A stretch of DNA of 64,000 nt from Clostridium sp. D33t1_170424_F3 (GTDB taxonomy: Bacteria > Bacillota > Clostridia > Oscillospirales > Acutalibacteraceae). The notes under the pieces were generated by a model. That model searched no databases and was not told where the DNA came from. It was given only the letters and a program-made list of their open reading frames with translations. Of this stretch, positions 1 through 64,000 are shown piece after piece. The stretch is from positions 1 through 64,000 of the forward strand of contig NZ_JADPEG010000019.1 in the NCBI RefSeq assembly GCF_015667585.1. The letters are read 5' to 3'. A program made the translations under genes and the position numbers. How positions within the stretch are numbered: the stretch's first letter is position 1; the number at the start of each line of letters is the position of its first letter.

Positions 1-210
1 GTCGGTGCGAAATACGAAATCTACACCATCATGCACGACCTGATCAAAGAGGGCAAATCGATCATCATGATCTCCTCCGAGATGCCGGAGCTGCTGGGCA
101 TGGCAGACCGCGTCATGGTCATGTGCGAAGGCCGCGTTACCGGCATCCTCAGCCGCGAAGAGGCCGACTCCGTCCAGGTCATGCGCCTGGCCACCGCGTT
201 TATGAAATAA
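1..210 (+). CDS. mglA: Sugar ABC transporter ATP-binding protein, C-terminal fragment (MglA-like)
   Basis: The window opens inside this gene; only the last 69 codons are present. The frame reads through the D-loop/H-loop end of an ABC ATPase: a segment with [18 protein letters not shown], the usual H-loop neighbourhood of the second ATPase half of MglA/RbsA/XylG-type sugar importers, followed by the typical short tail ending in FMK. The permease gene follows about 100 bp downstream on the same strand, so this is the energising subunit of the same importer. Assignment to galactose (MglA) rather than ribose or xylose rests on the permease and the nearby gal genes and is an inference. Confidence 0.85.
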
Positions 211-317
211 ATCCGCGGCCGGAAGGGCACGGATTTCAGGGAATTTCCCTAAAGCGGCTGGGCCGGATGTACGAAGCGGTTCGGGCGCTGCAAAAAAAGA
301 AAGTGAGGTAAATGGGT

Positions 318-1529
318 ATGCAAGGAGAAAAGACGATTCCCCGCAAAAAGTATGCGCTGATCTTTATAGTCGTCGGTGCGATACTGGCTATCCTCGGAGT
401 CGCGTTTAATTTCATACTTGACGCAACAAAAACATTTGATATGCCGTGGTTTATTCTGGGTATCGGTGCGATCGCCCTCATCTACGGCGTGGTACAGATT
501 ACAAGAGGCGAGCGCCTCCATCCCGAAGTTTCCTTCTCTGCGAAAACTGCGAAAAACTTTTTGACAAACAATGCAATTATGCTGGCATTGCTGGTACTGG
601 TTGTTGTAATCTGCTTCATTGAGCCGCGCTTCATGCAGATCCGCGTGCTGCTGGACATTCTGACCCAGTCCTCCACCAGAATGATTATCGCTCTTGGTAT
701 CTGCTTCACCCTGTTGATTGCCGGTACTGACCTGTCCGCTGGCCGTATGGTTGGTCTGGCGGCTGTTATCTCCACCTCTATGCTGCAGACTGCTACATAT
801 GCGAACCGTTTCTATCCGAACCTGCCGGAACTGTGGGTCGGTATTCCGATTGTTGCGGCGATCATCGCCTGCATGCTCTTCGGTACCCTGAACGGCTTCC
901 TGGTAGCAAAATATGACATGCACCCCTTCATCGCGACGTTGGCGGTACAGGTTATGATTTACGGCGCATGTTCTCTGTATTTCGACATGCCTCCGAACAA
1001 CTCCCAGCCGATCGGCGGCGTCCGTCCGGACTTCGCTGCAATTGGCCAGACCAAGATTGGCGGACAGTTCTCCATCCTGATTCCGATCGCAATTGTCTTT
1101 ACGGTCGCAATCTGGTTTGTTCTGAATAAAACCGTGTTTGGCAAGAACGTCTACGCCATCGGCGGCAACCGCGAAGCGGCTGTTGTTTCCGGCGTCAACG
1201 TGTTCAAGACCATCATGGGCATCTTTATCCTCGCTTCCTTCCTGTATGGTGTTGGCGGCGTTCTGGAAGCGGCAAGAACCGCTGGTGCAACGAACAACTA
1301 TGGTAATGGTTACGAACTCGATGCGATCGCGGCCTGCGTGGTCGGCGGCGTATCCCTGAACGGTGGTATCGGTACCGTTGGCGGCATCATCAGCGGCGTT
1401 CTGATCTTCACCGTTATCCAGTACGGCCTGCAGTTCATCGGCGTCAGCCCGATGTGGCAGCAGGTAATCAAGGGCGTCATCATCGCCATCGCAGTTGCGA
1501 TCGATATGTCCAAGTACAGAAGAAAATAA
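318..1529 (+). CDS. mglC: Galactose/methyl-galactoside-type ABC transporter permease (MglC-like)
   Basis: This is an integral membrane permease of the BPD_transp_2 family, which moves a hexose through the membrane as partner of the ATPase upstream. The protein of about 403 residues has many hydrophobic segments spread over its length and the family segment around IGGNREAAVVSGVNV, typical of MglC/RbsC loops. An in-frame ATG at 312 lies only two bases after the GAGGT ribosome site at 305-309, whereas the ATG at 318 is spaced by eight bases and is preferred. It is somewhat longer at the N-terminus than E. coli MglC (336 aa), with two extra hydrophobic segments. A strong terminator follows directly. 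Confidence 0.88.
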   Translation: MQGEKTIPRKKYALIFIVVGAILAILGVAFNFILDATKTFDMPWFILGIGAIALIYGVVQITRGERLHPEVSFSAKTAKNFLTNNAIMLALLVLVVVICFIEPRFMQIRVLLDILTQSSTRMIIALGICFTLLIAGTDLSAGRMVGLAAVISTSMLQTATYANRFYPNLPELWVGIPIVAAIIACMLFGTLNGFLVAKYDMHPFIATLAVQVMIYGACSLYFDMPPNNSQPIGGVRPDFAAIGQTKIGGQFSILIPIAIVFTVAIWFVLNKTVFGKNVYAIGGNREAAVVSGVNVFKTIMGIFILASFLYGVGGVLEAARTAGATNNYGNGYELDAIAACVVGGVSLNGGIGTVGGIISGVLIFTVIQYGLQFIGVSPMWQQVIKGVIIAIAVAIDMSKYRRK

Positions 1530-1558
1530 AAATTACAGGCCCGCACGATTGTGCAAAG

Positions 1559-1639
1559 CCGGATTCCGCGCCATGGCGCGGAATCCGGCCGGCTTGTCCG
1601 GAAAGGCCCGGTGTGAATCATCACACCGGGCCTTTTTGC
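1559..1639 (+). terminator. Double hairpin ending with a rho-independent terminator after mglC
   Basis: Two consecutive inverted repeats lie here. The first (1559-1588) is a perfect 15-bp palindromic arm pair centred on CCATGG. The second pairs AGGCCCGGTGTGA (1604-1616) with its complement ending at 1632 and runs into TTTTT, a standard intrinsic terminator. It separates the transporter genes from the regulator operon that follows. Confidence 0.85.
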
Positions 1640-1714
1640 ATGCCTGAAAAAGGAATCGTCTTTAAAATGATGGAGCGAAATCAGAGGACGAGAAACAGCC
1701 CGCGGCAAAGATAG

Positions 1715-1743
1715 TTGCGCATTTTCTGTTGGAATGGTACAAT
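1715..1743 (+). promoter_or_regulatory. Probable sigma-A promoter of the first two-component operon
   Basis: TTGCGC (1715-1720) and TACAAT (1738-1743) are separated by exactly 17 bp, about 120 bp upstream of the response-regulator start. The intervening leader is AT-rich. No operator was recognised with certainty. Confidence 0.6.
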
Positions 1744-1862
1744 AAATAAAAGCACAAAATGCAAAGGACTTGCAATATAGCAGATTTTCAGGTAAAATCG
1801 TGAAAAGAACCGTCTGAATTCGTCCGCTTTCATCGGGTGGGCAGAAGGAGAATTCTTAAAAT

Positions 1863-3485
1863 ATGGGCTTATATCGTGTAATTGTCGTAGACGACGAGGA
1901 GGAAATCCGCGAGGGGATCATCCGTAAAATAGATTGGGAAACACTTGGCTTTGAGGTGGCGGGCAGCGCCGAAAACGGCTTGGACGCGCTGGAAATGGCG
2001 GAGCACCTGCATCCGGACGTTGTGATGACGGACATCAAAATGCCGTTTATGGACGGGCTGGGGCTGTGCAAAAAAATTTCCGAGCAGATGCCGTCCGTCA
2101 AGCTGATCATCTTTTCGGGCTTTGATGATTTTGAATATGCGCAGAAGGCCATCAAGCTGAACGTCGCGGAATATATGCTCAAGCCCGTCAACGCGCAGGA
2201 GCTGTCCGAGACGCTCAAAAAGCTGAAACGGCAGCTCGATCAGGAGCTGATCGACCGGCGGGATATCGAGACGCTGCGCCACCACTATGAAGAAAGCCTG
2301 CCGGTTTTGCGCGAACAGTTCCTGGTGGGGCTTTTGGAAGGGCGCGTTCCGGAGCAAAAGCTGCGCGCGCAGGCCGGGATGTACCGGCTGAACCTGCGCG
2401 CCAAATATTGGACCGTCGCGCTGATCCATGCGGGGGCCGGCCTGCCGGGCACGGACGCGCGGGCGCTGCACGATGCGGAAGAGCTGATTCCGATCTCCAT
2501 TGCGCGCACGGTCGAAGAAATTTTGGGGCGTTTCTGCCATTTTACCAGCTTTTTGTATTCCGACAATGTTGCGATCCTGGCGGATTTTCCGGACGCGATC
2601 GGTGTTACCAGTTTGATTACCGGCCTGAATGAGGTGTGTAAAAGCGCGAGCCGCGTGCTGGAGGGGGACATCGCCGCAGGGATCGGCGGTCTGACCGCGG
2701 ACCTGAACGGGATCCGCCGCTCCTACCGGGAGGCGCAGAGTGCGCTGGACTACAGCTCCATCATGGGGGAGGGCCGCGCGGTCTACATCAAGGACGTCGA
2801 GCCGGACGCCTCTGTGCAGGTCCAGTTTGACGAGCAGGACGAGCGCGCCATCCTGAACGCAATCAAGCTGGGCGGGGAAGAGGATATTACCAAGGTAATC
2901 AACGAGTTGTTCTCCCGCATCGAAACGATTTTGCCATTCAGCCAGTACCAGGTGTACCTGGTCGAAATGGTGACCTCCCTGCTGAAGGTAATCCGCACCT
3001 ATGAGCTGAACACGGACGAAATTTTTGGCAAGGATTTCAACTATTTTACCGCGTTTGCCACACATTCCCCCTCCAAAATCCGGCAGTGGATGATTGAGAG
3101 CTGCTGCAAGATCAGCGTGCAGATCAAACGGGAGCGGCTGGATTCCACCAAACTGCTGGCGCGCAATGCGAAGCTCTATATTGAAGAGCACTATATGGAC
3201 CCGGAGATTTCCGTGGAAATGCTCTGCGCCCATCTGCATGTCAGCCCCGCGTATTTTTCCACGGTATTTAAGCGTGAGACGGAAATGAGCTTCGTCTCCT
3301 ACCTGACGGAGGTGCGGTTGCAGCAGGCACTGAACCTGCTCAATACCACCGATGACAAGACATATGTGATTGCCGGAAAGGTCGGCTATACGGAGCCGAA
3401 CTATTTCAGCTATGTTTTTAAAAAACGATTTGGTGTTTCTCCGTCCAAATACCGGACCGCCGGACGGGACGGAGCGAATGTGTAA
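1863..3485 (+). CDS. AraC-type two-component response regulator (YesN-like)
   Basis: A 540-residue DNA-binding response regulator. Residues 1-120 form a receiver domain: acidic pocket D10/D11, phospho-acceptor D57 in VVMTDIKMP, and conserved K107 in MLKPV. A middle region of about 300 residues without a recognised catalytic motif follows, and the last 100 residues are an AraC/XylS double helix-turn-helix ending in the typical YFSYVFKKRFGVSPSKYR. It sits directly upstream of its kinase, 30 bp apart, and of two sugar-binding proteins, so it probably switches on sugar-uptake genes such as the mgl operon upstream. The ribosome site GAAGGAG precedes the ATG. Confidence 0.92.
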   Translation: MGLYRVIVVDDEEEIREGIIRKIDWETLGFEVAGSAENGLDALEMAEHLHPDVVMTDIKMPFMDGLGLCKKISEQMPSVKLIIFSGFDDFEYAQKAIKLNVAEYMLKPVNAQELSETLKKLKRQLDQELIDRRDIETLRHHYEESLPVLREQFLVGLLEGRVPEQKLRAQAGMYRLNLRAKYWTVALIHAGAGLPGTDARALHDAEELIPISIARTVEEILGRFCHFTSFLYSDNVAILADFPDAIGVTSLITGLNEVCKSASRVLEGDIAAGIGGLTADLNGIRRSYREAQSALDYSSIMGEGRAVYIKDVEPDASVQVQFDEQDERAILNAIKLGGEEDITKVINELFSRIETILPFSQYQVYLVEMVTSLLKVIRTYELNTDEIFGKDFNYFTAFATHSPSKIRQWMIESCCKISVQIKRERLDSTKLLARNAKLYIEEHYMDPEISVEMLCAHLHVSPAYFSTVFKRETEMSFVSYLTEVRLQQALNLLNTTDDKTYVIAGKVGYTEPNYFSYVFKKRFGVSPSKYRTAGRDGANV

Positions 3486-3515
3486 TGGAAGGCCCGCGTT
3501 CCGGGGGAGGACAGG

Positions 3516-5381
3516 ATGCTGAAACGATATAAAGCCATAACCGACCGGGCCCGGCACGCGCTCAAACGGCGCAGCATCCAGTTTACGATTTCCATCTCCT
3601 TCACGATGGTCGCCGTAGCGGGAATGATCCTGGTGGCTGCGATTTTATCCGCGCGCTTTATCAGCTCCAGCGAGCAGATGGTCTCCGAGGATAACCGCCG
3701 CATGCTGAACCAGGTCAACCTGAATCTGGACAACTACCTGCACAACATGATGAAGGTTTCCGATTCCATGTATTACCGCGTGATTAAAAACGTCGACCTT
3801 TCCTCGGATCTGGACAAGCTGACACAGGACATGCGTCTGCTGTATGAGACCAACCGCGACCTGCTGGTCAGTGTCGCGGTCTTTACGGACAGCGGCGAGG
3901 TCATCGCCGCGGAGCCGCTTTCCCAGCTGAAATTTACGGTGGACCCCAAAAGCCAGGACTGGTTTGTCGATGCGAATAATAAAATTGAAAACCTGCATTT
4001 CTCCACCCCGCATGTGCAGAATCTTTTCACGAATTCCGACAACCGGTACAGCTGGGTCGTCTCTCTCAGCCGTTCCGTGGAGCTGACCCGCAGCGGGTCG
4101 ATTCTGCACGGCGTTTTGCTGGTCGATATGAATTTCAGCGGCATCGAGCAGATCTGCAAGAATGTCGATCTCGGCGAATCGGGGTATCTGTACCTGATGG
4201 ACGGGAAGGGAGAAATCATCTACCACCCGCGCCAGCAGTTGATTTATTCCAATCTGATCCATGAAAATAATCTGGTCGCCGCGAACTATGAGGACGGCAA
4301 CCACCGCGAATCGTTTGAGGGGCAGGAACGCCTGGTTACGGTAAAGACCGTCGGTTATACCGGCTGGAAGATTGTGGGCGTGTCCCCGATGTCGGACATC
4401 ACAAGCGATTATAACCAGATTCAGGTCTTCTCCTGGTTCTTTGTGTTTTTTGCAACCTTCCTGTTGATTTCCGTCAATATGTTCCTTTCCTCCCGCATCG
4501 CGGACCCAATCAAGGCGTTGGAAAAGTCTGTCAAGGAGCTGGAAAAGGGGGACCTGGACGCGAAGATTTCCATCGACGGCTCCTATGAGGTACAGCACCT
4601 CGGCAAGACCATCACCTCCATGGCGCAGCAGATGCGCAAGCTGATGGACGACGTTGTGGCGGAGCAGGAGAGCAAGCGCAAGAGCGAGATGGATGCGCTG
4701 CAGTCGCAGATCAATCCGCATTTCCTTTATAATACGCTGGATTCCGTCGTCTGGATGGTGGAAAACGAGCGGTACGACGGCGCAATCCAGATGGTCACGG
4801 CGCTGGCGCGATTGTTCCGCATCAGCCTGTCCAAGGGAAAAAACATCATCTCCGTGGAGGATGAGCTGGAACACGTCCGCAATTACCTGACCATCCAGAA
4901 AATCCGGTATAAAAATAAATTTGTCTATGATATTCAGGCGGAGCCGAACGCACTGCGCTGCGCGACGATCAAACTGATCGTGCAGCCGTTGGTGGAAAAC
5001 GCCATCTACCACGGTATGGAGTTCATGGACGGCGACGGCGAAATTAACATTCGCGCCTATCTGAAGGACGGGGACCTATATATCGACGTGGAGGACAACG
5101 GACTCGGCATGCCGCAGGAGAAGGCGGAATCGCTGCTGACCGGAGATTCCGGTAAAACGCGCGGGAAAGGCTCCGGCATCGGTCTGAAAAACGTACAGGA
5201 GCGCATCCAGCTTTATTTTGGCGCGGAATACGGCCTGTCCATCCACAGCGAACCCGACGAAGGCACCACGGCGCGCATCCATCTGCCGGCGATGACAGTG
5301 GAGGACATCGACCGCAACGGCGGTACAGCTCCCGGACGAGGCGGGCGGAAATCCATGGACGGAGGGGAACGCCATGCATAA
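3516..5381 (+). CDS. YesM-type sensor histidine kinase
   Basis: A 621-residue membrane kinase with the standard YesM layout: transmembrane segment about 25-47, an extracellular sensor of about 250 residues (Cache-like), a second transmembrane segment about 303-325, a HAMP linker, a His_kinase domain with phospho-acceptor H402 in NPHFLYN, and an ATPase domain with the N-box VENAIYHG and the DNGLGM and GKGSGIGLKNV glycine boxes. It follows its cognate regulator by 30 bp and overlaps the start of the next gene by 8 bp, so kinase and binding protein are translationally coupled. The ligand is presumably a sugar presented by that binding protein. Confidence 0.92.
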   Translation: MLKRYKAITDRARHALKRRSIQFTISISFTMVAVAGMILVAAILSARFISSSEQMVSEDNRRMLNQVNLNLDNYLHNMMKVSDSMYYRVIKNVDLSSDLDKLTQDMRLLYETNRDLLVSVAVFTDSGEVIAAEPLSQLKFTVDPKSQDWFVDANNKIENLHFSTPHVQNLFTNSDNRYSWVVSLSRSVELTRSGSILHGVLLVDMNFSGIEQICKNVDLGESGYLYLMDGKGEIIYHPRQQLIYSNLIHENNLVAANYEDGNHRESFEGQERLVTVKTVGYTGWKIVGVSPMSDITSDYNQIQVFSWFFVFFATFLLISVNMFLSSRIADPIKALEKSVKELEKGDLDAKISIDGSYEVQHLGKTITSMAQQMRKLMDDVVAEQESKRKSEMDALQSQINPHFLYNTLDSVVWMVENERYDGAIQMVTALARLFRISLSKGKNIISVEDELEHVRNYLTIQKIRYKNKFVYDIQAEPNALRCATIKLIVQPLVENAIYHGMEFMDGDGEINIRAYLKDGDLYIDVEDNGLGMPQEKAESLLTGDSGKTRGKGSGIGLKNVQERIQLYFGAEYGLSIHSEPDEGTTARIHLPAMTVEDIDRNGGTAPGRGGRKSMDGGERHA

Positions 5382-6345
5382 ACGGACGATCGTTTCTTTT
5401 TTCCTGATCATGGTGCTGTTGGGCGCCTCTCTGATCTGGATTTCCAGCGACAGCGTGTGGAACAAAAAACAAAAAGGGACGTACCAGATCTCCTATATCG
5501 CCCGCGGGAAAAAGACGGAAAGCTGGAGCACCATTGAGCAGGGAATCAATCAGGCCGCCAGCGATCTGGGCGTGGAAATCACTCCCATCTATCTTTCCAG
5601 TGAGAACAATGTACGGGAGCAGATCAGCCTGCTGCGCCGTGAGGTGGAAAACGGTGCGGACGCGATTGTCATCGCGCCGGTCAACTCTCAGAATCTGCGG
5701 ACCCCGATTGCAAAAGCGACGGAATCGGTGCCCGTGGTCACAATCGAATCGACGGTAGAGGATATGGCGAGCCTGCCGTATGTCGGCTGCGACAACTATG
5801 AGCTGGGGCAGAAACTGGCGCGCGAAATCATCCACAGCGGCGGTAAGGGCAATAAGGTGGCGATTCTGCAAAACAGCCTGGGAAGCTCCAGCGTCAAGGA
5901 GCGGTACCAGGGTATGGTGGAAAGCCTGCAACAAAATGGAATGGAGCTCTCCTTCTGGGAAATTCCGGACGATCCGACCCAGGCATATGAGACGGCTAAG
6001 ACACTGTTGCAGGAAAATACCGTGAACAAGGCGGTGGCTTTTGACGGGGCCACGCTGGAATCGCTGGCCAAAGCGGAAAAAGACCTCAGCCCGCCGGGCG
6101 TCACTACGGTGGAAATCTACGGCGTGGGGCGTACCAACCAGGTGGTTTCCTATGTGGAGGAGAAGGTGATTACCTCCCTCTGCGTGCAGAATGAATTCAA
6201 CATCGGCTACCTCGGCGTGAAGACCGCAGTCAATATGATCAACGGCCTGCACGGCGAGAACACGATTGTCAACTTTTCCATTGTCAACGCCTCAGATATG
6301 TATTCCCCGGAAAATCAGCGCCTGCTTTTCCCGTTTGTCCGCTGA
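5374..6345 (+). CDS. Membrane-anchored periplasmic-binding-protein-like sugar sensor
   Basis: A 323-residue protein of the Peripla_BP_4 (ribose/xylose-binding) family: after an N-terminal hydrophobic segment (about residues 5-24) come the two Rossmann-like lobes, with GADAIVIAPVNSQNL typical of the first and a hinge near residue 235. No lipobox cysteine is visible, so the N-terminus may stay as an uncleaved anchor. The gene overlaps the kinase gene by 8 bp. Together with the known XylFII-LytS pair of Clostridium beijerinckii, in which an anchored binding protein hands the sugar signal to a kinase, this suggests a sensory rather than a transport role; that is inference. Confidence 0.8.
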   Translation: MHKRTIVSFFLIMVLLGASLIWISSDSVWNKKQKGTYQISYIARGKKTESWSTIEQGINQAASDLGVEITPIYLSSENNVREQISLLRREVENGADAIVIAPVNSQNLRTPIAKATESVPVVTIESTVEDMASLPYVGCDNYELGQKLAREIIHSGGKGNKVAILQNSLGSSSVKERYQGMVESLQQNGMELSFWEIPDDPTQAYETAKTLLQENTVNKAVAFDGATLESLAKAEKDLSPPGVTTVEIYGVGRTNQVVSYVEEKVITSLCVQNEFNIGYLGVKTAVNMINGLHGENTIVNFSIVNASDMYSPENQRLLFPFVR

Positions 6346-6374
6346 AGCAGACGGCAGAAAGGAATGAAACATCG

Positions 6375-7439
6375 ATGACGCGGCTTTTTTTGAAACGAAT
6401 TACAGCGCTGGCGATTTGTCTGCTGTTGCTGGCGCTCACCTCCTCCTGCGGGGAGGACGAAACGGGGCAGCAGCTGGAGACCATCAAGATCGGCGTGGCG
6501 ACCTACCGCAGCGACGATACGTTCGTCGCCAGTCTTTGTGAAGATTTGGAAAACCTGGTAAAGGAAAAAGAAAACGAGACAGGGAAAAAGATCATTTTAA
6601 ATGTGGTGGACGGTAAAAACAGCCAGTCGAACCAGAACGATCAGGTCGATACCTTTATTGCGCAGTCGTACAACGTCATCTGTGTCAATCCGGTGGACCG
6701 CACGGTGGCGGCGGTCATCGTGGACAAGGCCAAACGCGCCAATATCCCGGTGATCTTCTTCAACCGCGAGCCGGTGGAGGAGGATATCCGCATGTGGGAC
6801 AAGGTGTACTATGTCGGCACAGACGCGAAGGAATCGGGGATCCTGGAGGGGCAGCTGATCATCGAGGCGCTCAGGGAGAATCCGGGCATCGACAAAAACG
6901 GCGACGGAAAGCTGCAATACGTGATGCTGGAGGGCGAGCAGGCGCATCAGGATTCCCTGATCCGCACGGAATATTCCGTCAAAACCATCACCGCCGCCAA
7001 TATCCAGATGGAAAAGCTGGCGAACGACACGGCGAGCTGGCAGCGGTCGCTGGGCGCGGCGAAGATGCGTTCCTGGCTCGATCTGTACGGCAACGGGATC
7101 GAGGTAGTGCTCAGCAACAACGACGATATGGCGCTGGGGGCGATCGATGCGCTCAAAGAAGCGGATATGCTGGAAGACGGACCGATTGTTGTAGGGATCG
7201 ACGGGACCAAGGCGGCGCTGCAGTCCATCCTGGACGGGGAGTTGTACGGCTCCGTTATCAATGACGCCCGCCGGCAGGCTCTGGCCATGCTGGACATCGG
7301 GTGCGTGCTTGCGGCAGGTGAAAACCCGCAGGAGCGCCTGCGCGTGGTCAACGGGCAGTATGTGCGGGTGCCGCACCGCGTTGTGACAAAGGAAAACGCA
7401 CAGGAGGAGCTTGACGAGTTGCTCAGTCCGACGGAATAG
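6375..7439 (+). CDS. mglB: Galactose/glucose-binding lipoprotein (MglB-like)
   Basis: A 354-residue extracellular solute-binding protein. The N-terminus is a lipoprotein-type signal with a cysteine at residue 25 in LTSSC, an imperfect lipobox. The mature part matches MglB-type proteins: NVICVNPVDRTVAAVIVDKA in lobe 1, an acidic DKNGDGKLQYV segment resembling the calcium-binding loop of galactose-binding proteins, and NNDDMALGAIDALK in lobe 2. It is probably the ligand-capturing component for the MglA/MglC importer upstream, here transcribed with the regulators. A strong terminator follows. Galactose or glucose specificity is inferred from the family and the gal genes. Confidence 0.85.
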   Translation: MTRLFLKRITALAICLLLLALTSSCGEDETGQQLETIKIGVATYRSDDTFVASLCEDLENLVKEKENETGKKIILNVVDGKNSQSNQNDQVDTFIAQSYNVICVNPVDRTVAAVIVDKAKRANIPVIFFNREPVEEDIRMWDKVYYVGTDAKESGILEGQLIIEALRENPGIDKNGDGKLQYVMLEGEQAHQDSLIRTEYSVKTITAANIQMEKLANDTASWQRSLGAAKMRSWLDLYGNGIEVVLSNNDDMALGAIDALKEADMLEDGPIVVGIDGTKAALQSILDGELYGSVINDARRQALAMLDIGCVLAAGENPQERLRVVNGQYVRVPHRVVTKENAQEELDELLSPTE

Positions 7440-7451
7440 AATGCATAAAAG

Positions 7452-7503
7452 AAACCGCGCGGCGGAAGGGCCTGTTTTAACCCTTCCGCCGCGCGGTTTT
7501 TAT
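7452..7503 (+). terminator. Rho-independent terminator of the regulator/binding-protein operon
   Basis: AAACCGCGCGGCGGAAGGG (7452-7470) pairs with its exact complement at 7481-7499 and is followed by a T-rich run. The 19-bp GC-rich stem makes this one of the strongest terminators in the window. Confidence 0.9.
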
Positions 7504-7628
7504 TGTAACCTCCCCAAACAGCCGGCGTTCTGCTATCCGCCGGATCAAGTGTATGTCACGAGGACATACCGAATGGATCAGAGGGAGTAAACAGAAATTG
7601 TACACGGAACCGTAAAATCGAAAAGCCA

Positions 7629-7961
7629 TCAACAGGTCATCATGGAATGCACGACCAGATCCCCCGGTACGCATTCCGGCCCCTCCACAATGGTTTTATC
7701 GGCAGAAATACGGCGCTGTTCCAGCAGACGGCGCACAATGGGCCAGCCGCTGCTCAGCACGCAGATGGCGTACACGTGGTCGCTGCACTTTTTCCGGATT
7801 CCGTCGGCAACCGATTCCAGATCGGTGCTGCTCTGCACCAGCGGAATGACGAGGTGGTATTTCTGCTGTAGCTGGGAGACGCCGGGGAGGTCGCTCCGGG
7901 TTCCGATATTGAGAATCAGCACGGTCGGCAGGCTGGCATTTCCCAATTCCATAAAGTCCAT
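7629..7961 (-). CDS. Truncated alpha/beta-hydrolase-like small protein
   Basis: A 110-residue ORF on the minus strand with a good ribosome site (AAGGAG) that lies inside the tail of the upstream dapA-like gene, so it is co-transcribed. Its order of motifs resembles the N-terminal half of clostridial alpha/beta hydrolases: PTVLILNIG (strand before the oxyanion loop), YHLVIPLV, then ICVLSSGW where such proteins carry a nucleophile elbow of GLSxG type, then DKTIVEGP. It stops at about half of the usual 230-270 residues and the elbow glycine is valine. It is therefore either a decayed hydrolase or a shortened paralogue of unknown role. The similarity is from recognition of pattern, not a search. 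Confidence 0.55.
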   Translation of the reverse strand: MDFMELGNASLPTVLILNIGTRSDLPGVSQLQQKYHLVIPLVQSSTDLESVADGIRKKCSDHVYAICVLSSGWPIVRRLLEQRRISADKTIVEGPECVPGDLVVHSMMTC

Positions 7962-7979
7962 AGCAAAGCTCCTTTCTTC

Positions 7980-8939
7980 TTACAGGCCGCAGGCGCGGCG
8001 GCAAAGCGTCTGCGAACGGGTTGCCGCCGTGCGGTGCGAATCCAAATGGTCCGCGCACAGGTGGTATTTTTCTAAAACCAACCGCAGTTTTTCCGCCAGA
8101 GCCGGTTCCATTTCACAGAGCGGCAGGCGGCAGGGCCCGACGTCCAAACCCATGTAAATGAGCGCCTGCTTGACCGGAATCGGGTTGACGTCGCAGAACA
8201 GCGCTTCGATCAGCGCCAGGTATTGCAGCTGCAGCGTGTGGCTGCGTTCCGAATCTCCGTCAAAAAAGTGTTGGCACAGGTCGTGCACCGCGCAGGGCAT
8301 CAGATTGGACCAAACAGAGATCACGCCTTTTGCTCCCAGCGCCAGTGCGGAAGCGATCTGGTCGTCGTTTCCGGAATAAAGGTCCAGCCGGTCTCCGCAC
8401 AGGGCGGCGATTTCCGCCATCTGCGAGAAATTTCCGCTGGCTTCTTTGACGCCTACGATGCGCTCATTTTCGCAGAGAGCCGAATACGTCTCCGGCTGGA
8501 TGTTCACCCCGGTGCGGGCCGGGATATTATAAAGGATCACCGGCAGATCCGTGGCGTTCGCACAGGCGTCGAAGTGGCGGATCAGGCCCCGCTGAGACGC
8601 CTTATTGTAATAGGGCGTCACATGCAGCAGGGCGTCGGCCCCGGCGAGCGCCGCCGCCTTGGACAGCGCGACCGCGTGCGCCGTATTGTTGGACCCGGCC
8701 CCGGCGATCACGGGAACCCGGTGGTTGACGCGCCGTACCGTATAGGATACGAGCGCCCGGTGCTCCTCATCCGTCAGGGTGGAACCCTCGCCGGAGGTGC
8801 CTGCCACGACGATGGCGTCGGTATGCCCTGCAAGCTGCAGATCGATCAAACGCCCCAGCATTTCGTAGTGAATCCCTCCATCGGGATGCATGGGAGTGAC
8901 CAGCGCAACACCTGCGCCGCGAAAAACCGTTCTGTTCAT
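7980..8939 (-). CDS. dapA: 4-hydroxy-tetrahydrodipicolinate synthase family aldolase (DapA-like)
   Basis: A 319-residue class I aldolase of the DapA/NanA superfamily. The Schiff-base lysine K165 is in VGVKEASG and the assisting tyrosine Y137 in ILYNIPARTG; the pyruvate-binding loop reads GTSGEGSTL, close to the DapA form (GTTGE). DapA condenses pyruvate with aspartate semialdehyde in lysine and diaminopimelate synthesis. The ATG at 8939 has AAGGATG at good spacing; a TTG 18 bp upstream lacks its own site. No other lysine gene is nearby and the neighbours are gal genes, so a related aldolase role in sugar-acid breakdown remains possible. Confidence 0.8.
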   Translation of the reverse strand: MNRTVFRGAGVALVTPMHPDGGIHYEMLGRLIDLQLAGHTDAIVVAGTSGEGSTLTDEEHRALVSYTVRRVNHRVPVIAGAGSNNTAHAVALSKAAALAGADALLHVTPYYNKASQRGLIRHFDACANATDLPVILYNIPARTGVNIQPETYSALCENERIVGVKEASGNFSQMAEIAALCGDRLDLYSGNDDQIASALALGAKGVISVWSNLMPCAVHDLCQHFFDGDSERSHTLQLQYLALIEALFCDVNPIPVKQALIYMGLDVGPCRLPLCEMEPALAEKLRLVLEKYHLCADHLDSHRTAATRSQTLCRRACGL

Positions 8940-9230
8940 AAAGTAACATCCTTTCAAGCGACCGCATGATACTCAAATTTAAAATCCTCTTTCCGGCGTT
9001 TTGCCGTCCCGGAAAGGTAGCCCTATTATAAAACAAACCGCTGTGAAAAGGGATCAAAAGGACAGAAAGATTTCCGCCCTTTCCGTTAAGATCCCATGAG
9101 GAATCCGCGTCAACACGCAGGTTGAAAAGCGGTCCGGAAAAGAATATCTGTACGGCGTGAAATGCTGAAGCCTGGAAAACGGAAGATGTTCCGCCTGTTC
9201 ACGATCTAGACGGACAATCAGCGCAATAAA
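8940..9230. other. Intergenic region upstream of the dapA-like gene
   Basis: About 290 bp without a credible gene. On the minus strand a TATAAT -10 box reads at 9025-9030 (complement of attata), about 90 bp upstream of the dapA-like start; its -35 match is weak. The remaining bases up to the galE terminator show no repeat or conserved RNA that could be recognised. Confidence 0.4.
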
Positions 9231-9256
9231 AAAGCCCCCGGTTTTAACCGGGGGCT
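9231..9256 (-). terminator. Rho-independent terminator of galE
   Basis: On the minus strand AGCCCCCGGTT and AACCGGGGGCT form a hairpin followed by TTTTTTATT, 19 bp past the galE stop. It isolates galE from the dapA-like gene. Confidence 0.88.
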
Positions 9257-9274
9257 GCGTTTTATAAAGGATAA

Positions 9275-10276
9275 TTATTGATGCTTCTGGGTGAAGTTCC
9301 AGGAATCGCGGCACATGTCGTCCAACGAGTATTTGGCTTCCCAACCCAGCTCGTTCTTCGCCTTGCTGGCGTCCGCGTAGCATTCCGCGATGTCGCCGGG
9401 GCGGCGGGGCGCGATCTGGTAGTTGATTTTCACGCCGGAGGCCTTTTCAAACGCCTTGACAACGTCCAGCACGGAGCTGCCTTTGCCGGTGCCCAGGTTA
9501 TAGACTTCCGCGCCCTGGATGCTGTCCAGCTTCTCCAGCGCCTTGATGTGACCAACCGCAAGGTCGCACACATGGATGTAGTCGCGCACGCCGGTGCCGT
9601 CGGGGGTATTGTAGTCGTCGCCGTAGACGGACAGGCACGGAAGCGTGCCGGCTGCCACGCGCGCGATATACGGCATCAGATTGTTCGGGATGCCGTTCGG
9701 GTTCTCACCGATGAGGCCGGAGGGATGCGCGCCGATCGGGTTGAAGTAACGCAGCAGTGCGACCTTCAGGTCTTTATCCGCAACGCACATGTCCTGCATG
9801 ATCTGCTCAATGAAGAATTTGGTGGTGCCGTACGGGTTGGTTGTACCGCCCGCCGGCATATCCTCCTTGAACGGCACCTGGTTGTTCATGCCGTAAACCG
9901 TCGCGGAGGAACTGAACACAACCTTCTTCACGTTGTACTTGCGCATCAGGTCCAGCAGATGCAGAGTGCCGGTGATGTTGTTGTGGTAGTATTCCAGCGG
10001 CTTCTGTACGGATTCGCCGACCGCTTTGAGGCCCGCGAAATGGATGACCGCGTCAATCTTGTTTTCTTTGAAAATTTTCTCAAAGTTGTCGTAGTCCAGC
10101 ATGTCGCATTCGTAGCTGGGAAACGTTTTGCCGGTGATCTGTTCCACGGCGCGCAGAGCGTCCGGGGAGGAGTTTGCGTAATTGTCCATGACGACAACGC
10201 CAAATCCATTGTTGAGCAGTTCCACACAGGTGTGGGAGCCGATGAATCCGGCGCCGCCGGTAACCAGAACATTCAT
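9275..10276 (-). CDS. galE: UDP-glucose 4-epimerase
   Basis: A 333-residue short-chain dehydrogenase-fold enzyme that interconverts UDP-galactose and UDP-glucose using bound NAD, the last step of the Leloir pathway. The N-terminal NAD motif GGAGFIGSH is at residues 7-15, the catalytic region contains SSSATVYG and the YGTTKFFIE segment with the Tyr-x-x-x-Lys pair, and the GalE signature NPIGAHPSG and GVRDYIHVCDLA follow. Length is normal. The ATG at 10276 is preceded by GAAAGGATG; the upstream in-frame TTG is less likely. It lies 329 bp downstream of galT on the same strand. Confidence 0.96.
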   Translation of the reverse strand: MNVLVTGGAGFIGSHTCVELLNNGFGVVVMDNYANSSPDALRAVEQITGKTFPSYECDMLDYDNFEKIFKENKIDAVIHFAGLKAVGESVQKPLEYYHNNITGTLHLLDLMRKYNVKKVVFSSSATVYGMNNQVPFKEDMPAGGTTNPYGTTKFFIEQIMQDMCVADKDLKVALLRYFNPIGAHPSGLIGENPNGIPNNLMPYIARVAAGTLPCLSVYGDDYNTPDGTGVRDYIHVCDLAVGHIKALEKLDSIQGAEVYNLGTGKGSSVLDVVKAFEKASGVKINYQIAPRRPGDIAECYADASKAKNELGWEAKYSLDDMCRDSWNFTQKHQ

Positions 10277-10605
10277 AATCAAACCATCCTTTCAGGTTCC
10301 CAGGCGCACAGCGACGATCGCGCCTACGGCGAGAGATTCTGTGACTGCTGTGCAAATCGGGAGAGGTGTATTTCCAACCCGTCCGCGGCATGGGCCGCGC
10401 ATCGGGAGGGTCGTTTTTTCTATGATCTGGGCCTGTTGCGAAAACATTTTGCCGGGAGCAGATTTTTTCCAGCCCGGTTCGCGGTATAGGCCGCTATTTT
10501 ATGCCTGCTGCGGCAATATGTATCGGGAACAGGTTCTTTCCGTCCCGCAACTGCGCGGAAACGGTTTTAGTGAGAGGAAGGGGCGGGCCGTCCCGACCGG
10601 AGGTC
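10277..10605. other. Intergenic region between galT and galE with degenerate repeats
   Basis: This stretch holds no credible gene. Two similar blocks of about 29 bp (from 10371 to about 10397 and 10466-10494) each contain a small hairpin around GCGG...CCGC. The last 17 bases before the galT stop (10589-10605) match a piece of the repeat at 32.6 kb (CGTCCCGACCGGAGGTC). No clear terminator was found, so galE may be read both from galKT and from a local promoter that could not be pinned down. Confidence 0.35.
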
Positions 10606-11586
10606 TTACTCGCCTTTTTTCGCGTCCATGAACTTTTTGTAGGCCGCGCGGAGTTCCACGGAGGTTTCCTCCGGGCAGGTCGGGTTGCAGTGCGCCCAGG
10701 CGCCCGTCTCACTGGACGCGTTGAACTTCTGCTTGTCGGCGCTGCGCATCGGCGGGAAGAACTCGATGTGGAAATGATAGTCCTTGGAATAGTCGCCGGA
10801 ATTGACCGGCGCGTTGTGCATGCACATCATGTACGGGAAATTGTAGTCAAACAGGCTGTCGAGCATGCCGACGGTGTCGCGGATGGTCACGCCCAGGCTG
10901 TATTTTTCTTCTTCGGTCAGCTCAGAGATGTACTGTACGTGGCGGTTCGCCATGATATATACGCCGTACGGATACTCGCAGTAGAACGGCAGATACACCG
11001 TGAAATGCTCGTTCCGGAAGATGATGCGCTTTTCGGCCTCCAGCTCGTTCTTCAGGGTGTCGCAGAACAGGCAGTTGCCGGTCTTCTCAAAATACTCTTT
11101 GGCGGAATCGGTTTCCAGCTGCAGCTTCTTCGGGATGAAGGAATAGCCGTACATCTGGCCGTGCGGGTGGGGCATCGTGACGCCCACGACTTCGCCGCGG
11201 TTTTCAAAGGGGTACACATATTTAATGTTTTCGTCGGCGCGCATGCCTTCAAAGCGCTCGCACCACAGGTCGACCAGCTTCTTCATGTGGTCGTAGGACA
11301 GCTCCGGCATGGTCACGGTGTGGCCGGGCGAGTACAGAATGACTTCGCATTTGCCGTAGGACGGGCGAACCTTGAAGAAATCGTTCGCGATGCCCTCGTC
11401 AGGCGCCGGCGGGTTCTGGGACAGCGCCGGGAAATCGTTGTCGTATTCCAGCACCTCGTACTCCGGCACGTTGCCGAAGCTCGGGCAGAACGGGCAGTAA
11501 TCCTTGGGCATTTGCGGGCGTCCCTGACGGTTGGACGCGATCATGATCCAGTCCTGGATCAGCGGGTGCCATCTTAATTCAGCCAT
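10606..11586 (-). CDS. galT: Galactose-1-phosphate uridylyltransferase
   Basis: A 326-residue GalT of the class I (HIT-superfamily) type. The active-site motif HPHGQ is at residues 140-144 with nucleophile H142, and zinc-ligand-like cysteines occur in CPFCPS near residue 31. It transfers UMP between UDP-glucose and galactose-1-phosphate. The ATG at 11586 has AGGAGG at nine bases. It lies 67 bp downstream of galK in the same orientation, so kinase and transferase are one operon. Confidence 0.95.
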   Translation of the reverse strand: MAELRWHPLIQDWIMIASNRQGRPQMPKDYCPFCPSFGNVPEYEVLEYDNDFPALSQNPPAPDEGIANDFFKVRPSYGKCEVILYSPGHTVTMPELSYDHMKKLVDLWCERFEGMRADENIKYVYPFENRGEVVGVTMPHPHGQMYGYSFIPKKLQLETDSAKEYFEKTGNCLFCDTLKNELEAEKRIIFRNEHFTVYLPFYCEYPYGVYIMANRHVQYISELTEEEKYSLGVTIRDTVGMLDSLFDYNFPYMMCMHNAPVNSGDYSKDYHFHIEFFPPMRSADKQKFNASSETGAWAHCNPTCPEETSVELRAAYKKFMDAKKGE

Positions 11587-11653
11587 GGTTCATTTTCCTC
11601 CTATATCCCTGTGAATGGATGTAATGATTTAACGGCGGCAATCCCGCCGGTTC

Positions 11654-12940
11654 TTACAGGATGCGTGTGCCGCCCACCGGACGGATGCGCAGGTTGTGGC
11701 AGCTTCCCTCGCCGGTAACGGCTTCCATCTGCTGAACGAACTCCGGCAGGTAATCCACCGGAACAAAGCTCTGTACGGTGCCGGCGAAGCCGCCGCCGTG
11801 CACGCGGTACGCGCCGCCCTTGCCGCGGAGCAGGCGCTCGCAGAGCGCAAGCACCAAAGAGACGCCCTGCTGCTGCGGATGTCCCGCCGAAAATACGTTT
11901 TGCAGGTACATATAGCTCGAATAGCCGGACTCGATGATCAGCTTCTTGAAGGTGTCGAAATCGTTCGCCTTCAGCGCCGCCGCCTCGTCCAGAACGCGGG
12001 CGTTGTCGCCGAAGAAATGGATGGCGCGCAGCACGCTGCGGTCGCCCATCTTCTGGCGCAGAGCCGCGATGTTGGCGTAGAAGTCCGCCTCGTCCACCTC
12101 GCGCAGGACTTCCTTGCCGAAGAACGCCGCGACTTCCTTCATTTCCGCCGGGACCGCCGCATAGTCGGGGGTCAGGTCGGAGTGGCTGCCCTTGGTGTCG
12201 ATGATGCAGAGCGCATAGCCGCATTTGGTGAAATCGAAGTCGACCTTCTGCGCTTCCGGGTGGTCCTTATCCTGGAAATCGATCTGGACAAAGCCGCCGA
12301 CGGAGCTGGCCGCCTGGTCCATCAGGCCGCAGGGCTTGCCGAAGTATACGTTTTCCGCATACTGGCCGATCTGCGCGATGGAGAGCGCCGTCTCCCTGCC
12401 TTCGCAAAACAGGTCGTTCACAATGGTGCCGACGAGCACCTCAAACGCCGCGGAGGAGGACAGGCCGGAGCCGGTCAGTACGTTGGACGTGGTGTAGGCG
12501 TCAAAGCCGCCCACGGTGTAGCCCAGCTGCTGGAACCGCGCGCAGATGCCGCGGATCAGGGCGCGGGAGGTGTTGAGCTCGGAGGGGTTGACGTCCTGGT
12601 TCTTCGCGTCGATTTCGTCGCCCCTGTGGCCCTCGGACTTGATACGGACCTTGGTGTCCGCGTTGACGGCGACAATGGCGATCACGTCCAGGTTGACGCT
12701 GGCCGCCAGAACCCTGCCGCGCTGGTGGTCGGTGTGATTGCCGCCGATTTCGGTGCGGCCCGGCGCGCTGAAGATGGAAATGTCGCGGTCTGTGCCATAC
12801 AGCCCTTCAAAGGACTCGACCGCATGTACGAATCTTTCACGGTAGCCGGCCGCGTCTTCCACGCCGCAGGCATAGATGTAAGCGAGCTTTTCGTCCAGCC
12901 CGCCGCCGGAAATCAGTTTTTTGACTTCTGCAGATAACAT
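11654..12940 (-). CDS. galK: Galactokinase (GHMP kinase family)
   Basis: A 428-residue GHMP kinase that phosphorylates galactose at C1. The galactokinase signature is present in the variant form GRTEIGGNHTDHQ, followed by the ATP-loop GSGLSSSAAFE and the third GHMP motif GGGFAGTV near the C-terminus. It is about 40 residues longer than E. coli GalK, like the divergent clostridial galactokinases. The ATG at 12940 is chosen because GGGAGG precedes it at nine bases; the open frame upstream of it lacks a ribosome site and hydrophilic start context. It heads the galK-galT operon. Confidence 0.93.
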   Translation of the reverse strand: MLSAEVKKLISGGGLDEKLAYIYACGVEDAAGYRERFVHAVESFEGLYGTDRDISIFSAPGRTEIGGNHTDHQRGRVLAASVNLDVIAIVAVNADTKVRIKSEGHRGDEIDAKNQDVNPSELNTSRALIRGICARFQQLGYTVGGFDAYTTSNVLTGSGLSSSAAFEVLVGTIVNDLFCEGRETALSIAQIGQYAENVYFGKPCGLMDQAASSVGGFVQIDFQDKDHPEAQKVDFDFTKCGYALCIIDTKGSHSDLTPDYAAVPAEMKEVAAFFGKEVLREVDEADFYANIAALRQKMGDRSVLRAIHFFGDNARVLDEAAALKANDFDTFKKLIIESGYSSYMYLQNVFSAGHPQQQGVSLVLALCERLLRGKGGAYRVHGGGFAGTVQSFVPVDYLPEFVQQMEAVTGEGSCHNLRIRPVGGTRIL

Positions 12941-13051
12941 GTATGAATTACCTCCCAAAAAATGTACGTTTGATCGTGTGAAGCCCCGGTTCCCGGGAGA
13001 TTGCCGCGGGCCGGTTCTTTGTGTTGTCCCCGGTATGGTTTCTGTAATTCC

Positions 13052-13080
13052 ATTGTATCGCCAACGGGGCGTGGAAACAA
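13052..13080 (-). promoter_or_regulatory. Probable galK promoter
   Basis: On the minus strand TTGTTT (complement of 13075-13080) and TACAAT (complement of 13052-13057) are spaced by 17 bp, about 110 bp upstream of galK. The divergent kinase promoter is about 240 bp away, leaving room for shared control, but no operator is obvious. Confidence 0.6.
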
Positions 13081-13315
13081 GGCATTTGCGTATCAATTTT
13101 ATGGACATTTGATGCACAACGTCGCTTTTTTCAGGAAAAACGGGGCGGGGACGCGTGTCCGGAATACTTCACCTTCCAAACGCCAATATTAATTTAAATT
13201 ATACCATAATTCCCCACAGCTTGCATCCGTTTTTATAAAAAAGGCAAATTCTGCACGGCCTTATCCCTCCCGGTTAAAAAGATGGGAAAACGGTTCTGTT
13301 AAATCGTTAAAATAC

Positions 13316-13343
13316 TTGTTAAGACGGAGGTTTATGGTAAAAT
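13316..13343 (+). promoter_or_regulatory. Probable promoter of the second two-component operon
   Basis: TTGTTA (13316-13321) and TAAAAT (13338-13343) are spaced by 16 bp. Transcription would start near 13350, which rules against the TTG at 13356 as translation start and supports the TTG at 13398. Confidence 0.55.
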
Positions 13344-13397
13344 AGATAAAAAGAATTGGTAAATGACTGGAAAACCGTGCGGAAAGCGGGTGGAAGC

Positions 13398-15104
13398 TTG
13401 AAGATTCATATCTCATCAAAAAAACAGATTATACAGGTGCTGATGCTGTTTGTCATTCCGCTTGTGGCCTTCCTTGGGGTGTACAATTTTTACACGGTGC
13501 GCGCCATGAACGACCGGATTGCGGAGAGCGGCAGAAGTACGGTTTATCTCTACCAGACTTCTCTGGAAAAGGACCTGGGGGATATCGATATTTTTATGGC
13601 CAACCTGGTCGCCGGCGACGCTAATTATCAGCAGCTGCGCTACCGCATGGACCCGATGGAGGCGCATCTCTGCGCCAAGGAGATCACGGACCGCTACCAG
13701 GAACTGATTGCCACCAAGCAGATCATCGGCGGCATGTTCCTGTTTTTGGACCGGAACGGGCTCTACCGGGAGCGCTACGGCGGCTCCTACTCCTATGAGC
13801 AGAAGACCGCGCTGGAGCAGTACCTGCGGGAGCTGACGCGGGGCGAACCGGCCGTTGGCAAGGATTGGTTTGTGCACCGGGTGGGGGAAATCCCCTTCCT
13901 GCTGCGCGTGCTGGGAAGCGACGGCGCGTACAGTATCTGCGCGGTGGATTTAAACCGGCTGTCCAAACCGCAGGACACGGCGGACTATGAGAACGGCGTC
14001 CTGTTTTATGCGGACGGGGAGGGCGGGATTCTCACCGCACAGGATTGGGCGGCGGAGATCGGCGTCGATCCCGCGGCGCATGCGCGGGACCCGTACTACC
14101 TCACCCGCGGACCGCAGGAATACCTGGCGGTACAGAGCTTCTCCGAAGCGGCGGGCGTCTGGTTTGTCTACCTGCTTCCTTATAAAGGCATTTTGAACCA
14201 CCTGGATTTTGTCCAGATTCTGCTGCTGGCGGTTTCCGTGTTCATCCTGGTTTTGATTCCCATCAGCTATTACCTGCTCAAGCGGCTGTTCTTCAGCCCG
14301 ATGGAGCAGCTGGTGAAGACGATGAACGCCATCAAAAGCGGCGACCTGGAAGCGAAAATGGACAGCGATTACCGCATCGTGGAATTTAAGCAGGTGAGCG
14401 ATACCTTTAATGAGATGATGGGGGAGATCAAGGCGCTGAAAATCTCCGCCTATGAGAAGGAACTGGAGCTGCAGCAGGCGCAGTTGCAATATTTGCAGAT
14501 TCAAATCCGGCCGCACTTTTTCCTGAACTGCCTGAAAAACCTGTATGCCCTGGCGCAGGAGCGGCAGTTCGGGCAGATTCAGCAGATGATCCTGGCGCTG
14601 TCCGACTATCTGCGCTGTCTGTTCCGCGACAATATGAGGCTGGTGCCGCTGGAGGACGAGCTGCGCAATGTGCGCAACTACATGTGTTTGCAGCAGATGA
14701 GCGCCTCCAGCCCGCCGGTCTGCGAGGTGGACGCGGAGGAAGGGTTGGCGTCGTTCCAGATCCCGCCGCTGTCCCTGCTGACCTTTGTGGAAAACTCCGT
14801 CAAGCACGCGTCCCTGCCGGGCGAGGAGCTGCGGATCACGATCCGGGCGATCCGCCTGGAGACGGAAGACGCAAAATATGTCAACCTCTCCGTGACCGAC
14901 AACGGCAGCGGGTTCCCGCCGGACCGGCTGGAAGAGCTCAACGGCGCGGGAGAGATCGCATACAGCGAACAATGTGTGGGCATTATGAACGTCAAGCACC
15001 GCTTTGCGCTGCTGTACCAGGGGAAATGCGTGTTTTCCTTCCGCAATCTGCAGAAGGGTTCCAGCATAGAGATTTTTATACCGGATGAGGAGGAAAGAAA
15101 ATGA
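13398..15104 (+). CDS. YesM-type sensor histidine kinase
   Basis: A membrane kinase of about 568 residues: transmembrane segment about 12-32, an extracellular sensor of about 240 residues, transmembrane segment about 272-295, HAMP linker, phospho-acceptor H373 in QIRPHFFLN, then an ATPase domain with VENSVKHA and DNGSGFP. The family usually has NPHFLYN; here the N before PH is R and YN is LN. The start is a TTG following GGGTGGAAG; no in-frame ATG precedes the membrane segment. The stop overlaps the regulator start by 4 bp (ATGA), so the pair is translationally coupled. Confidence 0.88.
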   Translation: MKIHISSKKQIIQVLMLFVIPLVAFLGVYNFYTVRAMNDRIAESGRSTVYLYQTSLEKDLGDIDIFMANLVAGDANYQQLRYRMDPMEAHLCAKEITDRYQELIATKQIIGGMFLFLDRNGLYRERYGGSYSYEQKTALEQYLRELTRGEPAVGKDWFVHRVGEIPFLLRVLGSDGAYSICAVDLNRLSKPQDTADYENGVLFYADGEGGILTAQDWAAEIGVDPAAHARDPYYLTRGPQEYLAVQSFSEAAGVWFVYLLPYKGILNHLDFVQILLLAVSVFILVLIPISYYLLKRLFFSPMEQLVKTMNAIKSGDLEAKMDSDYRIVEFKQVSDTFNEMMGEIKALKISAYEKELELQQAQLQYLQIQIRPHFFLNCLKNLYALAQERQFGQIQQMILALSDYLRCLFRDNMRLVPLEDELRNVRNYMCLQQMSASSPPVCEVDAEEGLASFQIPPLSLLTFVENSVKHASLPGEELRITIRAIRLETEDAKYVNLSVTDNGSGFPPDRLEELNGAGEIAYSEQCVGIMNVKHRFALLYQGKCVFSFRNLQKGSSIEIFIPDEEERK

Positions 15105-16690
15105 CCGTCCTTGTAATTGACGATCAGATCAATGTGGTCAGCGGCATTGTATCCGGCGTGGACTGGGTCGCCGTGGGTGTGGACCGGGTCCTGCAGGCGT
15201 ACAATGCCGCGGAAGCAAAGGAAATCCTGCGGCATCAAAAGGTCGATATGATGCTCTGTGACATTGAAATGCCCGTGGAGTCCGGACTGGACCTGTTCCG
15301 CTGGGTGCGCGATCAGAAGATGGAGACGGAATGCATCTTCCTGACGGCGCATGCGGATTTTGATTACGCCAAGGAGGCCGTGCGGCTGGGCGGTCTGGAC
15401 TACATTCTGCAGCCCGCGCGCTATGCAGATATTCAGGCGGCGGTCCTGCGCGCCGCGCACCGGATCGAGACAAAAAAAGAGCTGCAGGCGTACTCTTCCT
15501 ATGGGAAAATGATGGAGCGCCGCCGGGATGTGCTGATGGAAGGGCTGCTCAAAAACTGGTTTTTGGGGGAAGAGGTCAGCCTGCCGCGGCTGCTGGAGGA
15601 TTTTCAAAAGCTTGAAATTCAGATCGACGATGTGACGCCGGTCTATTTTACATTGATACAGGTGCTGCGCTGGGAGGACGCCGCCGCCGTATGGAGCGCG
15701 GAGCTGCTAAAATATGCGTTTCTGAACGTCCTGTCGGAGCTGTTCGGCGAGCATGGGCAAAAGCTTCTGCTGATCCAGTTGGACCACTGCAATTTTGCGT
15801 TTCTTTCCTATGCGGACGGGCCCCGGTTGATGGAAGAGGAGGCGCTCCGCACGCTCTTGGAACACTTTTTACAGGTGTGCCGGGCGCATTTTCACTGTGA
15901 CGCCGCGTGCTATACCGGTCCTCGGCTGACGCCGCCGGAGCTGACGGAGCGCGCGCGGATTTTGTACGGCTGCCGCAGAGGCAATGTGGCGCTGGCCGCC
16001 AAGGTGTTTATCTGGGGGAGTATCGCGGATGCGCCGCGGGGGACTCTCGCGGCGCCGGAGTGGAAGCGTTGGGAGGAGCGTCTGGTCCGCGGCGACGCGG
16101 AGGCGGTCCGCGCGGAGGCCTGCGGATGGTTGGACGGAGCGGCCGGGGACGGGCGGCTGAATGCCGAAACGCTCCAGCGGTTTTATCAGGCGTTCCTCCA
16201 GATGCTCTGCGCCGCCGGCGAACCGGCAAACATCCCGGCGGATGCGTTCCTGCCGGGCCGGCAGCTGTTTGAACGCTCCCCGCACGAGGCCTTTACAATC
16301 GACGGCGTCAAGCTGTGGATTGAATCGGCTGTCCAGCCCTTTGCGCGCGCCGGACAGCCGGCGGACGTCAGGAGCCAGGTGGAGCAGATCAAACAATATA
16401 TAGAGACGCACATGGAGCGGGATATCCGCCGCTCGGACATCGCGGAGGCGTTCTACTTAAATCCGGATTATCTCTCCCGCCTGTTTAAAAAGGAAACCGG
16501 CGTACAGCTCAAGGACTATATTGTGGCGGAGAAAATGAAGGCGGCCCAGACGCTGCTGCGCACCACGGATCTGCCGGTCAGCATGGTTGCCGTCCGGGTG
16601 GGGTATTCCAATTTTTCCCACTTTTCGCAGGTGTATAAGAAGGCGATGGGCAGGACGCCGGCGGAGGACCGTGCCGCCGCGCGGGAATAG
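15101..16690 (+). CDS. AraC-type response regulator with atypical receiver
   Basis: A 529-residue regulator: receiver domain 1-115 with acidic pair D7/D8 and phospho-acceptor D54 in LCDIEMP, a variable middle, and an AraC-type double helix-turn-helix at about residues 430-525 ending in FSHFSQVYKKAMGRTP. The conserved receiver lysine is replaced by glutamine (Q104 in YILQPAR), which may change how phosphorylation is transmitted. It is coupled to the kinase upstream and followed by an array of direct repeats and a sugar-binding lipoprotein, its likely target. Confidence 0.9.
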   Translation: MTVLVIDDQINVVSGIVSGVDWVAVGVDRVLQAYNAAEAKEILRHQKVDMMLCDIEMPVESGLDLFRWVRDQKMETECIFLTAHADFDYAKEAVRLGGLDYILQPARYADIQAAVLRAAHRIETKKELQAYSSYGKMMERRRDVLMEGLLKNWFLGEEVSLPRLLEDFQKLEIQIDDVTPVYFTLIQVLRWEDAAAVWSAELLKYAFLNVLSELFGEHGQKLLLIQLDHCNFAFLSYADGPRLMEEEALRTLLEHFLQVCRAHFHCDAACYTGPRLTPPELTERARILYGCRRGNVALAAKVFIWGSIADAPRGTLAAPEWKRWEERLVRGDAEAVRAEACGWLDGAAGDGRLNAETLQRFYQAFLQMLCAAGEPANIPADAFLPGRQLFERSPHEAFTIDGVKLWIESAVQPFARAGQPADVRSQVEQIKQYIETHMERDIRRSDIAEAFYLNPDYLSRLFKKETGVQLKDYIVAEKMKAAQTLLRTTDLPVSMVAVRVGYSNFSHFSQVYKKAMGRTPAEDRAAARE

Positions 16691-16747
16691 AAAAAGACGG
16701 AACAGACAGGCGTGCCGCATCGCGCGGCGCGCCTGTACTTTGGTAAA

Positions 16748-16858
16748 GTCGGATTTTTGACAGCGCGCGGGTCGGATTTATGACAGTGCGGGTTTCAGCC
16801 GGTTTTTAAACAGGGGAACAGGTCATTTTTATAACATCGGAGGTCGGTATTTTGGCAG
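16748..16858 (+). promoter_or_regulatory. Direct-repeat array, probable regulator-binding sites
   Basis: GTCGGATTTTTGACAG (16748-16763) recurs as GTCGGATTTATGACAG (16771-16786) and GTCGGTATTTTGGCAG (16843-16858), with a weaker copy at 16822-16837. Spacings of 23 and 21 bp are about two helix turns, as for AraC-family sites. The array lies between the regulator gene and the lipoprotein gene. Confidence 0.6.
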
Positions 16859-16977
16859 AAATCGAAAAGCAAATGAAGTACAATATAAACACAGTGAATC
16901 ATAAAAACCCAGTAAATAAGAAGACCGTCAAAGAATGCGGAGGATGTGCCCGGCGGACGATTGGGAAAGGACCAGGT

Positions 16978-18495
16978 ATGAAATGGGAAAAAAGAGGCTT
17001 GCCGCTTTTGCTTGCCGCCCTGCTGTCGTTCTGCCTGTCCGCGTGCACACAGCCCGGCGGAGAACCGCAGAGCAGCGGGGACCCGTCGTCCTCCGATGAG
17101 GCGTTTTACACGGTGGACGTTTATGCGCTGGGGACGGCGGCGGACCCAATCCGGGCGGAGATCGAAGCGCGGGCCAACGAAATCCTAGAGGAAGCCTGCG
17201 GCGCGCATGTGCGGCTGCGCTATCTCGGGAGCAAGGAAAACTGTTTGCAGCAGGTGAAGCTGGCAGTTTCCACGGGGGAAAAGTGCGACCTGTTCCCGTC
17301 GTTTGAAATCGGCGTGGGCGCAATGGTCAACAACAACCTGATTCTGCCGCTCAACGAGTACCTGCCACTCTGCGGCGCGGAAATCCGGGAGGATATCCCC
17401 GCGGAGGACTGGGCCTGCGTTACCATGAACGGCAAAATCTGCGGCGTGCCGATCAACCGGGAGAAGGCGAACGGACGCGGCTTTGTCTATCGGAAAGACC
17501 TTGCGGAAGAATTGGGCGTCGATCCGGATTCCATCCGGACGATGGACGATCTGGAAGCGCTGCTCATAAAAGTGCGGGACGCGTACCCGGACATGTACCC
17601 CATCGTCACCAGCACGGGGCTGGCAAGGCTGCCTTTGCCGTACGACCGGCTGGGAGACAGCCTCGGCGTGTTGGAGGACAGTTTTTCCGACAGCACCCGG
17701 GTGGTCAACCTCTTTGAGACGGATTCCTACCGTGCGATGGTGGAACTGCAATGGAAATGGGCCAATATGGGGTTGATGATGCCGGACGGCTCCAGCAATA
17801 CCAGCAATGAGTTTGCGCTGATCCGCGCGGGCAAGGGCTTCGGCCATTTTGCAAACGTCAAGCCCGACAAGGAGCGCGAAACCACCAGCGGCACGGGATA
17901 CCCCACTGCGATTTTTCAGATCGTGCCGCCCTACAGCGAATCGACGCTGGTTTCCTCCATGTGGAACATCTGCTCCACCAGCGGGAACCCGGAAAAGGCC
18001 ATGCTGGTGCTCAATGAAATGTACACCAATCCGGAGCTGGCCAACCTGTTTACCTATGGGATTGAAGGAAAGACATACCGGGTGGTCGACCGGGAAAAAC
18101 GGCTGATCGGGCGGATGGAGGACTGGGATATAAAGCAGAACCAGTATTCCTTTGCCATCTGGTCCTGGCCGAACGAATTGCTTGTGGACGTGTGGGAAGG
18201 CGACCCGCCGGATATCTGGCAGCGGGTGCAGCGGTATAACAGCGAAGCGCGTCCGTCCCCCGCGCGGGGGTTTGTCTGGGATGACACGAAGGTGCTGGGG
18301 CAGGTGACCGCCTGCACCATCGTGCTGGATAGATACCGGGACGCATTGGAATGCGGGAGCCTCGACCCGGCGACGGCGCTGCCGTGCATGAACGAGGAAC
18401 TGCGGGCGGCGGGCATTGACGAAATCGTCAGGGAAAAGCAGGCCCAGCTGGACCGCTGGATCGTACAGCAGAAAACACCCGGCGCAGCCGGTTAA
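16978..18495 (+). CDS. Extracellular carbohydrate-binding lipoprotein (LipO/DUF3502-like)
   Basis: A 505-residue type 1 solute-binding protein. The signal peptide ends in a textbook lipobox LSAC with C23. The body resembles the LipO group of oligosaccharide-binding proteins, and the C-terminal segment ELRAAGIDEIVREKQAQLDR is characteristic of their DUF3502-like end. No permease genes (LplB/YtcP type) lie beside it, so it must use a transporter encoded elsewhere or act as a surface sensor for the kinase pair upstream. The ATG at 16978 has AAAGGA and directly precedes the signal peptide; the longer upstream frame is untranslated leader. Confidence 0.85.
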   Translation: MKWEKRGLPLLLAALLSFCLSACTQPGGEPQSSGDPSSSDEAFYTVDVYALGTAADPIRAEIEARANEILEEACGAHVRLRYLGSKENCLQQVKLAVSTGEKCDLFPSFEIGVGAMVNNNLILPLNEYLPLCGAEIREDIPAEDWACVTMNGKICGVPINREKANGRGFVYRKDLAEELGVDPDSIRTMDDLEALLIKVRDAYPDMYPIVTSTGLARLPLPYDRLGDSLGVLEDSFSDSTRVVNLFETDSYRAMVELQWKWANMGLMMPDGSSNTSNEFALIRAGKGFGHFANVKPDKERETTSGTGYPTAIFQIVPPYSESTLVSSMWNICSTSGNPEKAMLVLNEMYTNPELANLFTYGIEGKTYRVVDREKRLIGRMEDWDIKQNQYSFAIWSWPNELLVDVWEGDPPDIWQRVQRYNSEARPSPARGFVWDDTKVLGQVTACTIVLDRYRDALECGSLDPATALPCMNEELRAAGIDEIVREKQAQLDRWIVQQKTPGAAG

Positions 18496-18679
18496 ACATA
18501 GACATTCAAATAAGGGGTCCCGGCTTGTCAAAAGCAAAATGTTTGACAGGCTTAGGTTTTTGCAGCTTTTTTTAAAGAATATAACCAGAAAAGAAGGAGA
18601 GGTTGCCCATGCAGTAACACACGGTCCGGCAGAGCAGACACAAAATTACCCATTGAGGAAAAGGAGAGAGCAAGTAAAG
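18496..18679 (+). other. Leader between the lipoprotein gene and the giant esterase gene
   Basis: This 184-bp gap contains a loose inverted repeat, CTTGTCAAA (18524-18532) against TTTGACAGG (18542-18550), followed by a T-rich stretch. It could be a weak terminator or processing hairpin. No good promoter was found, so the giant gene may be partly read from upstream. Confidence 0.35.
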
Positions 18680-21600
18680 ATGAAAAAGATGCATCGATCG
18701 ATTTTATCGCTTCTTTTGACCCTGACCATGCTGTGCAGCGTCTGTACAAGCGCGTTTGCAGCCACAGCGGAACCGGTCCAGGCAGAAGCGGGGGACGGCA
18801 TCGTCCAGATTGAAAACGGTCCGATCCAGGGCGTCCCGTCCGACACGGAGGGCGTTACAGTATTCAAAGGCGTTCCGTTTGCACAGCCCCCGGTGGGCGA
18901 CCTGCGCTGGAAAGCGCCGCAGGACCTGGAAGAAACCTGGACAGACGTGCGCGTCTGCGACGAGTGGGGCAACCAGGCAATGCAGCCCGAGAATCTGAAC
19001 CCTGTCGGAGAGTTCTGGGGCGATGAGTTCTATTTTGACGAAGACTACAATCCGGAGATCAGCGAAGACTGTCTCTATTTAAATGTGTATAAGCCCGAAA
19101 ACGCGGACGTCGAGGACCTGCCCGTCATGGTGTGGATCCACGGCGGCGGTTACGACCACGGAAATGCTTCCGAGATGGAGTTCAACGCCTCCAAGCTGGC
19201 GGCGAAGGGCATCATCGTGGTGTGCATCCAGTACCGCGTCAACGTGTTCGGCTTCCTGGCACTGCCGGAGCTGAGCGAGGAAAACAACGGCGTTTCCGGC
19301 AACTACGGTACGCTGGACCAGGTCAAGGCGCTGGAATGGGTCAGCCAGAACATCGAAGCCTTTGGCGGAGATAAAGATAACGTGACCATCTGCGGCCAGT
19401 CCGCGGGCGCGATGTCCGTGACGGCCCTGCTTTCCACCCCGTTGACCAAGGGCCTTTACAACCGCGCGATCATCCAGAGCGGATTCAGCGGCTATGCGGC
19501 CCCGGGCAGCTATACCACGCTGGAAAAGAAAGAGGAGACCTGCCAGGCGGCGATTGAAAAGGCGTTTGGCGAAGGCGCCACGCTGGAAAAACTGCGCGCG
19601 ATGGATGCGAAGGAGTTTATGGATTCCGGCGTTTACAGCGCCCTGAAGAGCGCGGCCGGCAGCAACACGCTGGACGGCTATGTGTTTACCGAAGAATCCA
19701 TCGACCTGACAAGGGACGGCGCGCTGGACGGCATCGACGTGATGATCGGCGGCACGGCGGACGAGTACACCTCCCTCGCGGGCAATCCGGACGGGGAGAT
19801 GGATATTGAAGCGTTCCATGCTTCCAAAGAAAAACAGTACGGCGATCTTTACAACCGCAGCATCTATAACCCGCGGACAGAAAAAGAAGCATACCGCCTG
19901 AACTTCCGCGCCATCAGCGACGGAAGCCTGGCAAAATACCGCATTTCCGCGGAATATGGCAAGACGCATAACGAAGACCACAACGCGTATGTTTATTACT
20001 TCGATCACGACCTAGCCCCGCACGATCCGGAAATCGTGGGCGGCCGCGACGAGGATTTCTACGGTTCGTTCCATTCCAGCGAGCTGTGGTTTATGTTTAA
20101 CTCCATGCGCGACGGCGTGGAAGGCCAGCGCCTGTGGACGGAAGACGACCACTATCTGGCGGATACGATGTCCTCCTACTGGGCGAACTTTGTGAAGACC
20201 GGCGACCCGAACGGCGAAGGCCTGCCCAGCTGGGAAGAGTGCACCTCCGATACGGACGGCGCGTTCATGCACTTTAAGGATACGGAAGACGGCGCGGCGG
20301 CGGTCTGCACGACCAGGAGCGATTTCCCGGCCCGCGACCGTTTAATGATGAAGTTCAATATGAACTCCCTCGGCCTGACGGAAAACGACCTGCTTCTGCC
20401 GTATGCGATCCCGTTCGGCGACGTTCCGGCGGAATTGGTGACAGAGGTCCAGGAGGAAGGCCAGCGCGTGGTAGAAGTCAACCTGACCTACGACGGCGCG
20501 GTCGATCCGGACAGCGTTTCCCAAAACGACTATAAAGTCAAGGCGTCCCTGACCTACGGCGACGGCAAGAGCGATATGGACGGCTACCGCACCATCACGG
20601 ATGTAACGGTCAACGGGAACGTCGTTACGCTCAAGCTTGACCCGGACGACGCGGCGGCAACCACCAGTTTCTACAACGGCACCACCAACGTGTACGACAT
20701 TTCCTATCTGATCACCCAGAAGGGCGAGATCGAGACGGACAACGGCACGGTGGAGCCGGCAAAGTACCGCAGCACAAAGATTACCAATCAGATTGTGGAC
20801 GATTTCCAGAGCGGAAGCGTCAGCAATGAAAAAGGCAAGACCATCAACTTCAAATACTACGATCCGATTGCATCCGCGGATGCGGCAGCGGACGGCAGCT
20901 ATCCGCTGATCCTGTTCCTGCACGGCAGCGGCGAGAGCGGCAGCAACAACCTGTCCCAGATCATCGCCAACAAGGGCGCCGTCTCCTGGGTGGAGCCGGA
21001 CCGTGTGGCGCAGAATCCGGTCTATGTCCTGGCCCCGCAGTGCCCGACGGCGCGCGAAGGCTGGATCAATCAGGACAACCAGGACCTGGTCATCAAAATG
21101 GTGGACGAATTTGCGGCGACCCATAATGTGGATACCAGCCGCATCTATATTCAGGGCCTGTCCATGGGCGGTATCGGCACCTGGAAGATGATTCTGGATT
21201 ACCCGACCAAGTTCGCGGCGGCGATCCCGATCTGCGGACGCGTTCCCAGCGGCAGCGATTACAACTACTTTACCGACAACAACGGCGCGGCGTTTGACGC
21301 GCTGGCGGAGTTCCCGATCTGGGTGGCGCACGCGGAGAACGACCCGTCCGTCAATATCGCGGGTTCCAGAGAGGCGGTTGCGGCGCTGAAGGCGCATGGC
21401 AACACCTCGGTCAAATTCTATGAGTATCTGCCGGGCGCAATCGTCCCGAACGCGCACCACAGCTGGAAAGCGGTCTATGAAGACCAGGAAATCTACAACT
21501 GGCTGTTCGAGCAGAATACAGCGAGAAACCACAACCCGGAACACCCCCTGAAGACCCAGTACACCACATGGGAATACGAAGGGGTACAAGCGATCCTGGA

Positions 21601-24600
21601 CTACGACGTGGACCCGATGTGGGTCTTGACCAACGGCGACCGTGCGGTTCTCATTGATACCGGCATGGGAAAAGGCGACTTGTATGGCAAACTGAAATCC
21701 ATTCTCCCGGACAGCGTCAAGAAGATCGACGTCCTGCTTACGCACCGTCACGGCGACCATATCGGACAAATTGCAGATTTCCAGAACCGCGACGACGTTG
21801 AGCACGTATATATCGGTGCGGCGGACGCGGAAACAGTGATTCCCCGCATGGGAGACGATGCGGACAAGGTTGTCCCGGTCAACGACGGCGATAAGATCCC
21901 GTTTGGCAATAAGTCCTTCACGGTAATCGACGTCCCGGGCCATACCACAGGTTCGGTTGTATACCTCCTGGAAGATAAACTGTTCACAGGCGACGCGATC
22001 GGCACCGGCTATGTCTGGATGCAGATCGGGGACCGCTCCATCGAAGAGTATGTCGATTCCCTGCAGCACCTGAACGACGCGATCGGCGACCGCGACCTGA
22101 CCGTCTACGGCGGCCATACACAGTACCGCGGTAAAATGACCGATCAGTATGTGCGCGACATTCTCGAATGTGCAAAGGGCATCGTGGACGGCACCATCGA
22201 GACCAAGCAGTATCTGCGCGGCAGCGTGCGCGACGCAAGACAGGCGACCTACGGCACGGCCTCCATTGCCTATCGCCCCGATTGGGTCCGGAAGGACAGC
22301 ATCTGGGCGGACCTGACCACGGAAGTGTTCGACGACGGACAGAAGGTCGTTTCCGCGACCATCACCTATCCGAGCGAGCTTGACGCGGCAAAGGCAAGCC
22401 AGATTGCAAGATCCGCATTCCAGGTCGAGGCGCGCCTCACAGCGGGCACAGAATCCTTCAATAACGTCGGCATGCGGACCATTTCCGACGTTAAAGTCAA
22501 CGGCAAGACGATCACCCTGACCTTTGACCAGAACGACGGAATGGGAGCCACCAGCTACTTTGATTATATGAGCTTCCAGACCTCCATGTACGACCTGGCC
22601 TATACCATCCGCCAGACAAAAGACCTGCCGCTTGCGAACGGCGACACCGCCAAGGCGGCGACATGCAAGCAGCGCTCCGTCAAGAATCTGGTTGTGGACG
22701 ACTTCCAGACGGCGAGCGTCAGCGACGGCACAATGACCATCCCATACCGCTATTATGACCCGGTTGCGGTCAACAAGGTGGACGACGAGGGCGAATACCC
22801 GCTGATCCTGTTCCTGCACGGCGCGGGCGAATCCGGCACAAACAACAACGCACAGCTGATCGCCAACAAGGGCGCGGTCGCCTGGGCGGAAGCAGACCGC
22901 ATCGCACAGAATCCGTGCTATATCCTGGCGCCGCAGAGCCCCGGCTTCTCCGTCGGCGGCTGGCAGGGCGAAGGAATGCCCCAGCTGCTGATGAAGATGA
23001 TCGAGGACTTCGCCAAGGCGCATCCGCAGGTGGATATGGACCGCATCTATATTGAAGGCATGTCCATGGGCGGCATGGGAACCTGGAACATGATCCTGAC
23101 CTATCCGGACTTCTTCGCGGCGGCGATCCCGATCTGCGGCATGGTCAACGATTCTGTCTATGAGACAGACAACGGCGCGGCGTTTGACGCGCTGGCGAAC
23201 CTGCCCATCTGGGTGGCGCACGCGGAAAACGACACCACGGTCAACGTCTCCGGTTCGCAGAAGGCGGTTGCGGCGCTGAAGGCGCACGGCAACACCTCCG
23301 TCAAATATTATGAGTACCTCGAAGGCTCCATCACTCCCGACCCGCACCACAGCTGGAAGGCCGTGTACGCGGACCAGGAAATCTACAACTGGCTGTTTGA
23401 ACAGAATAAAGCCAGAACCGATTACGGCAAGATCAACCCGAAGACCCTGTATACGCTCAAGGATTACGGCGATGGCGTACAGGCAATCTGGGACTACGAT
23501 GTAGACCCGATGTATGTCATGGTCAACGGAGACCGTGCAGTGCTCATCGATACCGGCATGGGCGCTGGAAACCTTTACGATACCATGAAAGCCATGCTGC
23601 CGGAGAGCGTTAAGAAAATTGATGTTCTGATTTCGCATGGACACGGCGACCATACTGGACAGGCGTACGATTTTGCAGAGCGTGAGGACGTGGAACATAT
23701 CTATGTCGGCACGCGCGATGAAGCGACTCTGAAGTCTGCCTTGACAAGAAGAGGAAAAGACACCTCTAAAGTTACGCCGGTCAACGACGGCGATAAGATT
23801 CCGTTTGGTGGCAAATCGTTCCAGGTCATTGACATCTATGGTCATACGGCAGGCTCGGTTGCCTTCCTGATTGACGACAAGCTCTTCACCAGCGACGCGA
23901 TCGGCTCCGGTTACGTCTGGATGCAGATCGGCGTGTGCTCCATCGAAGAATATGTCGATTCCCTGCAGCACCTGAACGATGCAGTTGCCGGTATGGACCT
24001 GACGGTCTACGGCGGCCATGCACAGTTCCGCGGCACCATGACCGACCAGTATGTCCGCGACATCCTCGCATGCGCGAAGGGCATTGTGGACGGATCCATC
24101 GTTGGCACACAGTACCTGCGCGGCAATGTGCGCGACGCGAAGGTTGCAACCTATGGAACCGCTTCCATCGTTTATGACCCGCGCCGCATCCTCAAGGACG
24201 GCATCGGCGCGGAGCTCACCACCGAGGTGAAGGACGACGGCCAGAAGGTCATCCAGGCTTCCATCACATATGAGAATGAGATCGATCCGGTTTCCGTTTC
24301 CAAGGCAACCTATCAGGTGCAGGCGACGCTGTCTGCAAGCAATCCGAAGTTCGATCAGATCGGCCTGCGCACCGTGACGGACGTCAAGGTGGACGGCAAG
24401 ACCGTGACCATCACACTGGATCCGGCGGATGAAGAGGCGGTTACCAGTTATTACGACGGCAAGGTGACCAGCACATACAACCTCTCCTACAAGGTATCCC
24501 AGCTCACCGACATCAAGACGGCGGGCGGTGAAATCGTTCCGCGCGACGCGTTCCTGAGCAATTCCGTCAAGAATCTGGTTGTGGACGACTTCCAGAGCGG

Positions 24601-26644
24601 AAAGGTGACCAATGAGAGCGGCAAAACCATCAATTACCGCTATTTCGACCCGATTAAGTCCGCAGGCGTGGACAAGGACGGCAAATATCCGCTGGTCCTG
24701 TTCCTGCATGGCAGCGGCGAAAGCGGCAGCAACAACCTGTCCCACCTGATCGCCAACAAGGGCGCGGTCGCCTGGGCAGAGCGCACAGATATGAATCCGA
24801 CCTATGTATTGGCCCCGCAGTGCCCGACCGCAAGCGAAGGCTGGGTCAATGAAGCAAATGAAGCGCTCGTGATGCAGATGCTGGATGAATTCATCAAGGC
24901 AAACGCGGACACGATCGATACCAGCCGCATCTACATCCAGGGCTTGTCCATGGGCGGCATCGGCACTTGGAAGATCATCCTCGACCATCCGGACATGTTC
25001 GCGGCGGCGATGCCGATCTGCGGCAGAATTCCGAACGAATACTACGGCGACAAGGCGGAGCAGCTCAAGGGCATTATCAACATGCCAATCTGGGCGTTCC
25101 ATGCGGCGGACGACGACAGCGTCAATATCGAAGGCACCCGCCAGGCGGTTGCAGCGCTGAAGGCCGCCGGCAGCAAGTGCGTCAAGTTTGAAGAGTTCAC
25201 AGCGGGTTCCATCATCCCGTCTCACCACGTGTGGAAATACGTGTACAGCACTGGTACCCCGTATAACTGGCTCTTTGACCAGACGCTCGAAAGAAGCGAA
25301 AACCATACGATCAACCCGTCCATGAACTATGTCCATGAGACCGTCGAACCGGGCGTCAGCGTCATCAGAGACTATGAGCTGGGCCAGATCTGGGTCCTTG
25401 AGCAGGGCGACAAGGCGGTTGTGATCGACACCGGCATGGGCGCCGGCAATCTCTACGACTACATTGTCAACGAAGTCCTGGTAAACAAGAACGCGGACAT
25501 CGACGTAATCCTCACGCACAACCACGGCGATCACATCGGCTGTCTCGACGATTTTGTCGGACACGACCAGGTCAAGAATGTTTATGCCGGAGAAGGCGAC
25601 GAAGCTTCTATCATCAGGAAGATGGGCGCGGATGCCGGCAAGGTCAAAGTTGTGAAAGACGGCGACAAGATTGCCTTTGGCAGCGAGACAATGGAAGTGC
25701 TGGCGCTCCCGGGCCATACCGCCGGCTCCATTCTTCTTCTGCATGGTGACGACCTGTATACCGGCGACGCAGTCGGTTCCGGCGACCTGTGGATGCAGAT
25801 TGGCATGTGCTCGATCCAGACCTATATTCAGAATTTGAATAAGGTTCTTGACAAGCTGGGAGACCAGAAGCTGAATGTGCGCACCGGCCACGCGGAATAT
25901 CTGGAGCCCTTCACAGAAGAATATCTCCAGGAAATCATGAAGTGCGCGGAAGGCATCGTGGACGGCTCCATTACCCCGACAATCTATACGAGAAGAGATG
26001 CAAGCTATGCGACCTATGGCAGAGCAAACATCGTTTACTTCCCGTATCAGGTTATGGACGCGGATGTGACCGGCCTGAATGCGGCGATTCAGGATGCGGA
26101 ATCCCGCAGCTCCAGCAAGTATACTAGCGATTCCTGGGCGAAGCTGGCGGCAGCCGTCGCAGCGGCGAAGGCACTGCCCGCAACAGCCACACAGAATAAG
26201 GTAGACGCAGCCGAGCAGGCCATTAAAGACGCCATCATGGCGCTGGTTCCGAAGACCACTTCCAGCTCCTCCGGAGGCGGCTCCAAGACCGTGTATGTCT
26301 ATGAGAATGGCAGCTCCTATGGCAGCGATGGCATTGTGGGGACCACGCCGGGCGCCGGCACAGGAACCACAGCCGCCAGCGTGAAGTCCGATACCACACT
26401 GCCGTTTACTGTCCAGCGCGGCCAGGCGTACTGCTTCAAGATGACCGTTCTCAATGGCAACGGCGTAGCGCCGAGCTTCACCGTCGGTAACGGCGGCGTC
26501 TTCAAGACCCAGTTTGTCACCCAGATCGGCAACGATTATTACTTCCGTATTTGGGCGATCGGCAACGCAGGCCAGTCCACAGGCGTATATACCCAGCTGC
26601 CCGGACAGGCGGCCGTGCAGCATTGCACCGTGGCAGTCGCGTAA
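18680..26644 (+). CDS. Giant secreted multi-esterase with three tandem esterase/metallo-beta-lactamase modules
   Basis: A secreted protein of 2,654 residues. Order: signal peptide (1-27, cleavage after AFA); type-B carboxylesterase (about 35-570) with oxyanion motif H154-GGG, nucleophile S241 in GQSAG, E362 and H465; then three modules at 584-1209, 1210-1843 and 1844-2457. Each module has an EstA-type Ig-like domain, an alpha/beta-hydrolase with GLSMGG or GMSMGG (S828, S1462, S2090) and a metallo-beta-lactamase fold with HxHGDH (1022, 1653, 2280) plus the later GHT, GDA/SDA and GH motifs. A FIVAR-like helix pair (about 2463-2524), a Ser/Gly linker and a C-terminal beta domain follow. AAGGAGAG precedes the ATG. 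No LPXTG or SLH anchor is seen. Substrate unknown; acyl-ester or lactone hydrolysis on outside glycans or phenolics is inference. Confidence 0.9.
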   Translation: MKKMHRSILSLLLTLTMLCSVCTSAFAATAEPVQAEAGDGIVQIENGPIQGVPSDTEGVTVFKGVPFAQPPVGDLRWKAPQDLEETWTDVRVCDEWGNQAMQPENLNPVGEFWGDEFYFDEDYNPEISEDCLYLNVYKPENADVEDLPVMVWIHGGGYDHGNASEMEFNASKLAAKGIIVVCIQYRVNVFGFLALPELSEENNGVSGNYGTLDQVKALEWVSQNIEAFGGDKDNVTICGQSAGAMSVTALLSTPLTKGLYNRAIIQSGFSGYAAPGSYTTLEKKEETCQAAIEKAFGEGATLEKLRAMDAKEFMDSGVYSALKSAAGSNTLDGYVFTEESIDLTRDGALDGIDVMIGGTADEYTSLAGNPDGEMDIEAFHASKEKQYGDLYNRSIYNPRTEKEAYRLNFRAISDGSLAKYRISAEYGKTHNEDHNAYVYYFDHDLAPHDPEIVGGRDEDFYGSFHSSELWFMFNSMRDGVEGQRLWTEDDHYLADTMSSYWANFVKTGDPNGEGLPSWEECTSDTDGAFMHFKDTEDGAAAVCTTRSDFPARDRLMMKFNMNSLGLTENDLLLPYAIPFGDVPAELVTEVQEEGQRVVEVNLTYDGAVDPDSVSQNDYKVKASLTYGDGKSDMDGYRTITDVTVNGNVVTLKLDPDDAAATTSFYNGTTNVYDISYLITQKGEIETDNGTVEPAKYRSTKITNQIVDDFQSGSVSNEKGKTINFKYYDPIASADAAADGSYPLILFLHGSGESGSNNLSQIIANKGAVSWVEPDRVAQNPVYVLAPQCPTAREGWINQDNQDLVIKMVDEFAATHNVDTSRIYIQGLSMGGIGTWKMILDYPTKFAAAIPICGRVPSGSDYNYFTDNNGAAFDALAEFPIWVAHAENDPSVNIAGSREAVAALKAHGNTSVKFYEYLPGAIVPNAHHSWKAVYEDQEIYNWLFEQNTARNHNPEHPLKTQYTTWEYEGVQAILDYDVDPMWVLTNGDRAVLIDTGMGKGDLYGKLKSILPDSVKKIDVLLTHRHGDHIGQIADFQNRDDVEHVYIGAADAETVIPRMGDDADKVVPVNDGDKIPFGNKSFTVIDVPGHTTGSVVYLLEDKLFTGDAIGTGYVWMQIGDRSIEEYVDSLQHLNDAIGDRDLTVYGGHTQYRGKMTDQYVRDILECAKGIVDGTIETKQYLRGSVRDARQATYGTASIAYRPDWVRKDSIWADLTTEVFDDGQKVVSATITYPSELDAAKASQIARSAFQVEARLTAGTESFNNVGMRTISDVKVNGKTITLTFDQNDGMGATSYFDYMSFQTSMYDLAYTIRQTKDLPLANGDTAKAATCKQRSVKNLVVDDFQTASVSDGTMTIPYRYYDPVAVNKVDDEGEYPLILFLHGAGESGTNNNAQLIANKGAVAWAEADRIAQNPCYILAPQSPGFSVGGWQGEGMPQLLMKMIEDFAKAHPQVDMDRIYIEGMSMGGMGTWNMILTYPDFFAAAIPICGMVNDSVYETDNGAAFDALANLPIWVAHAENDTTVNVSGSQKAVAALKAHGNTSVKYYEYLEGSITPDPHHSWKAVYADQEIYNWLFEQNKARTDYGKINPKTLYTLKDYGDGVQAIWDYDVDPMYVMVNGDRAVLIDTGMGAGNLYDTMKAMLPESVKKIDVLISHGHGDHTGQAYDFAEREDVEHIYVGTRDEATLKSALTRRGKDTSKVTPVNDGDKIPFGGKSFQVIDIYGHTAGSVAFLIDDKLFTSDAIGSGYVWMQIGVCSIEEYVDSLQHLNDAVAGMDLTVYGGHAQFRGTMTDQYVRDILACAKGIVDGSIVGTQYLRGNVRDAKVATYGTASIVYDPRRILKDGIGAELTTEVKDDGQKVIQASITYENEIDPVSVSKATYQVQATLSASNPKFDQIGLRTVTDVKVDGKTVTITLDPADEEAVTSYYDGKVTSTYNLSYKVSQLTDIKTAGGEIVPRDAFLSNSVKNLVVDDFQSGKVTNESGKTINYRYFDPIKSAGVDKDGKYPLVLFLHGSGESGSNNLSHLIANKGAVAWAERTDMNPTYVLAPQCPTASEGWVNEANEALVMQMLDEFIKANADTIDTSRIYIQGLSMGGIGTWKIILDHPDMFAAAMPICGRIPNEYYGDKAEQLKGIINMPIWAFHAADDDSVNIEGTRQAVAALKAAGSKCVKFEEFTAGSIIPSHHVWKYVYSTGTPYNWLFDQTLERSENHTINPSMNYVHETVEPGVSVIRDYELGQIWVLEQGDKAVVIDTGMGAGNLYDYIVNEVLVNKNADIDVILTHNHGDHIGCLDDFVGHDQVKNVYAGEGDEASIIRKMGADAGKVKVVKDGDKIAFGSETMEVLALPGHTAGSILLLHGDDLYTGDAVGSGDLWMQIGMCSIQTYIQNLNKVLDKLGDQKLNVRTGHAEYLEPFTEEYLQEIMKCAEGIVDGSITPTIYTRRDASYATYGRANIVYFPYQVMDADVTGLNAAIQDAESRSSSKYTSDSWAKLAAAVAAAKALPATATQNKVDAAEQAIKDAIMALVPKTTSSSSGGGSKTVYVYENGSSYGSDGIVGTTPGAGTGTTAASVKSDTTLPFTVQRGQAYCFKMTVLNGNGVAPSFTVGNGGVFKTQFVTQIGNDYYFRIWAIGNAGQSTGVYTQLPGQAAVQHCTVAVA

Positions 26645-26687
26645 AATGAGTCTCGCAGTAAGCGCGTCCCGGCCGGAAGCCTCTGGT

Positions 26688-26726
26688 CAGGCGGCCGCGC
26701 GGCACTGTACCACAGCAATCGCATAA
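26688..26726 (+). pseudogene. Relic of a second copy of the giant gene's 3' end
   Basis: The 39 bases ending at 26726 match the last 39 bases of the giant gene (26606-26644) at 30 positions and, translated, give QAAARHCTTAIA-stop against QAAVQHCTVAVA-stop. Differences are mostly synonymous or conservative, so this was once coding. It is out of frame with the intact gene and has no start, hence a remnant of a deleted paralogue or tandem duplicate. Confidence 0.65.
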
Positions 26727-26744
26727 GATTCATCAGAAAACCCG

Positions 26745-26786
26745 CAGCGGGCCTTCCGGAGATAAGCGCCCGGAAAAGGCCCGCTG
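26745..26786 (+). terminator. GC-rich hairpin after the giant gene
   Basis: CAGCGGGCCTTCCGG pairs, with one bulge, with CCGGAAAAGGCCCGCTG. There is no T run after it, so it may act as an mRNA 3' stabiliser or weak terminator. Confidence 0.5.
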
Positions 26787-26868
26787 GACAGGGCGGCAAT
26801 TCCGTTCTTCATTCATAAACGAGTGTAACATATTTCTTTTTCATCTTCCTTTTAAACCCTTTAGCAGG

Positions 26869-26902
26869 AGAGGCCGCGGAACGCACCGCGGCCTCTTTCT
26901 TT
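26869..26902 (+). terminator. Rho-independent terminator upstream of tRNA-Arg
   Basis: AGAGGCCGCGG (26869-26879) pairs with CCGCGGCCTCT (26886-26896), followed by TTCTTT. It probably ends any transcript coming from the giant gene. Confidence 0.8.
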
Positions 26903-26952
26903 GTCTGTTTACAGATAAGTGAAAAATATCCCTTCTTTTCTGGAAACAGTGA

Positions 26953-26981
26953 TTGAAATTTTAAAACGGTCGTGCTATAAT
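26953..26981 (+). promoter_or_regulatory. Promoter of the tRNA-Arg gene
   Basis: TTGAAA (26953-26958) and TATAAT (26976-26981) are 17 bp apart, and the -10 box ends 19 bp before the tRNA. This is a near-consensus sigma-A promoter. Confidence 0.85.
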
Positions 26982-27000
26982 CATACTTGCTTTTATATAC

Positions 27001-27077
27001 CCGCCCGTGGCGAAGCTGGATATCGCAGCAGATTCCGATTCTGAAGGCCGGGGGTTCGAATCCCTCCGGGCGGGCCA
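27001..27077 (+). tRNA. tRNA-Arg (anticodon CCG)
   Basis: A cloverleaf can be drawn by hand: acceptor arm CCGCCCG/CGGGCGG, D stem GCGA/TCGC, anticodon loop TTCCGAT with anticodon CCG at 27035-27037, T arm with TTCGAAT loop, and an encoded CCA at 27075-27077. The base of the anticodon stem is a G-A mismatch. It reads CGG codons. Its 3' end is the left half of a 66-bp duplication. Confidence 0.9.
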
Positions 27078-27124
27078 CAAGATCCCCGTTGTGCGCGGTG
27101 CACAGCAGTTGTTTGATCGGTTTG
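27059..27124 (+). repeat. Left copy of a 66-bp direct repeat overlapping the tRNA-Arg 3' end
   Basis: Starts in the T arm of the tRNA and extends 47 bp past CCA. It differs at one base from the copy at 27280-27345. The arrangement is that of attachment-site duplications at tRNA genes, but only 155 bp separate the copies. Confidence 0.85.
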
Positions 27125-27279
27125 ACCCTCCTGTGGAGCACAAGGAGGGATTTGAACCCGAAAGGGTCCGAGCGTAAGGAAAAGGTGCCAGTGGCACGTT
27201 TTCAGCGAGGAGCAGCGCAGCCCGGTACCGGCGCATCAAGCGCGGGTGGGCAAGCTGGCAGGGCGCAGGGCGTCCGGTA
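27125..27279. other. Segment enclosed by the tRNA-Arg repeats
   Basis: This 155-bp segment holds no credible gene. Near its start, read on the minus strand, GGGTTCAAATCCCTCC looks like a tRNA T arm, but no complete cloverleaf can be drawn. It may be the residue of an excised element or of a rearranged tRNA cluster. Confidence 0.35.
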
Positions 27280-27345
27280 AATCCCTCCGGGCGGGCCACA
27301 AGATCCCCGCTGTGCGCGGTGCACAGCAGTTGTTTGATCGGTTTG
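27280..27345 (+). repeat. Right copy of the 66-bp tRNA-Arg repeat
   Basis: Matches 27059-27124 at 65 of 66 positions (C for T in the CCGCTGTG segment). It carries the tRNA T-arm 3' side, acceptor 3' strand and CCA without the rest of a tRNA, so it is not a functional tRNA gene. Confidence 0.85.
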
Positions 27346-27493
27346 TTTCCTTGCAGAGCGCAAGAGAGGGCCGAGCGTGTTATTTCGATCATATTGGGAA
27401 CCATATTCCGGGGCGGCGGAACGCGCCGCCGCAGTCAAAACGTCCTTTCCTGTACCGGGAGAGGGCATTTTTGTATTGGAAGGGGAATTTTCA

Positions 27494-28117
27494 GTGAACG
27501 TTCTGGTAATCGGGTGCGGCAGGCTGGGCAGACGCCTGGCGGAACTTCTGGATGAGCACGGGCACGATGTTGCGGTGGTGGATTCGGATGTCGACAACTT
27601 CCGCATGCTGGACGAGGACTTCAACGGGATGACCGTCACCGGTTTTCCCATGGAAATGAAGGTATTGCGCACCGCCGGAATTGAGAGCTGCGACGCCGTC
27701 GCGGTCTGTACGCCGGACGACAACCTCAATATCACCATTTCTCAGATTGCAAGGGAGTTTTTCAACGTGCGCAACGTGGTCGCGCGTATTTCCGATCCCG
27801 GACGGGAAAAGGTGTTTAAGCGCTTCGGCCTGAAAACGGTCTGCCATACCAAGCTGGCGAGCGACGCGATGTTTACCGCGCTGACCCAGCCCTGGGATTC
27901 CCGCGAGGTAACCTTTGGCACCGCGACGGTGGCGTTCCATGTCAAGGAGGCGGACCGCTCCTGGATCGGCCAGCTGGTTACCAAACTGCCCTGTGATCCG
28001 GGGGAAACGCCGTTCGGCCTGGTACATGCGGACGGGACCATGCAGCTCAGCGCGGGCCGCAAGGACCTGTATGTCACCGATAACGACCGCATTGTATTCG
28101 CAATGATGATCGATTGA
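27494..28117 (+). CDS. TrkA-type potassium channel regulatory protein
   Basis: A 207-residue cytoplasmic protein with an N-terminal NAD-binding RCK domain (GCGRLGRRLAELL at the dinucleotide loop, then VVDSD closing strand 2) and a C-terminal RCK_C-like part. Such proteins gate Trk/Ktr potassium channels in answer to nucleotides. The GTG at 27494 is chosen because AAGGGGA precedes it and the conserved strand MNVLVIGCG begins there. A second RCK protein follows after 49 bp; the channel subunit is not in the window. Confidence 0.85.
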   Translation: MNVLVIGCGRLGRRLAELLDEHGHDVAVVDSDVDNFRMLDEDFNGMTVTGFPMEMKVLRTAGIESCDAVAVCTPDDNLNITISQIAREFFNVRNVVARISDPGREKVFKRFGLKTVCHTKLASDAMFTALTQPWDSREVTFGTATVAFHVKEADRSWIGQLVTKLPCDPGETPFGLVHADGTMQLSAGRKDLYVTDNDRIVFAMMID

Positions 28118-28166
28118 TAAAAAGAGCAGATAGAAACCGGAAGGAATTTCCTGCGGAGGGATTGTT

Positions 28167-28829
28167 ATGAAAGTTGTCATTGTCGGCGGCGGCAAGCTGG
28201 GCTACCATGTGGCGGAAAATATGCTGGAGCGCAAATACGACGTCCGCCTGGTGGAAAAAGATAAATTCCGCTGCATGCGGATCGCAAACGAGTTGGATGT
28301 GGAGGTCATCTGCGGCGACGGCACGGAGATCGAGACGCTGGACAACGCCGGTACGCAGAACGCGGACTGTTTTATCGCCGTGACCGGGCAGGATCAGGAC
28401 AATCTGGTTGCTTCCCAGCTAGCAAAGCGGCAGTTTAAGGCGGTCAAGGTAATTGCGCGCGCGAACGATCCCCGCAATATGGACGCGTTGCGCATCCTGG
28501 GCGCGGACATCGCCGTGAGCAGCACGGAGATCATCACCAACCTGATCGAGCAGGAGGTCGACATTGCCGAGATGCACCTGCTGGCGACGCTGAACAAGGG
28601 AAAGGCCGGCATCTGTGCGATGACGCTGCCCAAGGACACCGCGCTGGAGGGCATCACGCTCAAAGAGCTGGAGCTGCCGGAGGGGTCGCTGGTCATTTCC
28701 ATTCTGCGCGGGGACAATATGATGATCCCGAACGGCAACACGGTCATCCACGCGAACGACGAGATTGTCGCTGTATGCGAAGGCAGGAGCCAGAAACGGC
28801 TGTTGAAAATTCTGAGAGAACATAAGTAA
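28167..28829 (+). CDS. trkA: TrkA family potassium uptake protein
   Basis: A 220-residue RCK protein: TrkA_N with VIVGGGKLGYHVAE and acidic VEKDK after strand 2, conserved CGDGTEIETLDNAG, and a TrkA_C domain from about residue 135 with LPEGSLVISILRG. It probably forms the cytoplasmic gating ring of a Trk/Ktr channel, possibly together with the paralogue upstream. GGAGGG precedes the ATG. In Firmicutes the C-terminal domain often binds c-di-AMP; that is family knowledge, not visible here. Confidence 0.92.
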   Translation: MKVVIVGGGKLGYHVAENMLERKYDVRLVEKDKFRCMRIANELDVEVICGDGTEIETLDNAGTQNADCFIAVTGQDQDNLVASQLAKRQFKAVKVIARANDPRNMDALRILGADIAVSSTEIITNLIEQEVDIAEMHLLATLNKGKAGICAMTLPKDTALEGITLKELELPEGSLVISILRGDNMMIPNGNTVIHANDEIVAVCEGRSQKRLLKILREHK

Positions 28830-28848
28830 ATTAGATGGTTTTCAGGGC

Positions 28849-28877
28849 TTGACGAAGGCCCCGTTTTGTGATATGGT
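28849..28877 (+). promoter_or_regulatory. Promoter of the ileS leader
   Basis: TTGACG (28849-28854) and TATGGT (28872-28877) are 17 bp apart, just upstream of the T-box leader. Confidence 0.7.
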
Positions 28878-28883
28878 TTTCCT

Positions 28884-29133
28884 AAATGAATACACAAAGA
28901 GACGTAGACGGAGAAGAGTACGCCAGCGTTGAAAGGCGCAGCGAGCCGGGGAGGGTGCGAGCCCGGCGCGAGTAGAACCGACGGAAAATCCCTCCCGAGT
29001 CGCAGGCCAAACGCGCATTGCGTCAGTAGGCCATGCCGGTTCCCCCGTTATCGGGAGCGCATATGCTGGTATGCAGTAATAGGTGGTATAGCGAGCAAAT
29101 CCTCGCCCTGTTATTGGGGCGGGGATTTTTTGT
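28884..29133 (+). ncRNA. T-box leader of ileS
   Basis: A leader of about 250 bases with the conserved T-box AGGTGGTA at 29081-29088 and, just after it, a terminator hairpin (AATCCTCGCCC 29098-29108 against GGGCGGGGATT 29117-29127) with a T run. Stem I is recognisable by its nested GC-rich helices. A likely specifier is ATC (28988-28990), an isoleucine codon, matching the downstream gene. Uncharged tRNA-Ile would bind and stabilise the antiterminator, allowing ileS expression. Confidence 0.88.
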
Positions 29134-29229
29134 TTTCTCAGGAAGTCCATTTCTGACTGGCTGGCGGCAACGCGCGTGAAAATTGGGAAAACGCATCTAA
29201 CAGAGTATTTAATAAGGAGAGGACGCAGC

Positions 29230-32200
29230 ATGTACCAGAAGGTAGGGCAGGACCTGAGCTTCCCCGAGCGGGAGAAAAAAGTCCTGGAGTTTTGGAGCGA
29301 GAACGATATTTTTAAAAAGAGCCTGAACGCCAACGGCGAAGGCGAAAGCTATGTGTTCTACGACGGTCCGCCGACCGCGAACGGCAAGCCGCATATCGGC
29401 CATGTGCTGACCCGCGTCATCAAGGACACGGTCCCGCGCTACCATGTGATGAAGGGCCAGAACGTGCCGCGCAAAGCCGGTTGGGATACCCACGGCCTGC
29501 CGGTAGAGCTGGAGGTTGAGCGGGAACTGGGCCTGGACGGCAAGGACCAGATCGAAGACTACGGGATGGAACAGTTTATCGACCACTGTAAGGCCAGCGT
29601 CTGGCAGTACAAGGGCATGTGGGAGGAATTCTCCGACACCGTCGGCTTCTGGGCCGATATGGAGCATCCCTATGTCACCTACGACAACAATTTTATCGAG
29701 TCCGAATGGTGGGCGCTGAAAAATATCTTTGACCGCGGGCTGCTGTACAAAGGCTATAAGATCATGCCGTACTGCCCGCGCTGCGGCACGCCGCTTTCCA
29801 GCCATGAGGTGGCGCAGGGCTACAAGGACGTCAAGGAGCGTTCCGCCATCGCGCGGTTCCGCGTGAAGGGGGAGGAGAATGCCTCCATCCTTGCGTGGAC
29901 GACCACCCCCTGGACGCTGCCCTCCAATGTGGCGCTCTGCGTCAATCCGGAGGAAACCTACGCGAAGGTCCAGTACCAGGATGAAGTCCTGTACATGGCG
30001 CAGGCGCTGCTGGATACCGTCCTGGGTGAAAACAACTATACCGTGCTGGAGACCTTCCCCGGCAAAACGATGGAGCACATGGCGTACGAACCGCTCTATC
30101 GCTTTGTGGAGCCGGCGGAGAAATGCTGGTATGTCACCTGCGATACCTACGTCACCCTGACCGATGGCACCGGCGTGGTCCATATCGCGCCCGCGTTCGG
30201 TGAAGACGACGCCAAGGTCGGCCGCCGCTACGGCCTGCCGTTTGTGCAGCTGGTGGACGCGAAGGGCGAAATGAAGCCGGAGACCGACTGGCCCGGCGTA
30301 TTTGTCAAGGATGCCGACAAGCCCATCCTGGAGGATTTGAAGAAGCGCGGCCTGCTGTTTGCCGCGCCCAAGTTTGAGCACAGTTATCCCCATTGCTGGC
30401 GCTGCGACACTCCGCTGATCTACTATGCCCGCGAGGGCTGGTTCATCCGCATGACCGAAGTCAAGGATGATCTGATCGCCAACAACAAGACCATCAACTG
30501 GATTCCGGAGAGCATGGGTACCGGCCGCTTTGGCGACTGGCTAGAAAACGTGCAGGATTGGGCCATCAGCCGCGACCGCTACTGGGGCACGCCGCTCAAT
30601 GTCTGGCAGTGCGGCTGCGGGCATATGCACGCGATCGGCAGCATCGAAGAATTAAAAGAGCTGAGCGATAACTGCCCGGACAACATCGAGCTGCACCGCC
30701 CCTATATCGACGCCGTGACCATCCGCTGCCCCAAGTGCGGTGGGGAGATGCGCCGCGTGCCGGAGGTCATCGACTGCTGGTTCGACTCCGGCTCCATGCC
30801 GTTCGCGCAGCATCACTATCCGTTTGAGAATCAGAAGCTGTTTGAGCAGCAGTTCCCGGCGGACTTTATTTCCGAAGCGGTCGACCAGACCCGCGGCTGG
30901 TTCTATTCCCTGCTGGCGATTTCGACGCTGCTGTTCAACAAAGCGCCGTTTAAAAACGTGCTGGTGTTGGGCCATGTGCAGGATCAGTTCGGGCAGAAGA
31001 TGTCCAAATCGAAGGGCAATGCAGTCAATCCGGCGGAAGCGCTGGCAAAGTACGGCGCGGACCCGATCCGCTGGTACTTCCTGACCAACTCCGCGCCGTG
31101 GCTGCCCAATAAATTCTACGACAAAGCCGTGCTCGACGGCCAGCGCCGTTTCCTGGGCACGCTCTATAATACCTACGCGTTCTATGTGCTGTACGCGGAT
31201 ATTTACAAATTCGATCCCACCCGGCACAAGCTGGAGAAGGAAACGCTGTCCGCGATGGACCGCTGGATTCTCTCCAAGCTCAACCACATGGTGCAGGGCG
31301 TGGACAACGATATGGCGAACTACCGCCTGCCGGAGGCCGCGCGCGGCCTGCAGGAGTTTGTGGACCTGCTGAGCAACTGGTATGTGCGCCGCAGCAGGGA
31401 GCGCTTCTGGAAGGATACCATGGATACGGACAGCGTCAACGCGTTTATGACGCTGTATACCTGCCTGGAGACCGTCTCCCGCACCGCCGCGCCGATGATC
31501 CCGTTTATGGCGGAGGAAATCTACCAGAATATCGTGCGCACGGTGGACAAAGACGCGCCGGAGAGCGTGCACCTGAGCACCTTCCCAACAGCGGACGCGT
31601 CCTATATGGACGCGGAACTGGAGGCCAATATGGACGAGGTGCTGGAGGTTGTGACGCTGGGCCGCGCGGCGCGCAACGGTGCGGCAATCAAGAACCGCCA
31701 GCCGCTGCCCGTGCTGTATGTGCAGGGAAGCCGCGTACTGGACGACGCCTTCCGCCGCATCGTAATGGAGGAACTGAACGTCAAGGACGTGCAGTTTGTG
31801 GAGGACGCCGCTTCCTTCATGGATTACAGCTTCAAGCCGCAGCTTAAGACCGTGGGCCCGAAGTACGGCAAGCAGCTGGGTGAAATCCGCAGTGCTCTGT
31901 CCAATCTGAACGGCGTCGCCGCCAAGCAGGAGCTGGACGCCACGGGTGAACTGGTGCTGAACCTGCCCTCCGGCGAAGTCAGGCTGACGGCGGACGATCT
32001 GCTCATCAGCGTGGAGCAGAAGGCGGGCGCGTACACGGTCAGCGACCACGGGCGCACCGTGGCGCTGGATACGCACATCACGGAGGAGCTGCGCGAGGAA
32101 GGCTTCCTGCGCGAGGTCGTCAGCAAGCTGCAAACCATGCGCAAGGAATCCGGTGCACAGGTGACCGACCATGTGAAGATCACCTATCAGGCGGGCACAT

Positions 32201-32346
32201 ACGCGGACGGCGTCATTCAGAAGAACCGCGACTTCATCATGGGCGAGGTCCTCGCCGAGGCGCTGGACGCGGCGGAACCCGCCGGCTACGTCAAGGAATG
32301 GGACGTCAACGGCGAAACCGTGACGTTCGGTCTGGAGCAGGCGTAA
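29230..32346 (+). CDS. ileS: Isoleucyl-tRNA synthetase, type 2
   Basis: A 1,038-residue class I synthetase charging tRNA-Ile. The HIGH motif is at residues 55-58 in GKPHIGHVLTRV and KMSKS at 590-594. The length, the PPTANGKPHIGHVLTRVI block and the long C-terminal region fit the type 2 (eukaryote-like) IleRS, a form known to be insensitive to mupirocin, rather than the 920-residue bacterial type 1. The ATG at 29230 has AGGAGAGG upstream; a longer upstream frame overlaps the leader and is rejected. Expression is under the T-box. Confidence 0.95.
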   Translation: MYQKVGQDLSFPEREKKVLEFWSENDIFKKSLNANGEGESYVFYDGPPTANGKPHIGHVLTRVIKDTVPRYHVMKGQNVPRKAGWDTHGLPVELEVERELGLDGKDQIEDYGMEQFIDHCKASVWQYKGMWEEFSDTVGFWADMEHPYVTYDNNFIESEWWALKNIFDRGLLYKGYKIMPYCPRCGTPLSSHEVAQGYKDVKERSAIARFRVKGEENASILAWTTTPWTLPSNVALCVNPEETYAKVQYQDEVLYMAQALLDTVLGENNYTVLETFPGKTMEHMAYEPLYRFVEPAEKCWYVTCDTYVTLTDGTGVVHIAPAFGEDDAKVGRRYGLPFVQLVDAKGEMKPETDWPGVFVKDADKPILEDLKKRGLLFAAPKFEHSYPHCWRCDTPLIYYAREGWFIRMTEVKDDLIANNKTINWIPESMGTGRFGDWLENVQDWAISRDRYWGTPLNVWQCGCGHMHAIGSIEELKELSDNCPDNIELHRPYIDAVTIRCPKCGGEMRRVPEVIDCWFDSGSMPFAQHHYPFENQKLFEQQFPADFISEAVDQTRGWFYSLLAISTLLFNKAPFKNVLVLGHVQDQFGQKMSKSKGNAVNPAEALAKYGADPIRWYFLTNSAPWLPNKFYDKAVLDGQRRFLGTLYNTYAFYVLYADIYKFDPTRHKLEKETLSAMDRWILSKLNHMVQGVDNDMANYRLPEAARGLQEFVDLLSNWYVRRSRERFWKDTMDTDSVNAFMTLYTCLETVSRTAAPMIPFMAEEIYQNIVRTVDKDAPESVHLSTFPTADASYMDAELEANMDEVLEVVTLGRAARNGAAIKNRQPLPVLYVQGSRVLDDAFRRIVMEELNVKDVQFVEDAASFMDYSFKPQLKTVGPKYGKQLGEIRSALSNLNGVAAKQELDATGELVLNLPSGEVRLTADDLLISVEQKAGAYTVSDHGRTVALDTHITEELREEGFLREVVSKLQTMRKESGAQVTDHVKITYQAGTYADGVIQKNRDFIMGEVLAEALDAAEPAGYVKEWDVNGETVTFGLEQA

Positions 32347-32378
32347 TCTGTAAAGGTTGATTGTAGCGTAGGCTAAAA

Positions 32379-32674
32379 CGCGTTTTCCCGCTTTTCTGAA
32401 AAGCGGGACCTGCGGTCATCTCGCGCCTGCGGCGAGAATTGTTTTTATCTGACTGGTAATTATTAAAACAACGCGTTTTCCCGCTTTTCTGAAAAGCGGC
32501 GGGATCAAAGGGCGGCGCCCTTTGCCGCTCCTCGCAAGGAGCGGGACGTGCAACGTCTTTCGCGCCTCCGGCGATTGTCGTTTAGATCCTCGAGCGAGGC
32601 TTTAGCCTCTAGCGAGCGTCCCGACCGGAGGTCCTCTTCCTGAGAAGAGCGAGTGGGAACGAGTGATATGGTCC
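32379..32674 (-). repeat. Hairpin-rich intergenic repeat, copy A
   Basis: Contains two copies of ACGCGTTTTCCCGCTTTTCT (32378- and 32469-) each followed by a small hairpin, then several short inverted repeats. Read on the opposite strand it shares the end block TCACTCGTTCCCACTCGCTC and the AAAGCGGGAAAACGCG block with copies at 34.0 and 44.6 kb, and its 32408-32470 part matches 34318-34386. It lies in a 400-bp gap without a gene. Confidence 0.75.
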
Positions 32675-32706
32675 TTTACGGACATTTTATGCTACAGGGC
32701 AAACTA

Positions 32707-32748
32707 CAGGGGCCGTTGCAGTTTTATTCTGCAACGGCCCCTCTTTTT
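32707..32748 (+). terminator. Terminator between ileS and the AbrB-like gene
   Basis: AGGGGCCGTTGCAG (32708-32721) pairs with CTGCAACGGCCCCT (32729-32742), followed by CTTTTT on the plus strand. It lies 360 bp after ileS and next to the stop of the minus-strand gene, so it may serve both strands. Confidence 0.75.
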
Positions 32749-32749
32749 G

Positions 32750-32998
32750 CTATTTCAGCTCTTTGATACAGGTTTCGCATAGATAAAAGTCCGGTGTGAT
32801 TTCTTTTAACAACTCCGTTGAACCGCATTTCAAACACACATAATCGGCCTTTTGCAGAATGATTTGACGGTTTTCTTTGTCCACGGATATGATAAAGCGG
32901 TCTTTTTCCGAGATTCCCAAAGCGGTTCGGATTTCCACTGGCAATAAAATCCGCCCCAACTCGTCCACCTTTCGGACAATGTCCGTTGTTTCTATCAT
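32750..32998 (-). CDS. AbrB/SpoVT-type DNA-binding protein with C-terminal zinc ribbon
   Basis: An 82-residue protein. Residues 1-50 form a swapped-hairpin AbrB domain (VRKVDELGRILLPVEIR...LGI) as in transition-state regulators. Residues 54-78 carry two CxxC pairs (C55/C58 and C74/C77), a small zinc ribbon. Such fusions are probably transcription regulators; the target is unknown. AAGGG precedes the ATG. It is divergent from an XRE regulator gene 145 bp away. Confidence 0.8.
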   Translation of the reverse strand: MIETTDIVRKVDELGRILLPVEIRTALGISEKDRFIISVDKENRQIILQKADYVCLKCGSTELLKEITPDFYLCETCIKELK

Positions 32999-33143
32999 TT
33001 ATTTTCCCTTCCTTTCTGCTTTATGGTAACATCAATAAGTTTTGGACAACACCCGCTATCCGGAGTTTTTCCGACGGATAGATCATTCCATCTGTTTCAC
33101 AGAATCGGTATACTGTTGATGGAAAAGATTTCCTAAAGTATGG

Positions 33144-33485
33144 ATGGTGATCGTTGTGGATTCGAAAAGTTTTGGGAAGAAATTGAAAAACCATAGGGCG
33201 AAATGCGGCTGGAGCCAAAAGGAATGCGCAGAGAAAATCGGCATCAGCACCCGGTATCTGGCTGATATTGAACGCGGAGACAAAATCCCCACGCTGGAAA
33301 CCTTCGTCCTGATTTTAAATACCCTGACTGCTTCTGCGGATGACGTGCTACAGGATAGTTTATCGGTTGGCTATCAGTCGAAGAGCAACGACCTCTTAAA
33401 GAAGCTCGAATCCGTCGATGTTTCAAAGAGAAAGCAGGTTTTGGATATCTTCAACAGTGTCATCACTTCTCTAAAAGATAACTGA
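33144..33485 (+). CDS. XRE-family transcriptional regulator
   Basis: A small regulator (113 aa from the ATG at 33144) with an N-terminal helix-turn-helix, SQKECAEKIGISTRYLADIERG, followed by a helical tail that may dimerise. A GTG at 33156 with GGATGGTGA at suitable spacing is an equally possible start, giving 109 residues. A -10-like TATACT is at 33109-33114. Target genes are unknown; the divergent AbrB-like gene and the small gene downstream are candidates. Confidence 0.78.
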   Translation: MVIVVDSKSFGKKLKNHRAKCGWSQKECAEKIGISTRYLADIERGDKIPTLETFVLILNTLTASADDVLQDSLSVGYQSKSNDLLKKLESVDVSKRKQVLDIFNSVITSLKDN

Positions 33486-33574
33486 AAATTTACAAAGAGG
33501 AAACAACTGGGAATTGCAAAGCAGGAACCACAGTGGTAAAATATAGAAAAATCCAGAAGAAAGAAGGAATTTAC

Positions 33575-33937
33575 ATGCTGGATCAAACGGTATTAAATGC
33601 TGTGGTTGAAAAAACGCGCGAACTGATGAACGCCCCGACTTGCAGCGGTGAGACAAAGGCGGCGGCACAGGCCTGGCTGGACGCGGTGGGAACGGAAAGC
33701 GAAGCCGCGGAAACAAAGAAATACATTGAAGAGCTGGAAGCGGACATCATGCCGATTGACGGCTTGATCGGCTTTGCGGAGTCGGATATGGGCGCGCGGA
33801 TTTTTGGAGCGGACAAGGCGAAGGAAGTCGCGGCGCACGCAAAGGAAATCAAGGCCGCCGGGGCCAAATACTGCGACTGCCCGGCCTGCGCGGCGGTGGA
33901 GGCGATTCTTGAGAATAAGGATGCGCTTCTGAAGTAA
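33575..33937 (+). CDS. Conserved small cytoplasmic protein of unknown function
   Basis: A 120-residue protein with AGAAGGA before its ATG. It is helical and charged, has a central LEADIMPIDGLIGFAES segment and a C-terminal CDCPACAAVEAIL with three cysteines that could bind metal. I recognise the type from Clostridia genomes but know no experimentally shown function; a chaperone-type name sometimes seen for it cannot be supported from the sequence. A terminator follows, so it is monocistronic. Confidence 0.7.
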   Translation: MLDQTVLNAVVEKTRELMNAPTCSGETKAAAQAWLDAVGTESEAAETKKYIEELEADIMPIDGLIGFAESDMGARIFGADKAKEVAAHAKEIKAAGAKYCDCPACAAVEAILENKDALLK

Positions 33938-33958
33938 AAAAGAATCATCGGAAATGAA

Positions 33959-33996
33959 ACAGGACGTTCGTCAGGATTGGCGGACGCCCTGTTTTT
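33959..33996 (+). terminator. Rho-independent terminator
   Basis: ACAGGACGTTCGTC (33959-33972) pairs, with G-T wobbles, with GGCGGACGCCCTGT (33979-33992), followed by TTTTT. Confidence 0.75.
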
Positions 33997-34020
33997 GTTT
34001 TACTTTTTTATAGGGAAAAA

Positions 34021-34386
34021 AGTATTTGCTGTCGCTTTTCAAAGCGACGTACATCCCCCGGCGAAAGCCGGGGGAGCAAAGAAAAGCCCCAGAGGAAGTT
34101 CCCTGCCCCATAAACGGCAATATCACTCGTTCCCACTCGCTCTTCTCAGGAAAAGAGTTCCGTTCTCTGCGGAGAACGGCAAAGGGCTCTGCCCTTTGAT
34201 CCCGCCGCTTTTTAGAAAAGCGGAAAAACACGTTTTAGAAATTACCTGTTTGGTGAAAAACAACCTCGCCGTAGGCGCAAGCTAACCGCAGGTTCCACCT
34301 TTTAGAAAGGTGGGGAAACAAGTTTTAATCATCACCAGCCAGGTGAAAATAATCCTCGCCGCAGGCGCGAGCTGACCGCAGGTCTC
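34021..34386 (+). repeat. Hairpin-rich intergenic repeat, copy B
   Basis: The first 218 bp (34021-34238) are nearly the same as copy C at 44569-44783: a chain of small hairpins (CGCTTTTCAAAGCG, CCCCCGGCGAAAGCCGGGGG, GTTCTCTGCGGAGAAC, AAAGGGCTCTGCCCTTT, CCGCTTTTTAGAAAAGCGG). The remaining 150 bp are a second unit, present twice in degenerate form and also in copy A in inverted orientation. No gene is present in this 520-bp gap. Confidence 0.8.
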
Positions 34387-34396
34387 GAATTCCACG

Positions 34397-34425
34397 TTGC
34401 GCTCTTTTGGAAAAAAACGTATAAT
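34397..34425 (+). promoter_or_regulatory. Promoter of the GNAT-reductase fusion gene
   Basis: TTGCGC (34397-34402) and TATAAT (34420-34425) at 17-bp spacing, 36 bp before the start codon. Confidence 0.75.
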
Positions 34426-34461
34426 AGAAACGTTAAGTTTATCAGGAAAGAGGGCATTGCA

Positions 34462-35562
34462 ATGACAGAAGTGCAAATTCTGGAGGTGGCCCCGGAGCAG
34501 GTGGACGAGCTTGCCGCGCTGGCAAAAATCATCTGGACGGAGCATTTTACGCCGATCATCGGCGCGGACCAGACCGCATATATGATTGAAAAATTCCAGT
34601 CTGCCCCGGCGATGCGGGCGCAGATGGCGGACGACGGGTACCATTATTATTTCTTTATCTGCGGCGGGGAAAAGGCGGGCTATACCGGCATCCGCCGCGA
34701 CGAGGATTCCTTGTTTCTCAGCAAAATCTATGTGCGGAAAGAGTTCCGCCGCAGAGGGATCGCCTCGCGGGGGATTGCGTTCCTGACGGACCTGTGCCGC
34801 GGGGAAGGGCTCAAAAAAATCTGGCTCACAGTCAATAAATATAACGACGGTTCCATCGCGTGCTATAAGGCGTTGGACTTTGTCGTATCTCATCCGCTGG
34901 TGACGGACATCGGTAATGGCTTTGTGATGGATGACTATGTGATGGAAAAACGCATTTTCCCAACGCTGTTGGTGGTGGACGGATGCGTGCGCAAAAACAG
35001 CCGCACCCGTGTGCTGATGGAAGCGTTTTTGGCCGCGTACCGGGAAGCGCATCCGGACCATATCGTGGATACGCTCCGTCTGGCGGAAGAGAACTTTTCC
35101 AATATAACAGGAGAGACCTTTGAACAGCACGAGTTGCTCAAAAAACAGGGCGAGCTGGACGGCCCGGAGTTTGCGCAGGCGCGCCGGTTCGCGGCGGCGG
35201 ACGGCATTGTCATCGCCGCGCCCATGTGGGAGCTGAGCTTCCCGGCCATCATCAAAACCTATATCGAAAACATTTCCGCGCCCGGCGTGACCTTCCGCTA
35301 CGGGGAGGGGGACACCGGCTGCATCGGCTGCTGCAGGGCGAAAAAGCTGCTGTTCCTCACCACGCGCGGCGGCGTGTACACCGGCCCGGCATCGCATCTG
35401 GAACTGGGTTCGTATGAGCTGAAGGCGCTGGCGGAATTCTTCGGCATTCCGGACTATGCGTGCATCTTTGCGGAGGGGACGGACCTGTTCCCCGCGGAGG
35501 AAGTCGCGCTGCGCATGGAACAGGCGAAAAAACAGGCGGAAACCGCCGCACGGGAGTGGTAA
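34462..35562 (+). CDS. GNAT acetyltransferase fused to an NAD(P)H:flavin/quinone reductase
   Basis: A 366-residue two-domain protein. Residues 1-165 are a GNAT N-acetyltransferase with the acetyl-CoA loop RRRGIAS and the later NDGSIACYKALDF. Residues 168-366 are a flavodoxin-like FMN-dependent reductase (AzoR/NQO1 type) beginning TLLVVDGCVRKNSRTR, with the PMWELSFPAIIKTYIE segment and the TTRGGVY loop. The stop codon precedes tex by 2 bp, so the two form an operon. The joint function is unknown; both halves look complete and there is no stop or frameshift at the junction. Confidence 0.85.
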   Translation: MTEVQILEVAPEQVDELAALAKIIWTEHFTPIIGADQTAYMIEKFQSAPAMRAQMADDGYHYYFFICGGEKAGYTGIRRDEDSLFLSKIYVRKEFRRRGIASRGIAFLTDLCRGEGLKKIWLTVNKYNDGSIACYKALDFVVSHPLVTDIGNGFVMDDYVMEKRIFPTLLVVDGCVRKNSRTRVLMEAFLAAYREAHPDHIVDTLRLAEENFSNITGETFEQHELLKKQGELDGPEFAQARRFAAADGIVIAAPMWELSFPAIIKTYIENISAPGVTFRYGEGDTGCIGCCRAKKLLFLTTRGGVYTGPASHLELGSYELKALAEFFGIPDYACIFAEGTDLFPAEEVALRMEQAKKQAETAAREW

Positions 35563-35564
35563 GT

Positions 35565-37724
35565 ATGGATTTTACAGCAGTACTGGCAGACCAGTTTCAT
35601 TTAAAGACCTGGCAGATTGAAAAAGTGATCGAGCTGATCGACGAGGGGAACACGATCCCGTTTATCGCGCGTTACCGCAAGGAGGCCCACGGTTCCCTGG
35701 ACGACCAGACCCTGCGCGAGATTGCGGAGCGCCTGGAATACCTGCGCGGACTGGAGAAGCGCCGCCAGGAGGTGGCGGACCTGATTACCGCCGCGGATTG
35801 CATGACGGACGAGGTCTCCGCCGCGCTGGCGAACGCCGCGACGCTCTCTGAAATCGAGGACATCTACCGCCCGTTCCGTCCCAAGCGCAAGACGCGCGCC
35901 TCCGTGGCAAAGCAGAAGGGGCTGGAGCCGCTGGCGCTGGAAATCTACAGGCAGGAACCGAAGGCGGCCTATCCCATCGATATGGCGCAATCGTATGTTA
36001 ATCCGGAGCTGGGCGTGGAAACGCCGGAGGACGCGCTGGCGGGCGCGAAGGACATCATTGCGGAGATGATCTCCGACGATGCGGGCATCCGCAAGCGGCT
36101 GCGCGTGGTGACGCTGGCACAGGGCGAGCTGGTCAGCAAGGCCGCCAGGCCGGACGAGGACTCCGTCTATGCGCAATACTACGATTTCCGCCAGCCCATC
36201 CGCCAATTGCAGGGGCACCGCGTGCTGGCGGTGGACCGCGGCGAACGCGAGGGCTTTCTCAAGGCCAGCATCGTGCTGGATCCGGCGCGCGGCTTAAATA
36301 TCATTTACACCACCTGCGTCAGGGAAAATACCCCCTGTGCGGAGGCAGTGCGCGAGGCGGGCGAGGACGCGTACAGCCGGCTGATCTTTCCGGCAATTGA
36401 GCGCGAAATCCGCAGCAAGCTGACAGAGGACGCGGACGAGGCGGCGATCAAGGTCTTTTCCGTCAACCTGCGCCAGCTTTTGATGCAGCCGCCGGTGAAG
36501 GGCCGCGTCGCCATGGGGCTGGACCCCGGTTACCGCACGGGCTGCAAGGTGGCGGTTGTCGACCCGACCGGGCGCGTGCTGGACACGGGCGTGATCTATC
36601 CGACCCACTCCAAGGTGAAGGTTGAGGAGGCGAAGAAATTTGTCTCTGAGCAGATTCAGAAGCACGGCGTGGAGGTGATCGCCATCGGCAACGGCACTGC
36701 CAGCAAGGAAACGGAGCTGTTCGCCGCCGAGGTAATCCGGGAGCTGCACACCGGCGTTTCGTATATGGTGGTCAGCGAAGCGGGCGCGTCCGTCTACTCC
36801 GCAAGCAAACTGGCGGCGCAGGAGTTCCCGGATTTCGACGTCACCCTGCGAAGTGCGGTTTCCATCGCGCGCCGCTTGCAGGACCCGCTGGCGGAGCTGG
36901 TCAAGATCGACCCCAAGGCCATCGGCGTGGGGCAGTACCAGCATGACATGCCGCCCAAACGGTTAAATGAGGCGCTTTCCGGCGTGGTGGAGGACTGCGT
37001 GAACACCGTCGGCGTGGATTTGAACACCGCGTCGCCGTCCCTGCTGGAAAAGGTGGCGGGCGTTTCCGCAACGGTATCCAAAAATATCGTCAAGTACCGC
37101 GAGGAAAACGGCGCGTTCAAAAGCCGCGCGGAGCTGAAGAAGGTGCCCAAGCTCGGCCCCAAGGCGTTTGAACAGTGCGCGGGCTTTCTGCGCGTCAGCG
37201 AAAGCGACAACGTGCTGGACAACACCGCCGTCCATCCGGAGAGCTACACGGCGGCAAAGGCGCTGCTTAAGCTCTGCGACTGCGATATGAAGGACATCCG
37301 CGCCGGGAAGCTCGACGGCCTGCGGGAAAAGGTGCAGTCCATTGGCGAGGATACCGCCGCGCAGGAACTGGGCGTCGGCGTGCCGACCTTGCAGGACATC
37401 GTGACGGAGCTTCTGCGTCCCGGACGCGACCCCCGCGACGAGCTGCCGCCCCCGCTGCTGCGCACGGATGTGCTGGGCATGGAGGACCTCAAGGCGGGCA
37501 TGGAGCTGATGGGCACCGTGCGCAATGTGATCGACTTCGGTGCGTTTGTCGATATTGGCGTGCATCAGGACGGGCTGGTGCACATTTCCCAGGTGTGTAG
37601 CCGCTATATCAAGCATCCCAGCGAGGTGCTCAAGGTGGGCGACATTGTCAAGGTCTGGGTGCTGTCCGTGGACATGGCAAAAAAGCGCATTTCCCTGACG
37701 ATGCTGCCGCCCAAAGAGGAATAA
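35565..37724 (+). CDS. tex: Tex family RNA-binding transcription accessory protein
   Basis: A 719-residue Tex protein: N-terminal helical region with IPFIARYRKEAHGSLDD, a YqgF-like RNase H-fold domain with GLDPGYRTGCKVAVV, helix-hairpin-helix repeats (about 490-560) and a C-terminal S1 RNA-binding domain (about 635-705) with VIDFGAFVDIGVHQDGLVHIS. Tex binds RNA or DNA and influences transcription and stress responses. The ATG at 35565 is preceded by GGGAGTGG inside the tail of the upstream gene; the longer overlapping frame is rejected. Confidence 0.95.
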   Translation: MDFTAVLADQFHLKTWQIEKVIELIDEGNTIPFIARYRKEAHGSLDDQTLREIAERLEYLRGLEKRRQEVADLITAADCMTDEVSAALANAATLSEIEDIYRPFRPKRKTRASVAKQKGLEPLALEIYRQEPKAAYPIDMAQSYVNPELGVETPEDALAGAKDIIAEMISDDAGIRKRLRVVTLAQGELVSKAARPDEDSVYAQYYDFRQPIRQLQGHRVLAVDRGEREGFLKASIVLDPARGLNIIYTTCVRENTPCAEAVREAGEDAYSRLIFPAIEREIRSKLTEDADEAAIKVFSVNLRQLLMQPPVKGRVAMGLDPGYRTGCKVAVVDPTGRVLDTGVIYPTHSKVKVEEAKKFVSEQIQKHGVEVIAIGNGTASKETELFAAEVIRELHTGVSYMVVSEAGASVYSASKLAAQEFPDFDVTLRSAVSIARRLQDPLAELVKIDPKAIGVGQYQHDMPPKRLNEALSGVVEDCVNTVGVDLNTASPSLLEKVAGVSATVSKNIVKYREENGAFKSRAELKKVPKLGPKAFEQCAGFLRVSESDNVLDNTAVHPESYTAAKALLKLCDCDMKDIRAGKLDGLREKVQSIGEDTAAQELGVGVPTLQDIVTELLRPGRDPRDELPPPLLRTDVLGMEDLKAGMELMGTVRNVIDFGAFVDIGVHQDGLVHISQVCSRYIKHPSEVLKVGDIVKVWVLSVDMAKKRISLTMLPPKEE

Positions 37725-37963
37725 AAAATACGGGGTCCGCGTATGCTGCATTGACTCGGTGGCTGAAAAGAAAATACGCTTTGACAAAAGCGCGTCTTCT
37801 TATGAAAATGCGTGTGCCGTGCAGAAAAGGCGTAAAATCTGTAAAAATCTTCCTTGTTAAGAAAGATCAATAAAGCATTTATACAAGATTTATAAAAGTT
37901 AGTCTTAAAAAGTCGAAATTTTTACAATGAAATGGGATACTAGCATTTCCTTGTGAATAGATA

Positions 37964-37974
37964 TGTGCTATAAT
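37964..37974 (+). promoter_or_regulatory. Extended -10 promoter of the DUF805 gene
   Basis: TGTGCTATAAT: a consensus TATAAT at 37969-37974 with upstream TG, 33 bp before the start codon. The -35 region (TTTCCT at 37946) is weak. Confidence 0.6.
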
Positions 37975-38007
37975 GTGAACATTCTATTACAAAAGGAGTT
38001 GCTCACT

Positions 38008-38364
38008 ATGGAATTTTTGCAGCCTTACATTAGCATGTGGACCAACTACGTAAACTTCAAGGATCGTGCAAGACGCAGAGACTTCTGGATGGCCTTTCTT
38101 GTAAACTTTATCGTGGTGTTTATTCTGGGCATCCTTGTTAACATTGCGTCCTTCTTTGGCATTATTTCTGGTATTTACAGCCTGGCGATTCTGGTCCCGA
38201 TGCTTGGTCTGTGGGTCAGAAGACTGCACGACACCGGCAAAAGCGGCTGGTTCCTGCTTCTGGGCCTGATCCCGGCAGTTGGTGCGATCGTCCTGCTGGT
38301 CTTCGCCTGCATGGACAGCCAGCCCGGCGCCAACCAGTATGGCCCGAACCCGAAGGGTTTCTAA
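38008..38364 (+). CDS. DUF805 family small membrane protein
   Basis: A 118-residue integral membrane protein of the DUF805 (YhaH-like) family: the N-terminal YVNFKDRARRRDFWMAFL motif, three hydrophobic helices, and the conserved RRLHDTGKSGWFLLLGLIP segment, ending in SQPGANQYGPNPKG. Function of the family is not established. AAAAGGAG precedes the ATG. It has its own promoter and a strong terminator, so it is monocistronic. Confidence 0.92.
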   Translation: MEFLQPYISMWTNYVNFKDRARRRDFWMAFLVNFIVVFILGILVNIASFFGIISGIYSLAILVPMLGLWVRRLHDTGKSGWFLLLGLIPAVGAIVLLVFACMDSQPGANQYGPNPKGF

Positions 38365-38422
38365 TCCATAACCGGAGATAAAAAGCGCGGATCGCGCAAT
38401 GCCTTTTTTAAAAAGTGATATA

Positions 38423-38472
38423 AAAACATCGCCCTTGACCGGCTGGTTCAGCCGTCAAGGGCGATGTTTTTA
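38423..38472 (+). terminator. Rho-independent terminator after the DUF805 gene
   Basis: AAAACATCGCCCTTGAC (38423-38439) pairs perfectly with 38454-38470, followed by TTTT. Confidence 0.9.
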
Positions 38473-38565
38473 TTTGTATCTTTTTTGAACCGTTTGTCGA
38501 GGCAGATGAGCAGACGCAGGAACGATAAACAAAAAACACCGCATAAACTTTCTAAATAGGGCAGA

Positions 38566-38850
38566 TTATTTTCCAAATAAATTGCTGTGCGTTCCGGTGC
38601 GGGCTAAGGTTAAGACAAGAACGTCGTCTTCAATGTGGTAAATAAGCAGCCAATCAGGAAGAATATGACATTCCCGATGCCCGCGCCAATCGCCGCTCAA
38701 GGCATGATCCCTGTTTTGCTCCGGCAGAGGCATGCCGGCTGCAAGGCTTGCTACAATTTGTTCCAACAATTCAATTTTCAGTCCGCGCTTGATCGCCAGT
38801 TTGTAGTCCTTCTTAAACTGTGTGGTGGTTTTAACAATGTATTTTGTCAT
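38566..38850 (-). CDS. yafQ: RelE/YafQ-type mRNA interferase toxin
   Basis: A 94-residue toxin of the RelE superfamily, YafQ branch: N-terminal TTQFKKDYKLAIKRG, central LSGDWRGHRECHILPDWLLIY and C-terminal LTLARTGTHSNLFGK, with the histidines typical of YafQ nucleases. Such toxins cut mRNA on the ribosome. The gene overlaps the antitoxin gene by 4 bp (ATGA), the classical arrangement. Confidence 0.92.
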   Translation of the reverse strand: MTKYIVKTTTQFKKDYKLAIKRGLKIELLEQIVASLAAGMPLPEQNRDHALSGDWRGHRECHILPDWLLIYHIEDDVLVLTLARTGTHSNLFGK

Positions 38851-39125
38851 TCTTTCAAATCCGCGAAAAGCTGGTTTACGTCCGTGTAACCCTTTACTGT
38901 GGGGTCTTTCGCAATCCTTTCCGCCTCAAGCATTGCGGCAATGGTTTCCTTGTTTGGTTGATTTAACGTTACTTCAAACGGAAGGCCGCCTTCACGGAGA
39001 GATTGACGGACAAAAATATTGAATGCCGTTGAAAGGTTCATGCCAAGCTCGGCAAAAAGCGCGTCTGCCTGTGCCTTAAGCTCCGTGTCAATGCGAATGC
39101 TGATGTTTGTTGTGTTGCTGGCCAT
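38847..39125 (-). CDS. dinJ: RelB/DinJ-family antitoxin
   Basis: A 92-residue ribbon-helix-helix protein, first in the toxin-antitoxin operon. The N-terminus NISIRIDTELKAQADALFAELGM is the RelB/DinJ DNA-binding and dimer region; the C-terminus would wrap the toxin. It is expected to repress its own promoter, where paired repeats are visible. Confidence 0.92.
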   Translation of the reverse strand: MASNTTNISIRIDTELKAQADALFAELGMNLSTAFNIFVRQSLREGGLPFEVTLNQPNKETIAAMLEAERIAKDPTVKGYTDVNQLFADLKE

Positions 39126-39154
39126 TAGATCGCCCCTTTCCAGTAGATACTTAT

Positions 39155-39196
39155 ATTATATGCAATTTGCACGAAGAATACAATACATTGCACGAA
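39155..39196 (-). promoter_or_regulatory. Autoregulated promoter of the dinJ-yafQ operon
   Basis: On the minus strand TTGTAT (complement of 39178-39183) and TATAAT (complement of 39155-39160) are 17 bp apart. The 9-mer TTCGTGCAA occurs twice (complements of 39167-39175 and 39188-39196) exactly 21 bp apart, one copy within the spacer, fitting two antitoxin dimers on one DNA face. Confidence 0.65.
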
Positions 39197-39248
39197 AAAT
39201 ATAATAATACAGTGTGAGGAGCAGTACAAAAAATTCATGTGGAGCTTT

Positions 39249-39510
39249 TCAAAAAAATAGAGAGACGAAAGCGAGTGAAGAATATTCACCCGCTTTCGTC
39301 TCTTCCGTTTGTTCAGACCCCAAAACATTCCATTCCCTTCCAACGAGGAAGTCGAGCGACACTTTATACAAATCGCTAAGCTCCAATAGGATATGCAAAG
39401 GTGGAACAACTTTTCCGCTTTCGTAATAAGCGTAAGTAGAACGGTCGATTTCTAAAAACTCCGCCAATTCTCGCTGATAGTACCGGCGTTGTAAGTTCCA
39501 TATGTAACGA
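39249..39510 (-). pseudogene. XRE-type regulator lacking a start codon
   Basis: On the minus strand a helix-turn-helix of the Cro/CI type is clear: QRELAEFLEIDRSTYAYYES, then PPLHILLELSDLYKVSLDFLVGRE. The open frame extends upstream through residues that resemble the first helix, but no ATG, GTG or TTG occurs before a stop; the first possible start (TTG at 39467) would cut off helix 1. It is probably a decayed regulator, or one started at a rare codon. It lies next to the paired palindromes at 39555-39592. Confidence 0.55.
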
Positions 39511-39554
39511 GTGTCTTTAACCTTTATAGTGATTTTATTTTATGATTAGTTGTA

Positions 39555-39592
39555 CTTCAAGTTGAAGTGAATTTGTATGCTTCAACTTGAAG
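39555..39592. promoter_or_regulatory. Twin palindromic operators
   Basis: CTTCAAGTTGAAG (39555-39567) and CTTCAACTTGAAG (39580-39592) are each palindromes of CTTCAA-N-TTGAAG and are also reverse complements of each other, 25 bp centre to centre. Placed between two XRE-type genes, they are probable binding sites of the intact regulator downstream. Confidence 0.7.
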
Positions 39593-39657
39593 TGTGATAA
39601 TTTTAATTACATGCAAATATGTGACACATGGTAAGGAATAACGAGGTGAGAATATTG

Positions 39658-39996
39658 TTGGACAAAAGTATATTGAAAGCGGTCGGTCAGAGGCTCAAAA
39701 AGTACCGTTTGCTGGCAGGGATGACTCAAAAGCAACTGTCAGAAATACTGGGCATTGGCGAGCAATATTATGGACAGGTTGAGCGTGGCGTTAAAAAGCT
39801 GAGCCTCGAAAAGCTAATGTTTTTTTGTACTTGCTTCCAGATTCCCCTCGACGATATTATCAGAATTGATGCGAAAGATGAAGACGACCCCATAAAGCTT
39901 GCCTGTATTTCAGAGATTTCTCAATTGCTGATTGATTGTTCGAGAGAACAGCTGGCCTTAATTAAGTCCTTTGTGCATAATATCGATTTGCTATAA
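39658..39996 (+). CDS. XRE-family transcriptional regulator
   Basis: A 112-residue regulator with a helix-turn-helix at about residues 8-60 (VGQRLKKYRLLAGMTQKQL, GIGEQYYGQVERG) and a helical C-terminal tail. The TTG at 39658 is preferred because GAGGTGAG ends seven bases before it; an in-frame ATG at 39628 would add ten residues but lacks a ribosome site. Twin palindromes upstream are its likely operators. Base composition is lower in GC than the surrounding genes, suggesting an acquired module. Confidence 0.75.
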   Translation: MDKSILKAVGQRLKKYRLLAGMTQKQLSEILGIGEQYYGQVERGVKKLSLEKLMFFCTCFQIPLDDIIRIDAKDEDDPIKLACISEISQLLIDCSREQLALIKSFVHNIDLL

Positions 39997-40009
39997 AGGA
40001 GTAACTGAG

Positions 40010-40087
40010 ATTTATGAGGAACGCGCCTACCGCCGCGGTATGCGGGACTGTGTGATCCTGTTAAAAGCGCTCCGCGTTCTGGCATAA
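40010..40087 (+). pseudogene. C-terminal remnant of a small accessory protein
   Basis: A frame reading IYEERAYRRGMRDCVILL and ending ALRVLA follows the XRE gene directly, with AAGGAG in front but no ordinary start codon (the codon at the right distance is ATT). The pattern resembles the C-terminal end of small proteins (DUF6809-like) often encoded beside XRE regulators in clostridial mobile elements. Probably a deletion remnant. Confidence 0.4.
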
Positions 40088-40092
40088 ACAAG

Positions 40093-40135
40093 CAGGGCCG
40101 CAGCAAACTTCTTTGTTTTGCCGCGGCCCTGTTTT
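40093..40135 (+). terminator. Terminator after the XRE regulator
   Basis: CAGGGCCGCAGCAAA pairs, with one mismatch, with TTTTGCCGCGGCCCTG and is followed by TTTTATGTTTT. It also faces the end of the minus-strand operon and may work for both. Confidence 0.75.
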
Positions 40136-40155
40136 ATGTTTTGCGCTTATATATA

Positions 40156-41010
40156 TTATGCGTCCACTTCCGGCTCCGTGGTGGAAACCAGGCGGGAGAG
40201 CGTTTCCGCCGTCATATCGGCCTGGAAGCGGTCGTTGACGGTCAGGTCGTAGGTCCGTGCGGTTTGGCTGTCGGCGGGGATGGATGAAAAATGAATGGTT
40301 TCTGCATACCCCTGGCTGAATTTCAGCTTGTCGATCAGCGTCTTGCAGCGCGCGGCGAAGGCCTCCGGAGTTTCGCTGCTGTCCAGCAGCTCGATGCTGG
40401 TGTACACGCTGTCCCCCGCGCGCAGATCCTGCGCGTTTTTGGGAATCTCCTTATCGACGCCGTACAGATTGACCCGTACATGAAGGGCGGAAATTTCCGG
40501 CGTGCCCTTCAGCGTGTCGTAATATTGGCTGCGGATTTCCTGCGAGATGGTTTCCTCCGCCATTCTCCGCTGCGGGCCGACTTCATAAAAGACGGGGATG
40601 GACGCGATGACCATGCTGCTTCCGAGCAGGAACAGCGTAAACAGGCAGCTGAGGAAATCGTATTTCAACTTATCCTTGCGGAACAGCACGTTGCTGAGAA
40701 GGATTTCGATGCCGAGGGAGACCAGCAGCAGCGGCGACCATTTTGCCGCGGTGAGCGGGATGTTGTAATTGCGGGTAAACAGGAACAGCAGGAGCAGCAC
40801 GCCGAAGACGATCAGCGCCAATCCCATGGAAAAGCTGCCGACCCGGCGCACGCGCTGCGCGGGCTGGGGGCGCGCCGGCACGGGCTGCCGGACAGGCGCG
40901 GAATAGCGCGGCGGCTCCGTCTGGGTTTGCTCCGGCTCCGGGGAGTAGCAGACCTCCTGTTCCGGTTCCGGCTGTTTGCCAAAATCAAGTTCCGGGTATT
41001 CGTTATTCAT
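40156..41010 (-). CDS. LiaF-like membrane protein, last gene of the sigma operon
   Basis: A 284-residue membrane protein: a proline-rich acidic N-terminus (residues 1-60, rich in P, E and Q), three hydrophobic segments between about 68 and 165, and an extracellular or periplasmic region with no catalytic motif. The SMGLALIVFGVLLL start and SLGIEILLSNVLF look like the LiaF/DUF5668 membrane unit. The start ATG at 41010 overlaps the upstream gene by 8 bp and has GGAGGG. It presumably serves the envelope-stress response run by the sigma factor at the head of the operon. Confidence 0.65.
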   Translation of the reverse strand: MNNEYPELDFGKQPEPEQEVCYSPEPEQTQTEPPRYSAPVRQPVPARPQPAQRVRRVGSFSMGLALIVFGVLLLLFLFTRNYNIPLTAAKWSPLLLVSLGIEILLSNVLFRKDKLKYDFLSCLFTLFLLGSSMVIASIPVFYEVGPQRRMAEETISQEIRSQYYDTLKGTPEISALHVRVNLYGVDKEIPKNAQDLRAGDSVYTSIELLDSSETPEAFAARCKTLIDKLKFSQGYAETIHFSSIPADSQTARTYDLTVNDRFQADMTAETLSRLVSTTEPEVDA

Positions 41011-41557
41011 CGCGGTTCCCTCCGTATTCAATGTAGTCGGTGTCGATCGGCTCCTTGTTCTTTTTGCCGCCGCCCACCAGGTAAACGCCCAGCAAAATGA
41101 CGCAGGTGGCGACCAGAATCGTCGGCAGGTTGTCGATCAGACGGTAGAGCCAGGGCAGGGTGTCGTAGATCAGGGACATGTACGGCCCGATGCAGGTTTG
41201 GAACAGCATCCAGACGCCGAGGAAGATGCAGATGCCGCCGACCAGCAGGTGGCGCTTTTTTGCGACGCCCAGCCAGTCTTTTTTGAAGAAATCGTCCGCG
41301 CCGAACAGGAAGTGATCCTCCTGTGCCAGACGCTCCTCATACGGGAGGTGGCACAGATTTATTGCGTCAAAGAAGGAATAAAACCAGATGACAGGGATTA
41401 AAATCGTCAGGAAGGGCAGACTGAAAAAGCCTGCCACAGCGATAACGCCGCAGAACGCCAGCATCAGCGACGCGCCCTTTTTCATCATTCCGAGGTACAT
41501 ATGCCCGGCGCCCGGGAACATGGAAAAGAGGAAGGTCAAAACACTACTTTTTTTCAT
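41003..41557 (-). CDS. Small multi-pass membrane protein (TM2-like N-terminus)
   Basis: A 184-residue membrane protein. The N-terminus (FLFSMFPGAGHMYLGMMKKG) matches the TM2/DUF5683-type hairpin with PGAGHMYLG; further membrane segments lie at about 32-60, 103-125 and 145-165. Function unknown. It overlaps the anti-sigma gene by 14 bp upstream and the next gene by 8 bp, so it belongs to the coupled sigma operon. Confidence 0.7.
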   Translation of the reverse strand: MKKSSVLTFLFSMFPGAGHMYLGMMKKGASLMLAFCGVIAVAGFFSLPFLTILIPVIWFYSFFDAINLCHLPYEERLAQEDHFLFGADDFFKKDWLGVAKKRHLLVGGICIFLGVWMLFQTCIGPYMSLIYDTLPWLYRLIDNLPTILVATCVILLGVYLVGGGKKNKEPIDTDYIEYGGNRDE

Positions 41558-42014
41558 TGCCGGAAGCTCCTTTCAAATTCAGGTGGTCAAAAAATTGTTG
41601 AATGCCGTCCGATACCTGCCGCCCGATCTCGTTGGTCTTCTCCGAGAATTGTGTGGAAAAGCTTGTCAGGCCTTGGAAGGGGTCCGGCTTTGTTTCGTTT
41701 GTGCTGAGGTTGAAGACGCCGCCCAGCCAGAGCAGCATGGTCAGGCACGCCGCGACGCCCACCGCCACATAGCGGTTGAAGAACAGCTCCGCAGCCCTTT
41801 GCCGGAGGCGCCGCATCGTGAGAGGATGAAGCGTTTCCGGTGCGTCGAGCAGCGAGTCCCCGCACAGCAGGTCGGCGTACCGTTCCGTGCACGCGTCGCA
41901 GTAGGAGAGATGCTCCGCGATCTCCAGCCGGGTCAGCTCAGCCGGTTCCCCGTGCAGCAGTTCGTCAAAGGCAAAATCGGTCAGATGGCCGTCCGCGTCA
42001 AAATAGGGTTTCAT
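41544..42014 (-). CDS. Zinc-type anti-sigma factor
   Basis: A 156-residue single-pass membrane protein. Residues 33-42 contain HLSYCDAC, the HxxxCxxC zinc motif of ZAS anti-sigma factors, on the cytoplasmic side; one transmembrane segment lies at about 82-102 and a short outside tail follows. It would hold the sigma factor inactive until an envelope signal. The start overlaps the sigma gene by 4 bp, so both are made in fixed ratio. Confidence 0.85.
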   Translation of the reverse strand: MKPYFDADGHLTDFAFDELLHGEPAELTRLEIAEHLSYCDACTERYADLLCGDSLLDAPETLHPLTMRRLRQRAAELFFNRYVAVGVAACLTMLLWLGGVFNLSTNETKPDPFQGLTSFSTQFSEKTNEIGRQVSDGIQQFFDHLNLKGASGNEKK

Positions 42015-42517
42015 TGGCTCAGCTCCTTTCCCAGTTGTTCTCGCAGTATGGCTTTTGCGCGGTATAATTGTGTTTGTACGGTTTTTTTAGGGCGCTTGAG
42101 CGCTTCCGCGATTTCCTCCACGCTTTTTTCTTCCAGAAAATAGAGGACGGATACCTTTTGATAGGGTTCCTGCAGGTTCCGCACGATGCGGTGGGCGCGG
42201 GTTTCGCTCTCGCCCTCGATGTAGAGGTCCTCCGGGCTGGCGTGGGAGGGGATGGCGTCCAGCGTTTCTTCGCCGGGAATCGCCACACGCCGCGCGTAGG
42301 CGCTTTTTAAATAATCCTTGGCTTTGTTGGAAGCGATGCGGCAAAGCCACGGCTTGTATTGTTCAGGAGGACAGCTGTCGATGCTGCGGTACGCGGAGAG
42401 GAACGTATCCTGCGAAAGATTTTGCGCCTCCTGATAGTCCCGCACCATCTGAAAGCAGATGGTAAACACGAGCTTTTCATATTGCTTTACCAGCTGTGAA
42501 AAATGTTCATTTGTCAT
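42011..42517 (-). CDS. ECF-type RNA polymerase sigma factor
   Basis: A 168-residue sigma-70-family factor with region 2 (FTICFQMVRDYQEAQNLSQDTF) and region 4 (PYQKVSVLYFLEEKSVEEIAEALKR). It heads a four-gene operon with its anti-sigma factor and two membrane proteins, all overlapping. AGGAGGGGG precedes the ATG. It likely activates its own operon, but no promoter could be assigned with confidence. Confidence 0.92.
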   Translation of the reverse strand: MTNEHFSQLVKQYEKLVFTICFQMVRDYQEAQNLSQDTFLSAYRSIDSCPPEQYKPWLCRIASNKAKDYLKSAYARRVAIPGEETLDAIPSHASPEDLYIEGESETRAHRIVRNLQEPYQKVSVLYFLEEKSVEEIAEALKRPKKTVQTQLYRAKAILREQLGKELSQ

Positions 42518-42624
42518 AATTGCCCGTGTTCACCCCCTCCTGTGTTCCCGGCCGTTCAATCAATAAAACGACGCAGGGCGCGGTTTGACTTCAACTTTTT
42601 CAAAAAATTTTTATGTACCAAAAA

Positions 42625-42650
42625 AAGGAGGCCGCGCGGGCCTCCTTCTG
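42625..42650 (-). terminator. Terminator of the hydrogenase-like gene
   Basis: On the minus strand AAGGAGGCC pairs with GGCCTCCTT and is followed by TTTTT, 12 bp past the stop of the gene at 42660. Confidence 0.88.
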
Positions 42651-42659
42651 AATATGAAA

Positions 42660-43910
42660 TTAAAATTTGCGGGTAAACATGTGGTCGTGCTCCAGCAGCC
42701 GTTCCACGGTGGAGAAGCCCAGCCGGTGCAGCAGATCGATCACATACGGGTTGTCGATCGGCGTGGACGCGGCGGCCTCTTCGCCGTATTGGTTGACGTT
42801 TTCCCGGGCAGCGTCCCTGTCGATCAGCACGCGCGGCCCGCCGACACAGCCGCCGACGCAGCCCATGCCCTCCAGAAAGTTGGCGTCGATCTTGCCCTCC
42901 TGCAAATCGTTCAGGAGCTGCTTGCAGGCGGGAACGCCGTTGGCCTGTACCGCGTGCACCTTGATTTTGCGGTCCGGATTCAGGCGCTGCACGCAGTCCT
43001 TGACGGCGCGGCTGACGCCGCCGCTGCGCGCGTAGATGCGCCCTCCCGTGGAGGAGTGGTCGCGGTTGTCCTCCGCCATTTTCTCTGGGTGGATGTCCGC
43101 GAATGCAAAGATGTCCTGCACCTCTTTAAACGTCAGTACATAGTCCACCGCGTCGGCGACGTCGGGTTCCCTGGCCTCCGCCTTTTTGGCGAGGCACGGC
43201 CCGATGAAGACGACCTTGGCGCCGGGCTTTAATTTTTTAATCACGCGTCCGCACGCGACCATCGGGGAGACGGCGGCGGGGACGTGCGGCATCAGCTGCT
43301 TGTAGACGCGGCGCAGCATGGCGATCCACATGGGGCAGCAGCAGCTTGTCAATTGATAGTCCTGATCGGTGTGGATGTTCTGGTCAAATTCCAGCGCTTC
43401 CTTCAGCGTCAGGATGTCGGCGAACAGCGCGACTTCCACCATGCCGGCGAAGCCCAGCGCCTTAAACGCGGTGCGCAGCTTGCCGGGGGTGACCTCCTCC
43501 GTAAACTGGCTGATGATGGCGGGCGCGACGATGGCGTAGACCGGCGCGTCCTCGTTGTGGAGCAGGCTGAGCGCGGGCAGGATGTCTTTGCTTTCCACCA
43601 GGTTTTTCGCCTTGCAGCGTTCCACACACGCGCCGCAGCCGACGCACAGCTTGTTGTTGACGGTGACGTTGCCCTTTTCATCGGTGTGGAGCGCGTCAAA
43701 CAGGCATTTTCCCGCGCAGTTGGCGGCTTCTTCCTGTGAGCAGTCGCAGTCGCCGATCTTCCAGACGGCGGGGTATTGGTCGGGATGCAGCAGGCATTCC
43801 AGTTGGCTTTTGTCAAAGTCCTCCCGCCGGAGCTGTTCCAGCTCTTCTTCGGTTTTGTCCGCCAAAGACGCGCGGACCAGTCGGTCATATAGTTCGTTAA
43901 AGGACGGCAT
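42660..43910 (-). CDS. [FeFe]-hydrogenase-like iron-sulfur protein
   Basis: A 416-residue monomeric iron-only-hydrogenase-type protein. The N-terminal third has two cysteine clusters, including CVGCGACVERC, for [4Fe-4S] centres. The H-cluster signatures are present in variant form: TSCCCPMW (L1), GPCLAKKAE (L2) and EGMGCVGGCVGGP (L3). This fits the group B or sensory-like clostridial proteins more than the classical group A catalytic enzymes. No maturase genes are nearby. The ATG at 43910 follows GAGAGGAT; the longer open frame upstream is rejected. Confidence 0.85.
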   Translation of the reverse strand: MPSFNELYDRLVRASLADKTEEELEQLRREDFDKSQLECLLHPDQYPAVWKIGDCDCSQEEAANCAGKCLFDALHTDEKGNVTVNNKLCVGCGACVERCKAKNLVESKDILPALSLLHNEDAPVYAIVAPAIISQFTEEVTPGKLRTAFKALGFAGMVEVALFADILTLKEALEFDQNIHTDQDYQLTSCCCPMWIAMLRRVYKQLMPHVPAAVSPMVACGRVIKKLKPGAKVVFIGPCLAKKAEAREPDVADAVDYVLTFKEVQDIFAFADIHPEKMAEDNRDHSSTGGRIYARSGGVSRAVKDCVQRLNPDRKIKVHAVQANGVPACKQLLNDLQEGKIDANFLEGMGCVGGCVGGPRVLIDRDAARENVNQYGEEAAASTPIDNPYVIDLLHRLGFSTVERLLEHDHMFTRKF

Positions 43911-44568
43911 ACGTTCAGATCCTCTCTTCCTGGATTGGTTTCCTTTCATAATATTACCACTTTTTCCTCCCTCATACCAGACCTGCGGTCGGCACGGCGC
44001 GGGCGGACGTGGAGCAAAATAAAATACCACGGATACCCGCGACGGAAAGAACAATCTCCCGTGTGGCATCTGCACCGATAATTTGCTAAAAATTTAAAGA
44101 AGAAAATTCAGCCAAAGCTCCGCCGGCAATGAAAACCACACTGCTGGCCCTGAGCAACTTAGGTATACGGGGGATACCGGGGGTGAAGGGGGGCGCGAGT
44201 CGTACCCATCCGGAGCCCATCTCTCACGCCCCCCTTCGCGTGCTTTTGCTTACTTTTGTGGCAAGACGAAAAGTAAGTGCCGCCCGGCATGAGGGCAACC
44301 TGCGGTTTTTTCCCGCTTTATCAAAAGCGAGTAAGCAACAAAGATTGTGCGTGCAGTCAATTTGCTTGCTTTATGTAAAGTCCTATAAGGATATTTAGGA
44401 TTTTTAATATAATATTGTTAATGCAACAATCTAAGAATAAGATGTTATTGAAGTAAAGTTAAAGATTTTAAAAAAACATTGCTTGTGCAACAATTTTTTT
44501 GCTTATTAAAATCAAGGAATTCTATTGCTTTTGCAATGTTAAATTTGTTTTACTTTATTAAAGTAAAA
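43911..44568. other. Gene-free stretch with strong hairpins and an AT-rich island
   Basis: No credible gene is seen. At 44184-44239 a 16-bp arm pair (GAAGGGGGGCG type) forms a strong hairpin; at 44249-44277 CTTACTTTT pairs with AAAAGTAAG. From about 44390 to 44568 the sequence turns strongly AT-rich with small inverted repeats (TTGTTAATGCAACAA, ATTGCTTTTGCAAT, TTTTACTTTATTAAAGTAAAA without its last base). The hydrogenase-gene promoter should lie near the left end but was not identified. Confidence 0.5.
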
Positions 44569-44783
44569 AGTCTTTGCTGTCGCTTTTCAAAGCGACGAAA
44601 CCCCCCGGCGAAAGCCGGGGAACCAAAGAAAAGCCCCAGAGGCAGCTTCCTGCCTCATAAACAACAATATCACTCGTTTCCACTCGCTCTTCTCAGGAAG
44701 AGAGTTCCGTTCTCTGCGGAGAACGGCCAAAGGCCCTGCCTTTGGAAACCGCCGCTTTTCAGAAAAGCGGGAAAACGCGTTAG
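44569..44783 (+). repeat. Hairpin-rich intergenic repeat, copy C
   Basis: About 215 bp, closely matching 34021-34238 in the same orientation, with the same ordered chain of five hairpins. Base changes in the stems are partly compensated, for example GGGCTCTGCCC becomes GGCCCTGCC. It ends 19 bp before the ychF promoter. Confidence 0.8.
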
Positions 44784-44801
44784 ATGCCAGCAACCCTGTT
44801 G

Positions 44802-44830
44802 TTGCTCTTTTTCCCGAAAAAAGGTATAAT
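44802..44830 (+). promoter_or_regulatory. Promoter of ychF
   Basis: TTGCTC (44802-44807) and TATAAT (44825-44830) at 17-bp spacing, 55 bp before the start codon. Confidence 0.8.
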
Positions 44831-44885
44831 AACAATGAAAAGAAATGCCTTACGGCTGGAAAATAACGAAAAAGAGGTTGAACGA

Positions 44886-45980
44886 ATGAAGCTGGGAATC
44901 GTAGGCCTGCCGAACGTCGGCAAGAGCACCCTGTTTAACGCCATTACCAACGCGGGCGCACAGTCCGCAAACTATCCGTTTTGCACCATTGAGCCGAACG
45001 TCGGCGTCGTCGCAGTGCCGGACAAGCGTCTGGACGCGCTGGCGGAAATGTATCATCCGGAAAAATATACGCCTGCAACCATCGAGTTTGTGGACATCGC
45101 CGGTCTGGTGCGCGGTGCCAGCAAGGGCGAGGGATTGGGCAATAAGTTCCTTGCCAATATCCGCGAGGTGGATGCGATCGTCCATGTGGTGCGCTGTTTT
45201 GTCAACGATGACATCGTTCATGTGGAAGGCAGCATCGATCCCAGGCGCGACATTGAAACCATCAATCTGGAGCTGATCCTCTCTGACATCGAGGTGCTGG
45301 ACCGCCGGATCGATAAAACCCAGAAGATGCTCAAAGCCGATAAGAAGTATCAGGAAGAGTTGGACTTTTTCCACCGCGTTAAGGAGACGCTGAACGCGGG
45401 CAAGTCCGCGCGCAGCGTGGAGTGTACGCCGGAAGAGGCCGAGCTCCTTTCCACCGTGTCCCTGCTGACGAATAAGCCCGTGATCTACGCCGCCAACGTG
45501 AGCGAAGACGATTTCAAGGGCGGCATTGAAAACAACCCCTATTTCAAGCAGGTGAAAGAGATTGCGGACAGCGAGCACGCGGGTGTCCTGCCCATCAGCG
45601 CGGAGATCGAAGCGGAAATCTCCGGCATGGAGCTGGAAGAAAAGCAGATGTTCCTGGCGGACATGGGCCTTGCGGAGTCCGGCCTGGACCGCTTGATCAA
45701 CGAGTGCTATTCCCTGCTGGGCCTGATCTCCTACCTGACGGCCGGCCAGCCGGAGGTGCGCGCGTGGACCATCACCAGGGGGACCAAAGCGCCGCAGGCG
45801 GCGGGCAAGATTCACACCGATTTTGAGCGCGGTTTCATCCGTGCGGAGGTTATCGCGTTTGACGACCTGATGGCCTGCGGCACCATGACCGCGGCAAAGG
45901 AAAAAGGCCTTGTCCGTTCGGAGGGCAAGGAGTATGTGATGAAGGACGGGGACATTGTCCTGTTCCGTTTCAACGTATAA
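44886..45980 (+). CDS. ychF: Redox-regulated ATPase YchF (Obg family)
   Basis: A 364-residue P-loop protein of the Obg/YchF family. The N-terminal G domain starts at once ([19 protein letters not shown]); the Walker B region is [19 protein letters not shown]; the usual NKxD is changed to NVSE, which in YchF shifts preference from GTP to ATP. A coiled insertion (about 135-200) and a C-terminal TGS domain with [15 protein letters not shown] complete it. It binds ribosomes and is linked to oxidative stress. GAGGTTG precedes the ATG; the longer upstream frame is rejected. Confidence 0.96.
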
Positions 45981-45995
45981 GAGGAGGGGACCCCA

Positions 45996-46601
45996 ATGGT
46001 GCAGATTCGATTGGCGAGGCCGGAAGACGCCGCCGCACTGGTGGGTATCTACGAGCCTTATGTGAAAGACACTTCGATTACCTTTGAATACGATGTGCCC
46101 AGCGTGGAGGAATTCGCCGCGCGCATTCGGAAAATCTCGCAGGGGTTTCCCTATATGGTCTGTGAAATCAACGGGGAAATCGCGGGCTACGCCTACGCCG
46201 CCGCCTTCCGGGAGCGCAAGGCCTTCCAGTGGGACGCGGAGCTGAGCGTCTATATTTCCGCGCGGTTCCACCGGCGCGGTATCGCAAAGGTGCTGTATGA
46301 ATGCGTCTTCCAGTTCCTGCGGGAAATGGAATATTTGTCCTTGTATGCATTGGTGACGATTCCAAACCGGGACAGCATCCCGTTCCATGAGCGGCTGGGA
46401 TTTCACCAGATTGCAAAGTATCCGCGCACGGGCTATAAGCTCGGCACGTGGCACGACATGCTGGTGCTGGAAAAGCGGCTCGCGCCCAAACCGGACAAGC
46501 CGGAGCCGCCGCGCGGGTTTTCCACACTGCCGCAGGAGTTTGTGGAAAACGTTCTGCGCGACGCGGAGGACAAACTCGAACAATATTGGAATAACCGATA
46601 A
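45996..46601 (+). CDS. GNAT N-acetyltransferase (phosphinothricin-acetyltransferase-like)
   Basis: A 201-residue GNAT enzyme: N-terminal IRLARPEDAAALVGIYEPYV, an acidic strand DAELSVYIS, the acetyl-CoA loop RRGIAKVLY and the PAT-like end NRDSIPFHERLGFHQIAKY. This subfamily acetylates small amines, including phosphinothricin or methionine sulfone. The last 35 residues are an extra charged tail. GAGGAGGGG precedes the ATG, and it follows ychF by 15 bp, so they share a transcript. Confidence 0.85.
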   Translation: MVQIRLARPEDAAALVGIYEPYVKDTSITFEYDVPSVEEFAARIRKISQGFPYMVCEINGEIAGYAYAAAFRERKAFQWDAELSVYISARFHRRGIAKVLYECVFQFLREMEYLSLYALVTIPNRDSIPFHERLGFHQIAKYPRTGYKLGTWHDMLVLEKRLAPKPDKPEPPRGFSTLPQEFVENVLRDAEDKLEQYWNNR

Positions 46602-46637
46602 AAAATGCGTCTTCACAGAATGTTGTGAGGACGCATT

Positions 46638-46892
46638 TTAATTTTCTTCTTTGCCGTCAAGCAAATACTCGTATTTAACATGAAAATAACTGGCCAGCAT
46701 TTTCAGCTCAATGTCGGAGACAAAACGATCACCGTTTTCAATTCGTTTTATAACGCCGCGTTCACTGTCAAACCCTAGTAGCTGTAAATCCTCCATTAAT
46801 TTTTCTTGTGAAAGCTTTGCTTGTTTTCTTAAGAGGCGGATGCGCGGGCCTATTATATTTTTGCTTCCATCTGGTGCTAAAAGCTTAGGCAT
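46638..46892 (-). CDS. XRE-family repressor, divergent to the SLOG gene
   Basis: An 84-residue regulator with a Cro/CI-like helix-turn-helix: IGPRIRLLRKQAKLSQEKLMEDLQ, then GVIKRIENGDRFV and a final helix. The ATG at 46892 has GAGGAGG at good distance; the track-like upstream start is not needed. It diverges from the SLOG-fold gene 102 bp away; the palindromes between them are probably its operators, so it likely represses both genes. Confidence 0.85.
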   Translation of the reverse strand: MPKLLAPDGSKNIIGPRIRLLRKQAKLSQEKLMEDLQLLGFDSERGVIKRIENGDRFVSDIELKMLASYFHVKYEYLLDGKEEN

Positions 46893-46912
46893 GTCAATCC
46901 TCCTCACAATTT

Positions 46913-46981
46913 TTGGTCAAAAGTAGACCTGTATTGATTCTAAAGGATTTTCGTGCTATAATTTGGTCAATAATTGACCAA
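46913..46981 (+). promoter_or_regulatory. Promoter and operators between the XRE repressor and SLOG gene
   Basis: TTGATT (46934-46939) and TATAAT (46957-46962) are 17 bp apart. The perfect palindrome TTGGTCAATAATTGACCAA (46963-46981) begins right after the -10 box and covers the transcription start. A second, imperfect site, GGTC-N7-GACC, is at 46915-46929 upstream of the -35. Bound repressor would block transcription. Confidence 0.8.
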
Positions 46982-46994
46982 GAGGAGGCTTGAC

Positions 46995-47555
46995 ATGACA
47001 AAATTTTTTTCTTGTTCTATCACAGGGCCCAGGCCAATCCGTTTTACCTTTGGATATGATGAGTGGGACCCAGACTGCATAGCATTAAAAGCTGCGATTG
47101 AAACCCAGATAAAGCTGTTATATGATTACGGAGCAAGATGCTTTTATTCATCGATGACATTGGGCGTGGATATGTGGAGTGCAGAAGAAATTATAAAGCT
47201 GAAGACGACATATCAAGATATAAAGTTAATCTGTATTGATCCCTTTAGGGAAAGGGAAAGATTTTGGACCTTTGAAGATCAAAAAAGATACCATATTATT
47301 ATTAAAAATTGTGATGGACGAGTCTGTCTGAGCAACTTTTCTGTTCATGACAAATATCAGGAGCGCAATCTATATATGGTTGAAAAATCAGATGCTTTAT
47401 TTGCTGTTTATGATTGGGAGCATCCAAATATAAAAAGTGGAACAGGAAGAACAATCCGACAAGCGCAGGAATACAAAAAGAAAATTTATATGTTGAATCC
47501 TGTTACCTTTGAAACGATGGTGTCAGAACAGAAAAAGGAAAGATGGATAGGATAA
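46995..47555 (+). CDS. SLOG-fold protein (DUF1273/YspA-YpsA-related)
   Basis: A 186-residue protein of the DUF1273 SLOG group: N-terminal CSITGPRPIRF, a central GARCFYSSMTLGVDMWSAE with the acidic GxD, then IDPFRERER and the C-terminal SGTGRTIRQAQEYKKKIY. SLOG domains bind nucleotide-derived ligands and occur in stress and conflict systems; YpsA relatives affect cell division in Bacillus. AGAGGAGG precedes the ATG. It is a single gene behind a tightly repressed-looking promoter and is more AT-rich than its neighbours, suggesting acquisition. Confidence 0.82.
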   Translation: MTKFFSCSITGPRPIRFTFGYDEWDPDCIALKAAIETQIKLLYDYGARCFYSSMTLGVDMWSAEEIIKLKTTYQDIKLICIDPFRERERFWTFEDQKRYHIIIKNCDGRVCLSNFSVHDKYQERNLYMVEKSDALFAVYDWEHPNIKSGTGRTIRQAQEYKKKIYMLNPVTFETMVSEQKKERWIG

Positions 47556-47557
47556 TA

Positions 47558-47602
47558 AAAAAACATGTCATGAAATGCTTTTGCATTCCATGACATGTTT
47601 TT
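47558..47602 (+). terminator. Terminator after the SLOG gene (bidirectional)
   Basis: AACATGTCATG pairs with CATGACATGTT, extended by AATGC/GCATT around a TTTT loop, followed by TTTTTT; on the minus strand a T run follows as well, serving the nitronate monooxygenase gene. Confidence 0.88.
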
Positions 47603-47608
47603 TGCAAA

Positions 47609-48673
47609 TTAACTTTCCCCTGCCAGTTCCGCCATCAATTCCTTAACGGGCATGATGCGGTTTACCCGCCAGGCGTTCGCGCCGCAGAACACCAGCCCGT
47701 TCTCCACGTCGCCGCGGACGGCCCGCACCAGCGCGCCCGTGATGCAGTAGGGAATGGCGGACGGGTCGCAGTGCTCCAGACAGTGGTAGCATTTCTGAAT
47801 CCGCTCCTTGCTCTTTTCCCGCTCCCGGATAAACGCGTTGCGGATTGCGCGGCCGGGCATCCCGACCGGGCTTTTGACGATGGCAATATCCTCTTTTTTC
47901 GCGTTGACATAGGCTTCCTTAAAGCGAATATCCGCGTCGCATTCCTCTGTGGCGACAAAACGGGTGGACATCTGCACGCCGTCCGCCCCCAATGCAAGAT
48001 AGTGGTCGATGTCGGCGCGGTCGTAAACGCCGCCCGCCACAACGACGGGAATCCTTTTGCCGAAAGGCTCTTCAAAGCCGCGCACATATTCGATGATGGA
48101 GGAAACCTCGCGGTCGTAGTCGGAAAAGTCGTCCTTGTCAACTTCTTCCACCGCAAAACCCAGATGCCCGCCCGCCATGGGGCCTTCGATTACCACCATA
48201 TCGGATACGGTTTTATACCGGCGGGACCAGAGCTTGAACAGCACCTTGACCGCCTTCAGGGAAGAGACGATGGGGGCAAATTTGATCTTGCTTCCCTCCA
48301 CCAGCTCCGGCAGGGAGGTCGGCAGGCCCGCGCCGGAGATAATCAGGTCCGCGCCGCTTTTGATGCAGCACTGGACGTATTCTTTGTAGTTGCGCAGCGC
48401 GCACATGATATTGACGCCGATCAATCCGTTGCCGTCCGCCGTTTCCTTCGCGCGCTTGATCTCGCGTTCCAAAGCGCGGAGGTTGGCTTCCGTGGTGTTT
48501 TCCGAAAAGTCCGGCTCGTCAAAGCCGGGCTGTGCGGCGGAGAGCACGCCCACGCCGCCCTCTTTGGCGACTGCGCCCGCCAGCCCGGAAAGGCTGACGC
48601 CGATGCCCATGCCGCCCTGTATGATCGGCAGACGAGCGGTCAATTCGCCGATTTGCAATGGTTTTAATTTCAT
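47609..48673 (-). CDS. Nitronate monooxygenase family flavoprotein
   Basis: A 354-residue TIM-barrel FMN enzyme of the 2-nitropropane dioxygenase/FabK family: PIIQGGMGIGVS at the N-terminus, VNIMCAL, the phosphate-binding GPMAGGHLGF and VVAGGVYDRADI, then GADGVQMSTRFVATEEC. It may oxidise nitronates or act as an FMN-dependent enoyl-ACP-type reductase; the family does not separate these cleanly. A C-terminal cysteine-containing KCYHCLEHCDPS is seen in clostridial members. GGAGGAT precedes the ATG. Confidence 0.88.
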   Translation of the reverse strand: MKLKPLQIGELTARLPIIQGGMGIGVSLSGLAGAVAKEGGVGVLSAAQPGFDEPDFSENTTEANLRALEREIKRAKETADGNGLIGVNIMCALRNYKEYVQCCIKSGADLIISGAGLPTSLPELVEGSKIKFAPIVSSLKAVKVLFKLWSRRYKTVSDMVVIEGPMAGGHLGFAVEEVDKDDFSDYDREVSSIIEYVRGFEEPFGKRIPVVVAGGVYDRADIDHYLALGADGVQMSTRFVATEECDADIRFKEAYVNAKKEDIAIVKSPVGMPGRAIRNAFIREREKSKERIQKCYHCLEHCDPSAIPYCITGALVRAVRGDVENGLVFCGANAWRVNRIMPVKELMAELAGES

Positions 48674-48812
48674 ATAGAATCCTCCATACGGGTGCGTTTC
48701 CCGCTTCTAAACTACTTAAAATTTTTTATGTAATTGTTATTATAGCATACCCGTATCGATTATGGAATGCATTTAACCAGCTATAGTCGATTTGCACATA
48801 GCCGGTATGCTT

Positions 48813-48868
48813 CAATGTTCGCTCAGGCGTCAAAATCTCTGATTTTGGTCACGCCGTGCGGTTATTAT
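48813..48868. repeat. 56-bp direct repeat, copy 1
   Basis: Begins CAATGTTCGCTCAGGCG and ends GCGGTTATTAT; identical to 48903-48958, with a period of 90 bp. It contains an inverted repeat, CAAAATC...GATTTTG flanked by GGCGT/ACGCC, so the transcript would fold. It lies in the gap between the nitronate monooxygenase start and the thiE stop. Confidence 0.88.
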
Positions 48869-48902
48869 TCCATGAAGAGGCGCAGCCTCCATCACAACGG
48901 AA
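48869..48902. other. 34-bp spacer between the repeats
   Basis: Reads TCCATGAAGAGGCGCAGCCT onward; contains the small inverted repeat GAGGCGCAGCCTC. A similar array could be longer elsewhere in the genome. Confidence 0.5.
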
Positions 48903-48958
48903 CAATGTTCGCTCAGGCGTCAAAATCTCTGATTTTGGTCACGCCGTGCGGTTATTAT
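48903..48958. repeat. 56-bp direct repeat, copy 2
   Basis: Exact copy of 48813-48868. After it the sequence diverges within a few bases and runs into the thiE 3' end at 49057. No gene is supported in this interval although an open frame crosses both copies. Confidence 0.88.
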
Positions 48959-49056
48959 ATCGCATTTTCGAGGATTCGTAAAGCGAAAAGAGACGCCCGT
49001 TTTCCACATTCTGCGCGCGTCCTGTGGAAAATTCAGCGGCGGCAAAGAAACACGCG

Positions 49057-49704
49057 TTACAGACTCTGGCGCCTGGCCTGCATCTTGGTGGAAATCGCCG
49101 CCAGCTCCCTTGCCGCCGCGCCGGGCGTATCGCTGTACATAATGGCGGAGACAACGCAAAAACCGCTGACGGGGATACCGTCCAGCACATGGACGTTTTC
49201 ACGGTTCAGCCCGCCGATCGCGGCGACCGGGATTTTCACGGCCTCGCAGATGGCGCGCAGGGTGTCCGTGCTGGTCTGCCGGGTGATTACCTTTGTTTTG
49301 GTGGGAAAAATGGCGCCGGTGCCCAGGTAATCCGCGCCCTGGCGTTCCGCCTCCAGCGCCTGCTCCACCGTCTTGGCGCTCGCGCCGATGATTTTATCTG
49401 GTCCCATCAGCCGGCGCGCCACAGAGACGGGCAGGTCGCTCTGCCCCAGATGCACGCCGTCCGCGTCTGCCGCCAGTGCAATATCGACGCGGTCGTCAAT
49501 GATCAGCGGAACGTGATATTGGTGCGCCAGCTTTTTGACAGCAAGAGCGCGTTCATAGTACGCCCGCCCGGTCAGCTCCTTTTCCCGAAGCTGTAACAGA
49601 GTAACTCCGTTTTGCAGAGCTTCTTCTATAATCTTGAGAAAGCGTTCCTCCGGGAACGGGTCGCTGTTGGTCACCAGATACAGGCTGCAATCGATTGCGT
49701 TCAT
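49057..49704 (-). CDS. thiE: Thiamine-phosphate synthase
   Basis: A 215-residue TIM-barrel enzyme joining the pyrimidine and thiazole phosphates to thiamine phosphate. Conserved blocks: LYLVTN, VTLLQLREKE, LIIDDRVDIALAADADGVHLGQ, and the phosphate-binding VAAIGGLN. The ATG at 49704 follows GAAGGAT; the longer open frame runs through the riboswitch and is rejected. It is controlled by the TPP riboswitch upstream; no other thi genes are adjacent in the window. Confidence 0.94.
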   Translation of the reverse strand: MNAIDCSLYLVTNSDPFPEERFLKIIEEALQNGVTLLQLREKELTGRAYYERALAVKKLAHQYHVPLIIDDRVDIALAADADGVHLGQSDLPVSVARRLMGPDKIIGASAKTVEQALEAERQGADYLGTGAIFPTKTKVITRQTSTDTLRAICEAVKIPVAAIGGLNRENVHVLDGIPVSGFCVVSAIMYSDTPGAAARELAAISTKMQARRQSL

Positions 49705-49752
49705 GGGTAAATCCTTCTTTCTATCACTGGATATGCGGCGGATCAAAACGAC

Positions 49753-49784
49753 AAAAGGGGACACGCCAAAAGCATGTCCCCGAA
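49753..49784 (-). terminator. Riboswitch-controlled terminator of thiE
   Basis: On the minus strand GGGGACATGC and GCGTGTCCCC pair around TTTT-GG and are followed by TTTT, between the aptamer and thiE. Confidence 0.85.
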
Positions 49785-49789
49785 AAATC

Positions 49790-49885
49790 GTGTGGTTCCC
49801 TACGTTGGCATTATCCAAATCAGGTTTTGGGTCAAAGCTCCGTTCCGCTTACTCTCAGCCCGCCGGTGCGAGCCCCCCGTTGATG
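49790..49885 (-). ncRNA. TPP riboswitch (THI element)
   Basis: On the minus strand the THI-box landmarks are in order: GGGGGGCTCGCACCGG, GGCTGAGAGTAAGCGG, GACCC, ACCTGATTTGGATAATGCC, and CAACGTAGGGAA. With thiamine pyrophosphate bound, the terminator just downstream would form and switch thiE off. Confidence 0.95.
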
Positions 49886-49928
49886 TATCTTTATCGTATC
49901 ACAGGCATTTCCATTTGTCAAACGGATA

Positions 49929-52001
49929 TCAATAGCCCCAGTTGACGACCTCCCAATCCGCATCCCGGCTGGTTCTCGCAATGGAGATTGTGCGCGGGGG
50001 ACTGCCCTCCCGCTGGTCCTTGACGGTGAGGACCTCATAGATAATGAGATTGCCCGCCGCGTACTCGCTTTCAATGCCTCTGTTGTGGTATTGGGGCGAA
50101 TCGTCGGGTACGGCGTTGAGGGCGGCGACCCCTTCAAAGGGTTCTTTGGAAAAATGCGCCTTGGCGATCGCCTCGGTTTCCTTCCGTTCGCCGTCAGTCA
50201 GACTGTTTTGGTAGCCCGGCGGCGCAAACGCCTGCGTGCCGCCGCCGGTGCCGGCGCTGACAATCTCAAAGCCGCCATTTTCCAGAGCCTTCACGCAAAG
50301 CTCGCGGAACAGGCCGCTGAATTTGCCCTTGCCCGATATGCCGTCTCCCGCCGCAAGGTATTCCTCAGAAGAGGTTTCGATGTCGTAGGTCATCTGCACC
50401 ACATAATGATACGGCATTTCTTCCCGGGTCGTCCCGGCCTTTGGTTCCCCGGCGATCACCGTAACGTCGGTAATTTGAAAGGCTGCGATGCGGCGGTCCG
50501 CGGGAACATCTTCTCCCACAAAGGAATTCAGGAACACGGTGGCGGCGGTGTTGCCGATGACGTCCAGCGGTTCGTCGGGCTTCACATAGAAGGTGATAGC
50601 TTCATGAGGCGTTTCCTTCGGGTGCTTGATCTGATCTTCCGTGTGATTGCCCACTTTGACCGGGATTTCCTGTAACAGCGCTTCCAGTTTTTCCGGGGTT
50701 TCCGTGCGCCCAAAGAGATTTTCTTCCTCCATCAGGGCCTCCGCCCATGCGCGGGAGAAGCTTTCTGAATAGGGATCTTTTCCGTCGTCCCAAGTAAAGG
50801 TAATGGTGTCAGCGTTTTCAATGAGAGAAAACAGGAGGACGGCATTTTGCTGAAAAGGGTTCTGATTGAAAGCGCCGGAGTAAAAATTTCGGGTTTCCGT
50901 ATCGGTCTTGAAGCGAATCGTGATGCCGTAGGGCGTCTCCGCCGTTTGCAGTTCGACGCCGTCGTATTGCAGGTTTTCCGGGAAATCCAACGCGGAAACC
51001 AGATTCCCCACGGCGGCGTTGTCGCCGGTATACGGGGTGCGGTATTGCAGGAGGGGCTGCGGCCCGGGCGCTTCCGCCGTGTTTTTGATTGGATTGGCCA
51101 AAAGCCCGGCGCTCACGCAGACGACGGCAACCGCTGCAATGGCAACGAGCCAAAAGGCCGGCTTTTTGTAATGGAGGACATTCCGGATGCGGCCTTTTGT
51201 GTCGCCCTCGCCAAAGGCGAGGGGCGTGCCGCCCGGCAGCCGTTTCCCAGCCGCAAGGGTGAGCAGGGAGGAGGAATAGTCCTTTTTGACATTGCTTCCC
51301 AATCGTTTGATTACCGCTTCGTCGCAGGACATTTCCATGTCCTTGCCGCTCAAAGCGAACGCCAGCCAGACAAGCGGATTAAACCAGTGCAGGCACAGTG
51401 AGAAGAAGCTGACCAGCTTTACAAGATAGTCCAAACGCTGGATATGGGTCTGTTCGTGCAGCAAAATGAAGGATTGCTCCGCGTCGGAAAGGTGCGCGGG
51501 CAAATAGATTTTGGGACGAAAAAAGCCGATGACAAAGGCGGTTTCCAATGATTCGGAAAAATAAATATTGTCTCTGTAAGGAACCGCGTCCCGCAGGCGG
51601 CCGCGCAGCCTGACCAGCGAGACGGCGCTGGCGGCAAGGAGGGCGAAAACACCTGCTAGCCAGATCACAGCCGCGATCGCGTTCCAGTCCGGTGAAAGGG
51701 TTTGCCCCGTGGGGGCTGCGGGAACGATGGGCGTGACGGCGGGAGCGGCTGCGCCGCTGTTCGGCGTCGTTGGGGCGTAGAAAACCTCCTGCAGAACAGG
51801 CGGCTCGTTCGCCGGCAGAAGGCTCCAAACGCTTTCAAAGGAAAACGGGCAAAGCAGCCGGAATAAAACCACGCTCCACAGCGCATAGGAGAAAATCTTG
51901 GGCGCTTTTTTCAAAAGCAGCCGTGCAAGCAGAACGAACAAAATGGCATAGCTTGCAGTGAGACTCATGCGGAGTACGGATAAAAACAAGGATTCCAGCA
52001 T
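49929..52001 (-). CDS. blaR1: BlaR1-type M56 metallopeptidase signal transducer with DUF4825-like region
   Basis: A 690-residue membrane protein. The N-terminal 300 residues have four membrane helices and the M56 zinc protease site HEQTH at 182-186 with the downstream MEMSCDEAVI glutamates. After the fourth helix the extracellular part is not a penicillin-binding domain: it starts with a YRTPYTGDNAAVGNLV block typical of DUF4825, followed by two further regions without known motifs. The signal it detects is therefore unlikely to be a classical beta-lactam acylation. It overlaps blaI by 1 bp (TAATG). Confidence 0.88.
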   Translation of the reverse strand: MLESLFLSVLRMSLTASYAILFVLLARLLLKKAPKIFSYALWSVVLFRLLCPFSFESVWSLLPANEPPVLQEVFYAPTTPNSGAAAPAVTPIVPAAPTGQTLSPDWNAIAAVIWLAGVFALLAASAVSLVRLRGRLRDAVPYRDNIYFSESLETAFVIGFFRPKIYLPAHLSDAEQSFILLHEQTHIQRLDYLVKLVSFFSLCLHWFNPLVWLAFALSGKDMEMSCDEAVIKRLGSNVKKDYSSSLLTLAAGKRLPGGTPLAFGEGDTKGRIRNVLHYKKPAFWLVAIAAVAVVCVSAGLLANPIKNTAEAPGPQPLLQYRTPYTGDNAAVGNLVSALDFPENLQYDGVELQTAETPYGITIRFKTDTETRNFYSGAFNQNPFQQNAVLLFSLIENADTITFTWDDGKDPYSESFSRAWAEALMEEENLFGRTETPEKLEALLQEIPVKVGNHTEDQIKHPKETPHEAITFYVKPDEPLDVIGNTAATVFLNSFVGEDVPADRRIAAFQITDVTVIAGEPKAGTTREEMPYHYVVQMTYDIETSSEEYLAAGDGISGKGKFSGLFRELCVKALENGGFEIVSAGTGGGTQAFAPPGYQNSLTDGERKETEAIAKAHFSKEPFEGVAALNAVPDDSPQYHNRGIESEYAAGNLIIYEVLTVKDQREGSPPRTISIARTSRDADWEVVNWGY

Positions 52002-52366
52002 TACGATCCCTCCCTGTGTTCATCGATCAGCTTTTGCAGCTCGGCAACGTCGCTGTCGCTGAGTTTATTTTTTCGGGTAAAGGCGGTCAGGAACTTCGGC
52101 AGGGAGCCGCCGAAGCTTTCGCGCAGGAACTCTTTTCCCTGTGCCGCGGCGAAATCCTCTTTGCTCATCAATGCCACGACGGTGCCGCCGCGGTTTTCAA
52201 AAATCCCCTTGTCGCAGAGCCCTTTCAGCATGGTATAGGTGGTGGTCCGTTTCCACCCCAACGCCTCGGCGCACAGCTCCGCCAGCATCCGGGAGGAAAC
52301 CGGCGCGTTGTCCCAGATGATGTCTGCAAACTGCTGTTGTTTTTCACCCAATTGGTAGGTATGCAT
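52001..52366 (-). CDS. blaI: BlaI/MecI-family transcriptional repressor
   Basis: A 121-residue winged-helix repressor: LGEKQQQFADIIWDNAPVSS, the recognition helix GWKRTTTYTMLKGLCDKG and a C-terminal dimer helix region. In this family the membrane partner triggers cleavage of the repressor. AGGAGGGC precedes the ATG. The operator overlapping its own promoter is visible upstream, so the operon is autoregulated. Confidence 0.94.
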   Translation of the reverse strand: MHTYQLGEKQQQFADIIWDNAPVSSRMLAELCAEALGWKRTTTYTMLKGLCDKGIFENRGGTVVALMSKEDFAAAQGKEFLRESFGGSLPKFLTAFTRKNKLSDSDVAELQKLIDEHREGS

Positions 52367-52387
52367 GAAAAGCCCTCCTGTCGTATC

Positions 52388-52439
52388 GCATTAGACTGCC
52401 TTGTATCTTTAGTCTAATGCAATTAGACAGAAATGTCAA
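52388..52439 (-). promoter_or_regulatory. blaI-blaR1 promoter with BlaI-type operators
   Basis: On the minus strand TTGACA (complement of 52434-52439) and TAGACT (complement of 52411-52416) are 17 bp apart. GCATTAGACT (52388-52397) is inverted at 52411-52420, and GTCTAA-N5-TTAGAC spans 52412-52428, so operator half-sites cover the -10 and spacer. Confidence 0.75.
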
Positions 52440-52528
52440 GAGGGTTTGTGAAAATGTGAGGAGACGTTCGCCAAAGCTTGTGTGGACGATCATACAAGTG
52501 GTCCATTTTTGTCCTCTTGCAGCCTGTC

Positions 52529-52544
52529 ACCAACGATCGTTGGT
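52529..52544. promoter_or_regulatory. Perfect 16-bp palindrome
   Basis: ACCAACGATCGTTGGT is fully self-complementary and lies 63 bp upstream of the XRE gene; a second small inverted repeat, TATAC-TTTG-GTATA, is at 52566-52579. They are candidate operators of that regulator. Confidence 0.6.
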
Positions 52545-52606
52545 ATTATCTCTATTGCAAAATCGTATACTTTGGTATAGATCAGAACAATTGTAGGTGC
52601 TGAAAC

Positions 52607-52831
52607 ATGAAAGAAATATTGGCAGAGCGGCTGAAACAATGCAGAAAAGAGAAGGGGCTTACGCAGGGCGAAGTCGCGATCTACTGCGATATTACCGAAA
52701 AGACCTATCAGAACTATGAACTGATAACGCGGGAGCCGAAATTGGAAATCCTGCTCAAAATTGCGGAGTTATTCAATGTGTCGCTGGATTATCTGGTGGG
52801 AAGAACCGATGAGAAACAGGTAAATCAATAG
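52607..52831 (+). CDS. Small XRE-family regulator
   Basis: A 74-residue protein that is little more than a Cro/CI helix-turn-helix: LAERLKQCRKEKGLTQGEVA, ITEKTYQNYE, then LEILLKIAELFNVSLDYLVGRTDE. The start ATG at 52607 has AGGTGC only. It precedes an unknown anchored protein by about 60 bp and may regulate it or the palindrome upstream. Confidence 0.85.
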   Translation: MKEILAERLKQCRKEKGLTQGEVAIYCDITEKTYQNYELITREPKLEILLKIAELFNVSLDYLVGRTDEKQVNQ

Positions 52832-52892
52832 CAGGAAGTTGGCGGCTTGATAATTGTAGGTGTTTAGCTGTAATTTATTTGAGGAAATGAAA

Positions 52893-53549
52893 ATGTTTAA
52901 GAAAAAACCGGTTATTATCATGGTGGCAATCTTGATTCTTATCAGCATAGGATGTGTTTTGCCGAACATCTCGATTCCCATGCGTTTATCCGCTTCTTCC
53001 AAAAACGCTAAAGTTTCTTATATCCCTTTTTACTTTTCATTATTAGAGTCATCCGCCCTGTTTCCATACTACACGCCCGAAGAGTTCATCAACAATCATT
53101 CGGCGGATATGTTTATGGGTGAGGTATCGGACATTAAAAACATAAGAATATCCATCGGTTCCTATACCTATGACAAATCCATTGCAAAGGTAAAGGTTAC
53201 TAAGGTATTGTCAGGAACAGCAACCGTTGGTTCAACGGTATCTCTTCTCATGCCTGTTCCCATTAACACCATTGTCCATTATGAGGATTCAGAAGTCATT
53301 TCCTGCATTAGAAGCGGAATGACGGGGATTTTCCTGCCCAAAAAATACGATGCGTCGTCCTATTGGAGGATCGACGACGCAGAATTGTATTTCCCGGACA
53401 TTGCGGATTATGGATTGACGGATGGACGGAGAGATGTTTTTCTCTATGATGACGGCAAATTGATTTTTGACGACTACACGTATTCCTATCAGTTAAAATC
53501 TTTACAGGATGTAGAAGATCTAATACAGGATATTACGTCAAAGCCATAG
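52893..53549 (+). CDS. Exported or membrane-anchored protein of unknown function
   Basis: A 218-residue protein with a strongly hydrophobic N-terminal segment (about residues 6-28) after a KKK start, either signal peptide or anchor; a cysteine at about residue 29 lies in SIGC, an imperfect lipobox. The rest is soluble, beta-rich, with DKSIAKVKVTKVLSGTATVG and SVSLLMP typical of small OB- or Ig-like shells, and ends in an acidic C-terminus. I do not recognise the family. GAGG precedes the ATG at 52893. AT content is higher than in neighbours. A terminator follows. Confidence 0.65.
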   Translation: MFKKKPVIIMVAILILISIGCVLPNISIPMRLSASSKNAKVSYIPFYFSLLESSALFPYYTPEEFINNHSADMFMGEVSDIKNIRISIGSYTYDKSIAKVKVTKVLSGTATVGSTVSLLMPVPINTIVHYEDSEVISCIRSGMTGIFLPKKYDASSYWRIDDAELYFPDIADYGLTDGRRDVFLYDDGKLIFDDYTYSYQLKSLQDVEDLIQDITSKP

Positions 53550-53603
53550 CGGTACAGCTTATTTTGTGAGTGGAAAAAGATGGGCGAATCTGTTTCTATG
53601 TAG

Positions 53604-53640
53604 AAAAGGTGGACAGCCTTGGCTGTTCACCTTTTTGCGC
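53604..53640 (+). terminator. Terminator shared by converging genes
   Basis: AAAAGGTGGACAGCC pairs, with one mismatch, with GGCTGTTCACCTTTT, followed by TTTTGC. The minus strand also ends in TTTT, so it can serve the TauE/SafE pair. Confidence 0.82.
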
Positions 53641-53671
53641 TTATCAATATTGATAAAACCGGTCGGGAAAA

Positions 53672-54061
53672 CTATGCGTCTTCCTCCTCCGGTTCCTTTT
53701 TCTTAGGGGAGAAGAACAGTTCCCGGATGCCCAAAATCAGCACGAACACGGCAAAGCCCTTGCTGATCCAGAACGGCTGGATCGTGTTGGCCAGCCAAAC
53801 GCCCAGGAAAGCGCCCAGCACGCCGAACGGCGCGCATTTCAGCGCAAACTTGTAGTCGATCAGCTTGTTTTTGATGTGGATCGCGATGGACACCGCCGCC
53901 AGCGGCAAAAAGAAAATGAGATTGATCCCGCCCGCCTGCATCTGTTCCATGTTGAGGAACAGCGTCAAATACAAAACAAGAATGCCGCCCCCGCCCAGGC
54001 CAAGCGCGCTGACAAAGCCCGCCACCAGACTGGCAATTCCCGCCACCAGCCACGTGCTCAT
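53672..54061 (-). CDS. TauE/SafE-family half transporter, second subunit
   Basis: A 129-residue membrane protein equal to one half of a TauE/SafE anion exporter, with four predicted helices. The start has the family glycine motif GFVSALGLGGGGILV. An acidic tail (KKKEPEEEDA) follows. Its start overlaps the stop of the first half-gene by 4 bp, so the two halves are made together and probably pair to form a complete transporter, by analogy with full-length members of about 250 residues. Substrate unknown. Confidence 0.88.
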   Translation of the reverse strand: MSTWLVAGIASLVAGFVSALGLGGGGILVLYLTLFLNMEQMQAGGINLIFFLPLAAVSIAIHIKNKLIDYKFALKCAPFGVLGAFLGVWLANTIQPFWISKGFAVFVLILGIRELFFSPKKKEPEEEDA

Positions 54062-54426
54062 CGGAACAGCAGCCGGACGGCGGCGTAGATCATAAACGCG
54101 CCGAACGCCTTTCTGAGAAGCTTATCGGGAATCTTTTGCATCAGCATCGCGCCGAGGATCGCACCGATGAAGCCGCCGGGCAGGTAGGGCAGCGCGTCGG
54201 TGAACTGGATGGTGCCGTTCATCAAATACAGAACGGCGCTGACAATGGAGATGGGGAGGATGACCGCGAGGGAGGTCGCATGCGCTTTTTTCAGCGGGAT
54301 GCCGGACCATTTCAGGAGAGGAACCGCCGCGATTCCGCCGCCCGCGCCGAACAGCCCGTTCAGCACGCCGCACACCGCGCCGATAATCATGGAAGCAAAC
54401 CGTTTTAGTCCGCCGCTTTTTTCCAC
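54058..54426 (-). CDS. TauE/SafE-family half transporter, first subunit
   Basis: A 122-residue membrane protein, the other half of the split exporter, with the same motif at its start (GVLNGLFGAGGGIAAVP) and four helices. The GTG at 54426 is preferred because GGGAGGG lies seven bases before it; an ATG at 54432 directly abuts that site. The upstream open frame is rejected. It leads the two-gene operon. Confidence 0.86.
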   Translation of the reverse strand: MEKSGGLKRFASMIIGAVCGVLNGLFGAGGGIAAVPLLKWSGIPLKKAHATSLAVILPISIVSAVLYLMNGTIQFTDALPYLPGGFIGAILGAMLMQKIPDKLLRKAFGAFMIYAAVRLLFR

Positions 54427-54564
54427 GCGCATTCCCTCCCGCCGCTTGATTCTGAATACTAGCATTTGAAAAAGCGGCGGCTTTATACGGAAAACAGGTA
54501 AAAGAAAGAATAAAAAATACAATTTGTATAAAATATGATTTAATATACAGGTGCAATCTTTTTC

Positions 54565-54593
54565 TTGCCCAGAAAAGCGCGTTGTGCTATGAT
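54565..54593 (+). promoter_or_regulatory. Promoter of the DUF6483-like gene
   Basis: TTGCCC (54565-54570) and TATGAT (54588-54593) at 17-bp spacing, preceded by an AT-rich block; the start codon is 37 bp downstream. Confidence 0.75.
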
Positions 54594-54630
54594 GGGTCTA
54601 TCGTATTTTTAAAAGAGCGGAGGAGATCGA

Positions 54631-54993
54631 ATGTTTCAGGAAGACTACGTTTTGCGGCAGATCGAAATGATTGTGATGATCCTGGCGCGGCTGCTGTACG
54701 GAAAAAATGTTGCCGAATATACCATTCAGGACGAGACGGCCTGGACGGCTTCGGACGAGCTGTACATGCGGCTGTATCAGATGCTGGAAGAGGGGAAAAT
54801 CAACGAGGCGGAAAACCTGTTGTATGAGGAAATGGATACCGGCAATATGCAGGATTTAAAGGTTGCTTTGGGGTTTTACAGCAAGCTGAAGGGCTACGAC
54901 GATGCGTTTTTGGAAGCGCACGACTATTCGCGCGAGGAAATCAAGGACGGCTTGGAAAACATCGCGGAGCAGTTCGGCATTAATCTGGAATAA
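54631..54993 (+). CDS. DUF6483-like small helical protein
   Basis: A 120-residue soluble helical protein: N-terminal DYVLRQIEMIVMILARLLYGK and a TPR-like YMRLYQMLEEGKINEAENLLYE segment. Small proteins of this type are common in Clostridia and carry a DUF name; no function is known to me. AGCGGAGG precedes the ATG. It has its own promoter and a strong terminator. Confidence 0.85.
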   Translation: MFQEDYVLRQIEMIVMILARLLYGKNVAEYTIQDETAWTASDELYMRLYQMLEEGKINEAENLLYEEMDTGNMQDLKVALGFYSKLKGYDDAFLEAHDYSREEIKDGLENIAEQFGINLE

Positions 54994-54996
54994 GAC

Positions 54997-55033
54997 AAAA
55001 AAGACGTACCGGATCCTTCGGTACGTCTTTTTT
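54997..55033 (+). terminator. Rho-independent terminator
   Basis: AAAAAAGACGTACCG (54997-55011) pairs exactly with CGGTACGTCTTTTTT (55019-55033), ending in a T run. It works symmetrically for both strands. Confidence 0.92.
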
Positions 55034-55084
55034 AATATTACAAATTGTATAAATAAAGAAGAAATTTACAAACGGGAAATAGAA

Positions 55085-56983
55085 TTATTCGTTTTGCGGT
55101 GTAATGGACGGTTCCTGTCCGGGGGATGATGCCGCGTCCGTCTTGACCCGCAGAGCGCGCGACGCGTTCAGGATTGCAATTACGGATACGCCTACGTCCG
55201 CAAAGACCGCTTCCCACATATTTGCCAGTCCGAAAGCGCCCATCGCCAGAAACAGCAGTTTAATGCCAAGCGCAAAGACGATATTCTGCCTGACAATACG
55301 CAGCGTTTTTTTGGAAATCTGCATGGCCGCGGCGAGCTTTGACGGCTTGTCGTCCATCAGGACCACGTCGGCCGCTTCGATCGCGGCGTCGGAACCGAGG
55401 CCGCCCATCGCAATACCGATGTCCGCGCGGGACAGCACGGGCGCGTCGTTGATGCCGTCGCCCACAAAGGCCAGCTTGCCCTTGCCGGTTTTCTGTTTCA
55501 GCAGGTCTTCCACCCGGTCCACCTTATCTCCGGGGAGCAGTTCGGTGTGGACCTCATCCAGGCCGAGCGTCCGCGCCACATTTTCGCCCACCGCTTTGCT
55601 GTCTCCGGTGAGCATCACCGTTTTACGGATGCCCTGCCGCTTCAGGCTGGCAATGGCGGATGCCGAATCCTCTTTTACTTCGTCCGAGATCACGATATGT
55701 CCGGCGTAGAGGCCGTCCACCGCCACATGTACCACGGTGCCGGTTCTATGGCATTCGTGCCAGTCCGCGCCAATCTGCCGCATCAGCTTGCCGTTGCCCG
55801 CGCAGACGGTTTTGCCGTCCACCCTGGCGCGCACGCCGTGGCCGGAGATTTCCTCCACGTCCGCAACGCGTGCGGCGTCGAGCGGTTTCTGGCAGGCTTC
55901 CTTCAAAGAACGGGAAATCGGGTGGTCGGAATAGCTTTCCGCCAGCGCGGCCAGCTCCAGAAGCTGCTCCTTGCTGATCTGATCGGGATGGATTGCCGTT
56001 ACAGTGAAAGTTCCCTTGGTCAGGGTGCCGGTTTTGTCAAAAACCACGATTTCCGTTTCCGCAAGGGCCTCCAGATAGTTGGCGCCCTTCACCAGAATGC
56101 CGTGTTTGGACGCGCCGCCGATGCCGCCGAAAAAGCTGAGCGGAATGGAGATCACCAGTGCGCATGGGCAGGAAATGACGAGAAAGATTAACGCGCGTTC
56201 CACCCAGTCGCCCCAGCCGCCGCCTAAAATCAGCGGGGGAAGAATCGCCAGCAGCAATGCGCCGATGACGACTGCCGGCGTATAGTAGCGGGCAAAACGG
56301 GTGATGAAGTTTTCCGCGCGCGCTTTCTTTGTGCTGGAATTTTCCACCAGATCCAAAATCTTTGCCACGGTGGATTCTCCGAATTCCCTGGTGACCTGTA
56401 CCTTCAGCAGGCCGCTCTGGTTAATGCAGCCGCTGATGACCGCGTCGCCGGGAACAACGTCGCGGGGCAGGGATTCGCCGGTCAGCGCAGAGGTGTTGAT
56501 AGAAGAAGAGCCCTCCAGCACCGTACCGTCCAACGGGATTTTTTCCCCGGCCTTAATGACAATGGTGTCGCCTACCTCCACATCTTCGGGGTCCACCTGC
56601 TCCAACCGGCCGTTCCGCTCCACGTTGGCATAGTCGGGGCGGATATCCATCAGGGCGGAGATGGACTGGCGGGAACGCCCCACCGCGTAGCTTTGGAACA
56701 ATTCGCCCACCTGATAGAACAGCATAACCGCCACGCCCTCCGGGTAATCCCCCAGACAGAACGCGCCGACAGTGGCAATTGCCATCAAAAAGTTTTCATC
56801 GAACACCTGCCCGTGGGCGATGTTGCGCACGGCGCGCCATAGGACGTCCCAGCCGATCATGGCGTAGGGAATCAGGAACAGCAGCAGCCGGGCGATTCCC
56901 GCAGAGGGGATGAGGTAAGCGGCGGCCAGAAGGACGGCGCTTGCGATAATACGAATGAGGGTGTTCTTTTGCTTTTTGCTCAT
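55085..56983 (-). CDS. cadA: Heavy-metal-translocating P1B-type ATPase (CadA/ZntA-like)
   Basis: A 632-residue metal-exporting ATPase. Metal-transport motif C272-P-C274 in helix 6 region, actuator TGES, phosphorylated D316 in DKTGTLT, and the hinge GDGINDAPVL are all present. CPC with an HP-type P-domain fits P1B-2 enzymes for Zn, Cd or Pb. It lacks an N-terminal HMA domain; that domain is encoded as a separate protein just upstream. A conserved ArsR repressor completes the operon. Confidence 0.95.
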   Translation of the reverse strand: MSKKQKNTLIRIIASAVLLAAAYLIPSAGIARLLLFLIPYAMIGWDVLWRAVRNIAHGQVFDENFLMAIATVGAFCLGDYPEGVAVMLFYQVGELFQSYAVGRSRQSISALMDIRPDYANVERNGRLEQVDPEDVEVGDTIVIKAGEKIPLDGTVLEGSSSINTSALTGESLPRDVVPGDAVISGCINQSGLLKVQVTREFGESTVAKILDLVENSSTKKARAENFITRFARYYTPAVVIGALLLAILPPLILGGGWGDWVERALIFLVISCPCALVISIPLSFFGGIGGASKHGILVKGANYLEALAETEIVVFDKTGTLTKGTFTVTAIHPDQISKEQLLELAALAESYSDHPISRSLKEACQKPLDAARVADVEEISGHGVRARVDGKTVCAGNGKLMRQIGADWHECHRTGTVVHVAVDGLYAGHIVISDEVKEDSASAIASLKRQGIRKTVMLTGDSKAVGENVARTLGLDEVHTELLPGDKVDRVEDLLKQKTGKGKLAFVGDGINDAPVLSRADIGIAMGGLGSDAAIEAADVVLMDDKPSKLAAAMQISKKTLRIVRQNIVFALGIKLLFLAMGAFGLANMWEAVFADVGVSVIAILNASRALRVKTDAASSPGQEPSITPQNE

Positions 56984-57012
56984 GGAAATCCCTCCTGTTA
57001 AAATGTTGTGGA

Positions 57013-57231
57013 TTACAGCTGGATTACACAGTCCGGTTCAATGCGCTTGCAGACGCGGACCACTTCCTGCATAATGGCGTCAAAACGGGCGTCGTCCGCC
57101 TCCAATGTCATCTTCTGAGTCATAAAGCTGACGGCGGCGTCCTGCACACCGTCGATTTTTTTAATAGCGTCTTCCATTTTAGCGGCGCAGTTCGCGCAGT
57201 CCAGATCGATCAGCTTAAAACGTTTTTTCAT
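57013..57231 (-). CDS. Free-standing heavy-metal-associated (HMA) domain protein
   Basis: A 72-residue ferredoxin-fold metal carrier with the CxxC pair C12/C15 in DLDCANCAAKME, the type found at the N-terminus of Zn/Cd ATPases. Its place directly before the ATPase gene, which lacks this domain, indicates that it delivers metal or senses it in trans. AGGAGG precedes the ATG. Confidence 0.93.
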   Translation of the reverse strand: MKKRFKLIDLDCANCAAKMEDAIKKIDGVQDAAVSFMTQKMTLEADDARFDAIMQEVVRVCKRIEPDCVIQL

Positions 57232-57258
57232 AGTCAGGTTCCTCCTCGATAATTTGAT

Positions 57259-57621
57259 TTATTCTGCGACGTGTTCCATCCCCTGGTCGATGATCGTGCG
57301 CACATGGCCGTCCGCCAGGGAGTAAAAAACCGTTTTGCCTTCGCGGCGGTATTTGACCAGCTTGCTCTGCTTGAGGGAACGAAGCTGATGCGAGATGGCG
57401 GACTGCGTCATGTTCAGCAGCTGTGCGATGTCGCATACGCACATTTCGGATTCAAACAGGACGTACAGAATCTTGATGCGGGTGGAGTCGCCAAAAATCT
57501 TGAACAGCTCCGCCAGGTCGTACAGGATTTCTTCGTCGGGCATATCGCGGTTGACTTTCCGGACGATGTCCTCGTGCGCGTGAATAAATTCGCAGCGTTC
57601 CACGCCGGTGGGGTCTGTCAT
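57259..57621 (-). CDS. ArsR/SmtB-family metal-responsive repressor (CadC-like)
   Basis: A 120-residue winged-helix repressor with the metal motif EMCVCDIAQ (ELCVCD type of CadC) in the recognition region, plus C10 and histidines at the N-terminus, and the helix MTQSAISHQLRSLKQSKLV. It would dissociate from DNA on binding Cd, Pb or Zn and derepress the efflux operon. The ATG at 57621 is preferred; the ATG at 57639 lies within the operator and would be almost leaderless. Confidence 0.92.
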   Translation of the reverse strand: MTDPTGVERCEFIHAHEDIVRKVNRDMPDEEILYDLAELFKIFGDSTRIKILYVLFESEMCVCDIAQLLNMTQSAISHQLRSLKQSKLVKYRREGKTVFYSLADGHVRTIIDQGMEHVAE

Positions 57622-57636
57622 ATTCTCACATTCTTT

Positions 57637-57689
57637 CATATGAATTATTGTTCATATGTTTATTATATGCGGTTTTTGAGAAAAGTCAA
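57637..57689 (-). promoter_or_regulatory. Metal-responsive promoter with ArsR/SmtB operator
   Basis: On the minus strand TTGACT (complement of 57684-57689) and TATAAT (complement of 57662-57667) are 16 bp apart. Just downstream CATATGAA-N6-TTCATATG (57637-57658) is a perfect 8-bp inverted repeat of the SmtB/CadC operator type covering the transcription start. Confidence 0.85.
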
Positions 57690-57727
57690 CAGGTTTTAGA
57701 ATAGAAATTTATTTGATAAAAAATAAG

Positions 57728-57761
57728 ACAGCCCGCAAAGAATGTTCTTTGCGGGCTGTCT
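57728..57761 (-). terminator. Terminator of the second sigma/anti-sigma operon
   Basis: GACAGCCCGCAAAGAA pairs with TTCTTTGCGGGCTGTC; on the minus strand it is followed by TTATTTTTT, 17 bp past the stop at 57778. Confidence 0.88.
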
Positions 57762-57777
57762 GTATCTATAATAATGG

Positions 57778-58887
57778 TCAACTCAGTAAAATGGACTTTG
57801 CGGTAATCACGCCGTTCTCATCCCGGCTGAACTGGACGGCGATGCGTTTGCCGTCGTTTTCAAATTCGTGCGGAAATTCCGACGGGCCGATCTGCCCTTC
57901 CGCGAAGAGCATGGAGGGGTCGATGGCGACTTCCGCCCCGTCAAAGCTGTAATGCGCCATGCCGAGCTCGTCGTAGGTGACTTCCTTTTCAGAGCCGGGG
58001 ATGACCGTGCCGTTGGCAAGCTCCGCGGCCCAGTCGGTTTCCGGTTCACTGTCCGGTTCGTCCGGTTCCTCCGGCGGGTTCAGGAGGGACTCCAGATAGG
58101 CGTCCGCCTTTTCGTGATCGGCTTTGGACGCGTCCAGAGGAAGGTCGAACAGCGCGCACGCGCCATTGTAGGAGGGATTGGCGCGCACTTCGCCGCTCGA
58201 TTCGTCGTAATCAAAGGCGTTGGTGTCATAGAAGCTGCTGGTGCTGACGCAGAGATACAGGCCCCGGTCCGCAAACATCTCGATGCCGTCGCACTCGATC
58301 AGGCGGTATAATACGCCGTCGCTGACGATTTCCGAATAGCCGCCGTTCATGGAGGCGATATTGACCTGCCACGGCATCTGGCCTTTAATCAGGGGAGAGA
58401 CGAAGAACGGCGGGTCGCCGTAGGCTTCATCCTGCGGGCCGGGCATGGCGGAGCCGTCCTGTTTGGCGATGGAAAGCACCGCGTATGTGCGGTCCGACTG
58501 TACGTTTTCGGAGGAGCCAGCGAAGCCGCTCATCCCTTCTCCGGTAACAATGCCGTGCAGGGTAAAATGGTATGCGCCGGAATCGACGCTTTTGTTGATG
58601 GCAACGGCGTCTTCGCTTTCAAACGCCGCCGCCAGGGCGGCGTTCCCGGTCGCCTTTTCGGCGGCGTCCCTTGCGGACAGCAGCCGCCACGAGGCGAACG
58701 CCGTCAGGGACAGTGCGAGGATGAGCGCCGCCGCCAGCGCGACGGACAGGAATCGTTTATGATTGGATGTTGACATCGTTTTTCTCTCCTTTATCCGGTC
58801 AATGGTCGTTTGATTCAGGGCTTTGGAAGGGACCTGAGCCGGGGAAAGGGCCTGCCGCAGCAGACGGTCCAAGTCATGCTCGTTCAT
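57778..58887 (-). CDS. Membrane-anchored anti-sigma-like protein (DUF4179-like)
   Basis: A 369-residue single-pass protein: cytoplasmic N-terminus (1-45, with a basic region), one transmembrane segment at about 47-68, and an extracellular region of about 300 residues with AVLSIAKQDG and acidic, proline-rich PPEEPDEPDSEPE. The layout and its 14-bp overlap with the sigma gene suggest an anti-sigma factor or its signal receptor. No zinc motif is visible, so the binding mode would differ from the first system. A short motif similarity to DUF4179 is tentative. Confidence 0.7.
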   Translation of the reverse strand: MNEHDLDRLLRQALSPAQVPSKALNQTTIDRIKERKTMSTSNHKRFLSVALAAALILALSLTAFASWRLLSARDAAEKATGNAALAAAFESEDAVAINKSVDSGAYHFTLHGIVTGEGMSGFAGSSENVQSDRTYAVLSIAKQDGSAMPGPQDEAYGDPPFFVSPLIKGQMPWQVNIASMNGGYSEIVSDGVLYRLIECDGIEMFADRGLYLCVSTSSFYDTNAFDYDESSGEVRANPSYNGACALFDLPLDASKADHEKADAYLESLLNPPEEPDEPDSEPETDWAAELANGTVIPGSEKEVTYDELGMAHYSFDGAEVAIDPSMLFAEGQIGPSEFPHEFENDGKRIAVQFSRDENGVITAKSILLS

Positions 58888-59401
58888 ATTGTCTGGCCTC
58901 CAAATCTTGTTTTATCGCTTTGCGTGCGTGATGCAGCCTGCTTTTGACCGTCCCCTGGGGGATTTTCAGCGCGGCAGCGATCTGCTCCACAGACAGGTCC
59001 GCCGTGTAGTACAGGTATAGGGGGACCCGGTACCGTTCCGGCAGATTGTCCGCCGCGCGCCACACCCATTCGCAGAGCTCGTGCGAAAGGACGATCTCCT
59101 CCGGAGTGAGTTCGTCAGTGCAGGCGCGGTCGGTTTCCTCGCTCAGCGCTTCCGTCGGCGCGATCCGCTGCCGGCGGGCAAACTTGCGGCGGCGGTCCTT
59201 CCACAGGCGCAGGGTGATAGAAAACAGGAATCCCTTCGGGTTGCCGTCCGGGTCGATTCGCTGACGCAGCTCGGTCGCCTTCAGGAAGGTCTCCTGATAC
59301 AGGTCGTCCGCGTCGGACTGGTTTTTGGTCAATTGCCAGCAGAAGCTGTAAATGGCTTTGCCGTACAGCTCAATGCATCGGCTCAATTCGGTACAATTCA
59401 A
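58874..59401 (-). CDS. ECF-type RNA polymerase sigma factor
   Basis: A sigma-70-family factor of about 175 residues: region 2 in YSFCWQLTKNQSDADDLYQETFLKA and region 4 in LPERYRVPLYLYYTADLSVEQIAAALKIPQG. A TTG at 59401 lies nine bases after GGAAAGG; the ATG at 59410 abuts that site and is unlikely. It heads an operon with the membrane protein downstream and is the second ECF system in the window. Confidence 0.88.
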   Translation of the reverse strand: MNCTELSRCIELYGKAIYSFCWQLTKNQSDADDLYQETFLKATELRQRIDPDGNPKGFLFSITLRLWKDRRRKFARRQRIAPTEALSEETDRACTDELTPEEIVLSHELCEWVWRAADNLPERYRVPLYLYYTADLSVEQIAAALKIPQGTVKSRLHHARKAIKQDLEARQYERA

Positions 59402-59592
59402 ATCGTCCATCCTTTCCGAATGGGAATCCTTGTTTTGGGGAGGTTGGTCCCCGCGGCCCTTCACCCCGTAATGGACGCGGGGAGGAAAGCGGTTCACGGG
59501 TTTCTGAAAAAGTTCGGTTGACTTTTAAAGAAGCGAAGCGTAAAGTTGTATTGACAAAACAAACGATTTCGTAGGAATGGGGGCAAAACCAT

Positions 59593-60282
59593 ATGGCGAA
59601 GAGGCCCGTTACCACCCTGTTTTTGATGACCTCGGCGGATGGGAAAATCAGCACCGGCGCGTCCGACCAATTGGACGTCGACCGGGACTTTTCCACGCTG
59701 GACGGCGTGAAGGAAGGCCTGCATCAGTATTACGCGCTGGAGGCGCAGACGGATTTGTGGTCCTTCAACACCGGCAGGGTGATGCAGAAAATCGGCGTCA
59801 ACGAGCGGACGGAAGCACCGGAACCAATGGGCGTGTCCTTTGTGATTGTGGACAACCGCCCGCACCTCAATAAAAACGGGATTTCCTATCTGTGCCGGTG
59901 GGTGCGGAATTTGGTTCTGGTCACCACGAACCGAGAGCATCCCGCGTTTTCCGTTCAGGAGGAAAACCTGCGGGTGATTTATCAGGAAAAACTGGATTTA
60001 AAGCAGCTTTTGGAACGGCTGGCGGAGGAACACAATGTGGAGCGGCTGACGGTGCAATCCGGCGGAACGATGAACGGGCTGTTTTTGCGGGAAAAACTGC
60101 TGGATTATGTAAATATAGTGGTGGCACCGGTGTTGATCGGCGGGAAGGACACCCCGTCCTTGATCGACGGCCCTTCCATCACGGAGCGGTCTCAGCTGGA
60201 CCGATTGGGCATTTTACAGTTGGAACGGTGCGACGTGCTGGCGCATTCTTACCTGCACCTGTGTTACCGGGTTGTCCGTTAA
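59593..60282 (+). CDS. RibD C-terminal-domain / dihydrofolate-reductase-like oxidoreductase
   Basis: A 229-residue protein of the RibD_C family: N-terminal TTLFLMTSADGKISTG, the central VSFVIVDNRP strand and C-terminal LTVQSGGTMNGLFLREKLLDYVNIVVAPVLIGG. Such enzymes are NADPH-dependent reductases related to riboflavin synthesis or DHFR; substrate unknown. GGGGGC precedes the ATG. It leads a short operon with an acetyltransferase of the CAT type. Confidence 0.88.
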   Translation: MAKRPVTTLFLMTSADGKISTGASDQLDVDRDFSTLDGVKEGLHQYYALEAQTDLWSFNTGRVMQKIGVNERTEAPEPMGVSFVIVDNRPHLNKNGISYLCRWVRNLVLVTTNREHPAFSVQEENLRVIYQEKLDLKQLLERLAEEHNVERLTVQSGGTMNGLFLREKLLDYVNIVVAPVLIGGKDTPSLIDGPSITERSQLDRLGILQLERCDVLAHSYLHLCYRVVR

Positions 60283-60303
60283 AAGAAAAAGGAGGGATTC
60301 CCT

Positions 60304-60933
60304 ATGCCGGCGTATCGGGAAATTGACATGCAAACCTGGAAGCGCGCGCTGCACTGCCATGTGTTCCGGAACAGCGCGCAGCCGCAGTACGGCGTCAGCT
60401 TCGAGCTGGACCTTTCAAACTTTTTGCCCAAAATCCGGGAAAAAGGGCTATCGTTTACCTTTTCACTGATCCATACCGTCACAAAGTGCGCCAACTCCAT
60501 TGAGGAGTTCCGCTATCGCTTTGAGGGCGGCAAGGTGGTTCTGTACGATCAGATCCACACATCGTTCACCTACCTGAACCCGGAAATAGAGCTGTTCAAG
60601 GTCGTCAATGTGGAAATGCGGGACAGTCTGGAGGAATATGCCGCCCTCGCGGCGGAGACGGAGCGGAACCAGGCCTGCTATTTCCCGGGTACGGCAATGC
60701 GCAACGACGTGTACCAGTTCTCGCCGTTCCCGTGGGTGTCCTTCACCCATATCTCCCACACCGATTCCGGCAAGAAGGACAGCGCCACACCGCTGTTTGA
60801 CTGGGGAAAGTATTTTGAGCGGGACGGAAAAATTCTGCTTCCGTTCTCTGTGCAGGTGCATCATTCCTTTGTGGACGGTATCCACATCGGGAAACTGGCG
60901 GAAGCCCTGCAACGTGCGTTGGACACAATCTGA
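60304..60933 (+). CDS. Chloramphenicol acetyltransferase family protein
   Basis: A 209-residue CAT-fold enzyme. The catalytic motif VQVHHSFVDGIHIG with H186/H187 and D191 is complete, and the trimer-forming FSLIHTVTKCAN and SPFPWVSFTHISHT blocks are typical of CatA-type enzymes. It may inactivate chloramphenicol or acetylate another small hydroxyl compound; it cannot be called a resistance gene without testing. AGGAGGG precedes the ATG, 21 bp after the upstream stop. Confidence 0.86.
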   Translation: MPAYREIDMQTWKRALHCHVFRNSAQPQYGVSFELDLSNFLPKIREKGLSFTFSLIHTVTKCANSIEEFRYRFEGGKVVLYDQIHTSFTYLNPEIELFKVVNVEMRDSLEEYAALAAETERNQACYFPGTAMRNDVYQFSPFPWVSFTHISHTDSGKKDSATPLFDWGKYFERDGKILLPFSVQVHHSFVDGIHIGKLAEALQRALDTI

Positions 60934-60982
60934 CAATGCGAAAAACAGCGGTGCTTCCATTAGGATTGGGAGGGATTTCTCC

Positions 60983-61177
60983 ATGAAAAGAAAAAATAAA
61001 ATTATTTTTGGCGTGATAACCATTCTCTTTGCGTTGATTTCCGCCGGTATTGGTCTATGGCTGTTAAGCGCCGCCGAATACGCATTCACCGTTCGATTTG
61101 TTATGGGCTTTTTCCTTATGTTTACGCCGGTTATAACCGCGCTTGCAATCATCAATCTCTTAAAAAAGGACCGGTAA
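60983..61177 (+). CDS. Small two-helix membrane protein
   Basis: A 64-residue protein with two hydrophobic segments (about 8-29 and 37-58) between basic ends (MKRKNK and KKDR). GGGAGGG precedes the ATG. It follows the CAT-family gene by 49 bp in the same operon. No family is recognised. Confidence 0.7.
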   Translation: MKRKNKIIFGVITILFALISAGIGLWLLSAAEYAFTVRFVMGFFLMFTPVITALAIINLLKKDR

Positions 61178-61312
61178 TGTCCTGTGCCGTTTTATTCGCA
61201 GGGTTTAAACAGGCCTCCGTTTCAGCTGGTTAACGGGGAACCCATTTGCAGCCTAATGATGCCCGCAAACGCGGCTTATGCAGTAAAAACCGGCTGCATT
61301 TCAGGTGTTTGC

Positions 61313-61349
61313 GTTCCTGCCGGCTGACCCGGCAGGAACGGAGTTTTTG
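61313..61349 (+). terminator. Terminator of the RibD-CAT operon
   Basis: GTTCCTGCCGG (61313-61323) pairs with CCGGCAGGAAC (61329-61339), then GGAGTTTTTGC. Confidence 0.75.
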
Positions 61350-61395
61350 CTGGTTTACAGGTTGGAAATCTGGCGATTTTCCTGATGGAATAAAA

Positions 61396-61435
61396 GCAAC
61401 CGCCCGCGGCTGAATCGCTGCGGGCGGTTGCTTTT
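61396..61435 (-). terminator. Bidirectional terminator at the amidase 3' end
   Basis: GCAACCGCCCGC (61396-61407) pairs with GCGGGCGGTTGC (61420-61431); T runs occur on both strands. It overlaps the last bases of the amidase gene. Confidence 0.85.
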
Positions 61436-62105
61436 ACTCCCCGGTTTCCTCCAGCAGATTCCGGTATTCCTGCACTTTGTCCAGAAACTCCTGCCAGCGC
61501 CCGTTGTCCCGAATGGTTTCCGGGCAATTCTTTTCCATAAAATCCGCGTGCTGTTTGACGTCCTTCAGGTCCAACCGGTAGGTGTCCAGCAGATAAGCGG
61601 TCAGCCGCGCGCCGTTGTCAAAGGTCTTTTCAAAATCGCCGTCCGCGTTGACGCAGAGCTCCACGCCGATGCCGCCCATGTTGCCGCCGCCGCGCGTGCG
61701 TTTGTCCCCGGCGTGCCAGGCGACCTCGTCGTCCGGGATGTGGTGGTAAATCTCGTGGTCGTCCACCGTGTAGTGCCAGGAGGTCGTGCCGCTGTTGCCG
61801 CTGAGCAGGTACGCGCTGTGGCTCTGCGCACCGGAACCCTCGGAAGCGTTGCCCGTCTCGTGGATAACGACGTATTGCACGGTTCTTTTGTCGCCGGGGC
61901 GCGCGGGCAGGGTTTCCGGGACCAGCTCCGTATGTACCGGGATGCCGAAGACCTCCTCCGGAAACACGGGGTCCACCGGCGGGCGGCTTTGAAAGGAAAA
62001 GGTCACGATCAGAAACGACGCCACAATGACAATAAAAAGCGCAACGGGAACCGCGATGGCCCATCTGCGCCACGCGGCTCCCCGAAAATCATTCCAGTAA
62101 TGCAA
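61434..62105 (-). CDS. Membrane-anchored N-acetylmuramoyl-L-alanine amidase
   Basis: A 223-residue protein: one transmembrane segment (about 15-37), then an Amidase_2 (T7-lysozyme/PGRP-like) domain with the zinc-ligand segments VVIHETGNA, HYTVDDHEIYHHI and HADFMEKNC. It cuts the amide between muramic acid and the stem peptide. The TTG at 62105 is the likely start, nine bases after GAGGGG; no ATG is in frame before the membrane segment. It follows the corrinoid adenosyltransferase gene by 14 bp. Confidence 0.88.
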   Translation of the reverse strand: MHYWNDFRGAAWRRWAIAVPVALFIVIVASFLIVTFSFQSRPPVDPVFPEEVFGIPVHTELVPETLPARPGDKRTVQYVVIHETGNASEGSGAQSHSAYLLSGNSGTTSWHYTVDDHEIYHHIPDDEVAWHAGDKRTRGGGNMGGIGVELCVNADGDFEKTFDNGARLTAYLLDTYRLDLKDVKQHADFMEKNCPETIRDNGRWQEFLDKVQEYRNLLEETGE

Positions 62106-62119
62106 AATGCAAGACCCCT

Positions 62120-62647
62120 CTAGTATTCGATTCCCCTGCGGGCAGAAATCCCCGCATCGTAGGGATGCCTGATCTTTTGAATCTCAGAGACGTAGTCTGC
62201 GAGCTGTACAATTGATTCCGGCGGGTTGCGCCCGGTCAGGACCAGTTCCAGCTCCGGCGGTTTGTGCGCGATGAAATCGAGCACTTCCGCTTCCTTCAGC
62301 ATGCCGGTGGACAGCGCGCCGAAGCACTCGTCCAGCACCAGCAGGTCGCACGAACCGGCTTCCGCCGCCGTCCGCGCCTCTTGCAGCATCCGCGCGCATT
62401 TTTCGGCGGTCTCCAGCTTTTCCGCGTCGTTCATTTGAAAGGTAAATTTGACGCATTTCTGCGGGGGGATTTCCGAAAAGCCGGGAAGTTGGCGCAGTAC
62501 GTTCAGCTCGCTGGAGGAACCGTCCTTCAAAAACTGGCCCAGCAGGACGCGTTTTCCCGCGCCGCAGGCCCGCACGATCAGGCCCATCGCCGCCGTGGTC
62601 TTGCCCTTGCCGTCCCCGCAGTAAATATGCAGCAGTCCTTTTTCCAT
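62120..62647 (-). CDS. cobO: Corrinoid adenosyltransferase
   Basis: A 175-residue CobA/CobO/BtuR-type enzyme that adds the adenosyl group from ATP to cob(I)alamin. The modified P-loop GDGKGKTTAAMGL is at residues 11-23, followed by GKRVLLGQFLKDG, DLLVLDE (Walker B) and the end LVLTGRNPPESIVQLADYV with the family's TGRN. The ATG at 62647 follows AGGAGG; a longer frame upstream is not needed. No other cobalamin genes are adjacent. Confidence 0.94.
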   Translation of the reverse strand: MEKGLLHIYCGDGKGKTTAAMGLIVRACGAGKRVLLGQFLKDGSSSELNVLRQLPGFSEIPPQKCVKFTFQMNDAEKLETAEKCARMLQEARTAAEAGSCDLLVLDECFGALSTGMLKEAEVLDFIAHKPPELELVLTGRNPPESIVQLADYVSEIQKIRHPYDAGISARRGIEY

Positions 62648-62704
62648 AGGAACCTCCTGAAAGGTTGACCGCAATTCCAGCCAATAAGATCGGCTGAAAT
62701 CGTT

Positions 62705-64000
62705 CTAGCCCAGTTGTTTCAATTCGTTTGCTGAGAGGGAATAGCGGTACGCCGTTCCGTCGGATGCGGTCAGGAACAGGCCGTCCGAGGCGGGATAGAG
62801 TTGGCGGAAGTCCTCCGTGCCGTCCCGCACCTGGGAGATCGCGCCGCGGTTCAGGTCGAGCGCATAGAGGCTGTTTCCCTCTGTGGAGTGCGCGTCCGGC
62901 CCCAGCATAAAGTAGACGGCGTCGCCCTGCAGGGCGATATTGGAGACCACCGTTTCGCCGGTGAGCCGTTCGCCCCCGGAACCGTCCGTCTGGATGGAGC
63001 AGAGGTAATATTCCTCATCGAGATAGAACAGCTCGTTGTTCCACACGTAGAACGGTTCGGCGGTCGTGCTGCCGGAAAGCCAGCGCGCCGTGCCGCCGTT
63101 TGCGTTCAGCGCATAAAACCCGCCGCCGGAAAGGGAATAGTAGAGGGTATTGCCGCTCAGCGCGGCCTGGGAAACCGTTCCGCCCGCGGTCCTGCCGTCC
63201 GCGGAGAACAGGATTTTTTCCGTTGTTCCGTCCACCGAAACGCGCAGGATCGTGTAGGGAAGCGGTTCCTTCCACGGCTCGCTGCTGTTGGCGTATAAAT
63301 ATAAATATGCGCCGCTTCTGCCAAATAGATGCACGGTAAATTTTTGATTGGCGAGAAGCGCTTCACTGTTGAAATCGCGCAGCAATGCGGCGTTTTTGCC
63401 GTTTGTGACGTGATACAGCTTGTTTGCGGCGGTGTAGTAGAAGCCGTCCGGGGCTGCAAGCAGGGAATCCGCGCCCGTAATCCCGGCGTCGGTCAAAGTT
63501 GTTCCGTTCCAGAACTGAATCGTTTTTCCGCCCGGCTGGTATGCAAAGGCGGAGCCGCTGGCGGAAGCGAGCGGGGCTTCCAAGCTAAACGCCGCACCGG
63601 TCAGGGGCATAGCGCCGTTCTGTGCGGGGGCCTGCGGTTCGGCACCCCTTGCAGCGGGGGGCGGCGCTTCGGAGGAATTGTTTGCCGCGCGGTCTTCCAC
63701 GGACGGTGCGGATTCCTGTTCATTCGCTTTCTGTTCCGCTCCGCCGCCGGCCTCCCTGACATCCCGAGATTCCTGCACGAATTCCTTGCGGTTTTCCGCC
63801 GCGCCGCCGTCCATCCCTTCCTCCGGGGCGATCTGTCCGGAATATAACTCAACCCCCGGCGCGGATTGGAAGGACGTCCCGTCCAGCTCCTGTTTGGCGT
63901 CCGGAAGCGGTTCCATCCGGGCCATTTCCGGCGTGGCCATTGGCGTGGCTTCGTTCAGCCCCATCGGCAGGATGAATACCGTGCTCAGGACGAAGACGAA
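62705..64000 (-). CDS. Membrane-anchored propeller-like protein, N-terminus outside the window
   Basis: The frame is open to the right edge, where the last visible residues (FVFVLSTVFILPMGLNEATP) form part of a membrane segment, so the true start lies beyond 64000. The visible 431 residues have a low-complexity acidic/Ala/Pro region, then a repeating YYTAANKLYHVTNG, LYYSLSGGGFYALNANGG, LFYLDEEYYLCSIQTDG pattern typical of DUF5050-type beta propellers. Function unknown; such proteins often sit near sigma or anti-sigma genes. No signal for lipidation is seen. Confidence 0.72.
   Translation of the reverse strand, partial: FVFVLSTVFILPMGLNEATPMATPEMARMEPLPDAKQELDGTSFQSAPGVELYSGQIAPEEGMDGGAAENRKEFVQESRDVREAGGGAEQKANEQESAPSVEDRAANNSSEAPPPAARGAEPQAPAQNGAMPLTGAAFSLEAPLASASGSAFAYQPGGKTIQFWNGTTLTDAGITGADSLLAAPDGFYYTAANKLYHVTNGKNAALLRDFNSEALLANQKFTVHLFGRSGAYLYLYANSSEPWKEPLPYTILRVSVDGTTEKILFSADGRTAGGTVSQAALSGNTLYYSLSGGGFYALNANGGTARWLSGSTTAEPFYVWNNELFYLDEEYYLCSIQTDGSGGERLTGETVVSNIALQGDAVYFMLGPDAHSTEGNSLYALDLNRGAISQVRDGTEDFRQLYPASDGLFLTASDGTAYRYSLSANELKQLG

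Follow-up and report, generated by a model that had tools for sequence, protein, structure and literature searches.

A predicted secreted polyenzyme of Anaeromassilibacillus that joins four serine-esterase and three metallo-beta-lactamase domains and ends in a domain shared with giant glycoside hydrolases

Each catalytic family found in the protein described here is already known, as are fused multicatalytic carbohydrate esterases (PMC7110780). The multimodular fused acetyl-feruloyl esterases of Bacteroidetes resemble our protein in carrying several esterase domains per enzyme for glycan de-decoration; they belong to another phylum and MBL (metallo-beta-lactamase) domains go unmentioned in the part of the report that was read, whereas our protein combines four serine esterase domains, drawn from two families, with three MBLs (PMC7110780). 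The Thermotoga-type EstA esterase (3doh/3doi) corresponds to the Ig-like plus alpha/beta hydrolase part over its whole chain, with an aligned triad and, in the fold match, 34% identity across 392 columns, but it is present as a single copy without MBL, type-B carboxylesterase, FIVAR or C-terminal domain. Type-B carboxylesterases represented by p-nitrobenzyl esterase (1qe3) share the full COesterase domain and its S-E-H triad, which here form only the N-terminal fifth of a polyenzyme. The glyoxalase II/B3-like branch of the MBLs has the same HxHxDH-H-D-H ligand set and gives the best PDB sequence matches, whereas our domains score far under its family cut-offs, are fused behind an esterase and have a conserved C-terminal hairpin of their own. 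Finally, cellulosomes and the cohesin-dockerin mucinolysome of Limousia, whose genomes were formerly labelled Anaeromassilibacillus or Acutalibacteraceae, place one short terminal module on many glycan-degrading enzymes (PMC12997984).

We analysed a window of 64,000 nucleotides (the whole stretch of DNA under study) in which a sequence-only reading had described a secreted protein of 2,654 residues. The open reading frame was confirmed at 18680-26644 (+); the frame extends upstream to a TTG at 18416, but its plausible start is the ATG at 18680, and the gene is kept in all four Anaeromassilibacillus genomes searched. Its first 28 residues (MKKMHRSILSLLLTLTMLCSVCTSAFAA, 18680-18763) look like a signal peptide, which supports the proposed secretion. 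A Pfam scan of the whole protein returned COesterase, three EstA_Ig_like domains, three alpha/beta-hydrolase regions, three Lactamase_B domains and one FIVAR, so that hydrolase and MBL folds were both found in all three modules. The type-B carboxylesterase domain (residues 40-536, 18797-20287) is followed by three modules of identical layout (EstA Ig-like domain, alpha/beta hydrolase, MBL), all on the forward strand: module 1 at residues 584-1209 (20429-22306; Pfam, motifs, 13-module alignment and AlphaFold2/Foldseek), module 2 at residues 1210-1843 (22307-24208) and module 3 at residues 1844-2457 (24209-26050), the latter two supported by motifs and the same alignment, which drew on seven genomes and included distant fusions. 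The earlier domain list was right about these catalytic domains and overlooked the two that follow, a FIVAR repeat (residues 2463-2522, 26066-26245; Pfam PF07554, E 8.6e-05; 29.1 bits when scanned alone, just below the gathering score of 29.2) and an 86-residue C-terminal domain (residues 2569-2654, 26384-26641).

The COesterase match (Pfam E 1.5e-101, 341 bits) contains a GQSAG motif at 239, and its S241/E362/H465 aligns with the triad of 1qe3, giving the S-E-H arrangement of a type-B carboxylesterase. The N-terminal domain of EstA (EstA_Ig_like, PF18435) was recognised in three stretches (123.5 bits, threshold 26.7), and G[LM]SMGG motifs lie at 826, 1460 and 2088 in modules 1, 2 and 3. The three triads (S828/D888/H926, S1462/D1518/H1556 and S2090/D2145/H2182) take their serine from GLSMGG, their aspartate from HAE.D and their histidine from H.SW at the positions of the 3doh triad, and these residues are invariant in the 13 aligned modules. 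3doh, a thermostable esterase, is also the closest solved structure to the Ig-hydrolase half by sequence (phmmer E 9e-53). An AlphaFold2 model of module 1 (mean pLDDT 87.1, pTM 0.73) retrieved it first with Foldseek over the Ig-plus-hydrolase part (E 6e-35), followed by LC-Est1C, an acetyl xylan esterase (6ne9) and feruloyl esterases, with 8bf3 as another fold neighbour. In the MBL domains of modules 1, 2 and 3 we located all the motifs that had been claimed: H.HGDH at 1022, 1653 and 2280, GHT at 1087, 1721 and 2345, GDA/SDA/GDA at 1104, 1738 and 2362, and the last histidine at 1146, 1780 and 2404. Each domain thus has the HxHxDH and downstream H, D and H ligands of the MBL superfamily (H1022, H1024, D1026, H1027, H1088, D1105 and H1146; H1653, H1655, D1657, H1658, H1722, D1739 and H1780; H2280, H2282, D2284, H2285, H2346, D2363 and H2404), and all seven ligands are invariant across the 13 modules. 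The proposal of seven catalytic centres and two chemistries in one chain, serine hydrolase and binuclear-metal MBL, is therefore borne out at the level of sequence: four ester-cutting and three metal-dependent centres look intact, and their activity is predicted.

The C-terminal domain, possibly more interesting than the esterase itself, belongs to no significant Pfam or NCBIfam family, gave chance-level matches only when its profile was run against PDB sequences and no match in phages, and we met no description of it in the literature searched. By profile search, it is present in 76 copies in this 3.2-Mb genome (the count of the search table) and in 51, 48 and 91 copies in three congeners; none was detected at E<=1e-6 in 36 other relatives, nor at 1e-5 outside the genus when 341 genomes of the class were sampled, and an order sample searched at E<=1 gave only weak, partial and chance-like matches (E 0.01-1). 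We read individually 41 open reading frames with the domain, 38 of them longer than 500 aa (hereafter large carriers). It ends the protein in 41/41, with 0-1 residue to spare, all 38 large carriers included. These 38 all have a hydrophobic N-terminal stretch (one of them weak) in a simple hydropathy scan, and Pfam detected FIVAR in 35. Their catalytic domains comprise GH2 (8 carriers), GH3 (7) and, in one or two each, GH31, GH97, GH127, NAGLU, NAGidase and others, accompanied by the accessory domains CBM6, CBM35, NPCBM and F5/8C. A secreted protein of 1,352 aa in the same genome (L100:3153-7211, contig C33, partly N) has repeated N-terminal domains, the same C-terminal domain and one EstA-like hydrolase without MBL, making it a second putative esterase of the carrier set.

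LPxTG was absent from the last 60 residues of all 38 large carriers and none is visible in the esterase/MBL protein, which leaves them without the mark of sortase substrates; Pfam found no dockerin in the esterase/MBL protein, which thus lacks the mark of a cellulosome-type component. Whereas cellulosomes and the Limousia mucinolysome rely on dockerin and cohesin, this genome has 76 unrelated Ig-like C-terminal domains, three dockerins in total (none on the contig of the window) and genome-wide a single sub-threshold cohesin match, none being over the cut-off. Given the cohesin-dockerin mucinolysome of Limousia, Anaeromassilibacillus seems to use a different solution. A model of the domain based on 39 sequences (pLDDT 88.6) is an Ig-like beta sandwich, whose best Foldseek match is to domains 4-5 of the S-layer protein SbsC (E 3e-4, TM 0.77 on the query); the score is modest and the fold a common one. 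Because most carriers are giant secreted glycoside hydrolases that lack LPxTG and the domain sits at the protein end, we suggest that it may mark a system, specific to the genus, that retains enzymes at the surface or assembles them by means other than cohesin and dockerin. More tentatively, and at somewhat less than even odds, the Ig-like domain and the FIVAR that precedes it could serve for targeting or docking in a surface-assembly system that is undescribed, confined to the genus and used instead of both cohesin-dockerin and sortase anchoring. Such a system would gather some 50-90 giant secreted glycan-degrading enzymes in each genome, including the esterase/MBL polyenzyme, which would then be the first glycan de-acylating enzyme to contain MBL hydrolases. 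The presence of this domain on dozens of giant enzymes offers a testable hypothesis of the way in which a Gram-positive gut bacterium that lacks a cellulosome keeps hold of the enzymes with which it degrades glycans.

To follow the architecture beyond the genus, we searched an order sample (394 genomes) with a profile of the full module (A1) and class and phylum samples (391 and 399 genomes) with a hydrolase-MBL profile (A2); absence counts are approximate, since the samples are draws with limited candidates per genome. Within the genus, the protein has three or two modules; elsewhere we found hydrolase-MBL fusions of 504 aa in the same family as the source genome (G249) and 508 aa in the same class (G773), and a 919-aa Ig-hydrolase-MBL-MBL protein with a signal-like N-terminus beside a GH1 gene in the same phylum (G1141, L094:1093-3852). 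The last is the nearest architecture found outside the genus. As these three fusions demonstrate, the hydrolase-MBL unit is real and rare, and it is not unique to the genus; its recurrence in distant lineages suggests a joint action of both activities on a single substrate. Other relatives include a 2,405-aa GH3-[EstA]-COesterase-[EstA] polyenzyme in an order-level relative (G165, L099:1-7217), EstA joined with cohesin and dockerin domains (G764) and a lone MBL relative near GH116 (G519). A plasmid collection gave only matches below 60% identity to the esterase/MBL chain, none over most of its length. Literature searches returned no description of an esterase-MBL fusion, and four serine-esterase plus three MBL domains in one chain is undescribed as far as we searched. 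The earlier statement that no such layout was described thus stands for that literature, but the gene is genus-wide, with two or three modules, and partial layouts exist in the fusions above and in the COesterase plus EstA polyenzyme of G165.

We favour, with a probability of about 0.6, a secreted multicatalytic, carbohydrate-esterase-like enzyme that de-acylates glycans outside the cell. After export through the signal peptide, the COesterase and the three EstA-type hydrolases would strip acyl groups (acetyl, hydroxycinnamoyl) from glycans, each MBL would use a binuclear metal centre to hydrolyse a further bond resembling an ester, lactone or thioester, and the FIVAR and C-terminal domains would keep the enzyme on the cell surface or hold it in a complex with giant glycoside hydrolases. 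In favour of this reading are the domains with their intact triads and the low dN/dS given below. The C-terminal domain is otherwise carried by GH2, GH3, GH31, GH97, GH127, NAGLU and NAGidase enzymes that also have CBMs and FIVAR, relatives of the module occur in carbohydrate settings (G165, G764, G1141 and G519), and the fold neighbours of the module include acetyl xylan and feruloyl esterases. Against this, Pfam recognised no carbohydrate-binding module or glycoside hydrolase in the protein itself. To our knowledge, none of the CAZy carbohydrate esterase families has an MBL fold, which makes a glycan role for these MBLs a guess; the substrate, once found, could show that the MBL superfamily takes part in breaking down glycans. 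Nothing in the analysis points to the processivity proposed earlier.

The alternative that survives best, although we consider it unlikely, is detoxification or signal quenching, in which the MBLs would be lactonases or beta-lactamases and the esterases, at the surface, would cut esters that are xenobiotics or signals. Promiscuity is common among type-B carboxylesterases, the solved MBL structures closest in sequence are those of glyoxalase II-like (HAGH) and B3 enzymes, with which our domains align, and the MBLs score weakly on class B and B3 beta-lactamase and glyoxalase II models. These scores nevertheless stay far under the curated cut-offs when modules are taken singly (47-55 bits against 100 for the class B core model, 25-32 against 240 for B3 and 44-60 against 200.8 for the GloB equivalog), so the domains cannot be filed as glyoxalase II or beta-lactamases, and the opening of lactones, which had been proposed earlier, becomes one option among several. 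The protein moreover belongs to a set of glycan-degrading giants and its relatives adjoin glycoside hydrolase genes, which speaks against detoxification and for the de-acylation of glycans.

It is slightly less probable still that some or all of the MBL domains are mainly structural or binding units. In its favour, the MBL of module 2 has accepted the replacement of a large segment between sister species: against A. senegalensis (L014:11879-13801), the proteins are only 34-50% identical in a stretch of about 100 columns (approximately 23560-23785, around and after the metal-binding motif) between flanks that are near 90-100% identical, and dS reaches 1.0 compared with 0.3-0.6 in the other domains. 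Recombination has probably exchanged this segment. The seven metal ligands are nonetheless invariant in 13/13 modules, distant fusions included, and MBL dN/dS is 0.08-0.21, both of which argue for catalysis. In the same comparison, dN/dS is 0.06-0.13 in each domain except the module 2 MBL (0.21); every domain is under purifying selection.

Scavenging of polyesters or lipids, with EstA-type domains acting as PHA-like depolymerases or lipases and MBLs finishing the oligomers, appears improbable. The whole protein exceeds the cut-off of the NCBIfam scl-PHA depolymerase model e_dPHAscl_type1 (NF050058; 169.9 against 150), but this score sums three copies and single modules reach 50-65 bits, for which reason the hydrolases cannot be filed as PHA depolymerases; CE1-like folds count PHB depolymerases among their broad neighbours.

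Tandem repeats are assembly-prone, yet an assembly or annotation artefact of collapsed or chimeric paralogues, an outcome that the sequence-only reading had named as fatal, is effectively refuted, because the modules have diverged (pairwise protein identity 59.7, 51.1 and 47.5%; alignable DNA about 68-76% identical, with at most 34 identical bases in a row), the gene recurs, with three or two modules, in independent assemblies, and purifying selection extends along the whole protein. The copy of A. senegalensis mt9 has three modules (93% identity in module 1), and two-module versions are found in Anaeromassilibacillus sp. An250 and Clostridia bacterium UC5.1-1E11. The 93% match to A. senegalensis is also the ground for placing the window in Anaeromassilibacillus. 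Judged by identity in the hydrolase and MBL, module 3 is the counterpart of the second module in the shorter proteins and modules 1 and 2 are both counterparts of the first, so the extra module most likely arose by duplication of the first module or was lost in the other lineage.

An antisense open reading frame of 2,093 aa at 20342-26623 (-) was rejected as a gene because the frame is split in A. senegalensis (817, 567 and 987 aa) and in UC5.1-1E11 (894 and 640 aa). It is also long in An250 (1,965 aa) and is probably a by-product of codon usage.

Directly upstream of the esterase/MBL gene lie a sensor histidine kinase (13356-15104, +; His_kinase/HATPase_c/HAMP), a response regulator with AraC-type output (15101-16690, +) and an extracellular solute-binding lipoprotein (16852-18495, +; SBP_bac_1 and DUF3502), the last adjoining the esterase gene in 4/4 genomes inspected. 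We saw no permease genes beside the lipoprotein and the kinase/regulator pair, which makes sensing a plausible role for the lipoprotein. Going by gene order, the lipoprotein and two-component system probably control the esterase by sensing a glycan product, and together the lipoprotein, the kinase/regulator pair and the esterase could form a three-part glycan sensor. Further upstream are genes that we take, from their sequence, to be galE-, galT- and galK-like.
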